Below, one piece after another: positions 1 to 41,610 of a DNA stretch of 41,610 bases. The first letter of the stretch is position 1; the number at the start of each line of letters is the position of its first letter. The translations under genes were made by a program, and so were the position numbers. Origin of the DNA: Sphingomonas sp. (GTDB lineage: Bacteria; Pseudomonadota; Alphaproteobacteria; Sphingomonadales; Sphingomonadaceae); the NCBI GenBank assembly GCA_013817375.1, contig JACDCV010000005.1, positions 1 through 41,610 of the forward strand, read 5' to 3'. The notes under the pieces were generated by a model. The model saw only the letters and a program-made list of their open reading frames with translations, was not told where the DNA came from and searched no databases.

Positions 1-1
1 C

Positions 2-325
2 GCCGCCGCCGCCGCCTCCGCCGCCTCCGCCGCCTCCGTCGCCTACGTCGCCGCCTACGCCTACGCCGCCTACGCCTCCGCCTACGCCGCCTCCGACGCC
101 TCCGCCGCCGCCGCCTCCGCCGCCTCCGCCGCCTCCGTCGCCTACGTCGCCGCCTACGCCTACGCCGCCTACGCCTCCGCCGCCGAGCGCGCGAAAATTT
201 GCGACAAGGTGCTTGGCGAGTTTGCCGAGGATGTCGTGCAGATACTCGTCAGCATGAATGTGCCGGGCGCGCAGTGGCTCGATTTGGCCCCTCTCGACAT
301 CGCCAAAGAGGGATCGGCGTCATGA
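2..325 (+). CDS. Ala/Ser/Tyr-rich repeat protein with conserved-looking C-terminus (...GEFAEDVVQILVSMNVPGAQWLDL...), 5' truncated by window edge
   Basis: Open from position 2 to TGA 323-325; not in the ORF track because the start lies outside the window; the TGA overlaps the next ATG (ATGA at 322). Confidence 0.7.
   Translation, partial: AAAAASAASAASVAYVAAYAYAAYASAYAASDASAAAASAASAASVAYVAAYAYAAYASAAERAKICDKVLGEFAEDVVQILVSMNVPGAQWLDLAPLDIAKEGSAS
5..181. repeat. 78-bp perfect direct repeat (5-82 and 104-181, offset 99 bp) within GCC/TCC/TAC low-complexity tract
   Basis: Direct codon-by-codon comparison of the two copies. Confidence 0.9.
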
Positions 326-705
326 CCGCAGCAGCACAGACCGCCCACACGCCGGGACCGTGGGAAGCCGGACGTAACCCGCGAGGCGATTTTACGAACG
401 AGACAGTCATTCGCCCTTCCGGAGAGTTTCCCCACGGCAGGTGGATTGCTGACGTTGGGCCTTGGATGCCGGAGACTATCGCCAACGCCCATCTTATCGC
501 CGCCGCGCCCACCATGGCCGACGCAATCAAGGGTCTGATTGGGCTTTGCCAGATGCTCCGCAACCGCGACGACTGCCCGTCCGAAATCAGGCAGGCGCTG
601 ACGCACAATCACCGCATCATCGCTGGCTACGAGGCTCTTTCGGCGGCTGGAATTGACGGGTTCCAGCCCTCGGATTTCGACGCTGACAAGGCGGTGCAAT
701 CTTGA
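322..705 (+). CDS. phage hypothetical protein (MTAAAQTAHTPGPWEAG...)
   Basis: Start at ATG 322 coupled to the upstream stop; 'HTPGPW' N-terminus recurrent in phage small proteins. Confidence 0.7.
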   Translation: MTAAAQTAHTPGPWEAGRNPRGDFTNETVIRPSGEFPHGRWIADVGPWMPETIANAHLIAAAPTMADAIKGLIGLCQMLRNRDDCPSEIRQALTHNHRIIAGYEALSAAGIDGFQPSDFDADKAVQS

Positions 706-1064
706 ACGCCCGCGCCTTCGCCGCGTCATGCGGTTGCCCGACGAACGATCCCGCACTGCTCTCGATCTACGAAGACATCCGCCAGTATGGCATCCGCGAG
801 GCCCGCGCTGGGCATTACGAGCGGGTTAAGCTGGTCAAAAAATTGAAGGTTCACCCTTCGATGTTCTTCGCGATGATCCGGCCGGCCTTGTCCAGCGACG
901 AGGCGATCGAGGATGCGGCCCGCTTCATTTCCTGCTTTCGCAATCTGCCGAGATGGCAGCAGGAAAGCCGTCTCGATCGGCTCGCCAAGGCGAAGCAGGT
1001 GCTCGTGATGGCCAGGTTCTTCCGCCGCTACGGGCTGCGGATTTGGGCTCGGAGGGCAGCGTGA
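702..1064 (+). CDS. hypothetical protein
   Basis: ORF coupled to both neighbours; TTG start at 702. Confidence 0.6.
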   Translation: MNARAFAASCGCPTNDPALLSIYEDIRQYGIREARAGHYERVKLVKKLKVHPSMFFAMIRPALSSDEAIEDAARFISCFRNLPRWQQESRLDRLAKAKQVLVMARFFRRYGLRIWARRAA

Positions 1065-1150
1065 TGTTCCCGCGCGTCTCCCTGATCATCCTCGCCTGCA
1101 TCCTGTTCGTCGGGCTGCTCGAAAATCCAACTCAATTCGGAGTGTTCTGA
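1064..1150 (+). CDS. 28-aa single-TM peptide MFPRVSLIILACILFVGLLENPTQFGVF
   Basis: ATG at 1064 overlaps upstream TGA; TGA at 1148-1150 overlaps next ATG; hydrophobic core. Confidence 0.45.
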   Translation: MFPRVSLIILACILFVGLLENPTQFGVF

Positions 1151-2181
1151 TGGACTCGTTCACCAGCATCGGCGAAGCCGCAGCGAAGGTCGTCGACAAG
1201 TGGGCATGGTGGCAGAACGCCCTCCGAGGCGAGTTCGGGCCGATCCACAGCGAGCCGCAGCAGGGTTATTACCGCGTTCGCGGCCGCGATGGGCAATGGG
1301 ATGCGGTTGCTATCTGGCTCGACGATGGCGGCTCCTGGCTCGCCTACCGCAACGGGCAGGATGTCCGCGACGTCGAGAGCCTTTGGACTTATGCCTGCCG
1401 TCACCCGATCGAGCCTGCCGCCTACGACGCGGCGATGGCCGGCAAAGGCTTCGACGACGAGCCCCCGGCGCCGATTGGGCATAATGCTGCGCCGGGCGAC
1501 GACCCGTTCGAAGCTTTGCGCATCGAATATCTGGGCGAAAAGGAACTCGCCGAGGAATTCTTGCGCTCGCCGATCAAGACACAAGCCGACGCGGACAAGT
1601 CAGCCATATGGAGCCGCCGCCTCGCCGACATTGCGAAGAAGGCTACCGATCACCACAAGGTCGAAAAGCAGCCGTCGCTAGACGAGGGCCGGCGCGTTGA
1701 TGAACGCTGGCGCGAGTTGAAGGAAGAACCGAAGGCGCTCTCGACTAAGTTGAAGCGCCATCAGGACGAATGGCTGAACGAACAGGATCGGCTAGAGCGC
1801 GAGCGCCAGCGCAAGGCGCGCGAGGAAGCCGATCGTATCCGTCAGGCGGCTGAAGATGCCGAGCGCGAGGCGCAAACCGCCGTGCTGGTCGACGATCGGG
1901 AAGCAGAGCCCCGCAAGGCGGAAGCCGAGAAGTTGGCGAGGCAAGCTCATGAAGCCGAGCGCGCCGCCGAAGCGCGCAACGTATCCGCCGGTCGCACCGG
2001 CGCGCGCACGTCGCTGCGCACTTTCAAGTCTGCCGAGATCATCGACTTCGATGCTCTTTTCGCTTCGCTAAAGGACAACGCGGAAGTCCGCGACCTCGTG
2101 AAATCGCTTGCCGACAAGGCGGCGAAGACCGGCTTTCCGCTGCCAGGCACGAAGGTCTTGGAAGAGCGGAGGGCCGTCTGA
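1150..2181 (+). CDS. phage hypothetical protein with central coiled-coil/charged region and 'PIGHNAAPG' motif
   Basis: Long ORF, ATGA coupling to neighbours. Confidence 0.75.
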   Translation: MDSFTSIGEAAAKVVDKWAWWQNALRGEFGPIHSEPQQGYYRVRGRDGQWDAVAIWLDDGGSWLAYRNGQDVRDVESLWTYACRHPIEPAAYDAAMAGKGFDDEPPAPIGHNAAPGDDPFEALRIEYLGEKELAEEFLRSPIKTQADADKSAIWSRRLADIAKKATDHHKVEKQPSLDEGRRVDERWRELKEEPKALSTKLKRHQDEWLNEQDRLERERQRKAREEADRIRQAAEDAEREAQTAVLVDDREAEPRKAEAEKLARQAHEAERAAEARNVSAGRTGARTSLRTFKSAEIIDFDALFASLKDNAEVRDLVKSLADKAAKTGFPLPGTKVLEERRAV

Positions 2182-2504
2182 TGAACGCCGAGGAACTCTA
2201 CAAGCGCAACGAGGAGACCTTTGCGCGGGCGTTCGCGGCGCAGAAGATGGGCCTCGTCGACGATCCGTGGGGACAGAAGCTGCCGGACGATCTCTGGCAG
2301 CAGTGCATCCCTCAGGCGCAGCGCGCGCTCTCCTTCAAGGTGACGAGCACAAGCCATGGCTACAACCATGACACGGTGCAGGGCACCTGCCCGATCGACG
2401 CCACCGTGAAGGAAGTCGAGGATCGCTTCTACCACTGGTATTTTGGCGGTCGAGGCGCCTGGGTCAAAGACGGCCGTTTTGGCTGCACCATTCACAACGA
2501 TTAG
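2181..2504 (+). CDS. hypothetical protein
   Basis: ORF coupled to upstream gene. Confidence 0.65.
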   Translation: MNAEELYKRNEETFARAFAAQKMGLVDDPWGQKLPDDLWQQCIPQAQRALSFKVTSTSHGYNHDTVQGTCPIDATVKEVEDRFYHWYFGGRGAWVKDGRFGCTIHND

Positions 2505-2516
2505 GAGCGCAGTCAA

Positions 2517-3422
2517 ATGAACGCCATCACCAAGACTGAGAAGCCGTCGCTCATCGCCATGATGGCGGCGCAGCGCAACATGGACCCGGAGCAGTTCGCC
2601 AAGACGGTGCGCGCCACGGTCATGCCGGCCAATCACACGAATGAACAGTTCGCCGCGCTGATGCTGGTCGCCAGCAAATACGACCTCGATCCAATCTTGA
2701 AGGAAATCTACGCCTTCCCGGCCAAAGGTGGCGGCATCGTGCCGATCGTCTCCATCGACGGCTGGATCAATCTCGTCAATTCGCACCCGCAAAGCGACGG
2801 GTTTGAGTTTGACTTCGAGCATGACGACAAGGGCGCGCTCGTCTCCTGCACCTGCCGGATGTTCCGAAAGGATCGGAGCCGGCCAGTCGCCGTCACCGAA
2901 TATCTGGCTGAGTGCGTCCGCGCCACCGATCCATGGAAGATGAAGCACCGGATGCTTCGCCATAAGGCGATGATCCAGGCCGCGCGCTTGGCCTTCGGTT
3001 TCTCCGGCGTCTATGACGACGACGAAGGCGCGAAAATCGCCGAGATGAAGGACGTGACGCCGGCCGCCGAGCGCCCGCAGCCGCCGCGCCCGCCCGCGCC
3101 AGCGAGCGCCAGCGCCGCGCCAGCGCCTACCATCAACCACGCAGAGATCGTCGACGCCCAGACCGGCGAGATCATCGACGAGATGGAGATCGTCACCGAA
3201 ACCGGCGAGGCGACCGACACGCTGGTCGACTCCGATGCATTCGACGCCAATCTGTTTTTCGAAGAACTGGAAATTTCTCTCGGGGCGGAGACGACCGCCG
3301 AGGGCGTTGAGGAGCGCTGGAACGAATTCGACCCCCTCGCCACCCTTGAAGGCGACGAGACGAACCAGTCGATCGCGCTCGCCATCAAGAAGCGCCGGCT
3401 CAAGACCATCGGAGGCAAGTGA
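2517..3422 (+). CDS. bet: RecT/Bet-family single-strand annealing recombinase with extra acidic C-terminal region
   Basis: Recognisable family features: ...FAALMLVASKYDLDPILKEIYAFPAKGGGIVPIVSIDGWINLVN...WKMKHRMLRHKAMIQAARLAFGFSGVYDDDE. Confidence 0.92.
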   Translation: MNAITKTEKPSLIAMMAAQRNMDPEQFAKTVRATVMPANHTNEQFAALMLVASKYDLDPILKEIYAFPAKGGGIVPIVSIDGWINLVNSHPQSDGFEFDFEHDDKGALVSCTCRMFRKDRSRPVAVTEYLAECVRATDPWKMKHRMLRHKAMIQAARLAFGFSGVYDDDEGAKIAEMKDVTPAAERPQPPRPPAPASASAAPAPTINHAEIVDAQTGEIIDEMEIVTETGEATDTLVDSDAFDANLFFEELEISLGAETTAEGVEERWNEFDPLATLEGDETNQSIALAIKKRRLKTIGGK

Positions 3423-4000
3423 AAGTGATGGCTGAGTGTTCCGTCGATGGATGCGCCCGTCAACCGCATGGCCATGGGTTTTGTCTCAAGCACTATAAGC
3501 GGTGGCGCAATCATGGCGACCCGCTTGCCGGGCGCACCCCGGTCGGAGAGCCGCAGCGATATTTTCAAGAGGTCGTTCTTCCCTATGAAGGGAATGACTG
3601 CCTTACGTGGCCATATTCCCGAACCTCTTATGGCTACGGAACTGTCTATCAAGACGGGGAGATGAAGTACGTTCACAATCTGATTTGTGAAGCCGAGAGC
3701 GGTCCCCGCCCTACTCCGTCCCATGAAGGTGCTCACGGGTGCGGCCAAGGGCACAACGGCTGCGTTGCTAAACGGCATATCCGATGGGCGACATCGGCCG
3801 AGAACAAAGCCGACATGGTGATTCATGGAACGGACAACCGCGGCGAGCGGTGCGGGACATCTAAACTTACCACGGATCAGGTCGTAGAAATACGGAGATC
3901 AACCACACCAAACGCGGATCTGGCTAAGAAATTCGGCGTTCGAACAGATGCCGTGCGCCGCGCGCGAAAGGGTCAAACCTGGGGGCATATCGATGTCTAA
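3419..4000 (+). CDS. HNH homing-type endonuclease with C-terminal HTH-like tail
   Basis: Cys/His-rich N-terminus (CSVDGCARQPHGHGFCLKHYKRW), VHNLICE...H..C..GHNGCVAKRHIRWATSAENKADM core; GTG 3419 or ATG 3428 start. Confidence 0.85.
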   Translation: MKVMAECSVDGCARQPHGHGFCLKHYKRWRNHGDPLAGRTPVGEPQRYFQEVVLPYEGNDCLTWPYSRTSYGYGTVYQDGEMKYVHNLICEAESGPRPTPSHEGAHGCGQGHNGCVAKRHIRWATSAENKADMVIHGTDNRGERCGTSKLTTDQVVEIRRSTTPNADLAKKFGVRTDAVRRARKGQTWGHIDV

Positions 4001-4883
4001 GACAGAGAGTCCCAGCTTCAAGATGACGGTCGAGAATGGAAGGCTCGTTCCATCGACCGCCTACGATCAAGAGCGTCTTTTCACATGGAGGAACGGCACG
4101 AACGTCAATGTCCGCTTCACCGAGGACAAGGACCGCGTGATGGTCCGCAAGTGGTGGGCAGTTCTCAACCGCGCCGTCAAGGAATGTGCGACGCCATGGA
4201 AAACGGCCAGCGAGGCGTCCGAGGCGATCAAGCTCGCGCTCGGCATCGTACATCTGACGAAGACCGTCGGCGGCCAGTTCATGCAGTATCCGAAGAGCCT
4301 GACGGAACTGACGGACCCAGAACTCGACGATGCCGTCGTTCAGATGCTCGGCGTGGTCCAGGGTGTGACCGGAGTTGACCCGGAAGACTGGAAAAAGGAA
4401 ATCGCCGACATCGGCGAAGACGAAACAACCGAACCCGCATCCGCTCTCTCCTCCAGCGATGATGCGGCAGGCAGCGGCGAGGCATCCCCTGGCTCGACCG
4501 CTGCCGACCCTACACAGATCGAGCCGCCTGCCGGTGAAACAATCCGGGCGACGCAGGATGGCGCGATGGAATCCGAGCCGGCGACCGTGCAGTCGACGGT
4601 AGGCTCGGATTCCAACCAATCAGAGGCCGCAGAGCGCGACGAGGCTGCCTGGCTGAAAGGCTTTGCCCGATCCATCGTCGCGGCGATCGCGGTCGACGAC
4701 AAATTCGTGCTGGCGACGTCAAAGGGTTCGTTCGTCGACGGCCTGTCCAGAGACGCAAGCGAGCGCGCCCGCGCCATCACGAAATATGCGGTCCAGGTTG
4801 CTCGCAACGAAATGGAGCGCGCCGATGCGCTCGACATCATCGCCGGCAAGGCCGGGTGCGAAATCGGGGAGTTGGCGGTATGA
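3993..4883 (+). CDS. phage hypothetical protein; N-terminus weakly DUF1367-like, acidic low-complexity linker
   Basis: Start MSKTESPSFKMTVENGRLVPSTAYDQERLF...; overlaps HNH stop by 8 bp. Confidence 0.6.
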   Translation: MSKTESPSFKMTVENGRLVPSTAYDQERLFTWRNGTNVNVRFTEDKDRVMVRKWWAVLNRAVKECATPWKTASEASEAIKLALGIVHLTKTVGGQFMQYPKSLTELTDPELDDAVVQMLGVVQGVTGVDPEDWKKEIADIGEDETTEPASALSSSDDAAGSGEASPGSTAADPTQIEPPAGETIRATQDGAMESEPATVQSTVGSDSNQSEAAERDEAAWLKGFARSIVAAIAVDDKFVLATSKGSFVDGLSRDASERARAITKYAVQVARNEMERADALDIIAGKAGCEIGELAV

Positions 4884-5089
4884 AAAGCCCGATCGCCCTC
4901 TTCCTCGCATGGCGGGAGCGTCGCCGCGCAGATCGCGCCATCGTCATAGCCGAGCGCCGCCGCCTCGCCATTGCTACGCAGATCGCCGACAGGCGGGCGC
5001 ACAAGCGCGAGTGGCGCTATCTCGCCGGTGACTTGCGGCGGGCGACAGAACAAAGCCTGGCGGCCTCCTGTGGCCGGATGGTGCGGTGA
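4880..5089 (+). CDS. small basic protein
   Basis: ATG 4880 overlaps upstream TGA. Confidence 0.5.
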   Translation: MKSPIALFLAWRERRRADRAIVIAERRRLAIATQIADRRAHKREWRYLAGDLRRATEQSLAASCGRMVR

Positions 5090-5235
5090 TGGCCGGCTTC
5101 CGTGTAGTCCGCGAGCCCGAGGCGTTCTCCAATGCTCCTTCCCGTGGCCAGAAGAGGCCAAGGAAGGCCGATGACGCGGCACCCGTTATTGCAGATTGGC
5201 TCGCCCCGGCAGCCGGGAGTGCGGGCCGTGAGTAG
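5089..5235 (+). CDS. 48-aa small protein MAGFRVVREPEAFSNAPSRGQKRPRKADDAAPVIADWLAPAAGSAGRE
   Basis: ATGA coupling at 5087-5091; below the length cut-off of the ORF track. Confidence 0.45.
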   Translation: MAGFRVVREPEAFSNAPSRGQKRPRKADDAAPVIADWLAPAAGSAGRE

Positions 5236-5425
5236 CCATGTCCTGCTGGGCCTGCAAATCCTCATTGGCGGCTTGATCGCGGCGATGGGCTTCCATCTTG
5301 TCGACTACGCATTTGGCAAAGGCGGCGCTGCCAATCCCGATGCAGGCTTGGTCTATTTCCTCACTGGCATCGCGACGATCCTGCTCGGCATATTCCTGAT
5401 ATCTGGAGTAAACCTCAATGACTGA
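5228..5425 (+). CDS. two-TM membrane protein
   Basis: GTG start at 5228 overlapping previous gene; two hydrophobic segments. Confidence 0.5.
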   Translation: MSSHVLLGLQILIGGLIAAMGFHLVDYAFGKGGAANPDAGLVYFLTGIATILLGIFLISGVNLND

Positions 5426-5915
5426 CAAGAACGATCTGGTGGCGCGGTTGCAAATGCTGGCCGATTATATCGACACAATGCCGGGACCGCTTACGATTCG
5501 AGAGGAAGGCGACCAGCTAATTTATCGCGAAGTCACCTCCATCCGCGACCAGCTTGCTGGGGTGGTTGCCGAGCGGGATGCGTTCAAGGCGGCTTGTGCA
5601 AGTGCCGGCGTTTGTATGACCTGCGTTCTTCGCGCTCCCGACACCTTCGGATGCTCGGATTGCCTTAACACGGGGTGGTCACAGGGCGATCCTTACGCGC
5701 AAATCGAGACGCTTAAGATAAAACTGGATCAGACTCGCGATTTGGGGATGGCGTATTCCGCCGACGCGAAAGCCGCCGAAGCCGAGCGGGATGCGGCGCT
5801 GGCGGTATTGCTGCGGATAGCTGAACATCCCGATACCGAGAACGGGGCGTTTCGAGCCGCACTCGCCCGCGCCTTTCTCACCAAGCAGGCCAAGCCCGAT
5901 GGAGAGGTGGGATGA
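5418..5915 (+). CDS. coiled-coil protein with central CxxC...CxxC zinc-binding motif
   Basis: ...GVCMTCVLRAPDTFGCSDCLNTG... flanked by heptad-rich regions. Confidence 0.65.
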   Translation: MTDKNDLVARLQMLADYIDTMPGPLTIREEGDQLIYREVTSIRDQLAGVVAERDAFKAACASAGVCMTCVLRAPDTFGCSDCLNTGWSQGDPYAQIETLKIKLDQTRDLGMAYSADAKAAEAERDAALAVLLRIAEHPDTENGAFRAALARAFLTKQAKPDGEVG

Positions 5916-6082
5916 GGGCGCTCGCACTCCCTGCCCGTCAGGTGACGGCTCTTTGCAAGGGAGCCGCGAAAGCCGGCTATGTCGTGGAAGTCAAGATAGG
6001 GGACGTGGTTATGCGCCTTGTTCCCGCATCCCATGCACAGGAAACTGCGAAAGTTGACGACAACGAGGATTTCAGGCTTTGA
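5912..6082 (+). CDS. 56-aa hypothetical protein MRALALPARQVTALCKGAAKAGYVVEVKIGDVVMRLV...
   Basis: ATGA coupling with 5418..5915; stop overlaps integrase start. Confidence 0.6.
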   Translation: MRALALPARQVTALCKGAAKAGYVVEVKIGDVVMRLVPASHAQETAKVDDNEDFRL

Positions 6083-7155
6083 CCGAGGATATGCCCCGCC
6101 CGCGCCCGCCTTACATCCGCCAGGAAAGAACCCGCCACGGGCGCCTGATCTGGACATTCCGGCGCGGCGCCGAGTATGTCCGCCTGCCCGATGTCTTCGG
6201 CAGCACCGAGTTCTGGACCTCCTACAATGCCGCTCTGGAGGGCAAGAAAGCCCCGAAACCGACGCTAGGCAGGAGTGGGACGCTCGAATGGCTGGTCCGC
6301 AGATACAAGCAAAGCGGCCACTTCGCGTCCCTCGCCCCGACGAGCAAAATCAACCGCGACTATATCATGCAGGCGGTTTGCAAGGAAGCCGGACACGTCC
6401 CTTTCGTGAAGGTGACGAGGCTGAAAATTCAGGAGGCGATGGACCGCAGGGCGGCAACTCCCCACGCCGCAAATAACTTCCTCGTCGCCATGTCCGTGCT
6501 GTTCAAATGGGCCGTGGACAACGAGATGGTCGAGAAAAACCCGTGCGAAGGCGTGTCGCCGCGCAAGGACAAGATCAAGGGTTTCCATACATGGTCGATC
6601 GAGGAGGTCGAGCAATTCCGGGCAAAGCATCCGGTCGGATCGAAGCCGAGGCTGGCGCTCGATCTGTTGCTGTTTACCGGCCTACGCCGTGGCGATGTCA
6701 GGATCGTCGGCAAACAGCATGTGCGTGAGGGCGTCATCGCGCTCCGCACCGGCAAGACGAATGCTCAGGTTCATCTGCCGATATTCCCCAAATTGCAGGC
6801 GTCTCTCGACAATACGGCAACGGGGAATTTGGTGTTCCTGACCAATGCGAAGGGCGAACCGTTCGCGAACGCCCAGGCATTCGGGATGTGGTTCATTCGC
6901 CAGTGCAACGCGGCAGGGCTGCCGGCAGGATGCACAGCGCACGGATTGAGAAAAGCTGGCGCGACCATCGCAGCCAACAATGGCGCGACGGCTCATGAGC
7001 TGATGGCGATGTTCGGATGGTCGAGGATTTCGATGGCCGAAGTCTACACCAAACAGGCGGACAGGGCGCGGCTCGCAAGGGGTGCGTCGGAACGCATTGC
7101 GAACAATTCATCGTCGCACCTTCAAATAGGTGCGGCGGCGGCAGCTAAAAAATAA
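6079..7155 (+). CDS. int: tyrosine recombinase / phage integrase
   Basis: Catalytic-type motifs TGLRRGDV, GKTNAQVHLPI, HGLRKAGAT, MFGWSRISMAEVYT. Confidence 0.93.
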   Translation: MTEDMPRPRPPYIRQERTRHGRLIWTFRRGAEYVRLPDVFGSTEFWTSYNAALEGKKAPKPTLGRSGTLEWLVRRYKQSGHFASLAPTSKINRDYIMQAVCKEAGHVPFVKVTRLKIQEAMDRRAATPHAANNFLVAMSVLFKWAVDNEMVEKNPCEGVSPRKDKIKGFHTWSIEEVEQFRAKHPVGSKPRLALDLLLFTGLRRGDVRIVGKQHVREGVIALRTGKTNAQVHLPIFPKLQASLDNTATGNLVFLTNAKGEPFANAQAFGMWFIRQCNAAGLPAGCTAHGLRKAGATIAANNGATAHELMAMFGWSRISMAEVYTKQADRARLARGASERIANNSSSHLQIGAAAAAKK

Positions 7156-7189
7156 GTTTTATCAAAGCTGTTTTTCGGGGGTTTTACTT

Positions 7190-7218
7190 TTGACACTTGA
7201 ACGACAAACGAATAAAAT
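7190..7218 (+). promoter_or_regulatory. sigma70-like promoter TTGACA-N17-TAAAAT
   Basis: TTGACA 7190-7195, exactly 17 nt, TAAAAT 7213-7218, in a locally AT-rich region after int. Confidence 0.6.
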
Positions 7219-7235
7219 CAATCACTTGCAGTATA

Positions 7236-7291
7236 GTGCGACGTTTTATGGCCCTTTGATTTGGTTAGAGATTTCTAATCGAACGTCGCAC
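7236..7291. repeat. 10-bp perfect inverted repeat GTGCGACGTT/AACGTCGCAC enclosing a second dyad (TTAGA-GATT-TCTAA)
   Basis: Arms 7236-7245 and 7282-7291; inner hairpin within 7264-7280. Confidence 0.8.
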
Positions 7292-7306
7292 CAAAGGAGA
7301 AGGATA

Positions 7307-7381
7307 TTGCTGCGTGACCGGGGAACAGTCGGCATACACCCGATGCACGAAAACCGGCACAGTCGGCCCGGTCTGTTCTAA
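7307..7381 (+). CDS. candidate 24-aa leader peptide (TTG start) MLRDRGTVGIHPMHENRHSRPGLF
   Basis: Strong SD AAGGAGAAGG just upstream; TAA overlaps the SD (TAAGGAG) of the next gene. Confidence 0.3.
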   Translation: MLRDRGTVGIHPMHENRHSRPGLF

Positions 7382-7391
7382 GGAGAGAGCG

Positions 7392-7652
7392 ATGAGCGAC
7401 GACGAACGACGAGCGGTTGTTACGGCAGATGATCTGGACACCTTGGACGAGGCCGAAATCATCGAAGGCTACAGAGACGGCTTCGAGGGTTTCCCATGCG
7501 GCGAAAATCGGGGCCGATCATATTGGCATGGATGGAAAAACGGCATGACCGACACCGGCAGGATGGACATGACAGTCGAGGGAAAATTGCTCGTCCGTTC
7601 GGTTCTCTCGCAACAGCGGCTCGCCCTCACCCTAGAAGGAACTGAGACTTAA
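7392..7652 (+). CDS. ribosome modulation factor (RMF)-like small protein
   Basis: SD TAAGGAGAGAGCG-ATG; EGYRDGFEGFP...GRSYWHGWKNGM pattern resembles the RMF fold signature. Confidence 0.55.
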   Translation: MSDDERRAVVTADDLDTLDEAEIIEGYRDGFEGFPCGENRGRSYWHGWKNGMTDTGRMDMTVEGKLLVRSVLSQQRLALTLEGTET

Positions 7653-7993
7653 GTCGGCAACCCCATAGGCGTGCCGTCCATGCCCACAGCCACCACACAT
7701 GCGACGATGCCGTCCAACGCAAGTAGCGTCCAGGTGCGTTTTGCCGACGATTGAAACAGCAGCAACTCGCGGGGCCCGGCGGGCGTAGCAACCACCCCTT
7801 GCCAAACGATATGCTCTTTGTATCGCTCGCTCAGAATGCCGACGGCGACTTCCAGCGGTCTGCACTTGGGCGAGGGTAATACGGATTGCGCACGGGCCGG
7901 GACGAGCAGCAGCAGGCCGATGATGAACGATGCGGCCAGCATGACGCCAGCGAGAACGACAGGGCGGTTGTTTCTAGCGTTGGTCACGGTCAT
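7649..7993 (-). CDS. hypothetical protein with N-terminal TM/signal segment
   Basis: ORF; hydrophobic N-terminus; ATGA-type overlap with next gene. Confidence 0.6.
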   Translation of the reverse strand: MTVTNARNNRPVVLAGVMLAASFIIGLLLLVPARAQSVLPSPKCRPLEVAVGILSERYKEHIVWQGVVATPAGPRELLLFQSSAKRTWTLLALDGIVACVVAVGMDGTPMGLPT

Positions 7994-8370
7994 GCTCCCT
8001 CACGTCTCGGGGTCGATTGTCGGCGCGCCGGCTGGTCAAAGGCGCGGTCCAGCCTCTCGTTCATTTTGTCCATGCGCTCGGCGATCCCGTTGATGGAATC
8101 CATCATCGGCGCCATCGTTTCACGCACCCCGCTCTTGGTCGTATAGGTTTCGGCGACATGCAGCTTGTGCTCGGCAAGCTGCACCTGGAGCAACGAAGCC
8201 AGCGCCGAGGCCGCGCTTACCTGATGAGACGCTTCCGACTTCGCCGCGGCGATAGACGCTGACATGTCCGCTCTGGCCGTGGCGATTGCCTGCTCCACCC
8301 GCCACCATGCGCCGGCCACCACGCCCAGGACCGAGATGACAAAGACAACCAGTTCGGTGGTGACGGTCAT
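7990..8370 (-). CDS. membrane-anchored coiled-coil protein (lysis cassette)
   Basis: MTVTTELVVFVISVLGVVAGAWW... TM then helical region. Confidence 0.6.
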   Translation of the reverse strand: MTVTTELVVFVISVLGVVAGAWWRVEQAIATARADMSASIAAAKSEASHQVSAASALASLLQVQLAEHKLHVAETYTTKSGVRETMAPMMDSINGIAERMDKMNERLDRAFDQPARRQSTPRREGA

Positions 8371-8380
8371 TTCAGCATCC

Positions 8381-8569
8381 TCACGGCTTCCACCCGCACA
8401 GTTCTGCGCCACGCAAATTGAGCTCCAGAGCAGTCCTGGCTTCAGCCGGCGTCATGTCTTCGATGGGATTCCGGTTCGGCTCGTTCAGATCGCAGAAATT
8501 GCCCGATGGCATGGACTGGCAGCCTGCGAGCAGCACGAGGGCGAATATCAGCGCTTGGGTCTTGACCAT
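8381..8569 (-). CDS. outer-membrane spanin-like lipoprotein (Rz1-like)
   Basis: Lipobox ...FALVLLAGC; start embedded in the 3' end of the i-spanin-like gene. Confidence 0.6.
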   Translation of the reverse strand: MVKTQALIFALVLLAGCQSMPSGNFCDLNEPNRNPIEDMTPAEARTALELNLRGAELCGWKP

Positions 8570-8805
8570 TTGGCCTGCTCCCTCATGACTTCAGCGTCGG
8601 TCATGCCGGCCACCGCCTGATCGATCTTGTCGGCTTCGGAGCGGGCGGCGAGACGATCAGCAGCCTGTTCCGCCTTGACTTCGTTGCGGCCGGCTTTCTT
8701 GGCGCCGTAGAGCAGCGTCCCGAATGCAACCAAGGCAGCGACGATGCCGCCGAGGATTGCGGTCAAGCCGCCGCCTGGAATGAGGGACAAGAGGAAGTCG
8801 GTCAT
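8548..8805 (-). CDS. inner-membrane spanin-like protein (Rz-like)
   Basis: N-terminal TM plus helical periplasmic domain; overlaps 8381..8569 by 22 nt. Confidence 0.6.
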   Translation of the reverse strand: MTDFLLSLIPGGGLTAILGGIVAALVAFGTLLYGAKKAGRNEVKAEQAADRLAARSEADKIDQAVAGMTDAEVMREQAKWSRPKR

Positions 8806-9113
8806 GATCCGACCACCTCCGTAGTCCCATCCCAGACGAACTGGTCGAGCGGGAAATGCTTGCCGCAGCCGACGCAAAAGGTGCCGCTGTAGAAGTAGGG
8901 ATCGCGGGCATAAGTCTCGGCGATGGAAGAACCCATTCTGGTGACCGAGCCGCAGGGATTGTGGACGTATTTCTCGCGGTAGGGCCTAACGAAGCCCTTG
9001 GCGCGCTCATCGGCCGAAAGCACGACGTAGCCTTTCTGCTGGCCGTTTTCTTTCAGTTCGCGATGGTCGGCTGTGACGGGACCGCCGCCGGCCAGTTCGG
9101 TTTTCGTATTCAT
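8802..9113 (-). CDS. phage hypothetical protein with HNPCG...FCVGCGKHF Cys motif
   Basis: Start MNTKTELAGGG at 9113; conserved-looking phage protein. Confidence 0.65.
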   Translation of the reverse strand: MNTKTELAGGGPVTADHRELKENGQQKGYVVLSADERAKGFVRPYREKYVHNPCGSVTRMGSSIAETYARDPYFYSGTFCVGCGKHFPLDQFVWDGTTEVVGS

Positions 9114-9427
9114 CACTTCTTCTCCGGGCTGTGGACGATGATGTCGGGGACGCCGGCGGGAGTTTTCAACACAACATCCTCGCCCTTGGGGATTTGCTGG
9201 TCGACGACCTTTGCCGTCTCCATGGCTTTGACGGACGGGCGCTTCCATGCGGCATAAAGCGCCGGCCCGCCCGACAGGATAATGCCAGTGGTTAGGACAA
9301 CCGCCTGCTCGACAATCGTGTTGGCGTCGAGTTCGGAAAAGCCCTTGCTGACCAGCCAGACGCCAAGCCCGGATATCGAGTAGCGAAGGAAAATCATCAG
9401 GATCGGAGCGACGGATTCGAAGGTCAT
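9113..9427 (-). CDS. holin-like protein (Pam3_gp28-like)
   Basis: Two TM segments, LRYSISGLGVWLVSKGF...; adjacent to endolysin. Confidence 0.6.
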   Translation of the reverse strand: MTFESVAPILMIFLRYSISGLGVWLVSKGFSELDANTIVEQAVVLTTGIILSGGPALYAAWKRPSVKAMETAKVVDQQIPKGEDVVLKTPAGVPDIIVHSPEKK

Positions 9428-10185
9428 GGCTTCTTCCTTCCGAACAGTTTCAGGATTGCTTCAATGAGCGCGGCTATCCATCCCTTCGCCACAGGGGCGG
9501 GCGTGGGGCGCGTTTGAGGCTTAGGAGCGGGTTTGGGAGCCGGAGCGGCAGGAACGGGCCTGACGGGCGGCTGTGGCTGCGCGGGTTTTGGGACGCCGCC
9601 AGCCGCTTCAATGGCCGCAAGAAACGCCTTGTAGTAACCGGCGATCTCCTGCCAATGGTCGGTGACGTTCACCGTGCGTCGCGCATTCTTCAGATCATCC
9701 GGACCGCTCGTCGGCAGATAATGCGCGATGCCCTTGCCCGCCCCGTTCCAGCGCCCATCCAGTAACCCGGTGAACAGGTAGCGAGCCGCCCATTCCGGCT
9801 GGAGCGCAATGTCCGGATTGTCGAGGATGCCGGCCGCCGCATAGTTGTGGTCATGAGTAAGCTGGACCAGCCCGCGCCCGTAATAAACATGGCCATATGG
9901 AGGCTTCGGCTTCGAATAGCTCTTGTTCGGGTAGTTCTTGGCGACATAGGCTCGCGCCGCTTTGTCGCTCTTGGCAAACCCTTCCCTAACCGGCTGCATT
10001 CCCGAACCGACCTCGCGCCGGGCCGTGGCCAAACCATAGGCCAGCGTCTTTGCCCGGCTGTCACCATGCGTCAAGAAGGCATTGAGTATGCCCTCGATGC
10101 CGTCCACCTGGCCTTGCGACAAGCTCGTGCCGAACACGCCGGAATCGCGCGCGCGCAGCACCGCGTAGAGCTTGCTACGGTTCAT
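9424..10185 (-). CDS. endolysin, GH19 (chitinase-like lysozyme) type
   Basis: TAYILATARREVG-like segment LAYGLATARREVGSGMQPVREG, YYGRGLVQLTHDHNY; Pro-rich C-terminus. Confidence 0.85.
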   Translation of the reverse strand: MNRSKLYAVLRARDSGVFGTSLSQGQVDGIEGILNAFLTHGDSRAKTLAYGLATARREVGSGMQPVREGFAKSDKAARAYVAKNYPNKSYSKPKPPYGHVYYGRGLVQLTHDHNYAAAGILDNPDIALQPEWAARYLFTGLLDGRWNGAGKGIAHYLPTSGPDDLKNARRTVNVTDHWQEIAGYYKAFLAAIEAAGGVPKPAQPQPPVRPVPAAPAPKPAPKPQTRPTPAPVAKGWIAALIEAILKLFGRKKP

Positions 10186-10237
10186 CTGGCATTCCTTCGA
10201 TTTGGGGATGGGTCAGCGCTTGCGCGCGCAGGAGCGC

Positions 10238-11872
10238 TTATTTCAGCACCCACGCCTTGAGCGTGCCGGAGGCGATGTCGAGAACACCGGCGGTTTCGTT
10301 CTGGAAGCGCACGGACACAGTGTTCGCCGCGCTCACCCATGCGGTGATCGTGATGCCGGAGGTAGCCAGCGAGAATGACGCCATCGCCATGTCGCCCAAG
10401 GCCGCGCCGGTCACGGTGACCGTGGTCGTAACGCCCGCGCCATCTGCCAAACTGACCGGATCGAACGTAGCCGTGCCTTCGATCCGGTAGGGAAAGTCGC
10501 TAGTGTTCGGCGTTATAGGTGTATTCCCGGCCAAGGATGAGTTGGCCGCCGTCAGCGTCACACCTTTGAACACCGGCAGGACTGCGTTATTTTTCAGATC
10601 AACGCCAGCCATAGTCACTGCATCCACGCCGATTGCGACGCCGTATTGCTGTGACGTTCCGCCGCCCGTATTACCCGACTTGCCACCCACGATAGCTGCC
10701 GAACCGCCATCGATGGAGATGCCGGAGCGTTGACCCGCAACAAGGGCAAGCCCGTTATTGAGAACCTGACAGCCAGCCATCGACAGTTGGCCGGACGCAG
10801 ACCGGATGCCGACAAGGCTGTTGTTGTCTATAAGCACACCAACCAGCGTGATCGCATTTGTCTCATTACCGGCAATTTGAACTCCCGGTGCATTGTTCGA
10901 TGCAGGGGTCGCGTAGGCAGGACCAGTTGGGTCCATCCCGCAGCGTTCGATAAAGCCGCCAGTGATGACGTGCTTGCCGCCATATGCGTCAATATAAATG
11001 CCGGTAGTCCCATCAGACCCGATGAAGGGATTGTTCAGCCGCATATCGAAAACAGGGGTAGTCGCACTGCCCAGAAGGATCACCCCGCGACCAGTGTTGC
11101 CGAAAGTCTTGAGGCTGTTCCACGTGCCGAGGATCATCCCGGCCGAACCGAGCACGCTCTGCGCGCGGACGCCATCGCGCCCATTTTGCGCCAAGAGGAT
11201 ATCGTTGACTTCCCACTGGGCCGCGCCGTAAGCGACTTCACAGGTCGCAAGCCATCCGTCTAGAATATTCTTCTTCGACGTGACGCGAGATATTCGCCCT
11301 TCGTCGCAGGTGCTGGTCTGTAGGCCGATATACTGCCCTTCGATATGGAGGTCGAAGAGTTCAGACCTGTCCGTAGAGCCGAGGCAGGCCACTCCGATAC
11401 CAGCAGTCGGTACTACACTCCGAAGAAGCGACAGCCCGCCGACTTTCATACTGGAAATACCGTTCGCCAATGTAATTAGATTGGCTGTTAAGGACGTTGA
11501 TGTGATGCTCCCTTGGCCGTTTCCATCGCCGAGCAAGGCGTGGCCGATACGGCTCAACGGAATTGCCCCGCTGGCTTTGTAGGAGGCAGTGTCCTTGACA
11601 TAGACAATATCGTTTGCCACCAGCGCCGCGTTGATCGCCGCCAAGCTGTCGGCGACGCCTGTCGGGTCGGCTCCGTAATCATCCGGCGTCGGAAACTTGT
11701 TCAAATTGACGGAGATGCTGCGTGGTATCGCGCCCGCACCGGGGAATGTGTGGGTGCCAGTCACATTCAGCGTGTCGCGGATGTCTACCTTGCGAGGTTT
11801 ATGAGCGCCGGAGGAAGGAACCCCATCGACCACATAATCGCGGAATATTTCATTGATCGGGAGGACGGCCAT
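10238..11872 (-). CDS. tailspike / pectate-lyase-fold receptor-binding protein
   Basis: N-terminal tail-attachment segment then KFPTPDDYGADPTGVADSLAAINAAL typical of phage beta-helix spikes. Confidence 0.8.
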   Translation of the reverse strand: MAVLPINEIFRDYVVDGVPSSGAHKPRKVDIRDTLNVTGTHTFPGAGAIPRSISVNLNKFPTPDDYGADPTGVADSLAAINAALVANDIVYVKDTASYKASGAIPLSRIGHALLGDGNGQGSITSTSLTANLITLANGISSMKVGGLSLLRSVVPTAGIGVACLGSTDRSELFDLHIEGQYIGLQTSTCDEGRISRVTSKKNILDGWLATCEVAYGAAQWEVNDILLAQNGRDGVRAQSVLGSAGMILGTWNSLKTFGNTGRGVILLGSATTPVFDMRLNNPFIGSDGTTGIYIDAYGGKHVITGGFIERCGMDPTGPAYATPASNNAPGVQIAGNETNAITLVGVLIDNNSLVGIRSASGQLSMAGCQVLNNGLALVAGQRSGISIDGGSAAIVGGKSGNTGGGTSQQYGVAIGVDAVTMAGVDLKNNAVLPVFKGVTLTAANSSLAGNTPITPNTSDFPYRIEGTATFDPVSLADGAGVTTTVTVTGAALGDMAMASFSLATSGITITAWVSAANTVSVRFQNETAGVLDIASGTLKAWVLK

Positions 11873-11898
11873 GCAGATGCTCCAAAAAATGCTGGAAA

Positions 11899-11916
11899 CC
11901 CCGCTGGGAAGCAGGG
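11899..11916 (-). terminator. candidate hairpin terminator/attenuator between gpJ-like and tailspike genes
   Basis: On the - strand CCCTGCT-TCCC-AGCGGGG (one G-T pair) followed by TTTCCAGCATTTTTT. Confidence 0.45.
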
Positions 11917-11943
11917 CGAAGGAAACGGTGATGAGAGGTGCGG

Positions 11944-14004
11944 TTAGGTCACGACCTTCAGGCCAGTCGCGACCGAGGCGCTTTCAACGCCGGAGCCGTT
12001 GCGGGCCTTGAGCCAGTAGTAGTAATTGCCGGCCGCCAGCCCGGTATCGATATAAGAATCCGAGTTCGACGCCGGCCCATATTCCGTGCGGATCAGTGTG
12101 GCCGAGCCTTCGGTGTTGATCGTGTTGCGGCGGATATTGACCGCAGTGAAGTTCGGCGAATTGGGCGACACCCACGAAAGCGCGACCTCGCCGACGCCGC
12201 CCGTGCCGACGACGTTGGTCAGGATCCCCGGCGCGGTGCCATCAGCCACAGGCGTGACCGTATCGCTCGCCGTCCAGTCGCCTTGCCGGCCAGTGATGGT
12301 GACGTGGCGGACCTGGGCTTCGTAGATAGCGCCATCGCTAAGGGCGGGCGTCTGGGCCTCGGTGGCGTCGTCGCCAACCGGCACGACATTCCACTCGCTT
12401 GCCGACTGCAGCTTATAGCGCGCCTCGACCTTCAGCCCTTCCGAGGGCGGCAGGTCGAAGAGGATGATGCCGAAAGGAACAAGCGTGCTGCCTACCGTGA
12501 TCCGGTCGAAGATGAACGAGAAGTTCAAAGGCAGCGGGATGGTGTCGTCGGTCGTCACCGTCTCGCTGATCGGCTCGGTGCCTTCCTCGGCCTCTGCATC
12601 CCAGTCGTATGCCTCGGCCGGCATGGACTGCACCTGGATCGTCACGCCCGTCAGGATGCCGCCTTCGCCAATGTTGAAGCGGAAGTCGCCGATCTCGAAC
12701 ACCTCATCTATGCCAAACAGCGGATAGGTGACGCGGACGAACCGTTTTCCGAAAGCGGCGAGCCCCTTGAGATTGCACTGGAACGTGCCCACCCACGACG
12801 GATTTGCCCGGTAGGCGGCAAGCTTCATCAGCCGCCGCGCCTGGCCGTGGCTCGGCGCCATGTTGAACGACAGATCGGAAGCTATCTCGCCCCGCAACGA
12901 AACATCATCCTCGTCTCGCCACTGATCCGCGTCCGTCGCCTGGTAGTCGTGCGTCACGCCGAGATAGGTGGCCCGGATCACATTTGCCGTGGTCAGGATA
13001 TCGCGGCCACGGCTGACCTCGGAGAAACCGACGATCGCATCCTCGTCGATGATGACGGTCGGCTCTTCCCACGCTCCTACGTCGAGCGTGACGCCCCCGT
13101 CCGGCGTCGGAACGATGCGCCCGTCGCAGCATTGCAACATCCGCGACAGAACATCGGCGGGCCGCTCGTCGAGGCGATAGCTGCCCCATAGCCGATACCG
13201 ATCCTCGGTGCCGCCTGCCTTGCGGGCAATGTTTTCTGTGGCGACATTGTAGGCGGCGAGCCAGCCAGCCGTCGCCTCCGTGGTAGTCATCATATCGACC
13301 GGCAGTCGCATGGCGTCCGCATGTGTCATGAAATCCCGGATCACAGCCGCCGCGTTATCGCTCCAGACGGTCGTTCCGGTCGATGGATTGAACACCTTCG
13401 ACGCCCGCGCCACGACGCGGTAAAGGGTCTGGGTGAGGTTCGGGAATACTTTCGAGATTTTATCAGCGCTGACTCCGCGCTGATAGGCGTAAAGGCTCGA
13501 AATTCCATCACCGCGATGCGCCGAGTCCCATTCAGGAAACGCACTCGTAAGTTCGGAATAATGCGTCTCGGTTGGTAGTCCCATCCGCGTCAGAATGCGC
13601 AGGGCGCCATTATAAGGTGAGACAGTGACATTACCCGCCCCGTTGACCGTGACGATGTTGTCGTCAACCCAGATCTCCTCGATTGCATCAAGTTCACCAG
13701 TTCCGAGTGCGATGACCTTGTGCAATTGGCCGGCTTTACTTTCGCCGAAAACCCATGGTCCGGACGTTTTCACCCGGCCATAATGCCGTTGCCTGGATAC
13801 GGTCGGGTTCTTGACAGAAGTCTGCACGTCCTCCGGCTTCGGCTGTTCTGGCGCGAAGAGTGCGGAGGCCAAGAAGTTCAGGCCGACCGACAGGCCGATG
13901 CCGATCGCAGCTGTGACAAGCGTCACGCCGATGCCCAGCGCAGCGCCGGATACGCCGGCTGCCGTCAGAGACAGCAACACGAAGCTTTCGATCACACCGG
14001 GCAT
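11944..14004 (-). CDS. tail tip / host-specificity protein, gpJ-like
   Basis: Position in tail operon, N-terminal hydrophobic segment, FN3-like C-terminus (PGILTNVVGTGGVGEVALSWVSPNSPNFTAVNIRRNT...). Confidence 0.85.
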   Translation of the reverse strand: MPGVIESFVLLSLTAAGVSGAALGIGVTLVTAAIGIGLSVGLNFLASALFAPEQPKPEDVQTSVKNPTVSRQRHYGRVKTSGPWVFGESKAGQLHKVIALGTGELDAIEEIWVDDNIVTVNGAGNVTVSPYNGALRILTRMGLPTETHYSELTSAFPEWDSAHRGDGISSLYAYQRGVSADKISKVFPNLTQTLYRVVARASKVFNPSTGTTVWSDNAAAVIRDFMTHADAMRLPVDMMTTTEATAGWLAAYNVATENIARKAGGTEDRYRLWGSYRLDERPADVLSRMLQCCDGRIVPTPDGGVTLDVGAWEEPTVIIDEDAIVGFSEVSRGRDILTTANVIRATYLGVTHDYQATDADQWRDEDDVSLRGEIASDLSFNMAPSHGQARRLMKLAAYRANPSWVGTFQCNLKGLAAFGKRFVRVTYPLFGIDEVFEIGDFRFNIGEGGILTGVTIQVQSMPAEAYDWDAEAEEGTEPISETVTTDDTIPLPLNFSFIFDRITVGSTLVPFGIILFDLPPSEGLKVEARYKLQSASEWNVVPVGDDATEAQTPALSDGAIYEAQVRHVTITGRQGDWTASDTVTPVADGTAPGILTNVVGTGGVGEVALSWVSPNSPNFTAVNIRRNTINTEGSATLIRTEYGPASNSDSYIDTGLAAGNYYYWLKARNGSGVESASVATGLKVVT

Positions 14005-14394
14005 TCAGATCACCTTCCAGGCTTTCCAGACCGCCGTGAGCGGTGCGCCGATCAGGCCGTCAGCATCGCGCGAGAACCAGAACTTCCCGGCATGGATCGC
14101 CACGCACAGCTTTTGCTTATGGAAGATCAGCCCGACATCACCGGTGACAGGCTCATCCGTCTTGGACAGGCCGCCGGCGCGCATGACGCGGTTCAACGCG
14201 ATTGCAAGGCCACCGGGCGATGCCAGCACCTCGCGCGCCTCAGCCTCGTCCTTGTGGACACGCCCGAACATCTGCATGGGCGAGCGGCCGAGAACGACCG
14301 CCATCCACCTGTCTGCCGTGATGCCGCAATCGGTCTTGCCCCAGGCGAACGGCTTCTCCGCCTCGGCTGCGATGTACTCGTCGATGGTCATCAA
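14005..14394 (-). CDS. tail assembly protein, DUF6950/NlpC-P60-like
   Basis: FAWGKTDCGITADRWMA... at N-terminus; position between tail genes. Confidence 0.7.
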   Translation of the reverse strand: MMTIDEYIAAEAEKPFAWGKTDCGITADRWMAVVLGRSPMQMFGRVHKDEAEAREVLASPGGLAIALNRVMRAGGLSKTDEPVTGDVGLIFHKQKLCVAIHAGKFWFSRDADGLIGAPLTAVWKAWKVI

Positions 14395-14984
14395 TAATCC
14401 GGATACCGAATGACTTTGGACAGCAGCCGCGAGACGAAGCCGAAGAACTTGTCGCCGGGCGATCGAGCCTGCTGATCGCGATCGGTGTTACGGCCATAAG
14501 GCGGGCGTGAACGGCTGTAGAAGATATTCTCCGCCGTCAGGCTGATGGATTGCATCGCGCCCTCGGTCCCCTGCATGGCCGAGCGCGTGACCGTCGGCGG
14601 CTGCATGAAGCCCCGGAACAGCGGGATCGGAACTCCCGAAGGCTGCCAGTCCTCGCTGAAAAGCTGGAGCGACACCGTGAGCAGTTGCTGCTCCACCTCC
14701 GGCGTGTCGGCCAGCGCCACCGCCAGAAAGTCCAGTGCCTTACCTGGAAGCCCGTCAACCGAGAGCGTGATCTGCTCGGAAACCGCATTGCCCGAAAAGC
14801 CGAGACCGTCGATCTGGCCAAAGCCGAACATCGGCAGATAGGTGATGCCGTCGACCTCAAGCGCCGTGTTGCCGTTCCAGACATGTTTTGTCGACGAGGC
14901 AAATTCAAAACGGACAAGAAAATCACACCTAACCGTCGATGCCGAAAGCAGCGCGATCTGGTCGGCGGTGAAGAATTCCGCCAT
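14391..14984 (-). CDS. minor tail / hub protein
   Basis: Start MAEFFTADQIALL at 14984; position and composition. Confidence 0.7.
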   Translation of the reverse strand: MAEFFTADQIALLSASTVRCDFLVRFEFASSTKHVWNGNTALEVDGITYLPMFGFGQIDGLGFSGNAVSEQITLSVDGLPGKALDFLAVALADTPEVEQQLLTVSLQLFSEDWQPSGVPIPLFRGFMQPPTVTRSAMQGTEGAMQSISLTAENIFYSRSRPPYGRNTDRDQQARSPGDKFFGFVSRLLSKVIRYPDY

Positions 14985-15655
14985 CACAGATCCTCGATGA
15001 AGCTGACGGTGGGAGTGCCAAAGCGGCGAAGCTGGAGATCGAGGTTCATCGCGTCGTCGGTCGCCAGCCGCATCCTGCAAACGGGATTGTCGAACTCGAG
15101 CCTTTCGCCGGCGGTGACTGCTTCGCGCAGCGGCGGGCGGAAGGTCATCGCACCTGTATCCTCGTTGAACGAACGAACTCGGTACAGCCTCTCCCCCACA
15201 CTGAAATGCTGGCCCGGCTCGATGTCGCCTGCATAGTTCACAGTCACCGTCATCGAAACAGCGCGGGCGGCCACATTCGCTGCGGCCACAACATCAATCA
15301 CCGTCCCGACATAGCCGCTGTCGTCGTCGAAGAACGCGTCGTCGGAATGCGGTATCTGTCCATAGAGCCCAGCCTCCACAGCGCCGGCAGGAACCGGCTG
15401 GTCGCCGCGACAGAGCGGAACGAGGATCGGGTTCAGCCTGCCTTCCAGCAGCGTGTCGATTGCCCGGAACGCCAACCGCGTCTGCCGGCTGTTGATATGG
15501 ACGCTTGCGAGCGTCGCCTTCCAAATACCAGCGTCGGACGCCACCACTTGGCCAAAGCCGCTCACCGATGAAGGGCCGGCGAGGGATCGCGGAGCAATGT
15601 CAAATGAAACATCCCGTGCGGGCAGGACGTGGATCGGCCACATGATGGTCGCCAT
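14984..15655 (-). CDS. minor tail protein
   Basis: Operon position between tape measure and hub gene; ATGA-coupled. Confidence 0.7.
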   Translation of the reverse strand: MATIMWPIHVLPARDVSFDIAPRSLAGPSSVSGFGQVVASDAGIWKATLASVHINSRQTRLAFRAIDTLLEGRLNPILVPLCRGDQPVPAGAVEAGLYGQIPHSDDAFFDDDSGYVGTVIDVVAAANVAARAVSMTVTVNYAGDIEPGQHFSVGERLYRVRSFNEDTGAMTFRPPLREAVTAGERLEFDNPVCRMRLATDDAMNLDLQLRRFGTPTVSFIEDL

Positions 15656-17683
15656 CTACATGGTCCTCGCTTGCGCGTTCGCGACCTTGCCGCCGATCGA
15701 CCGGCTCAGCTGCTTGTCATAGGCGCCGATGCCTTGCCGGGTGACCTGCGCGGCCTTGCGCTCCGAAACGCTCTCGACGAAAGGCATGAGATTGCCGTTG
15801 TTGTCGGCCGAGACGCCGACCGTGACGTGCATGCCCCGAGAACTACCCGAGCCCCCGCCCCTCGGAACAACGAGTTCGCCCCGCTGGAGGATTGCCGGAA
15901 CTTCGCCTGCCTGAAGTCCAGCCACGCCGCCCTTATGATAGCGGCGCGCGCCGGCAAAGACACCTGGCGAGACCGAGCGGCCGTGGCCGTAGCCGTCTTT
16001 TCCGGCGACACCGCCCTTGTGCAGGATTCCGGGGATGATCTTGCCACCGAGGAGGCCGCCGCCCAGGCCGCCCAGCCCACCACCACTGAACAAACCGTCC
16101 AGCGCCATGTCCAGCAATTTGCTCGCTACCTTGTCGAGCGCCCCAGCGAGGGCTTCAGAAGCAGATTTCCCCTCGCGGAGATCGGAGATGAAACCGCCCA
16201 TGACATCCTTGCCGAGATCGGCGAACTCCTGTGCCGATTCGCGCGCGCGGTCCTGCGTCTCCAGAAGCCTCTGCGCCTCGACCGAGGCCGTGGCATAGCC
16301 TTCGGCCAGCGTGTCGATCTGCGTCCGCAGCGCTGGCGTGATCGCAATGCCGGCTTGCTGCGCAGCGTTGAGCAGTTCCTGCACTGAGCGGGCTTTGTCG
16401 AGGGTGTAGCCGTAATCCTCGACAAGCGGATTGACGCCAGCCTGCGCCGCGGTCTCAGCGATCAGGGCAGCCGTGCGCTCCTTGATCTGCGCCGTCTCGC
16501 GGGCGAACTCGTTTTCGCGCTTCGAGCCGCCGCCACCGCCGCCCGAACCTCGCCCAACAGGCGCAGCGTAATCGGAAAGGGAAACCGGCTTGATGACCGA
16601 ATTGGGCTTTGTGGCTGTAATCTGGGTTGGAGTTCGAAAGGCGCCATCGAACCTGGCCTGGATTGCATCCTGGCTGATTTTTTCGCCGCGTGAGCCTTTC
16701 AGGTATTTGCCGATCGCATCGGCGCCGACGGCCCGGCCTGCCTGTCCCGCAAGTTCCTGGATCTTCGAGATCACCCCGACGAGCGATTCCCCGAATTCCA
16801 GAGCACCATTTATCAGCGGCGAGAAATCAGTGTTTGCGATCCAGTCGCCAAGGACCTGCAACGCCTCGGACATGCGCTCGGTCGCGCCCGAGCTGGAATT
16901 GAGTTCGCCGGCCGTGTCGATGAGGATGTTCTGGAGGCGCACGAAGGATTGGCTGACAGTCAGCGAGGAACCGGCGACCTTGTCTTCCAGCATGGAAGCG
17001 CCGGCCTCAAACGCCCGGAAAAACACTTCGGACGATATCTTGCCGTCGATCACCAATTGCCGCAGTTTTGCGACCGAGCCTCCGGCTTCCTCCAGACCAG
17101 CCGCCGCCGCCTGCGCCACTGGCAGCGCGCCCTCCAGGATTGAGTTGAATTCTTCGGCCCGAACCGTGCCGGAGCCGAGCGCCTGACCAAGCTGAAGAAG
17201 CGCGCCGGATGCCGACTGCGCATCCGTGCCAGCCACCCTGAGCGCCAGGGCGACGTTGTCGGTGAAGCCAAGCAGTTCCTCGGTCGAAACGCCGAGTTCC
17301 TTCTGCACGATCGCCGCGCGGCCGTAGAGCGTGACCAGGCTCTCCAGCGGTGCAGCATTGCGTTGCGCGCTGGCAAACAGACGGTCATAAACCTTCGAAA
17401 GCTCGGACCCCGACAGGCCGGCCACTTTCAGCGCATTGTCAATCCGCGTCGCCGCGTCGACCAATTGCTGCGCGCCGCGAAGCGAAGCAGCGCCTGCGAA
17501 GGCGGCCAGAAGGCCCCGACCGCTGCCGCCCATCGTCGCCAGCCGCGATTCCAGTTGCTTGCCGCGCCGCTCGATCTTGGTAAAAGTCGAATTCGTGTTG
17601 CCGAGCGCCTTGTTGAGCGCACGGTCATACTTGTTGAAATTCGCTTCGAGAGTGGCGATCAGCCGCTCAACTTCGATGGCCAT
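15656..17683 (-). CDS. tail tape measure protein
   Basis: Start MAIEVERLIATLEANFNKYDRALNKALG; TMP-like helix-rich Ala/Gly composition. Confidence 0.88.
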   Translation of the reverse strand: MAIEVERLIATLEANFNKYDRALNKALGNTNSTFTKIERRGKQLESRLATMGGSGRGLLAAFAGAASLRGAQQLVDAATRIDNALKVAGLSGSELSKVYDRLFASAQRNAAPLESLVTLYGRAAIVQKELGVSTEELLGFTDNVALALRVAGTDAQSASGALLQLGQALGSGTVRAEEFNSILEGALPVAQAAAAGLEEAGGSVAKLRQLVIDGKISSEVFFRAFEAGASMLEDKVAGSSLTVSQSFVRLQNILIDTAGELNSSSGATERMSEALQVLGDWIANTDFSPLINGALEFGESLVGVISKIQELAGQAGRAVGADAIGKYLKGSRGEKISQDAIQARFDGAFRTPTQITATKPNSVIKPVSLSDYAAPVGRGSGGGGGGSKRENEFARETAQIKERTAALIAETAAQAGVNPLVEDYGYTLDKARSVQELLNAAQQAGIAITPALRTQIDTLAEGYATASVEAQRLLETQDRARESAQEFADLGKDVMGGFISDLREGKSASEALAGALDKVASKLLDMALDGLFSGGGLGGLGGGLLGGKIIPGILHKGGVAGKDGYGHGRSVSPGVFAGARRYHKGGVAGLQAGEVPAILQRGELVVPRGGGSGSSRGMHVTVGVSADNNGNLMPFVESVSERKAAQVTRQGIGAYDKQLSRSIGGKVANAQARTM

Positions 17684-17699
17684 GGGAGGTTCTCTCGCG

Positions 17700-17912
17700 A
17701 TGGGAATTGAAAAGACGCGCCGATTTTGCCCCGAGGACAATCGCATGGTGCTGGCGGAACGGCAGACGCCGAACCACTTGCTTCACCTGGTGCTGTCGGT
17801 CCTGACGCTGGGGCTTTGGCTTATCGTCTGGCTTGCGCAGGCCATCTATCCCCGGCCATATCTATGCCCGATGTGCGGCGGGAAGACTAAGCGGCGCGGC
17901 CTTTTCGACTAA
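17700..17912 (+). CDS. zinc-ribbon / transmembrane small protein, opposite to the tail operon
   Basis: SD GGGAGG (17685-17690) then ATG 17700; MGIEKTRRFCPEDNRMVLAERQTPNHLLHLVLSVLTLGLWLIVWLAQAIYPRPYLCPMCGGKTKRRGLFD. Confidence 0.8.
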   Translation: MGIEKTRRFCPEDNRMVLAERQTPNHLLHLVLSVLTLGLWLIVWLAQAIYPRPYLCPMCGGKTKRRGLFD

Positions 17913-18058
17913 GCCGCGCCCCTGACCCTCATTACCGCCAGATCGAATTCGTCTTCGCTCGGCGGCGGTGCCTTGCCATCGCCATGCGCCTTGTTCCACT
18001 GCCGGCAGATCGACCCCCACTGCCCGAGCGAAAGATCGCCGACATTCTGCACGTTCAT
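17909..18058 (-). CDS. 49-aa second tail-assembly-chaperone-like protein
   Basis: ATGA coupling to 18058..18462; MNVQNVGDLSLGQWGSICRQWNKAHGDGKAPPPSEDEFDLAVMRVRGAA; absent from ORF track. Confidence 0.6.
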   Translation of the reverse strand: MNVQNVGDLSLGQWGSICRQWNKAHGDGKAPPPSEDEFDLAVMRVRGAA

Positions 18059-18462
18059 CAGGGTTGCGCTTCCATAGAGTGCGGCGAAGTCGATGCGCTC
18101 GTCTCCGCCGCGTCCGCTTCCCCCGATGGCTGCTCCAGTTCGCCCGAGTGAACCCGCATCAGGCCCGCGAGCGCAATTGCGTAGGCCGTGTCGCGGTTTT
18201 CATCCAGCGGGCGCTCGTCGACATACTTTCGCACCTTGGCCAGAGCGTCGACCGGCTTCATGCCGCCGCCGATCAGCCCAAGCCGGATTACCTCGATGAT
18301 GTCGGTCGAGCGGGCATGCCGCACTTCGGGTGCAAGCCGCGTCGCGATCTGGAAAAGGCTGAGATCACGCTTCCGCTCCAACTCCTCGACCTCCGAAAGC
18401 CCGAGGCGGAAGGTGAAATCGCCATCCGCCCAGGCCAGTTCGACGGCCGCGTGCCTGTTCAT
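18058..18462 (-). CDS. tail assembly chaperone, gene-transfer-agent/TAC_11-like
   Basis: Start MNRHAAVELAWADGDFTFRLGLSEVEELERK; position between tail tube and TMP. Confidence 0.75.
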   Translation of the reverse strand: MNRHAAVELAWADGDFTFRLGLSEVEELERKRDLSLFQIATRLAPEVRHARSTDIIEVIRLGLIGGGMKPVDALAKVRKYVDERPLDENRDTAYAIALAGLMRVHSGELEQPSGEADAAETSASTSPHSMEAQP

Positions 18463-18917
18463 TACGCGGCGGCCGGAACCCAAGTCACGACGCCGCTGGA
18501 AATCAGCGTGACGGAGACGGTCGCTTTCTCGTTGCGGTTGCCGGTAATTTCGAAGCCGGTCAGGTGGAACGCGCCGGCCCAATGTCCGCCGCCATTGGCG
18601 AGCGTGACGCTGTTGAGCAGCACGCGCACGTTCTTGGTGTCCTTGTCGATGAACCAGTCATGCCAGTCCGAAATCGAAGACGTGTGCAGCATGCCGCCGC
18701 CGGAGATCGACGCCGAAAGCCCGTCCTTCGTCGTTTCCTTCCATGCGGGATCGTCGGGATTGGTGCAGTCCGGAACGATGAACTCATTCGTGTCGGACTG
18801 GAAAGCAATGCCGCGTTCCGCGTTGATGAGACAGTCGGCGACGAACACTTCGGGAGAGGCCCCGTTGCCGATTTGGACGAGTATCTGCGTCCCGTTGATG
18901 GTTTTCACGAGTGCCAT
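18462..18917 (-). CDS. major tail tube protein
   Basis: Position; MALVKTINGTQILVQIGNG...SISGGGMLHTSS...FHLTGFEITGNRNEKATVSVTLISSG. Confidence 0.82.
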   Translation of the reverse strand: MALVKTINGTQILVQIGNGASPEVFVADCLINAERGIAFQSDTNEFIVPDCTNPDDPAWKETTKDGLSASISGGGMLHTSSISDWHDWFIDKDTKNVRVLLNSVTLANGGGHWAGAFHLTGFEITGNRNEKATVSVTLISSGVVTWVPAAA

Positions 18918-18938
18918 TGGAATCTCCTATCTGGCGGG

Positions 18939-19331
18939 TCAGGCTGGTTGCAGGACGTAGCGAAAGGTCAGCACGGCGTGCTCGGTTTTGCCGTCGGGGT
19001 CGCGAAAGGTGCGCGAGGTTTCGAGGGCCGCGATGATGACCGTGAAGCCCGAAACGGTGAGAAGTGCTTTCAGCCGACCGACGACCGCGGCGGCCAAGTC
19101 TTTCGCTTCGACCTTTGATCCCGTAACCGGACGGCTCCATAAGTGGATATCGGCGAAGACTTCCCAGCCGTCGTCGCAACTGTTGCCGTGGTCAATCACC
19201 TGGTCGTCGCCAATGGTGATGTAGGGGAAGACCGGGTCCGGAGGCACGCGGTCATAGACCCGCCCGCCGGCCAGCGCTGTCGCTGCCGTGAGCGCCGCAA
19301 AGATCGCCGTTTGAAGCTGACTGCCGATCAT
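18939..19331 (-). CDS. tail completion protein, DUF3168-like
   Basis: RVYDRVPPDPVFPYITIGDDQV...IHLWSR. Confidence 0.8.
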   Translation of the reverse strand: MIGSQLQTAIFAALTAATALAGGRVYDRVPPDPVFPYITIGDDQVIDHGNSCDDGWEVFADIHLWSRPVTGSKVEAKDLAAAVVGRLKALLTVSGFTVIIAALETSRTFRDPDGKTEHAVLTFRYVLQPA

Positions 19332-19753
19332 CCGCCCGCCGCCACTCGTTTTGCCGCTTTATTCGTTGCCCGCGTGATGCGCGAGCGAGCGCGCTTCTTG
19401 CCAAATCGCCAGGAGGTATAAAAAAAAGGCTGCGCCGCCATCTTCGTGGTTCCAAATTCAACCCATCGGGCATGGAAAGCATCGCCGCCGCCGGCATAGA
19501 TCGTCGCCACGAGGCCAGCGTTGCCGGCCACGGTTCGCTTCGATGTAGCGAGCACGGAACTGCCTTTCGGCGGCGCGCCCCATGTCCAACCGATACTGTC
19601 GCGAAGGTCGCCGCGATCGACCGGAGCGAGGCGGCGCATCAGATCAACGATTTCTTCGGCGCTCTTTTCGATGGCGATCCGAATTTCGTCTTTCGCGGCC
19701 TTCGGCATTTTCGCCAGCTTGCGCTTGAACCGCGCCAGGCCGAGGATTTTCAC
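19328..19753 (-). CDS. HK97 gp10-like tail/neck protein
   Basis: GTG start; FKRKLAKMPKAAKDEIRIAIEKSAEEIVDLMRRLAPVDRGDLRDSI. Confidence 0.82.
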   Translation of the reverse strand: MKILGLARFKRKLAKMPKAAKDEIRIAIEKSAEEIVDLMRRLAPVDRGDLRDSIGWTWGAPPKGSSVLATSKRTVAGNAGLVATIYAGGGDAFHARWVEFGTTKMAAQPFFYTSWRFGKKRARSRITRATNKAAKRVAAGG

Positions 19754-20094
19754 GCCACACCTTTTTCGCAGAGAAAATCCAGCCACATGCGATCGTCGCT
19801 CGGCGTGACATCGCGAATGTTGAAAACGTCGCTCGACCGTTTGTCGCTGATGCGCCAGTCGGTCGTTACCAGCCGCGTGTCGGTCGATGACCTGACCCGG
19901 ATCACCTGCGTGTGCTTGCCAGCGAGCCGCGCCGCCATCACGCTCTCGCCGCCGCGCAAATGGATGAACTGCGCGCGCACAACGAACTGCTCCGAAAACG
20001 AGGTGATCGATCCGCCAGCGCCGTCCGAGGCAGAGCCGTGCTTGTCGAACCCGACCTTGTGCTTAAGGTCACCCGCGCCGGTTTTCGTCGCCAT
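19750..20094 (-). CDS. head-tail adaptor / head closure protein
   Basis: MATKTGAGDLKHKVGFDKHG...; position. Confidence 0.75.
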   Translation of the reverse strand: MATKTGAGDLKHKVGFDKHGSASDGAGGSITSFSEQFVVRAQFIHLRGGESVMAARLAGKHTQVIRVRSSTDTRLVTTDWRISDKRSSDVFNIRDVTPSDDRMWLDFLCEKGVA

Positions 20095-20263
20095 CGGGCG
20101 CATCCTTTTTCGTAGTTTCAGGAACTCCCGCGCCGGCCGCTTTGGCCTTCGCAGCGCACTCTTGCGTCACGTTGGCTCGCGAACCGGACTTGTAGGCGAC
20201 GGTCACCCGGCCTTTTTCGGCATCGGGCGAAAAGTCGAAATCTCGCGTGAACCGAATCCACAT
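20069..20263 (-). CDS. small phage protein
   Basis: MWIRFTRDFDFSPDAEKGRVTVAYKSGSRANVTQECAAKAKAAGAG. Confidence 0.7.
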   Translation of the reverse strand: MWIRFTRDFDFSPDAEKGRVTVAYKSGSRANVTQECAAKAKAAGAGVPETTKKDAPDGDENRRG

Positions 20264-20265
20264 GG

Positions 20266-20676
20266 CTACAGCGCCACGCCCGGATATTGAATGTTGATCG
20301 CCAGCACCGAGGCGCTTTTGGCGAGCCCGAGTTGGCAGATATATTCGCCGGTCCCGACATCTGCGAGCGGGCAGATGCCGCCGGGCGTGTCGGACAGGAA
20401 GTAGGCGGCGCCGGCCACCAGCGTGCCGCCGATCGTGATGTCGCCGGAGCGCTGCACGACGAGCGGCTGATTGAGCGATGCGCCATTGAGCGCGATGCCT
20501 TCAGCCCGCCGAGCCTCGGCCGTGCCCGAGTTGCTGTCGGCCTTCATGTACTTTTTCGTCGTGGGGCTTTTGTAGACCGGTTGCCCAGCGGTGATGGTCT
20601 CGCCCGCCGTGCCGGACGTGTTGGACGCGTCGGAAGCGGCAATGACGCTCGCGGCGGTAATGACGATATCAACCAT
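20266..20676 (-). CDS. head accessory/decoration-like protein
   Basis: ITAGQPVYKSPTTKKYMKADSN... GQPV-type decoration-like sequence; head-module position. Confidence 0.55.
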   Translation of the reverse strand: MVDIVITAASVIAASDASNTSGTAGETITAGQPVYKSPTTKKYMKADSNSGTAEARRAEGIALNGASLNQPLVVQRSGDITIGGTLVAGAAYFLSDTPGGICPLADVGTGEYICQLGLAKSASVLAINIQYPGVAL

Positions 20677-20691
20677 GGGAGTTCTCCTGGG

Positions 20692-21267
20692 TTAGATTGA
20701 AATTCTGCGATAGGGCGCAAGCAGCGCGGCCGCACCCATCGGGAGTTCGGCCAGCGATCCGACGCCAACAGCCTCGCGGTTTGCATACCAGTGGCCGACC
20801 ATCAGCAGGATTGCGACCTTGAGCGGCGCAGGAACATCGGCCGCCGCGCCATATCCCGCCACAAAGCGTATCCGCACCGCGTTCACCGCATCGTACGTCG
20901 AGGGCCACGCAACATCGATTGGCAAGACCCATCCGTCCGCGCTGACGATATCAGCGTCGTAGTCAGCCGGGGCGACAGTCTGCTCGATACCGTCCGCGTC
21001 GTCGTATTTGACGCTGACGATCGATTGAAGTGGCCCAATCGGTATCTTGACTTCGCTGGATGGGAATCGGTCCAGCGTCAGTTCCCATGTCTGCGTGATC
21101 AGGCAACGACCGAGAATCCCCGAATACCCATCGAGATAGCCTGTCGCCGCCTTGATGAAGGTCGAGATCAGGTCGTCATCGTCTGCGCTGGTCACTCCAA
21201 GATGTAGTTTGGCCTCGACGAGGCTCACCGGCTCGGATGCGGGCGGTGTTACTATCCTGAGCGCCAT
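20692..21267 (-). CDS. head-tail connector, HK97 gp6-like
   Basis: MALRIVTPPASEPVSLVEAKLHLGVTSADDDDLISTFIKAATGYL. Confidence 0.85.
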   Translation of the reverse strand: MALRIVTPPASEPVSLVEAKLHLGVTSADDDDLISTFIKAATGYLDGYSGILGRCLITQTWELTLDRFPSSEVKIPIGPLQSIVSVKYDDADGIEQTVAPADYDADIVSADGWVLPIDVAWPSTYDAVNAVRIRFVAGYGAAADVPAPLKVAILLMVGHWYANREAVGVGSLAELPMGAAALLAPYRRISI

Positions 21268-22438
21268 GGCGTGTCATGTCCTGTGTCTGCGGCGTGCGCT
21301 GTGGATCGGGAAGCAGGAAGCCGCCACGCGCTGACCGCTTTCGGCGTCTGGCAAAAGTGGCAGTGACCGTTTCGTCCGCTTCCGTGATGCTGGCTTGTGC
21401 GTAATTCGTGCCAGCGCTGAGGCCGTAGGCTTCCAGCCCGTCACCTTGCTCGGCAAGGTCCAGCCCGCCGACAATTCGAAGTCCTGCCGACGACGTGAAG
21501 CCTTCACCATCCTCATTGACCGTGGCCTGCCCGCCAATCGTCAGCCTGCTAATGCTGGTGACGATGTCCCCGGCTTCCGTGACTGACGCCGAACCCGAAA
21601 TTCTAACGACAGCAGCCGCTGAAAAAGTCTCACCAGCTTCGACAATTGACGCAGCACCCGACCCCTGAATGGCTTCAAGAGTTCCGGCCGCGCCGACCGT
21701 ATCGCCCGCTTCCGAAATACTGACCGCGCCGGCAATCGGGAGCGTCCCGGTTGCCGTAATTATTGTGTCGTTCGCTTCGGTGATCGAGGCCACCGCCCGA
21801 ATAACCATTGCGCCCGACGATGTGAGCGTATCCCCCGTTTCCGGGAGGCTCGCCGTGCCAGTGATCGCCAGTGTGGCGAGTGCGGCAAGAGTATCGCCTG
21901 CCTCTGTGATTGATGCTGTGGCTGCGAGAGCAGTCACCCCAGCCGATGAAACTGTGTCCCCTGACTCCGTCTTGGCCAGTGCGCCGGCAATGGTCATCGC
22001 ACCGGTCGCTGCCGATGCGTCACCTGCCTCCGTTATCGACGACTGCCCCGCAATCAGCAGGGTAGACGCCGATGAAACTGTGTCCCCGGCCTCGGTAATC
22101 GAAGATATGCCGACAATCGCCAGTTTTGCGGCGCTTGTGACTGTATCGCCCGCCTCGACTAGCGACGCCGTTCCGGCAATCGATGAACCGAGGGTTCCCG
22201 TCGCGGCAACAGTATCACCGGCTTCCGAAACCGCAGTCGTTCCGACTATTCCCAGGGCTGCCGTTGAGGCAACCGTATCGTTTGCCTCCGTTGTCGCGGC
22301 AGTCGCAGCGAGCGCCAGAACCGCCGTCGAAACGACTGTATCGTTGGCTTCCGTGATAGCAGAAGCGCCGGCAATTCCGGTCGCGCCGGCCGATAAGTCA
22401 GCTTCCGGCGCGCCGCCGAACCAGAAGAAACCGGCCAT
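21176..22438 (-). CDS. tandem ~21-aa repeat protein (ITEAGDTVSS-x-LxIxGxAS), possible head fibre
   Basis: About 16 degenerate repeats covering most of the ORF; basic unique C-terminus. Confidence 0.75.
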   Translation of the reverse strand: MAGFFWFGGAPEADLSAGATGIAGASAITEANDTVVSTAVLALAATAATTEANDTVASTAALGIVGTTAVSEAGDTVAATGTLGSSIAGTASLVEAGDTVTSAAKLAIVGISSITEAGDTVSSASTLLIAGQSSITEAGDASAATGAMTIAGALAKTESGDTVSSAGVTALAATASITEAGDTLAALATLAITGTASLPETGDTLTSSGAMVIRAVASITEANDTIITATGTLPIAGAVSISEAGDTVGAAGTLEAIQGSGAASIVEAGETFSAAAVVRISGSASVTEAGDIVTSISRLTIGGQATVNEDGEGFTSSAGLRIVGGLDLAEQGDGLEAYGLSAGTNYAQASITEADETVTATFARRRKRSARGGFLLPDPQRTPQTQDMTRHGAQDSNTARIRAGEPRRGQTTSWSDQRRR

Positions 22439-22439
22439 G

Positions 22440-22790
22440 TCAGGCTACTTTGCGGATCGAGGCGTCAAACGCGCGGTCGGTGCCGGCCAGCTTGTGGATG
22501 GTCATGTTCCAGCCGTTAAGCAGAATAAACGTCGGCGTCACAAAAACCTCCGTCTGGACGCCCTGTAGATTAAAGGTGGCAAAGGTCTTTCGGACACCTC
22601 CCGTCGCTTCCACCTTTTCAGACAATGTGATGCGGAACTCGTCGCCCTTCGCCATCACTCCGGCGTCGATCCAGAGTTGATAAACGCCCGAGATAGCCGT
22701 GTCCGCGACAGTAGTGGTGCCGGAAACAACGGAGATCGGCGCGGTGCCAACCGTCACGCCGTCAAGCTCGTAGGGTTCCGATATGGCCAT
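22440..22790 (-). CDS. phage structural-like hypothetical protein
   Basis: MAISEPYELDGVTVGTAPISVVSGTT...; operon position. Confidence 0.65.
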   Translation of the reverse strand: MAISEPYELDGVTVGTAPISVVSGTTTVADTAISGVYQLWIDAGVMAKGDEFRITLSEKVEATGGVRKTFATFNLQGVQTEVFVTPTFILLNGWNMTIHKLAGTDRAFDASIRKVA

Positions 22791-22791
22791 C

Positions 22792-23619
22792 TTAGTTTAC
22801 CCCATAAATGAGAGCGTCATAGGTGGCATTGTTCAGGCCGCTGTTCGATGCGAGCAGGCTGATACGACTTCCCGCAGGAACGTCCTGGAAGATCGGAAAC
22901 GCCGGGAACGGGCCGTGGTGTTCTTCGGAGCCTGTCGTCGTGGCCGTCCATGTTCCGATACGATCCTCTACCGATGCCCCTATGCCGATGCCGATGTTGT
23001 AGCTAACAAAAGACATGGTTGCGTCGGTCGAAGTCTGAAACCCAGGCATGAAGGCGAAATAATCACTGACTGACGATGCCACCATCTGCGTTACCGATGC
23101 CGCGCCACCTGATTCCGTCGGCACTACAGCCTGCCCGCGCGCATTGTTGGCTTGTGTCCCGAGCGCCGTGACCTTTTGCCCGACACGCCATGGTGGTGGT
23201 GAGCCGCCGTAGAGAGTAATCTGAACGCGATACGCCATGCTCACTTTGGCGCTGGCGAGAATACCGGCAATCCGTTTCCCCTGCGGGATGTGTAGCGGGA
23301 AGAAATAGTTGATCGAGGAATACGTAGACGTACCGCCGCAGATGAGTGCCGGGATTAAAACATCATCGGTCGCGCCGCCAATCAGAATGTCCAGACATGT
23401 TTGAACCGCCGCAACCGCGCTCGGTGAGACGTCAGCGGTGATCATGATATGGATACCCCAACTATCCTGATCGTTGGCGGCGGCGCTGATGAACTCCGTC
23501 ACGGCACCGTCAAGCAATGTCGTCGCATTTGCCGTGATAGCGGTGCCGGGCGAAACAGTGCCAACTATGCCGCCATTCGTAATCTGCTTTACGCGGCCTT
23601 TTTGCGGAACCCAAAGCAT
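22792..23619 (-). CDS. virion-associated hypothetical protein (head module)
   Basis: Long beta-rich ORF in head operon. Confidence 0.65.
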   Translation of the reverse strand: MLWVPQKGRVKQITNGGIVGTVSPGTAITANATTLLDGAVTEFISAAANDQDSWGIHIMITADVSPSAVAAVQTCLDILIGGATDDVLIPALICGGTSTYSSINYFFPLHIPQGKRIAGILASAKVSMAYRVQITLYGGSPPPWRVGQKVTALGTQANNARGQAVVPTESGGAASVTQMVASSVSDYFAFMPGFQTSTDATMSFVSYNIGIGIGASVEDRIGTWTATTTGSEEHHGPFPAFPIFQDVPAGSRISLLASNSGLNNATYDALIYGVN

Positions 23620-23889
23620 TTAGGCTGATCCCCGCTGTCGAGCCTTCAGCACATGGCTGACCGACTGCACGACGCCCTTGGCCTCCTTCTCGTCCAGCGT
23701 CACGACGACTGCCGGGTCGTCGGGCTTGGACAGATCGACGAGCCGGACGCCAGTGATCGTGTGCTTCGCGGTGATGGCCGAGGCCTGCCGCTTGGCATGC
23801 GCCGCAGCGTCAAAAACCTCCGTCAGGCTACCATTCTCTCGGCGACGATAGACCCGCCCGTCGTCGCCCTTGATGATGTCTTTTTCCAT
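23620..23889 (-). CDS. hypothetical protein
   Basis: Start MEKDIIKGDDGRVYRRRENGSL at 23889. Confidence 0.65.
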   Translation of the reverse strand: MEKDIIKGDDGRVYRRRENGSLTEVFDAAAHAKRQASAITAKHTITGVRLVDLSKPDDPAVVVTLDEKEAKGVVQSVSHVLKARQRGSA

Positions 23890-23899
23890 TTTGCCGCTC

Positions 23900-24307
23900 C
23901 TACGCGTTGCCGGCAGTGATCGTGAAAGCCGTGATCGTGAAAGCCTGCGCCGCAGCAAACACTACGTTGTCGACCGTCATATCGCCGCCGCCGCCTGTGG
24001 CCGTCACCGAACCCTGCTTGTGGCAGGTGACACCGTCGGACGCGTAGAGCCGCCAGTGAGCAGCGGTTCCCGCAGCATCGGCGCTCAAGTCCTCCCATGT
24101 GCCAAGCTTGGCCTTTGCGCCCGCCGCCGCGGCCGACATCCAGTCGGACGGAAGGTTGAGTGTCGCCAGCACGGTGCCGGCATCCGCCGTAGCGCAGGTC
24201 GCTGGCTGCGCACCCGTCCTGATCTTCAGGACGGCCAAGACGCCAATCGTGGTTTCCTGCGAGTCCAGGCCGGCATTCCGCACGGCAACAGAATTTTGAA
24301 CGGCCAT
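23900..24307 (-). CDS. phage hypothetical (head module)
   Basis: MAVQNSVAVRNAGLDSQETTIGVLAVLKIRTG... Confidence 0.65.
   Translation of the reverse strand: MAVQNSVAVRNAGLDSQETTIGVLAVLKIRTGAQPATCATADAGTVLATLNLPSDWMSAAAAGAKAKLGTWEDLSADAAGTAAHWRLYASDGVTCHKQGSVTATGGGGDMTVDNVVFAAAQAFTITAFTITAGNA
23916..23945. repeat. 15-bp perfect tandem duplication (GTGATCGTGAAAGCC x2)
   Basis: 23916-23930 and 23931-23945 identical; encodes repeated FTITA. Confidence 0.9.
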
Positions 24308-24310
24308 GGT

Positions 24311-24583
24311 CTATTTCCCTTGTTTTGCGCTGGGCTGACGAAAGCCGATCGACACGTCGCGAATGTCATCTGCACTAAGGAGCTTGTTCTTCGGAGCCGC
24401 ACCTTCGGCCTTGTTGGCAGGCGCAGGGGCCATCTTGTTCTGCGGCTGGGGTGCGGCCTTTTTTTCTGGGGCGCGGCGAACGGCGTTCAGCGTTTTCAGA
24501 CGGTCAAAATCAACCTGGCTGAAATCCCGTTCTGTACCTGCCGGAAAGCCATCGAGCGGCTTGATGAGAATTGCTTTGATCAT
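24311..24583 (-). CDS. small Lys/Pro/Ala-rich head-module protein
   Basis: Start MIKAILIKPLDGFPAGTERDFSQVDFDRL at 24583. Confidence 0.65.
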   Translation of the reverse strand: MIKAILIKPLDGFPAGTERDFSQVDFDRLKTLNAVRRAPEKKAAPQPQNKMAPAPANKAEGAAPKNKLLSADDIRDVSIGFRQPSAKQGK

Positions 24584-24610
24584 GGTGATCTCTCCTTCGG
24601 ACATAGATGA

Positions 24611-24634
24611 GAGGGCGGCCCTGAAGCCGCCCTC
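24611..24634 (-). terminator. GC-rich hairpin just downstream of the capsid gene
   Basis: Perfect 9-bp stem GAGGGCGGC-CCTGAA-GCCGCCCTC; no U-tract, so attenuator/processing hairpin is equally possible. Confidence 0.5.
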
Positions 24635-24653
24635 CTGAATGAGCCGAACTCAA

Positions 24654-25850
24654 TTAGACGACGCGGCCGAGGTCGCCGTACACAATTGCCTGCGGACGAT
24701 AAATCGCCAAGGCAAGACGCTCTTCGGCACGGATCGTGACCTTGTTCCTGACGAAGTTGTCCTGGTCCTCGGTCGATACGTCGACAGTGGTATCCTGACG
24801 GTCGAATATCTGAGCAGCCAGGTTGAAAGCACCGACCAAGGCTTTATCGACGCCCATAGCCTGCGTTGCCACCAAGGGGAGACCCCACAGAGATGGCGAT
24901 ATGGTGCCTTGCGGATTGCCGATGAGGTAGTTTCCGTTGGCGTCTTTCGCCATTTCAATGGCCGCCCAGTCTATCGGATTGAGGACGATGCCGTTCGCCG
25001 GATATTCAGCAAGCGCCACCTGCAAAATCATCAGGCGGATGATGTCAACTTGCGAAGTCGCCGTCAGACCACCAGGGGCCACGTAGGCTGTCGCCGCTGT
25101 AACGAGACCAAGCAGGTTCTGGCCAACGCCTGATCCGTTGAGCAACTGCTGCTCTTCAACGTAGGCAAGGCCATAACGAAGCCGCTGATCGATGATCGAT
25201 CGAAGGCCAGGCGCATCAGCCAGAATCTGCACCGAAGTGCGCATCCAGTGAGCGATGGTTCGAACGTTCGCGACTGCGTCCTCGAACTGCAGTTCCGACT
25301 GTGGCTTGAGATCGCCTTCAGCCACAAGCGCTGCGCTGTTCGTGAACAGCTTTTCACGCTCGTACTCGATCGAGCTGCTTGAAGTCGTGCCCGGAAGCAG
25401 CAGCGAGCGAACAGTGAGGCGTCGTTGAGGCAACTCCACACTCATCCCGCGACGTTCCGAGGAGACCAATGCGCCGACAGAACCGGGCGCATCCGTGGTG
25501 AGCGACGTGATATCCTTCACGTCTACGAGGACACGACCACGCGGGCGTGTCTGACCGGCGAAAGCCTTGAACGCCTCATCTTCAACAAAACGCTCGCCGG
25601 CAGTGCGCAGGATGTCGCCCTGATCGCCACGGCGTGCCATCTTCTGGTCCATCTCATCGAGACGAGCCTTGGCCTCGTTCATGCCGATGATCGCCTGATC
25701 CGCCAGTTCCTTGGCAGTGGCAGCGAGCGGCGTGCCTTTTTCGGCCTCAGCGAGCGCCTTCTCGGCGATCTCCTTGACCTTGTCGTGCTTGGTTTCGAAG
25801 TCGCGTTTGACCTCTGCGGCAAGCTCGGCCGCAGTTTTCTGTTCCAACAT
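24654..25850 (-). CDS. HK97-family major capsid protein
   Basis: N-terminal delta-like helical region and HK97 fold hallmarks (VLNPIDWAAIEMAKDANGNYLIGNPQG). Confidence 0.92.
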   Translation of the reverse strand: MLEQKTAAELAAEVKRDFETKHDKVKEIAEKALAEAEKGTPLAATAKELADQAIIGMNEAKARLDEMDQKMARRGDQGDILRTAGERFVEDEAFKAFAGQTRPRGRVLVDVKDITSLTTDAPGSVGALVSSERRGMSVELPQRRLTVRSLLLPGTTSSSSIEYEREKLFTNSAALVAEGDLKPQSELQFEDAVANVRTIAHWMRTSVQILADAPGLRSIIDQRLRYGLAYVEEQQLLNGSGVGQNLLGLVTAATAYVAPGGLTATSQVDIIRLMILQVALAEYPANGIVLNPIDWAAIEMAKDANGNYLIGNPQGTISPSLWGLPLVATQAMGVDKALVGAFNLAAQIFDRQDTTVDVSTEDQDNFVRNKVTIRAEERLALAIYRPQAIVYGDLGRVV

Positions 25851-25879
25851 GGGAACCTCCTGTTTGGGTTGAGCGGGCG

Positions 25880-26548
25880 TTAGCCCATCATGGCGCGCAG
25901 GAATGCAACGCCCTCATCTTCCGCTACAGCAGGTTCCCCCTGCCCCTTCAGGTGGAGGCGTGCGGCGCGCTCCGCCTGCGAATTCGAGAAGCCAACTCCC
26001 TTGAGCCAGGTTTCAAACTCGCGTTCCGTCAGCCGGTCCCCGGCTTTCAGACGTTCCATCAGGTCGTGCGCCGCTTTGGCGGCTTTCACGCTTTGCACGA
26101 CCGCGTTCTCATTAGCGCCGACCGAGACGATGCTGACCTCCACGAGGTCCAGATTTTCGAGTGTCCAGACGCCCGAATCCGTGTCGACGCTGTATTCCTT
26201 GATGCGGTAGCCGATCGACAGGCCGTCGATATCGCCTTCCTTCAGTAGCGCGTGCGCCTCGCGGCCGCGCTGAACGTCCATGTTCAGCTTGCCCTTCAGC
26301 AGCAGGCCGTGGTCATCTTCCTTGGCGTCGAGCCACTTGCCGATTGGCTGGTCCGAATTGTGCTGCCAGAACAGCTTCGGCATAGATCCTTTAGCCTTGT
26401 GAGCCGCCAGACTGTCGGAATAGGCACCCTTGGCGATGACATCGCCATAAGCATCCGGATCTCCACCGAACGTGCTGCCGTAGCCTTCGAATTCTCCGCT
26501 AATCTTGAGCGACTTGATCTCAAGAACTGGCGCGGTTTTCTTGTCCAT
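25880..26548 (-). CDS. HK97-family prohead protease
   Basis: FEGYGSTFGGDPDAYGDVIAKGAYSDSL...LFWQHNSDQPIGKW...GLSIGY. Confidence 0.92.
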   Translation of the reverse strand: MDKKTAPVLEIKSLKISGEFEGYGSTFGGDPDAYGDVIAKGAYSDSLAAHKAKGSMPKLFWQHNSDQPIGKWLDAKEDDHGLLLKGKLNMDVQRGREAHALLKEGDIDGLSIGYRIKEYSVDTDSGVWTLENLDLVEVSIVSVGANENAVVQSVKAAKAAHDLMERLKAGDRLTEREFETWLKGVGFSNSQAERAARLHLKGQGEPAVAEDEGVAFLRAMMG

Positions 26549-27803
26549 TTGGACCTCCGTTGATGGCGTCGGCGAGCGGGATGTCCTGCATCTGCACCGT
26601 CACCACATCCCCGCCCTCTATCGGCGGAAGGTTTTCAAGCGCTCGGCATTCGTTACGGGTCGCAATTCCCATGCGAATTGCCTTCTCGTAGGCGTCGTAG
26701 CGGCTCTGTGTGTCGCCGCGCAGCAGACCTTCGAAGTTGAACTCGATGGTGATTCCCTGCGCGCGGCGCTCAGCCAGAGGGACGAGCTGCTTCAGCAGCG
26801 CCTGTTCGATGCGCTTCAGTCTCTTGCGCAGCGTGAATTTCTGAAAGCCAAGGACATCGATCTCCTTGCCCGTCCCCCAATTTGAAGCTTTGTCACCAAA
26901 ACCAACCATGGCCGGCGGCACGCCGAAGATGCGGCAAATCTGCTCGCCGCTGAACTTGCGGCTCTCCAGCATCTGCGCGTCGTGCGGATTGATCGAAAGT
27001 TGAGTCCAGGTCAGCCCATTGTCGAGCAGCATCGGCCTCCCCTGACGAATAGACCCCATATATTTCCTGGCGAGGTTTTGCTCCATTTCCTCGCGCTGTT
27101 CCGGGGTGAGCCGGACCTCAGGCTTCGTGGAGAGGATGCCGCTCGGATTCACTCCGTTCATGAAAATTGCGCCGGCCGCGTTTTCGGCAGCCATGGCGTC
27201 ATCGAACACGCTCCGGCACATCGAAAGCGTCGACGATCCCGATAGAGCGTCCCCGAGAGACCCGCGAATGTGCAGTACATCCGGGCCATGCTTGACGATG
27301 CGACGCCCGTTATCAATCCACTCGTATTCCAGACTGCCATCTTCTTTGCGGCGAACTTTCACAATGTCTGGGCGGATCGGGTGCAGGGCATGGAGAACGC
27401 CGCTCGATCGCCGCTCGATTTCGGCATAAGCATTGCCGTACAGTTCAATGCTGGCAGCCATCACCTCCCAGAAATCAACCGCCGTCTGGTCATAGTTTGG
27501 GCTGTCGTGCAGCACGAAGTAGAGAGAGTGATCCTTGGCGACGGTGCGCACGCCATTCGCGGCTGTGCGATAAACCATCAAGGGCAAAGAGGCGATCGTT
27601 CCGGCGATAAGTTGGACGCAGGCCCACGTGGCAGAAAGTCCAACCGCTCCGTTTGGCTGGCCAAATCGACCGTCCCGATAGTCGGCAACCGTGACCTGGT
27701 TGGTAACGAAATTGTTCCCGTTCTCGGTCGAGACCTGCCCACCGCGCCAAGGCTCTATGTCCTTGGCTCCACTAATCCTAAGCAGTCGTGAGAACCAGTT
27801 CAT
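26520..27803 (-). CDS. HK97-family portal protein
   Basis: FGVPPAMVGFGDKASNWGTGKE...; overlaps protease by 29 bp. Confidence 0.93.
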   Translation of the reverse strand: MNWFSRLLRISGAKDIEPWRGGQVSTENGNNFVTNQVTVADYRDGRFGQPNGAVGLSATWACVQLIAGTIASLPLMVYRTAANGVRTVAKDHSLYFVLHDSPNYDQTAVDFWEVMAASIELYGNAYAEIERRSSGVLHALHPIRPDIVKVRRKEDGSLEYEWIDNGRRIVKHGPDVLHIRGSLGDALSGSSTLSMCRSVFDDAMAAENAAGAIFMNGVNPSGILSTKPEVRLTPEQREEMEQNLARKYMGSIRQGRPMLLDNGLTWTQLSINPHDAQMLESRKFSGEQICRIFGVPPAMVGFGDKASNWGTGKEIDVLGFQKFTLRKRLKRIEQALLKQLVPLAERRAQGITIEFNFEGLLRGDTQSRYDAYEKAIRMGIATRNECRALENLPPIEGGDVVTVQMQDIPLADAINGGPNGQENRASS

Positions 27804-29620
27804 GCGTAGCTCGCAATCCAGGAATCGGCGTCGAAGGCAGCACCTGTCGCTCCCACAGTCGCCACGCCGACCGCCATCGCCAGGCTGACAGCGCCGTCAA
27901 TGCGGCTGGTGGCTTTGTCCTTGGCGAACATGCGATGCCCCGTCCGGTTCATTTCGTAAATTACGCCAGTCAGACACATGCGCATCACCAGGTTGTCCGC
28001 AATGACGATGCGCTCCTCGATAACCGCCGCCTCAAGCTTGTTGATGCTGTCAGGCATCCACAGCGAGACATCTTCCGCGCCCTCGAACCCAGCCTCGTCT
28101 TCGCCGACTTTTCGCTTTTGAAAGCCCTGCGGATGCACCACGCAGGGCAGCGACAAGCCTCTGTCGCTCAATTGCTCACGAAGATTTTCCAACCCGTATT
28201 GATCGCAGCCGATGGAGACTGGCTGATACTTCGCGCACAGACTGCCGAGCGCTTCCGCAACCCAGCCATAGCCGATGCGCTTGCCCGGAACCGGCTCCAT
28301 GTGGCCATCCTTGGCCCATGTCTCATAATGCGCCCTGTCCCGGCGCGACCGCTCCGCAAGCGTATCCTTCGGCGTCCAGAACCATGTCTTTGCCGCGAAC
28401 CGCCACTGGTCCGCCGTCTCGTCAAGCAGCCATGCCAGCGTGAACGCGGTAAGATCGTTCGCCCGGCTAAGATCAAGCCCGCCGAAGCAGGGATATCCGC
28501 GTTCCGAAAGAGCGTCCGCGTCCACATCGCCAAGCACCTTTTCAAGTGCCGCGCGGGAAAATGCCGCCGTTTCCGATTCCGTCCATTCGCAAAAGTGCAG
28601 GCGCCGAACCATCGCTTCCTTCGATGGCATCCCTTTCGCCTCGTTCACCTGCTCCCGGATGAACTGTGGCTGGATCGTTATCCCGAGCGTCGGGTTCGCC
28701 TTCGCCCAGCAATCCTCGTCCTCGAAGGGATCGTCGCCTTCATCCAAAGCGCAGACAAAACTGAACCACGCATCGTTTTCGGCCTCGCCATGCGCCAGAC
28801 GAACCGAATATTCATGCTCCGAAAAGCACACCGATTTCCGATCGAAGCCCGAATTGGTGATTTCGAGGATCAGCGCGTCCTGGTTGCCCTTCGTGCCGGC
28901 CCGCAGCATCTCGATAACGTCGTTGTTCGGATGCTCATGCACCTCATCGATCAGTGCGCAATAGGGACGAATGCCCGACTTGCCCCGCTTGTCCGACGAG
29001 ATCGGCTTGAAGAACGAGGCTTTCGCCATGTCCGTCAGTTGCCACACCGGATTCACGCCCGACGACACCAAACGCTTGTTGAGGTGCGGCGACCGCTCCC
29101 ACATCGCAACGGCATCCCGAAACAGGATGGCGGCCTGGTCCTTGTCCGTCGCCGCTGAATAGACTTCCGCCCGCAACTTGCCCGTCGCGGTGAGCATGTA
29201 ATGGCCGATGCCGGCGGCGAGCGGGCTTTTGCCACTGCCCTTCCCAGCCTCGATATAGGCGCGGCGAAACCTTCTCAGCCCGTTCGCCCGTTTCCAACCG
29301 AACAGCGACCCGACGATAAACGCCTGCCAATCCGCAAGGATGAACGGAACCGCGGCACTCACCACGCCGCCATCATCATCCTGCGACTCGACCTCGACTG
29401 TCAGAACATCGCGAAAGAAGCCGACAACCCGCTCGACCGCAGCCGCGTCCCAAACTAATCCGCGCTTGTCGCCCGTCTCCAGATCGTCCAGATGGCGCTG
29501 ACATGTCGCCTTGACGTGCGGCCCGGCGATAATCTTGCCGGAGACGACGCCTTGCGCATATGCCGTGGCCGGATCATCCGAAATAGGAGGCGGCGCTGTC
29601 TTCTTCCTTGTTCCCGCCAT
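27800..29620 (-). CDS. terL: terminase large subunit
   Basis: Start MAGTRKKTAPPP; FRRAYIEAGKGSGKSPLAAGI ATPase motif, CFGGLDLSRANDLTAFTL nuclease motif. Confidence 0.93.
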   Translation of the reverse strand: MAGTRKKTAPPPISDDPATAYAQGVVSGKIIAGPHVKATCQRHLDDLETGDKRGLVWDAAAVERVVGFFRDVLTVEVESQDDDGGVVSAAVPFILADWQAFIVGSLFGWKRANGLRRFRRAYIEAGKGSGKSPLAAGIGHYMLTATGKLRAEVYSAATDKDQAAILFRDAVAMWERSPHLNKRLVSSGVNPVWQLTDMAKASFFKPISSDKRGKSGIRPYCALIDEVHEHPNNDVIEMLRAGTKGNQDALILEITNSGFDRKSVCFSEHEYSVRLAHGEAENDAWFSFVCALDEGDDPFEDEDCWAKANPTLGITIQPQFIREQVNEAKGMPSKEAMVRRLHFCEWTESETAAFSRAALEKVLGDVDADALSERGYPCFGGLDLSRANDLTAFTLAWLLDETADQWRFAAKTWFWTPKDTLAERSRRDRAHYETWAKDGHMEPVPGKRIGYGWVAEALGSLCAKYQPVSIGCDQYGLENLREQLSDRGLSLPCVVHPQGFQKRKVGEDEAGFEGAEDVSLWMPDSINKLEAAVIEERIVIADNLVMRMCLTGVIYEMNRTGHRMFAKDKATSRIDGAVSLAMAVGVATVGATGAAFDADSWIASYA

Positions 29621-29972
29621 CCGCTCCAAACCTTGCGCGTGATCCTGGGCCGCCAACGCCTATCTCCGACGCCGCCGCCCGAAGCTGCGCGATCTTGCCC
29701 GCGACCATCCCGGCCGGGTTGATCTCGAATTCATGGTAAAGGCTGACCCAAACCAGTGCGGCCGGCGCATCATGCGGCGCGAGCCACGAGGCCGTGCGAA
29801 CGAACTGGTTCCACAACACAAGCTGCCGCCCCGACAGCCTCACCGGCGGATCGATCGGTCCTGAATTGCCATTTCCACCCGGAGCCGGATCGCTCTTGAT
29901 CGGCCGCTTGCCGGGATTTCCCGTCACCAATTTGAGAAACGGCGGCTTGGGCTTGCGCCCTCTGGTTGCCAT
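29574..29972 (-). CDS. terS: terminase small subunit, P27-family
   Basis: MATRGRKPKPPFLKLVTGNPGKRPIKSDPAP. Confidence 0.9.
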   Translation of the reverse strand: MATRGRKPKPPFLKLVTGNPGKRPIKSDPAPGGNGNSGPIDPPVRLSGRQLVLWNQFVRTASWLAPHDAPAALVWVSLYHEFEINPAGMVAGKIAQLRAAASEIGVGGPGSRARFGADGGNKEEDSAASYFG

Positions 29973-30032
29973 CGGATTTCCTTGAAACTTAAATTCGCGA
30001 TATTGTGTGCGAAAGGTCGCGCCGGTCTAGTT

Positions 30033-30063
30033 GGGGCCATGGCTGCAGACTTTGGATGGCCCC
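30033..30063. repeat. 8-bp perfect inverted repeat GGGGCCAT-N15-ATGGCCCC between HNH and terS (candidate cos-region element)
   Basis: Arms 30033-30040 and 30056-30063 in the 97-bp HNH-terS gap. Confidence 0.6.
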
Positions 30064-30069
30064 CCGCCC

Positions 30070-30399
30070 TTATGTCGGCCAGCCGTCTGTACCGATGATG
30101 ATCAGCGGCCTGGCCTTGCCTGTGCGCTCCTCTGACTGCTTCGCGCTGTTGTGACAGTTGGCGCATAGTATGATGAGGTTGTCAGCGTTCCAGAACAGTT
30201 CGTCCTTGCCCTTGTGCGGAGTCTTGTGATCGCAGTGTGCTTCGCCCTTGCCTGCTACTATCCGCTTGCACCTTTGGCAGGTGAACATGTCGCGGACCAG
30301 GATGGACCAGCGCAGCTTCTGCCATCGTGCTGTCTTGTAGTGTCGCCTATACGACAGCGCATCTGGCGACCTATCGTCGCGCCGCGCAATATTGTTCAT
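30070..30399 (-). CDS. HNH endonuclease adjacent to terminase (packaging-associated type)
   Basis: FTCQRCKRIVAGKGEAHCDHKTPHKGKDELFWNADNLIILCANCHNSAKQ. Confidence 0.9.
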   Translation of the reverse strand: MNNIARRDDRSPDALSYRRHYKTARWQKLRWSILVRDMFTCQRCKRIVAGKGEAHCDHKTPHKGKDELFWNADNLIILCANCHNSAKQSEERTGKARPLIIIGTDGWPT

Positions 30400-30421
30400 T
30401 GCGTCTGCCTGTCGGATTGTG

Positions 30422-30443
30422 GCTAAATGCCATAGTATTTAGC
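30422..30443. promoter_or_regulatory. perfect 7-bp dyad GCTAAAT-N8-ATTTAGC in the divergent intergenic region (candidate operator)
   Basis: Arms 30422-30428 and 30437-30443, between divergent genes 30399(-) and 30459(+). Confidence 0.6.
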
Positions 30444-30458
30444 GGAAAGTGGAAATGC

Positions 30459-30968
30459 ATGGCAAACCAGACTGAACCGCTCACGCTTGAATGGACGAAG
30501 GCCCGACTAGAGCAGGACATTGCCCAAGCACATGAGCGCTACGACCGTCGGCTGCAACGCCTGGAGGACATGAAGCGCCCACTACCGGAGCCTAGCGATT
30601 TCCCTTGTCCTAATCCTCGCTACGAACAAGCAGTGATCATGCGCGAACAGGGTAATACGTTCGCTCAGATTGGCGAACGTCTGGGCGTAACCGCAGGCCG
30701 CGCAGGTCAAATGGTGAAGAAAGGGATTCGCCTCCGCGAGAAGGCTAAGGAGCCGTCCGGAAAGCTGTCCGCAAGAGCTAGAAACATCCTTGCCAATTTT
30801 CTTGGGATTGGATGGCCCCACAAGGATTCCAGGCTCGCAGAGATAACCCCTGAACGAGTTTCAGATATCAGCTATTTCGAACTCAAGGATTCGTCGAATT
30901 GCGGGAAGCACTCGCTCAACGAAATTCGCATGTGGCTTCGCGGCCACGGCCTCGACCTCAAGAAATAG
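30459..30968 (+). CDS. sigma-R4-like HTH protein with C-terminal RNA polymerase alpha-CTD-like domain; putative phage transcription regulator
   Basis: HTH QAVIMREQGNTFAQIGERLGVTAGRAGQMVKKG; C-term LSARARNIL...LAEITPERVSDISYFELKDSSNCGKHSLNEIRMWLRGHGLDLK matches the alpha-CTD pattern. Confidence 0.75.
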   Translation: MANQTEPLTLEWTKARLEQDIAQAHERYDRRLQRLEDMKRPLPEPSDFPCPNPRYEQAVIMREQGNTFAQIGERLGVTAGRAGQMVKKGIRLREKAKEPSGKLSARARNILANFLGIGWPHKDSRLAEITPERVSDISYFELKDSSNCGKHSLNEIRMWLRGHGLDLKK

Positions 30969-31028
30969 CGTACCGCTTGTAGGCTTCTGCCTCTGTGCTG
31001 CGCTGATCTCTTCGTATACGATCCGGCA

Positions 31029-31205
31029 TCACTTCGCCTTTACAGCCTGTCTGATTGTCGTCTCTGGATTTGCCTCGGCATAAGCCTTGGCGGGCAATGA
31101 TGCTCGAAGATGGTTCGCCCCAATCCAGAAGTCAGGCGAACATGGTTGCGACCCGGATTGCTGGCTTACCGGGACAATGCAGACAGCCTCACGGCGCTGC
31201 GGCAT
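31029..31205 (-). CDS. small hypothetical protein
   Basis: ORF end ...SPDFWIGANHLRASLPAKAYAEANPETTIRQAVKAK; start uncertain. Confidence 0.3.
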   Translation of the reverse strand: MPQRREAVCIVPVSQQSGSQPCSPDFWIGANHLRASLPAKAYAEANPETTIRQAVKAK

Positions 31206-31320
31206 CTTCGATCTGTGAAACAATTTCGGGGATTGCGAATGACTGGCATGTCACGCGCGCGAAGTCAATCCACGAAAGGATCGTTTCGGCATCGTTACGA
31301 TTAACGGGCCTTGGCCGCAT
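31189..31320 (-). CDS. 43-aa candidate protein MRPRPVNRNDAETILSWIDFARVTCQSFAIPEIVSQIEDAAAP
   Basis: ATG at 31320 overlaps the 3' end of 31301..31861; natural-looking composition; not in ORF track. Confidence 0.35.
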   Translation of the reverse strand: MRPRPVNRNDAETILSWIDFARVTCQSFAIPEIVSQIEDAAAP

Positions 31321-31861
31321 AGCCCCAAAGCTCGGACAGCACGTCCAAATACATTCTCAAACAGTCAGTCATCGTGTCTCGCTGGCGGCGCGTCTGACAT
31401 AGGTCGTGGATCGAATAGCCCTCTCCGCAGATGTAGAGGACGAGGCGATAGGCATATTCGCCGTGGGCGTCCTTCAATGCCTTCTGCGCGTCCTTCAGAT
31501 CGCGGCCGGCCTGCATCTGCCGCGCGCTGATCGGATCAGGCGACATGCCGCCGTCCACCACAACACGGCTGTAATCCATCGCTCCGGCTCCAGCGCCGCC
31601 CATCGCCTCGAATAACTGGCGAATGCGGTTAGCCGCAGCCGCCTGGGGCGCGGTGATCGCCCCTTTGGCCGCAAGCATGGTGATAGCGCTTTCACGGATG
31701 TTGATGTCCGCGATGATTTTGCGGCTGTTTCCGAGCTTCCCTTCGGCGTGGTCGCGCGTGAATTTGGGATCGTCCATCTCCATCTTGACGGTCTCGGCCC
31801 GGATGTTGCCGCCGGGGTGCATTGCCGGATAGATCGGATCGCGCTTCCGCTTGGCCATCAA
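31301..31861 (-). CDS. phage hypothetical regulator-like protein (possibly DUF6456-like)
   Basis: C-term EYAYRLVLYICGEGYSIHDLCQTRRQRDTMTDCLRMYLDVLSELWGY. Confidence 0.65.
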   Translation of the reverse strand: MMAKRKRDPIYPAMHPGGNIRAETVKMEMDDPKFTRDHAEGKLGNSRKIIADINIRESAITMLAAKGAITAPQAAAANRIRQLFEAMGGAGAGAMDYSRVVVDGGMSPDPISARQMQAGRDLKDAQKALKDAHGEYAYRLVLYICGEGYSIHDLCQTRRQRDTMTDCLRMYLDVLSELWGYAAKAR

Positions 31862-32220
31862 CCCGCCTTTATAAGTTTGTGCTTGGGCTTCGGCTGGTCA
31901 AGATCACTCACGGGGCAAAGGCGATATTCGGCCTTGTTTCCGCGTCCTGTGGCTCCCTTGGGGATTGTCCAGCCATAGGCGCCAAGCTTCTGGCGCAGGA
32001 TGTGGACCTGGACCGACAATGCCGCTCTGGCGTGTACCGGGCCGCCGTCTCTCACCCCTCGATAGATATTCTCGATCAAAGCTTCGGCTGACACGCTTCT
32101 CGGATATGCCGCGGCGAGGCCGTTGACGATCGTTCTCGGCACTGTCGGCAGTTGAACATCGGCCAGCAGTGAGAGTTTGGCGCGGGTCTGCATGTGGCCG
32201 CCGCAGCAGGGGCAGTTCAT
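31858..32220 (-). CDS. zinc-ribbon + OmpR/PhoB-type winged-helix DNA-binding protein without receiver domain
   Basis: MNCPCCGGHM N-term; VHILRQKLGAYGWTI...AEYRL C-term wing pattern. Confidence 0.6.
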   Translation of the reverse strand: MNCPCCGGHMQTRAKLSLLADVQLPTVPRTIVNGLAAAYPRSVSAEALIENIYRGVRDGGPVHARAALSVQVHILRQKLGAYGWTIPKGATGRGNKAEYRLCPVSDLDQPKPKHKLIKAG

Positions 32221-32591
32221 GCGCGGATCCTCCGCGTCTCGACCGCGACGACCTTGCCATTGCAGAAAACGAGCTTCGGCCTGTCACACGCTCCGAAGAC
32301 GTTGCGGCGTTCCTCCTGCGCTTCGCGGTCCTTGCCGGCGCGCCATGCCCTGAAACCGTGATCGTCAGGCTCCGGATCGATCTTGATTGCCCGGATCGGC
32401 TTTTCGGCCATCTTGATCCGCATGGCTTCCGAGAACGCCGTCATCATCGTCGGGAACATCATCCGGCAACGGTTCTTGTCGGAGAGGATCGTCCAGCGTT
32501 CGGTGTCGTCCCACCGCCACATGGCACAGTAGTGTGTGCCGAAGTTGATGGTATCGACGAAGGGCTCGCCGTTGGATTTCGTCGCCATCAA
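32217..32591 (-). CDS. hypothetical protein
   Basis: ORF with 4-bp overlaps on both sides in the operon. Confidence 0.65.
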   Translation of the reverse strand: MMATKSNGEPFVDTINFGTHYCAMWRWDDTERWTILSDKNRCRMMFPTMMTAFSEAMRIKMAEKPIRAIKIDPEPDDHGFRAWRAGKDREAQEERRNVFGACDRPKLVFCNGKVVAVETRRIRA

Positions 32592-34027
32592 AGCGCCCCT
32601 TCGAACAGTTCGGGCTGCGCGGCCGCGCGCATGGACACGTAGCGCGTGTATTCCGCCTCGAACCGCAGGCGCCGGCGGATCGTAGGATTCCCGAATCTAA
32701 CTTTCAGAGCGCCTATCTCGGCCTGGTCCTCGGTCCAGTTGCCGCGCGTGAATCGGGCGTCGACATCCCGCTCCTGCCGCTCGTCATCGGCCGTCGCCAG
32801 TTGCGCCTGCCAGTATTTCCAAGGGCGGTAGAGGTAGAACATGCCGTCGTAATCCTCTCGCGCCTGCTCGCCGCCGTAGAGGTCGCTGTCGATCGGTCGC
32901 GGGTTCTTGCGTTTGGCGCCAGCCGAGCTGCGCTGGTTGAGGCTCAGCCAGGCCGCGCCATGCTCGCCTGCTAATTCCTTGCAGACGCCGTTGATTTCGC
33001 CGGCAATGCGCCCTTCGTGGTCGCGGTCGCTGCGGGGCTTCACCTTGCGGACGTGATCCAGGGTGATCAGCGGGTGCTTGTCGAAGCGGCCACGGTAGGT
33101 CTTGATGAACCTGCGGACATAGCCGGCGATCTGGACCGTGCCGTCATCGCGGGCGCTGCACTTGCGAATTTCCAGCGGAAGGTCGGACATCGCGAACAGC
33201 GTCTCGTAATATCGCTCCTGTTCGTGATCCATCAGCGTCATGGCCCGGATCCGCGTGTTCTCGATCCCGGTCCGCTGCGAAACGATCTGGTTTATGCACT
33301 GGTCCGGCGACTGGTCGTAGGAGAGCATCAGGACGGGATGGCCGTTCATCACGGCATGGTCGATGATCTGCATCAGAAGGCTCGTCTTGCCCTCTCCCGA
33401 GCCCGACAGGAGGCCGTATAGGTTTCCGACCTCCATGTGACCGTTCATGACTTCGCGCAGCTGCTCGAGCGGGAACGCGACAGTCGGCATGTCGGCCTTC
33501 GCCTTGTTCCGCTCCATCATGCGGGCGACGGTGGCCTTGGCCGTGCCCGGCCCTTCATGTTTCGGGCTGTCGGCCTGGATGGTGGCCAGCTTTTCGCTGT
33601 ATTCGCCCGCGATCTGGTTGCCCGACGTTTCGATCGGCGCGTCGTATGCCTGGGCGGCCATGCCCTCGCCGATGCCAATCAGTTGCCGGCGTTGGTAAAG
33701 GTCGAAGATCGATTGGCCATAGTCGTTGGCATTGATGACCGTGACGGTTCCCGCCGCGAGCTTGGCGAGGTATTGGGCGACGTTCATATCGCCGACTTTT
33801 TCGTTGGCCGGCAGAAACGGTTTGATGATGACCGGATCGACGGACTTGCCCGCGGCGATGTGCCGGCCGATTTCCTCGAATATCCTGCGGTGCAGACCCT
33901 CGTGGAAATGCTCTGGACGAAGGAACGCGCTGACACGGGCGAAGGCGTCGTTGTTGACGAGCAGGGCGCCGAGTAAGGCTTGCTCTGCCTCACAGTTGTT
34001 CGGGGCTTCGCGCTGGATGTCGGTCAT
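32588..34027 (-). CDS. replicative DnaB-like helicase
   Basis: NNCEAEQALLGALLVNNDAFARVSAFLRPEHFHEGLHRRIFEEI; Walker A LLSGSGEGKTSLLMQ. Confidence 0.92.
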   Translation of the reverse strand: MTDIQREAPNNCEAEQALLGALLVNNDAFARVSAFLRPEHFHEGLHRRIFEEIGRHIAAGKSVDPVIIKPFLPANEKVGDMNVAQYLAKLAAGTVTVINANDYGQSIFDLYQRRQLIGIGEGMAAQAYDAPIETSGNQIAGEYSEKLATIQADSPKHEGPGTAKATVARMMERNKAKADMPTVAFPLEQLREVMNGHMEVGNLYGLLSGSGEGKTSLLMQIIDHAVMNGHPVLMLSYDQSPDQCINQIVSQRTGIENTRIRAMTLMDHEQERYYETLFAMSDLPLEIRKCSARDDGTVQIAGYVRRFIKTYRGRFDKHPLITLDHVRKVKPRSDRDHEGRIAGEINGVCKELAGEHGAAWLSLNQRSSAGAKRKNPRPIDSDLYGGEQAREDYDGMFYLYRPWKYWQAQLATADDERQERDVDARFTRGNWTEDQAEIGALKVRFGNPTIRRRLRFEAEYTRYVSMRAAAQPELFEGAL

Positions 34028-34860
34028 GCGGCGGGCCTCGATTGAGCGTCAAGCCGGAACGTCACGGCGATATGCCGGGCAAGCGGCTCCGGGATTTTCG
34101 CGATCATGGCGGAAGCGGCTTTGCGCTGCGGCGATTTGGAACCGTGCTTGCGGCAGGTTGAGTTCGGGTCGCTGAACCAATCGCCGCCGATCTTTGTCCC
34201 GCTCGCATGGTCAACGGCGTGCTTCCCGGCCAGTCTCGTGAAGTCCTGCCCTCGCTTCGTTGGGTCGCTCCAATTCATCCCTGGAGCCTTGACGCCGGTT
34301 TCCGCGACACTCGCCGTCTGGAAACTGCCGCCTGAGCCATCGAACCGAAAGCCCGGAACCTTCTGTGCCTTGAATGCGACCGGCATCAGCGCCGGCACAT
34401 CGCCCCACAAATGGAACGAGCCGAAATTCCAGCGCGACCTACCTACCCAAGGGATGGCACCGCGCACGTTCTCCACAATCAACGGTACATGCCGGCCGGC
34501 GGCGATCGAGGCTTCCTTCTGGATGCGAAAGCAGGCGTTGAACAGACGATTGAGCCGCTCCAGCTCCGCGCCCGACGTGTCAGCCCGGATGGCCGCGGCC
34601 TTCGCCTTTGCCTTCTTCCAAGGCATCGCCATGTAGGAATATTCCTGGCATGGCGGCGAAGCGACGATCAACGCGGCATCCTTGAATTGCGAGCCGTGCA
34701 GCGTGAGGACATCCGCGACAACGAGTTCGCCGGGATAGCGGTTCTCGCCGTATTCGTGCCGCTCGATGTCGTAGCCGATGACGTGGTAGCCCTCGGCCAG
34801 AAGTCCTTCAGTCCATCCGCCAAGACCGCAGAACAGATCGACCGCCAAGGGCTTGCTCAT
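34024..34860 (-). CDS. C5-cytosine DNA methyltransferase
   Basis: Start MSKPLAVDLFCGLGGWTEGLLAEGYHV; SPPCQEYSYMAMPW (motif IV); VENVRG (motif VI). Confidence 0.9.
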   Translation of the reverse strand: MSKPLAVDLFCGLGGWTEGLLAEGYHVIGYDIERHEYGENRYPGELVVADVLTLHGSQFKDAALIVASPPCQEYSYMAMPWKKAKAKAAAIRADTSGAELERLNRLFNACFRIQKEASIAAGRHVPLIVENVRGAIPWVGRSRWNFGSFHLWGDVPALMPVAFKAQKVPGFRFDGSGGSFQTASVAETGVKAPGMNWSDPTKRGQDFTRLAGKHAVDHASGTKIGGDWFSDPNSTCRKHGSKSPQRKAASAMIAKIPEPLARHIAVTFRLDAQSRPAA

Positions 34861-35429
34861 GCCGCCCTCATCTGAAGTGCTCGGAACGCCTGACAGCCGG
34901 CTCCGGCAAATGCGATTCCGACGGCATCGGCCATGTCGTCGTTGGTGACCGTGATTTTCAGTTGCTGGCATTTGTCGCGAACCGCGCGCTTCCAGTCCTT
35001 GCGCGCCCAACCGGGATGAGTGCCGAAGCCGAGAAACGCCTTGCGCCAAGTCACCGGCGCTATCATCTGGAACGGAATGCCGTAGGCACCGACAATGGCC
35101 GCGCATGCACCTACCATTTGATTGCTCGAAATCACCGCATTGAGGCCGGAGCCGGATGCTTCCTCGACCTGCGCCTCACCCATGAACTTGACCTTGCGTG
35201 TCACCCGGCCGGGCTGGGTGCGGATTGGCATTTCGATGGCGATGAAGTCGGGCCGATCAGCCTTGATCAGGAGGACCAGCGCGCGACCGAGAGCGGCGGC
35301 CTTGTCCTCATAGGTCTCGCCAGTGGCTTTCAGCACGCCCGCCTTGATGGATGACAGGCTTGTGCCGGGCGCTGCATCATAGAGCGCCCAGCCTGTGTTT
35401 TGAGCCGCATCGAGGCCGAGGATGATCAA
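34857..35429 (-). CDS. RuvC-like (RNase H fold) endonuclease
   Basis: TTG start 35429; IILGLDAAQNTGWALYD, FIAIEMP, DDMADAVGIAFAG. Confidence 0.75.
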   Translation of the reverse strand: MIILGLDAAQNTGWALYDAAPGTSLSSIKAGVLKATGETYEDKAAALGRALVLLIKADRPDFIAIEMPIRTQPGRVTRKVKFMGEAQVEEASGSGLNAVISSNQMVGACAAIVGAYGIPFQMIAPVTWRKAFLGFGTHPGWARKDWKRAVRDKCQQLKITVTNDDMADAVGIAFAGAGCQAFRALQMRAA

Positions 35430-35701
35430 GCCGCCTCCTCCGCGAAGAGTTCGGCCTGCCGCGCGTCCTTGCGGTCGAGCATGCGAAGGACTGTTTCGCC
35501 CTTGTGCTTCTTGTCCCAGACGAACCAGCCGTTGAGCATGGGCGGCGCGCCCTGCCCGGTGAAATCGATCTTCCAGCGCATCAGGTATGTCCTCGCAAAT
35601 AAGGCGGGTGACGTACTTATCTTCAGAGTTATGCCGGCGCACGACAGGCGCGGGATTGCGCGGCTGCGGAAGCGGCGGAGGAAGCGGGAAAGACGGGTCA
35701 T
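35426..35701 (-). CDS. hypothetical protein
   Basis: MTRLSRFLRR start coupled to upstream stop; alternative start 35581 (MRWKIDFTGQ). Confidence 0.5.
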   Translation of the reverse strand: MTRLSRFLRRFRSRAIPRLSCAGITLKISTSPALFARTYLMRWKIDFTGQGAPPMLNGWFVWDKKHKGETVLRMLDRKDARQAELFAEEAA

Positions 35702-36081
35702 GCGACGGCCTTTCCGGCGGCGACATCCCAAGCGTCAGCGGACGCGCCGGGCATGAAATAACCGCGGCCCCATGCTGTCTCGACGTTGATGGAAAGAGGT
35801 TCGAGCTTCGGCCGAATCTTGCAGACGAACACGTCGACGATCTTGATTTCAGGCTGCTCTCCATCCGACCGGAACGCATAGAGCAGATCGAGGACGGCCT
35901 GCTTCGTGACGACGTTCGGCGACCGCGCCCGCAAGAGTTGAGCGACCTTTTCCTCGGTAGCCGTCAGCCCAGCGAAGTACGGCGCGCCAACTGCATTGAG
36001 AGCCGCTTCAAGGTTCTCGACTCGGAACTCCAGATCGTCGACCTGGCGCTGTAACTCGCGGGCGCGCGCCTCCCAATTCAT
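35698..36081 (-). CDS. coiled-coil + OmpR-type winged-helix DNA-binding protein
   Basis: LTATEEKVAQLLRARSPNVVTKQAVLDLLY...IKIVDVFVCKIRPKLEPLSINVETAWGRGYFM. Confidence 0.75.
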   Translation of the reverse strand: MNWEARARELQRQVDDLEFRVENLEAALNAVGAPYFAGLTATEEKVAQLLRARSPNVVTKQAVLDLLYAFRSDGEQPEIKIVDVFVCKIRPKLEPLSINVETAWGRGYFMPGASADAWDVAAGKAVA

Positions 36082-37727
36082 GCCGCTTTCCTTCCAGAAA
36101 GCGCGCTGCAAGCGCGATAGAGCATGACCGCGCCGGCCGTATGCCTGCCTTGGTTGGTTTCAGCGCCAAAGCGAACGGCTGCCTGCTCGATGTCGGGCCG
36201 CGCCATAAGGGCGGTGACGAGATCGTCCCGGTTGACATCGCTGTATTGCGGCTGGGTTATGAGGATTCCGATCGCGCGCAGGATCATGCTGCTGATCGGC
36301 TTGCACTTTCCTTCCACGGCGATGCCTATTATGTCGCGCAACACGTCGGCGCCGTGCGCGCGGTGCATCGAGTAGAGTTCCTTGACCGCCGTGATCTGGC
36401 CGATCTTCGCGCCCCGCTTGCCTATCGGGTGGCGTGGGATCGTGCCGCCAACGGCCGCAACCAGATCGTTGATCGCTACCGCTTCGGGCTCTCCGGCGGC
36501 AACCTCACCATGGAATACCTGGTAGGGCGACATTGCGACCCGGTCGCGGTTATGGGCAACGAAGGATGACGCGCGCGCTTCCAGGCTACCGGCGTCGACC
36601 AGCATGACCGGGATTGTCTCGACGTCAGGATGCGAGGCCGCGCCGATGGCGGTGTGCTGGCCGTCGATGACGAAGTAGCCATCGCCATGCTCGACGCAGA
36701 CCGGCGGCTTGAACTTCGTCCAGTCGAACTTCTCGACGATGCGCCGGATAAGGTTGAGCGACTTCGCCGAGAGGTCGCGCTGATACTTCGTCTCGACGAT
36801 CAGCTTCGCCGGATCCACGTCGATGAAACGCGGCCGCGCAACCCGGATGGCGCTCGGGGAAAGTCCGTTGAGAGGAATGGGCAGGATTGGCCTATATTCT
36901 GACCCGCCCGCTTCCGCCGGCGGCGGCGCGACATCGCGCATGATGTTTGCGGTTTCGACGTCGATGCTCGTCCGGCCGTGCTTGATGAAGGCGATGCACT
37001 CGCGCGGTGCTTCCCAGCACAGGGCGCAGGTGGCGCAGCAGGCGGTGGCGTCCGTCTGCGAAGGGCAGACAATCTCATTACTCGGCCCGCGCTTTCCGCG
37101 TGGCACCCTGTCCAGCACGACCGCGCCGTCGGCCATTGCGACATCGGTTGACCACCGGATGCGGAACCTCTCGGGATGCGCGTCCTTGACCGCTTGGATG
37201 GCGTCGGCGATCTCGTCGCCTTTGCGATGCGTGTATCCAAAGCAGGCGACGTTCGGATGCTCGTCGAGCACGTCTTTCCAGAAGGCAACGTATTCAGCGG
37301 ACGGGAAGTCACCCAGGACATGCAGCCGGATCAACAGGCCATCGTGATCGTCGAGCAGTTCCGCGATTTCAAAGCCGAGCCTGTCGAAGAACACGTCGCT
37401 GTCGCCGATGCGGTGGCGCCGCGCCATCTGCATACCGTTGCCGTAGCAGTAGGCCCGCGCGCTGCATTCGGTTGGACAGGTCGCCCGTTCCTCCAGCGAC
37501 AGCATGAAAATGCCGTAGCCTTTGAACCGGCCCTTCTCGACCGTCTTTCCGATCTTCCGGTTGTTGTCGCCAGAGATCAGGAGGCGCGCTGGCTCGGCTT
37601 CCGTCACCGTGACCACGGTCGACGGAAACAGCGTCCGGTTCCCGACCATGGCCGGGTGATCTGCCCGCAGGGACATGACAGCCTGCGGGTTTAGATCGGG
37701 CTTCTCGGTGAACCGGCGAGCGCTCAT
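36078..37727 (-). CDS. fusion: N-terminal gp88-like Cys-rich domain + C-terminal ParB/Srx-like nuclease domain
   Basis: MLSLEERATCPTECSARAYCYGNGMQ...RLHVLGDFPSAEYVAFWKDVL...CPSQTDATACCATCALCW; then IDVDPAKLIVETKYQRDLS...YFVIDGQHTAIGA. Confidence 0.8.
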   Translation of the reverse strand: MSARRFTEKPDLNPQAVMSLRADHPAMVGNRTLFPSTVVTVTEAEPARLLISGDNNRKIGKTVEKGRFKGYGIFMLSLEERATCPTECSARAYCYGNGMQMARRHRIGDSDVFFDRLGFEIAELLDDHDGLLIRLHVLGDFPSAEYVAFWKDVLDEHPNVACFGYTHRKGDEIADAIQAVKDAHPERFRIRWSTDVAMADGAVVLDRVPRGKRGPSNEIVCPSQTDATACCATCALCWEAPRECIAFIKHGRTSIDVETANIMRDVAPPPAEAGGSEYRPILPIPLNGLSPSAIRVARPRFIDVDPAKLIVETKYQRDLSAKSLNLIRRIVEKFDWTKFKPPVCVEHGDGYFVIDGQHTAIGAASHPDVETIPVMLVDAGSLEARASSFVAHNRDRVAMSPYQVFHGEVAAGEPEAVAINDLVAAVGGTIPRHPIGKRGAKIGQITAVKELYSMHRAHGADVLRDIIGIAVEGKCKPISSMILRAIGILITQPQYSDVNRDDLVTALMARPDIEQAAVRFGAETNQGRHTAGAVMLYRACSALSGRKAA

Positions 37728-37730
37728 GGC

Positions 37731-38312
37731 TTATTCGGCCGCGTCGGCGAATGGATCGGCGCCCTCGTCCTCGTCTGATCCCTTAATGAGTTCGTCGACC
37801 GAAGCTTCCTCGGCCTTCTTCTTGATGCCGGCGAACAATGCGCCCTGCCCGTCATGCCAGCCGCGAGCGAACTCCTGCCCTTCGTGGGATGCTTCGTTGT
37901 AGGGATTGGCCAGCGTGTCTCCGCGCAGGCCGGCTTCCTCGCCGTCGCGGTAGGCGCGTTCATCGAGCGGTGCGCGGTCGGCAAGGAGGTCGAGTTGCGT
38001 CCCGACAGGCATGCCGGCGAACCGCATAGCCTGCGACGTGGCTTCCATCTGCGCCTTGATTGTGGCCTGACCTTCCGGGGTCTGCGCCTGCTCGTAGGTC
38101 TTGATCTGGTCGAGGCCGAATTCGCCGAGGTCTTCCTTGATCGCTTTGCCGACGAGTTTCAGCTTGGCATCGGCCGCTTTCTTGACGGCGAGCGCGTCGA
38201 GGTAGTGCCGGCGATTGATGAAGAACAGAACCTTGCGGCCCTTCTCGGCCAGGTCGCCGCTGTTGTGGCCGATCGTATCGTTGTCGGGCTGCTTCGCTGC
38301 TTTCGCCATCAC
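37731..38312 (-). CDS. phage hypothetical with 'IGHNSG' motif and RMF-like C-terminal segment
   Basis: NDTIGHNSG...; AYRDGEEAGLRGDTLANPYNEASHEGQEFARGWHDGQ. Confidence 0.65.
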   Translation of the reverse strand: MMAKAAKQPDNDTIGHNSGDLAEKGRKVLFFINRRHYLDALAVKKAADAKLKLVGKAIKEDLGEFGLDQIKTYEQAQTPEGQATIKAQMEATSQAMRFAGMPVGTQLDLLADRAPLDERAYRDGEEAGLRGDTLANPYNEASHEGQEFARGWHDGQGALFAGIKKKAEEASVDELIKGSDEDEGADPFADAAE

Positions 38313-38333
38313 CGTTTCCTTTGTTCGCGCCGC

Positions 38334-38729
38334 TCAGTCCTGAGCCGACGCCATTCCCGCACCAGACGGCACAGGGCGTTGAAGATCCGCATTTCGTCTG
38401 TCCTGTAAGCTGCGCCGTTCGGCCTCGTAGCCGTCGGCTTTCGTCTCGATTTGGTGGCAGATCGTTTCGTAGCGGTTGCGAAGCGCGCGGTAGACGTCGC
38501 CGTCGACACTCGCCATTTGCCGCCACCGTTTCCAAAGTCTCTCTGCCTGGGCAGGAGTAATCCCGGCGTCCCTTGCCGCTCTGGCGCGGGCAGCGGTCGG
38601 TGTATCTCCGCACCCGCGATAGTGGAGCTTCGTTCCCGCGTTCAGATATTCGAACGCCTCTACTGTTGCTGAACTCATGACACTTACGCCCTGCTTTGGG
38701 TCGGATCTGACCCGTCTCGTGTCGGACAT
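38334..38729 (-). CDS. hypothetical DNA-binding-like protein
   Basis: SD AAGGAAAG before ATG 38729; alternative start MSSATVEAFEYL at 38678. Confidence 0.6.
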   Translation of the reverse strand: MSDTRRVRSDPKQGVSVMSSATVEAFEYLNAGTKLHYRGCGDTPTAARARAARDAGITPAQAERLWKRWRQMASVDGDVYRALRNRYETICHQIETKADGYEAERRSLQDRRNADLQRPVPSGAGMASAQD

Positions 38730-38922
38730 GCTCTTTCCTTCTCGCTTACTCTGTGTCCGTCAGAGAGAGCGACTAGGCCGACACCGTCGGCGGAAATTGA
38801 AAGGTCGAGAAATGGATCGAACCACACGCTTGCAGGCACAGAGGCCGATCCAGTTGCAGCTACCGCTATGGGCCGGACGGCCGGCGGCGAACGACGATTG
38901 CCCGTTTGCGGAAGGGCGGCGT

Positions 38923-39069
38923 TCACAGATCGCGCTCCCACCAATCCAGGTCGTGCCAAGCATGAAACTCAAGCACGTCGGACTCGGTCTGGCGGACCTG
39001 GACGCGCGTTGCGGCCCAATGACAGGCAGCGCCAGCCGCGAATGAGAGGAGGCAAAGCGCGAGGGTCAT
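38923..39069 (-). CDS. 48-aa membrane-anchored small protein MTLALCLLSFAAGAACHWAATRVQVRQTESDVLEFHAWHDLDWWERDL
   Basis: ATG overlaps stop of 39066..39392; N-terminal hydrophobic segment; below ORF-track cut-off. Confidence 0.6.
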   Translation of the reverse strand: MTLALCLLSFAAGAACHWAATRVQVRQTESDVLEFHAWHDLDWWERDL

Positions 39070-39392
39070 TTCGCGCCCCGCAGGATCGGCTCAAGGCCTT
39101 CCGCGCGGCGGAACTCATCAACCAGTTGCCAGACCTTCGCCCACTCAACCGTCTTCGGTCGGCCCGGTCCTCGGCTGATCATGCATTGGTTGCTCGCGAG
39201 ATCGAACGTGACGCCATGCCTGGCGAGATAGAGCTTGAGATTGAGATATTCGGTGGTGAACCCGCGCTCGAACCGCCGCGGCCTGCCGTGCTTTGCAATC
39301 CAGTCGTCGACAAGGGCCGAAACGTCAGCGCCGAGGCTGCGGATATTGGCCGGCGGGGCGTCTTGTGTGGTGGAAGCCTCAGCGCGGATCAT
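39066..39392 (-). CDS. hypothetical protein
   Basis: ORF coupled on both sides. Confidence 0.65.
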   Translation of the reverse strand: MIRAEASTTQDAPPANIRSLGADVSALVDDWIAKHGRPRRFERGFTTEYLNLKLYLARHGVTFDLASNQCMISRGPGRPKTVEWAKVWQLVDEFRRAEGLEPILRGAK

Positions 39393-39751
39393 TGCGCAGC
39401 TCCCGATGGACTCGCCGCGTTGGGCGAAGCATCATCGCCGCCTTCAACCCGGGAGGTTTCAATATGGCGAAGAGCATCCTCGACAGCGCCGAGATCGGCG
39501 TTCCCTGCCCTGGCTGCGGCCATGAAACGAAGAAGAGCGTCGGATGGCTCCGCTCGCACGACGAGCTTGTCTGCTCCGGCTGTGGAGAGACGATCCGCCT
39601 TGATGACGAAGGCTTCCGCGCCGGCCTCGATAGCGCCGACAAGGCGATGGGCGACTTCAAGCGGAACCTTGCCCGCCTCAATAAGCGAAGATAGCTCGCT
39701 TGTGATTTCTCCGACCGCCGACGTGTCGCTGTGAAGGGTGAGCGCGCTCAT
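39389..39751 (-). CDS. hypothetical protein, antisense to 39464..39694
   Basis: ATGA overlap with downstream 39066..39392; natural codon usage; codon-aligned antisense ORF so spurious origin not excluded. Confidence 0.45.
   Translation of the reverse strand: MSALTLHSDTSAVGEITSELSSLIEAGKVPLEVAHRLVGAIEAGAEAFVIKADRLSTAGADKLVVRAEPSDALLRFMAAARAGNADLGAVEDALRHIETSRVEGGDDASPNAASPSGAAQ
39464..39694 (+). CDS. zinc-ribbon protein MAKSILDSAEIGVPCPGCGHETKKSVGWLRSHDELVCSGCGETIRLD...
   Basis: SD GGGAGG 39451-39456, ATG 39464; paired CPGCG/CSGCG. Confidence 0.7.
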   Translation: MAKSILDSAEIGVPCPGCGHETKKSVGWLRSHDELVCSGCGETIRLDDEGFRAGLDSADKAMGDFKRNLARLNKRR

Positions 39752-39858
39752 GCTGCCGTCGCCTGCGGAGCGGCGGGTTCGGCCACTGGACGCCCCTTCG
39801 CTGTGGTTGCAGGATTGCGATGCGAACCGAATCCGTCACCAGCAACGAAGGAGCGAAC

Positions 39859-40194
39859 TTGGAAAACCGAATTGACGAAATGGAAGTCCGGATGCACATC
39901 GCCGAGGCGCGCGCCATGATCGCTACCGATTTGCTTCGATTTCTCGTCGATCAACTCAGCCTGTCCGGCGTGATCAACTGGACGGCCAGCGACTTGATCA
40001 GGGAATTTCTTGAAACCGAAAACTTCGATGGATCGGCTTCGAAAATCGCGCGGATGGACCTTTTCGAAGGCGTTGACGGTAGCGCCGAAGACATCATCGA
40101 AGACATGAATCTCAGGCGCCGCGCGCGGGAGAAAGAGCTTGATCTGCTTAAAGGACAGGTCAGGGCTCATGCAGCTACCCGGCGCGATAAGTGA
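39859..40194 (+). CDS. hypothetical helical protein
   Basis: SD AAGGAG before TTG 39859; MENRIDEMEVRMHIAEARAMIATDLLRFLVDQL... Confidence 0.6.
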   Translation: MENRIDEMEVRMHIAEARAMIATDLLRFLVDQLSLSGVINWTASDLIREFLETENFDGSASKIARMDLFEGVDGSAEDIIEDMNLRRRAREKELDLLKGQVRAHAATRRDK

Positions 40195-40472
40195 CGAACC
40201 GAGTGGACCATCTTGCGAGTTCCCGTAAGCCCGAGCTCTCGGCGAAGAAGCTTGAGTATCTTGGCGTGGAACGGGCGGACAAGGCGGGTCAGAGCGGCGC
40301 TGTATTCGTCGTAGGTAAGAATTTGGCGAAGCCAAAGGCCACGAAGGGCCTTCCTGTCCGACCGAAGTTGGACGTCAAAGGTCGTCAGTTCACCTTGGCG
40401 TTTGCAGTGATCGGAGAACCGCCGGATATAGCCGGCCGAAAGCAGCGCCTGGTAGATCGGGTTGCGCATCAT
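40167..40472 (-). CDS. small basic phage protein
   Basis: ATGA-type overlap with 40469..40738. Confidence 0.55.
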   Translation of the reverse strand: MMRNPIYQALLSAGYIRRFSDHCKRQGELTTFDVQLRSDRKALRGLWLRQILTYDEYSAALTRLVRPFHAKILKLLRRELGLTGTRKMVHSVRHLSRRVAA

Positions 40473-40738
40473 GCGACGGCCTTCTCGGTGGGGGTGTTGG
40501 TGGGAGCGGTGGGTTCGGGACGATTGAATTCATCAGGCCAGACCGCGGCCGCCGGCCAGTTCGCCGAGAACCAATGCAGCGCGGCATTGAACCGCCCGAG
40601 CGTGATGTCTGACCCTGTGCGGAGCGCCGCCAGCTTCTTGCTGTCTCCGAAAAGCCTGTGGCTGACCGTGACATCCTCCAGAGAGGTTGCCTGTTTGTAA
40701 GCGTCGGCGACGGCGAGGAGGTGTGCGATTTCAATCAT
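40469..40738 (-). CDS. early lytic-side phage protein divergent from repressor
   Basis: MIEIAHLLAVADAYKQATSLEDVTVSHRLFGDSKKLAALRTGSDITLGRFNAALHWFSANWP; adjacent to operators. Confidence 0.75.
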   Translation of the reverse strand: MIEIAHLLAVADAYKQATSLEDVTVSHRLFGDSKKLAALRTGSDITLGRFNAALHWFSANWPAAAVWPDEFNRPEPTAPTNTPTEKAVA

Positions 40739-40747
40739 GTTCAACAA

Positions 40748-40821
40748 TTCGGTTATTTTACCGAATATGTCAACGGTTATCTTACCGAATGCGAAGCGAA
40801 GGCTTTTCGGTCAAAATACCG
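40748..40821. promoter_or_regulatory. three operators with core CGGT-N6-ACCG (cores 40751-40764, 40775-40788, 40808-40821)
   Basis: ATTCGGT-TATTTT-ACCGAAT; CGGT-TATCTT-ACCG; TCGGT-CAAAAT-ACCGA between divergent genes; TTGACA on the - strand at 40774-40769. Confidence 0.85.
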
Positions 40822-40823
40822 AT

Positions 40824-41474
40824 ATGATTTTGAAGGATATTCTCACGCGCATAGACCGTCGGCTGGTGGCTAAAAACCTGGCTGAATCGGCGGCGGCGAC
40901 AAAGGCCGGCCTCAGCAACTCCGCGATCCGCAACATGCGGCGCGCCGTCAAGGCAGGGAAAAACCAAGGTGCGTCGATTAAGACCATCGAGGCGCTGGCT
41001 CCTGTCCTTGGGACATCATCGGCATGGCTGTTGGAAGAGCGCGGCCCCGAAGAGGGCGACGGCAGCATCGGCGCGCCTATCGTCGAGGCGAAGCTGATAT
41101 CGTGGATCAGCGCCGGCCAAATTGCTCAGAACCCAACGGTTCAGATTGCCGACCTCGAATATGCGCCGACCGTCTATGCCCCGGATTTAGACCCGGAAGG
41201 CGACTGGATAGCGCTTCGGGTCGACGGAGATTCGATGAACCGCATATCCCCACACGACTCAATCATCTTCGTAAACCGCAAGGACCGCCGGCTCGTTCCG
41301 AACGCCTGCTATGTGATCGGCGATGGGGACGGCGGCGCGACCTATAAGCGCTATCGCCCGCCGAACAGTTGGGCGCCGGTTTCAACAAACAAGGCGCATC
41401 AGCCTTTCATTCTCCCGGCCGGCGTCGATCCCGACATCATCGGCCGCGTGAAAAAGACTATCCTTTCGATGTAG
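40824..41474 (+). CDS. CI/LexA-like phage repressor (HTH + S24 peptidase-type domain)
   Basis: HTH TKAGLSNSAIRNMRRA; LRVDGDSMNRISPHDSIIFVNR; ATYKRY; possible Ala-Gly cleavage site ISAGQI. Confidence 0.9.
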   Translation: MILKDILTRIDRRLVAKNLAESAAATKAGLSNSAIRNMRRAVKAGKNQGASIKTIEALAPVLGTSSAWLLEERGPEEGDGSIGAPIVEAKLISWISAGQIAQNPTVQIADLEYAPTVYAPDLDPEGDWIALRVDGDSMNRISPHDSIIFVNRKDRRLVPNACYVIGDGDGGATYKRYRPPNSWAPVSTNKAHQPFILPAGVDPDIIGRVKKTILSM

Positions 41475-41490
41475 CCTTGGGAGGGGCAAA

Positions 41491-41610
41491 ATGAGCGTAG
41501 AAGAGAAACTAAGGGTGCTCGCCGATCGCATCAAGTCTCATTCGAGCGCAATGCTGACCGAAGAAGCGGTGAAGACAGCAATCGTTCTGCCGTTCCTGGC
41601 AGCGCTGGAC
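41491..41610 (+). CDS. type I restriction HsdR N-terminal-domain-like protein (3' truncated by window)
   Basis: RBS GGGAGGGG; MSVEEKLRVLADRIKSHSSAMLTEEAVKTAIVLPFLAALD resembles the HSDR_N_2-type phage family start. Confidence 0.5.
   Translation, partial: MSVEEKLRVLADRIKSHSSAMLTEEAVKTAIVLPFLAALD

Follow-up and report, generated by a model that had tools for sequence, protein, structure and literature searches.

P0001, a 169-residue protein encoded by a temperate siphovirus, joins a helix-turn-helix (HTH) resembling sigma region 4 to a domain resembling the C-terminal domain of the RNA polymerase alpha subunit (alpha-CTD). The fusion is not unique to this phage, and P0001 is a diverged member of a wider set of viral and plasmid proteins. 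We consider it an even call that P0001 is a local, self-regulating, probably dimeric DNA-binding regulator that probably also acts on the divergent promoter.

Genome context and domain anatomy

The window, by which we mean the whole stretch of DNA analysed, is a 41.6-kb contig (C113) within a fragmented 2.23-Mb genome assembly, probably alphaproteobacterial to judge from its relatives and RpoA neighbours, and is a temperate siphovirus (Table 1). Its late block, on the − strand, holds the HNH, TerS, TerL, portal, protease, capsid, tape measure, tail fibre, and endolysin genes; the TerL match has E = 8e-135, and the portal gene was also identified in the late operon. P0001 sits between the early and late − strand blocks; it diverges from HNH across a 59-bp gap and converges on P0006 across one of 332 bp. 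The sequence-only reading was exact in describing a 169-residue + strand open reading frame flanked by − strand genes, and right only in part in placing it exactly at the start of the late operon: the gene adjoins that operon across the 59-bp gap to the first late gene, but it is transcribed away from the operon and does not begin it. The P0001 frame is the best-scoring of the six in its stretch, weakly so (codon score 0.05, GC3 0.60), and its homologues support a real gene. This GC3 is the second-lowest among the 30 window genes, as would be seen for a recently acquired gene.

No Rfam match was found across 29900-31400, and the idea that 30983-31058 duplicates the 5′ region of HNH was dropped, the likeness having scored under the best shuffle. 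Elsewhere on the − strand, 37731-38312 has a weak match to ribosome modulation factor (PF04957, E = 6e-4, residues 114–156), and 31858-32220 encodes a Cys-rich N-terminus followed by what appears by eye to be an OmpR-type winged helix, with no NCBIfam match.

Table 1. Positions in the window of P0001, its parts, and neighbouring features
Feature	Position	Strand	Basis or remark
Recombination genes	1150-4883		
Integrase	6079-7155		
HNH endonuclease, opens divergent late operon (next TerS, TerL, portal)	30070-30399	−	PHROG HNH E = 7e-23; Pfam HNH
Candidate operator, perfect dyad GCTAAAT-N8-ATTTAGC	30422-30443	.	59-bp P0001/HNH gap
P0001, HTH + alpha-CTD-like regulator, 169 aa	30459-30968	+	translation, homologues, AlphaFold model
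N-terminal long helix, residues about 8–40, possible coiled-coil dimeriser	30480-30578	+	predicted helix 10–39
Sigma-region-4-like HTH, residues 53–97	30615-30749	+	PF04545, TIGR02937, Foldseek
Alpha-CTD-like helix-hairpin-helix domain, residues 103–168	30765-30962	+	hhalign 96.5%, Foldseek
P0006, last early-operon gene, DUF6456-like, phrog_21451	31301-31861	−	phrog_21451 E = 1.3e-48
DnaB gene	32588-34027	−	early block
Methyltransferase gene	34024-35106	−	early block
RuvC-like gene	34857-35879	−	early block
ParB-like gene: GP88-domain protein joined to ParB-like nuclease region	36078-37727	−	early block
CI-like repressor	40737-41474		

An AlphaFold model of P0001 made with eight sequences (pLDDT 78.6, pTM 0.44) places a long helix at the N-terminus, followed by an HTH of three helices and a C-terminal domain of five. 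The N-terminal helix bears a hydrophobic seam, read from the sequence (L10-L17-I21-A24-Y28-L32-L35-M38), and is a possible dimeriser. In a Foldseek search of the PDB, ranks 1, 2, and 6 are alpha subunits or alpha-CTDs, and the top 50 include several sigma region 4 structures; the alpha-CTD match probability is 0.97–0.99, and all E-values exceed 0.3 and so are not significant alone. These poor E-values probably reflect two small joined domains of uncertain relative orientation. The model agrees with both of the predicted folds, at TM 0.66–0.67 for sigma region 4 and 0.60–0.69 for alpha-CTD, with the caveat that it may lean on remembered alpha-CTD structures.

The sigma-region-4-like HTH that had been proposed for the centre of the protein is borne out by profile and fold alike. 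PF04545 (Sigma70_r4) matches P0001 with E = 1.9e-4 and 21.3 bits in a single-sequence HMM comparison, just missing the curated cut-off of 24.1, and TIGR02937 matches the HTH with E = 7e-4. Foldseek superposes the HTH on 1rio_H with TM(target) 0.67 (0.8 Å over 48 columns) and on 1ku3 with TM 0.66. No match to sigma region 2 was found in P0001, which lacks the combination of regions 2 and 4 with −10/−35 recognition that marks a sigma-70 factor. The canonical −35 contacts of sigma70 are R584 and E585; these positions are A79 and G80 in P0001, so canonical −35 reading is not expected, and the equivalent of Q589 is kept as Q84. Judged by its residues, P0001 does not qualify as a sigma factor and is no obvious sigma appropriator, since R584/E585 and the 261 determinant of alpha-CTD are not kept and region 2 is absent.

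For the C-terminal end, where an alpha-CTD pattern had been claimed, the Pfam model RNA_pol_A_CTD (PF03118) gives 12.8 bits (E = 0.098), over residues 140–160 only and short of the cut-off of 23.8, and a viral alpha-CTD profile gives a best domain of 13.7 bits. A profile-profile comparison of the family C-terminal domain with RpoA CTDs reaches 90% (best of 200 column shuffles, 21%). With a profile built with distant Sphingobium relatives of P0001, hhalign against RpoA and viral alpha-CTDs reaches 96.5% (14.7% at most among 200 column shuffles); the aligned region starts at LSxRAxNxL and takes in nearly all of the domain to its end. Relative to RpoA, P0001 carries some 12 additional residues behind helix 1 of the CTD. 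The modelled domain matches 1z3e_B with TM 0.69 (2.3 Å) and 9zum_D, a Caulobacter alpha-CTD on AT-rich DNA, with TM 0.60, and the claimed pattern stands on these results. It is quite improbable that the domain is instead a generic helix-hairpin-helix, DNA-binding or structural, whose likeness to alpha-CTD arose by convergence in NxGKxSLxEI. The Pfam match, weak by itself and confined to the second half, would fit such a domain, as would a match of the relative P0005 to HHH_8 (E = 0.07), but the helix-1 motif LSxRAxNxL matches RpoA too, the hhalign likeness is not confined to one half, and the best PDB fold matches are alpha-CTD chains.

In the hhalign alignment, R106 and N109 of P0001 fall at the positions of R265 and N268 of E. 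coli RpoA, and G149, S152, and E155 at those of G296, S299, and E302. Five of the seven alpha-CTD DNA-contact positions are kept; C269 and K298 are replaced by I110 and H151, and the K298 position, which is V or G in the relatives, counts against DNA binding by this domain. The 261 determinant, which docks alpha-CTD on sigma, is absent from P0001, with K102 at E261. In the CAP–alpha-CTD–DNA structure, R265 and N268 contact the DNA backbone and the minor groove (PMC11434276). Because contact residues of the R265/N268 type are kept, minor-groove binding by P0001 is plausible.

Relatives on plasmids and in viruses

With P0001 as the query, no relatives were found in viral contigs, GTDB contigs, or 100 related genomes, and a viral scan with alignment A2 gave nothing. 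P0001 is not conserved at the early/late junction of related phages: no homologue at E < 0.1 was found in 80 TerL-related contigs, and none in L081, the closest related phage. Order-wide and class-wide profile searches yielded HTH-level or single weak matches only; the contig of one match, L237 (1.3e-6), has a terminase-like ORF. HTH proteins of Gordonia phages were rejected as relatives, their likeness being at the HTH level only; matches of a Streptomyces phage and of recB to the CTD alone were put down to chance; and a KorA-type similarity (PF16509, E = 0.02; PDB 5cm3_A, rank 45) was too weak to use.

A tblastn search of 72,556 plasmid records returned one relative, WP_069064044.1 of the Sphingobium plasmid pBSY17_1, which is 30% identical to P0001 over residues 38–165, a span that includes both modules (E = 2e-5). 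With it as a lead, a further eight loci were found in Sphingobium, Sphingopyxis, and other alphaproteobacteria, and alignment A3 of the family keeps L103, S104, R106, A107, N147, G149, K150, L153, E155, I156, W159, and L160. In pBSY17_1 and six of its close relatives, an F-type transfer region ends with the gene, which follows closely downstream of TraH and TraG and points away from a small gene. A phage and a conjugative element thus use one pair of modules, as would suit a protein that regulates genes of mobile elements.

A scan of viral contigs with an alpha-CTD alignment revealed at least 132 contigs with relatives, of which 80 were kept (L154–L233); these encode mostly small proteins (85–320 residues) and not whole RpoA, many without a recognisable HTH. 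PF03118 matches all 45 diverse viral members examined (44 from the scan and L119). HTH and alpha-CTD occur together in proteins of L181, L200, L198, and L205, the HTH matches being mostly weak, and in L213, L217, L230, and phage record MT835636 (L119) both Sigma70_r4 and RNA_pol_A_CTD score over the Pfam cut-offs. No direct pairwise homology between P0001 and the viral HTH + alpha-CTD proteins was detected. The fusion gene adjoins terminase genes in L200 and L205, which are unrelated viral contigs; it lies near recombination genes in L198 and near an uncharacterised nuclease-type gene and a transglycosylase in L181. In BFVD, a protein of Rhodococcus phage Finch is named for an alpha-CTD domain. 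An alpha-CTD (E = 1e-10) also forms the N-terminus of a 288-residue protein of Ruegeria phage vB_RpoS-V16 (L117:5932-6798), which is a pyrophosphatase in one record version and an HTH-domain protein in the other.

An HTH and an alpha-CTD-like domain are thus found within one small mobile-element protein in P0001, P0002, P0005, and the viral examples. No literature on such fusions was found in 5.39 million open-licence PMC papers, a collection that covers few subscription papers, and the architecture is apparently undescribed as a class. A bolder proposal, which we regard as rather unlikely, is that P0001 belongs to a widespread, undescribed class of mobile-element regulators that bring their own alpha-CTD, make UP-element-type contact in trans, and activate phage and plasmid promoters by replacing both upstream promoter-contact modules of RNA polymerase.

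The divergent gap and the role of P0001

The dyad in the divergent gap ends 15 bp before the P0001 start codon. The chance of such a dyad in this gap is 2% by one shuffling and 1.7% by a second, figures to be read with the post hoc noticing of the dyads in mind. Among the upstream regions of the 30 window genes, only the P0001/HNH gap has a dyad with 7-bp arms within 60 bp, and GCTAAAT-N8-ATTTAGC has no other copy in the 2.23-Mb assembly with up to one mismatch allowed. At seven of seven Sphingobium-type loci, a dyad TGATTTT-N5-AAAATCA lies just over 20 bp before the start (shuffling, 3.2%); the seven upstream regions are near-identical and amount to one observation. The phage and Sphingobium dyad sequences differ, as do the recognition helices, and L129 lacks an upstream dyad. 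The 59-bp gap yielded no recognisable sigma-70-type promoter or terminator, although host promoters may differ. The dyad arm partly resembles the KorA operator, too weakly for the resemblance to be used. The dyad reads as a candidate site for autoregulation by a P0001 dimer, a lead and not proof.

The domain anatomy, the homologues, the dyad, and the divergent arrangement are computed, and the local regulation that we favour would combine them as follows. The N-terminal helix would pair two copies of P0001, the sigma4-like HTH would read both dyad arms in the major groove, and the alpha-CTD-like domain, to judge from its kept contact residues, would grip the adjacent AT-rich minor groove much in the way that alpha-CTD holds an UP element. 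Bound to the dyad, which lies in the gap separating the P0001 start codon from HNH, the leading gene of the divergent late operon, P0001 would regulate itself and probably also the leftward HNH-terminase promoter. The gene probably entered the early/late junction as an accessory cassette.

Alternatively, P0001 could be a moron expressed in lysogeny with host promoters or other mobile elements as its main targets, its adjacency to the late operon being incidental. A + strand gene of low GC3 among − strand genes would suit a moron, as would the absence of a homologue from the 100 related genomes, the occurrence of a homologue on conjugative plasmids and not in phages, and the other accessory-looking genes held by the equivalent interval of L081. 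The sole perfect or one-mismatch copy of the dyad in the assembly is the local one, however, which argues for local control if the dyad is the site, and we think this alternative unlikely.

The sequence-only reading had instead suggested a late-gene activator or an RNA polymerase adaptor or appropriator. It finds partial support, in that the two modules are there, that a function in transcription is much the likeliest one, and that the dyad lies between P0001 and the late operon; against the rest of it stand the missing region 2, the residues at the −35 contacts, the missing 261 determinant, and the absence of the gene from L081. It is doubtful that P0001 binds near the late promoter, recruits host RNA polymerase through its sigma4-like and alpha-CTD-like modules, and switches on HNH-TerS-TerL and the structural genes. 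The position of P0001 at the early/late junction and the terminase-adjoining genes of L200 and L205 would agree with such an activator, and so would a comparison with related phages. Among 49 TerL-related contigs with at least 2.8 kb upstream (56 were counted, and seven without real upstream sequence were left out), 21 have a NusG/RfaH-like gene upstream of HNH-TerS that runs in the late-gene direction, and the window phage has none. These genes, which lie just upstream of HNH-TerS in L008, L012, L016, L017, L020, L025, L074, L082, and others, are candidate processive antiterminators of late operons. Yet L081, among the nearest phages by TerL (82% identical to the window TerL), has neither a NusG-like gene nor P0001, and the missing NusG-like gene can therefore be explained without P0001. 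The divergent orientation, accessory distribution, and low GC3 of P0001 also weigh against late activation, as does the loss of the surfaces for docking on RNA polymerase (261 determinant, sigma −35 contacts).

P0006 is, moreover, the better-conserved candidate for late regulation. It is more likely than P0001 to be the conserved late regulator because it has a homologue in L081, near the early/late junction (26% identity in the alignment; phmmer E = 0.0026), and because it closes the early operon, where lambdoid phages have Q. Its match to DUF6456 (E = 0.0013) is under the cut-off, its fold prediction is poor (pLDDT 59), and a weak fold match to Q21 (rank 3, E 4.2) is only a lead; P0006 possibly represents a new late-regulator family. 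The junction interval of L081 also encodes, at 6302-6838 (+), a 178-residue protein that by eye is an apparent N-terminal-nucleophile (proteasome/HslV-like) hydrolase.

Comparison with known systems

The alpha-CTD is the docking and DNA-binding tail of RNA polymerase. In P0001 and in the viral and plasmid proteins, it serves instead as one module of a small DNA-binding regulator. If such fusions bound UP-type DNA, or competed with the alpha-CTD of the polymerase itself, mobile elements would have in them a distinct way to steer host transcription.

In terms of its two modules, P0001 shares with sigma-70 region 4 (PF04545) the HTH core and the Q589 equivalent, Q84, but has no region 2, carries A79/G80 for R584/E585, and scores below the cut-off. 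With the RNA polymerase alpha-CTD (PF03118; 1z3e_B, 9zum_D) it shares the predicted fold, the LSxRAxNxL and NxGKxSLxEI motifs, and most DNA-contact residues, whereas it has no alpha-NTD, an insertion of about 12 residues, a K298-to-H change, no 261 determinant, and a Pfam score below the cut-off.

Among whole proteins, the WP_069064044.1 family has the same order of HTH and then alpha-CTD-like domain, a similar insertion, and an AT-rich dyad just upstream, but differs in its N-terminal domain, its place in an F-type conjugation locus downstream of TraG, and its 30% identity. The viral HTH + alpha-CTD proteins (L181, L200, L205, L213, L217, L230, L119) also have an HTH and then an alpha-CTD, the latter being close to RpoA, over the cut-off, and without the insertion, unlike that of P0001. 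Q-type late antiterminators and the NusG/RfaH-like proteins of related phages are comparable to P0001 in their genome position at the early/late junction; their folds are unrelated to that of P0001, and they are encoded in the late-gene direction, whereas P0001 is encoded in the opposite one.
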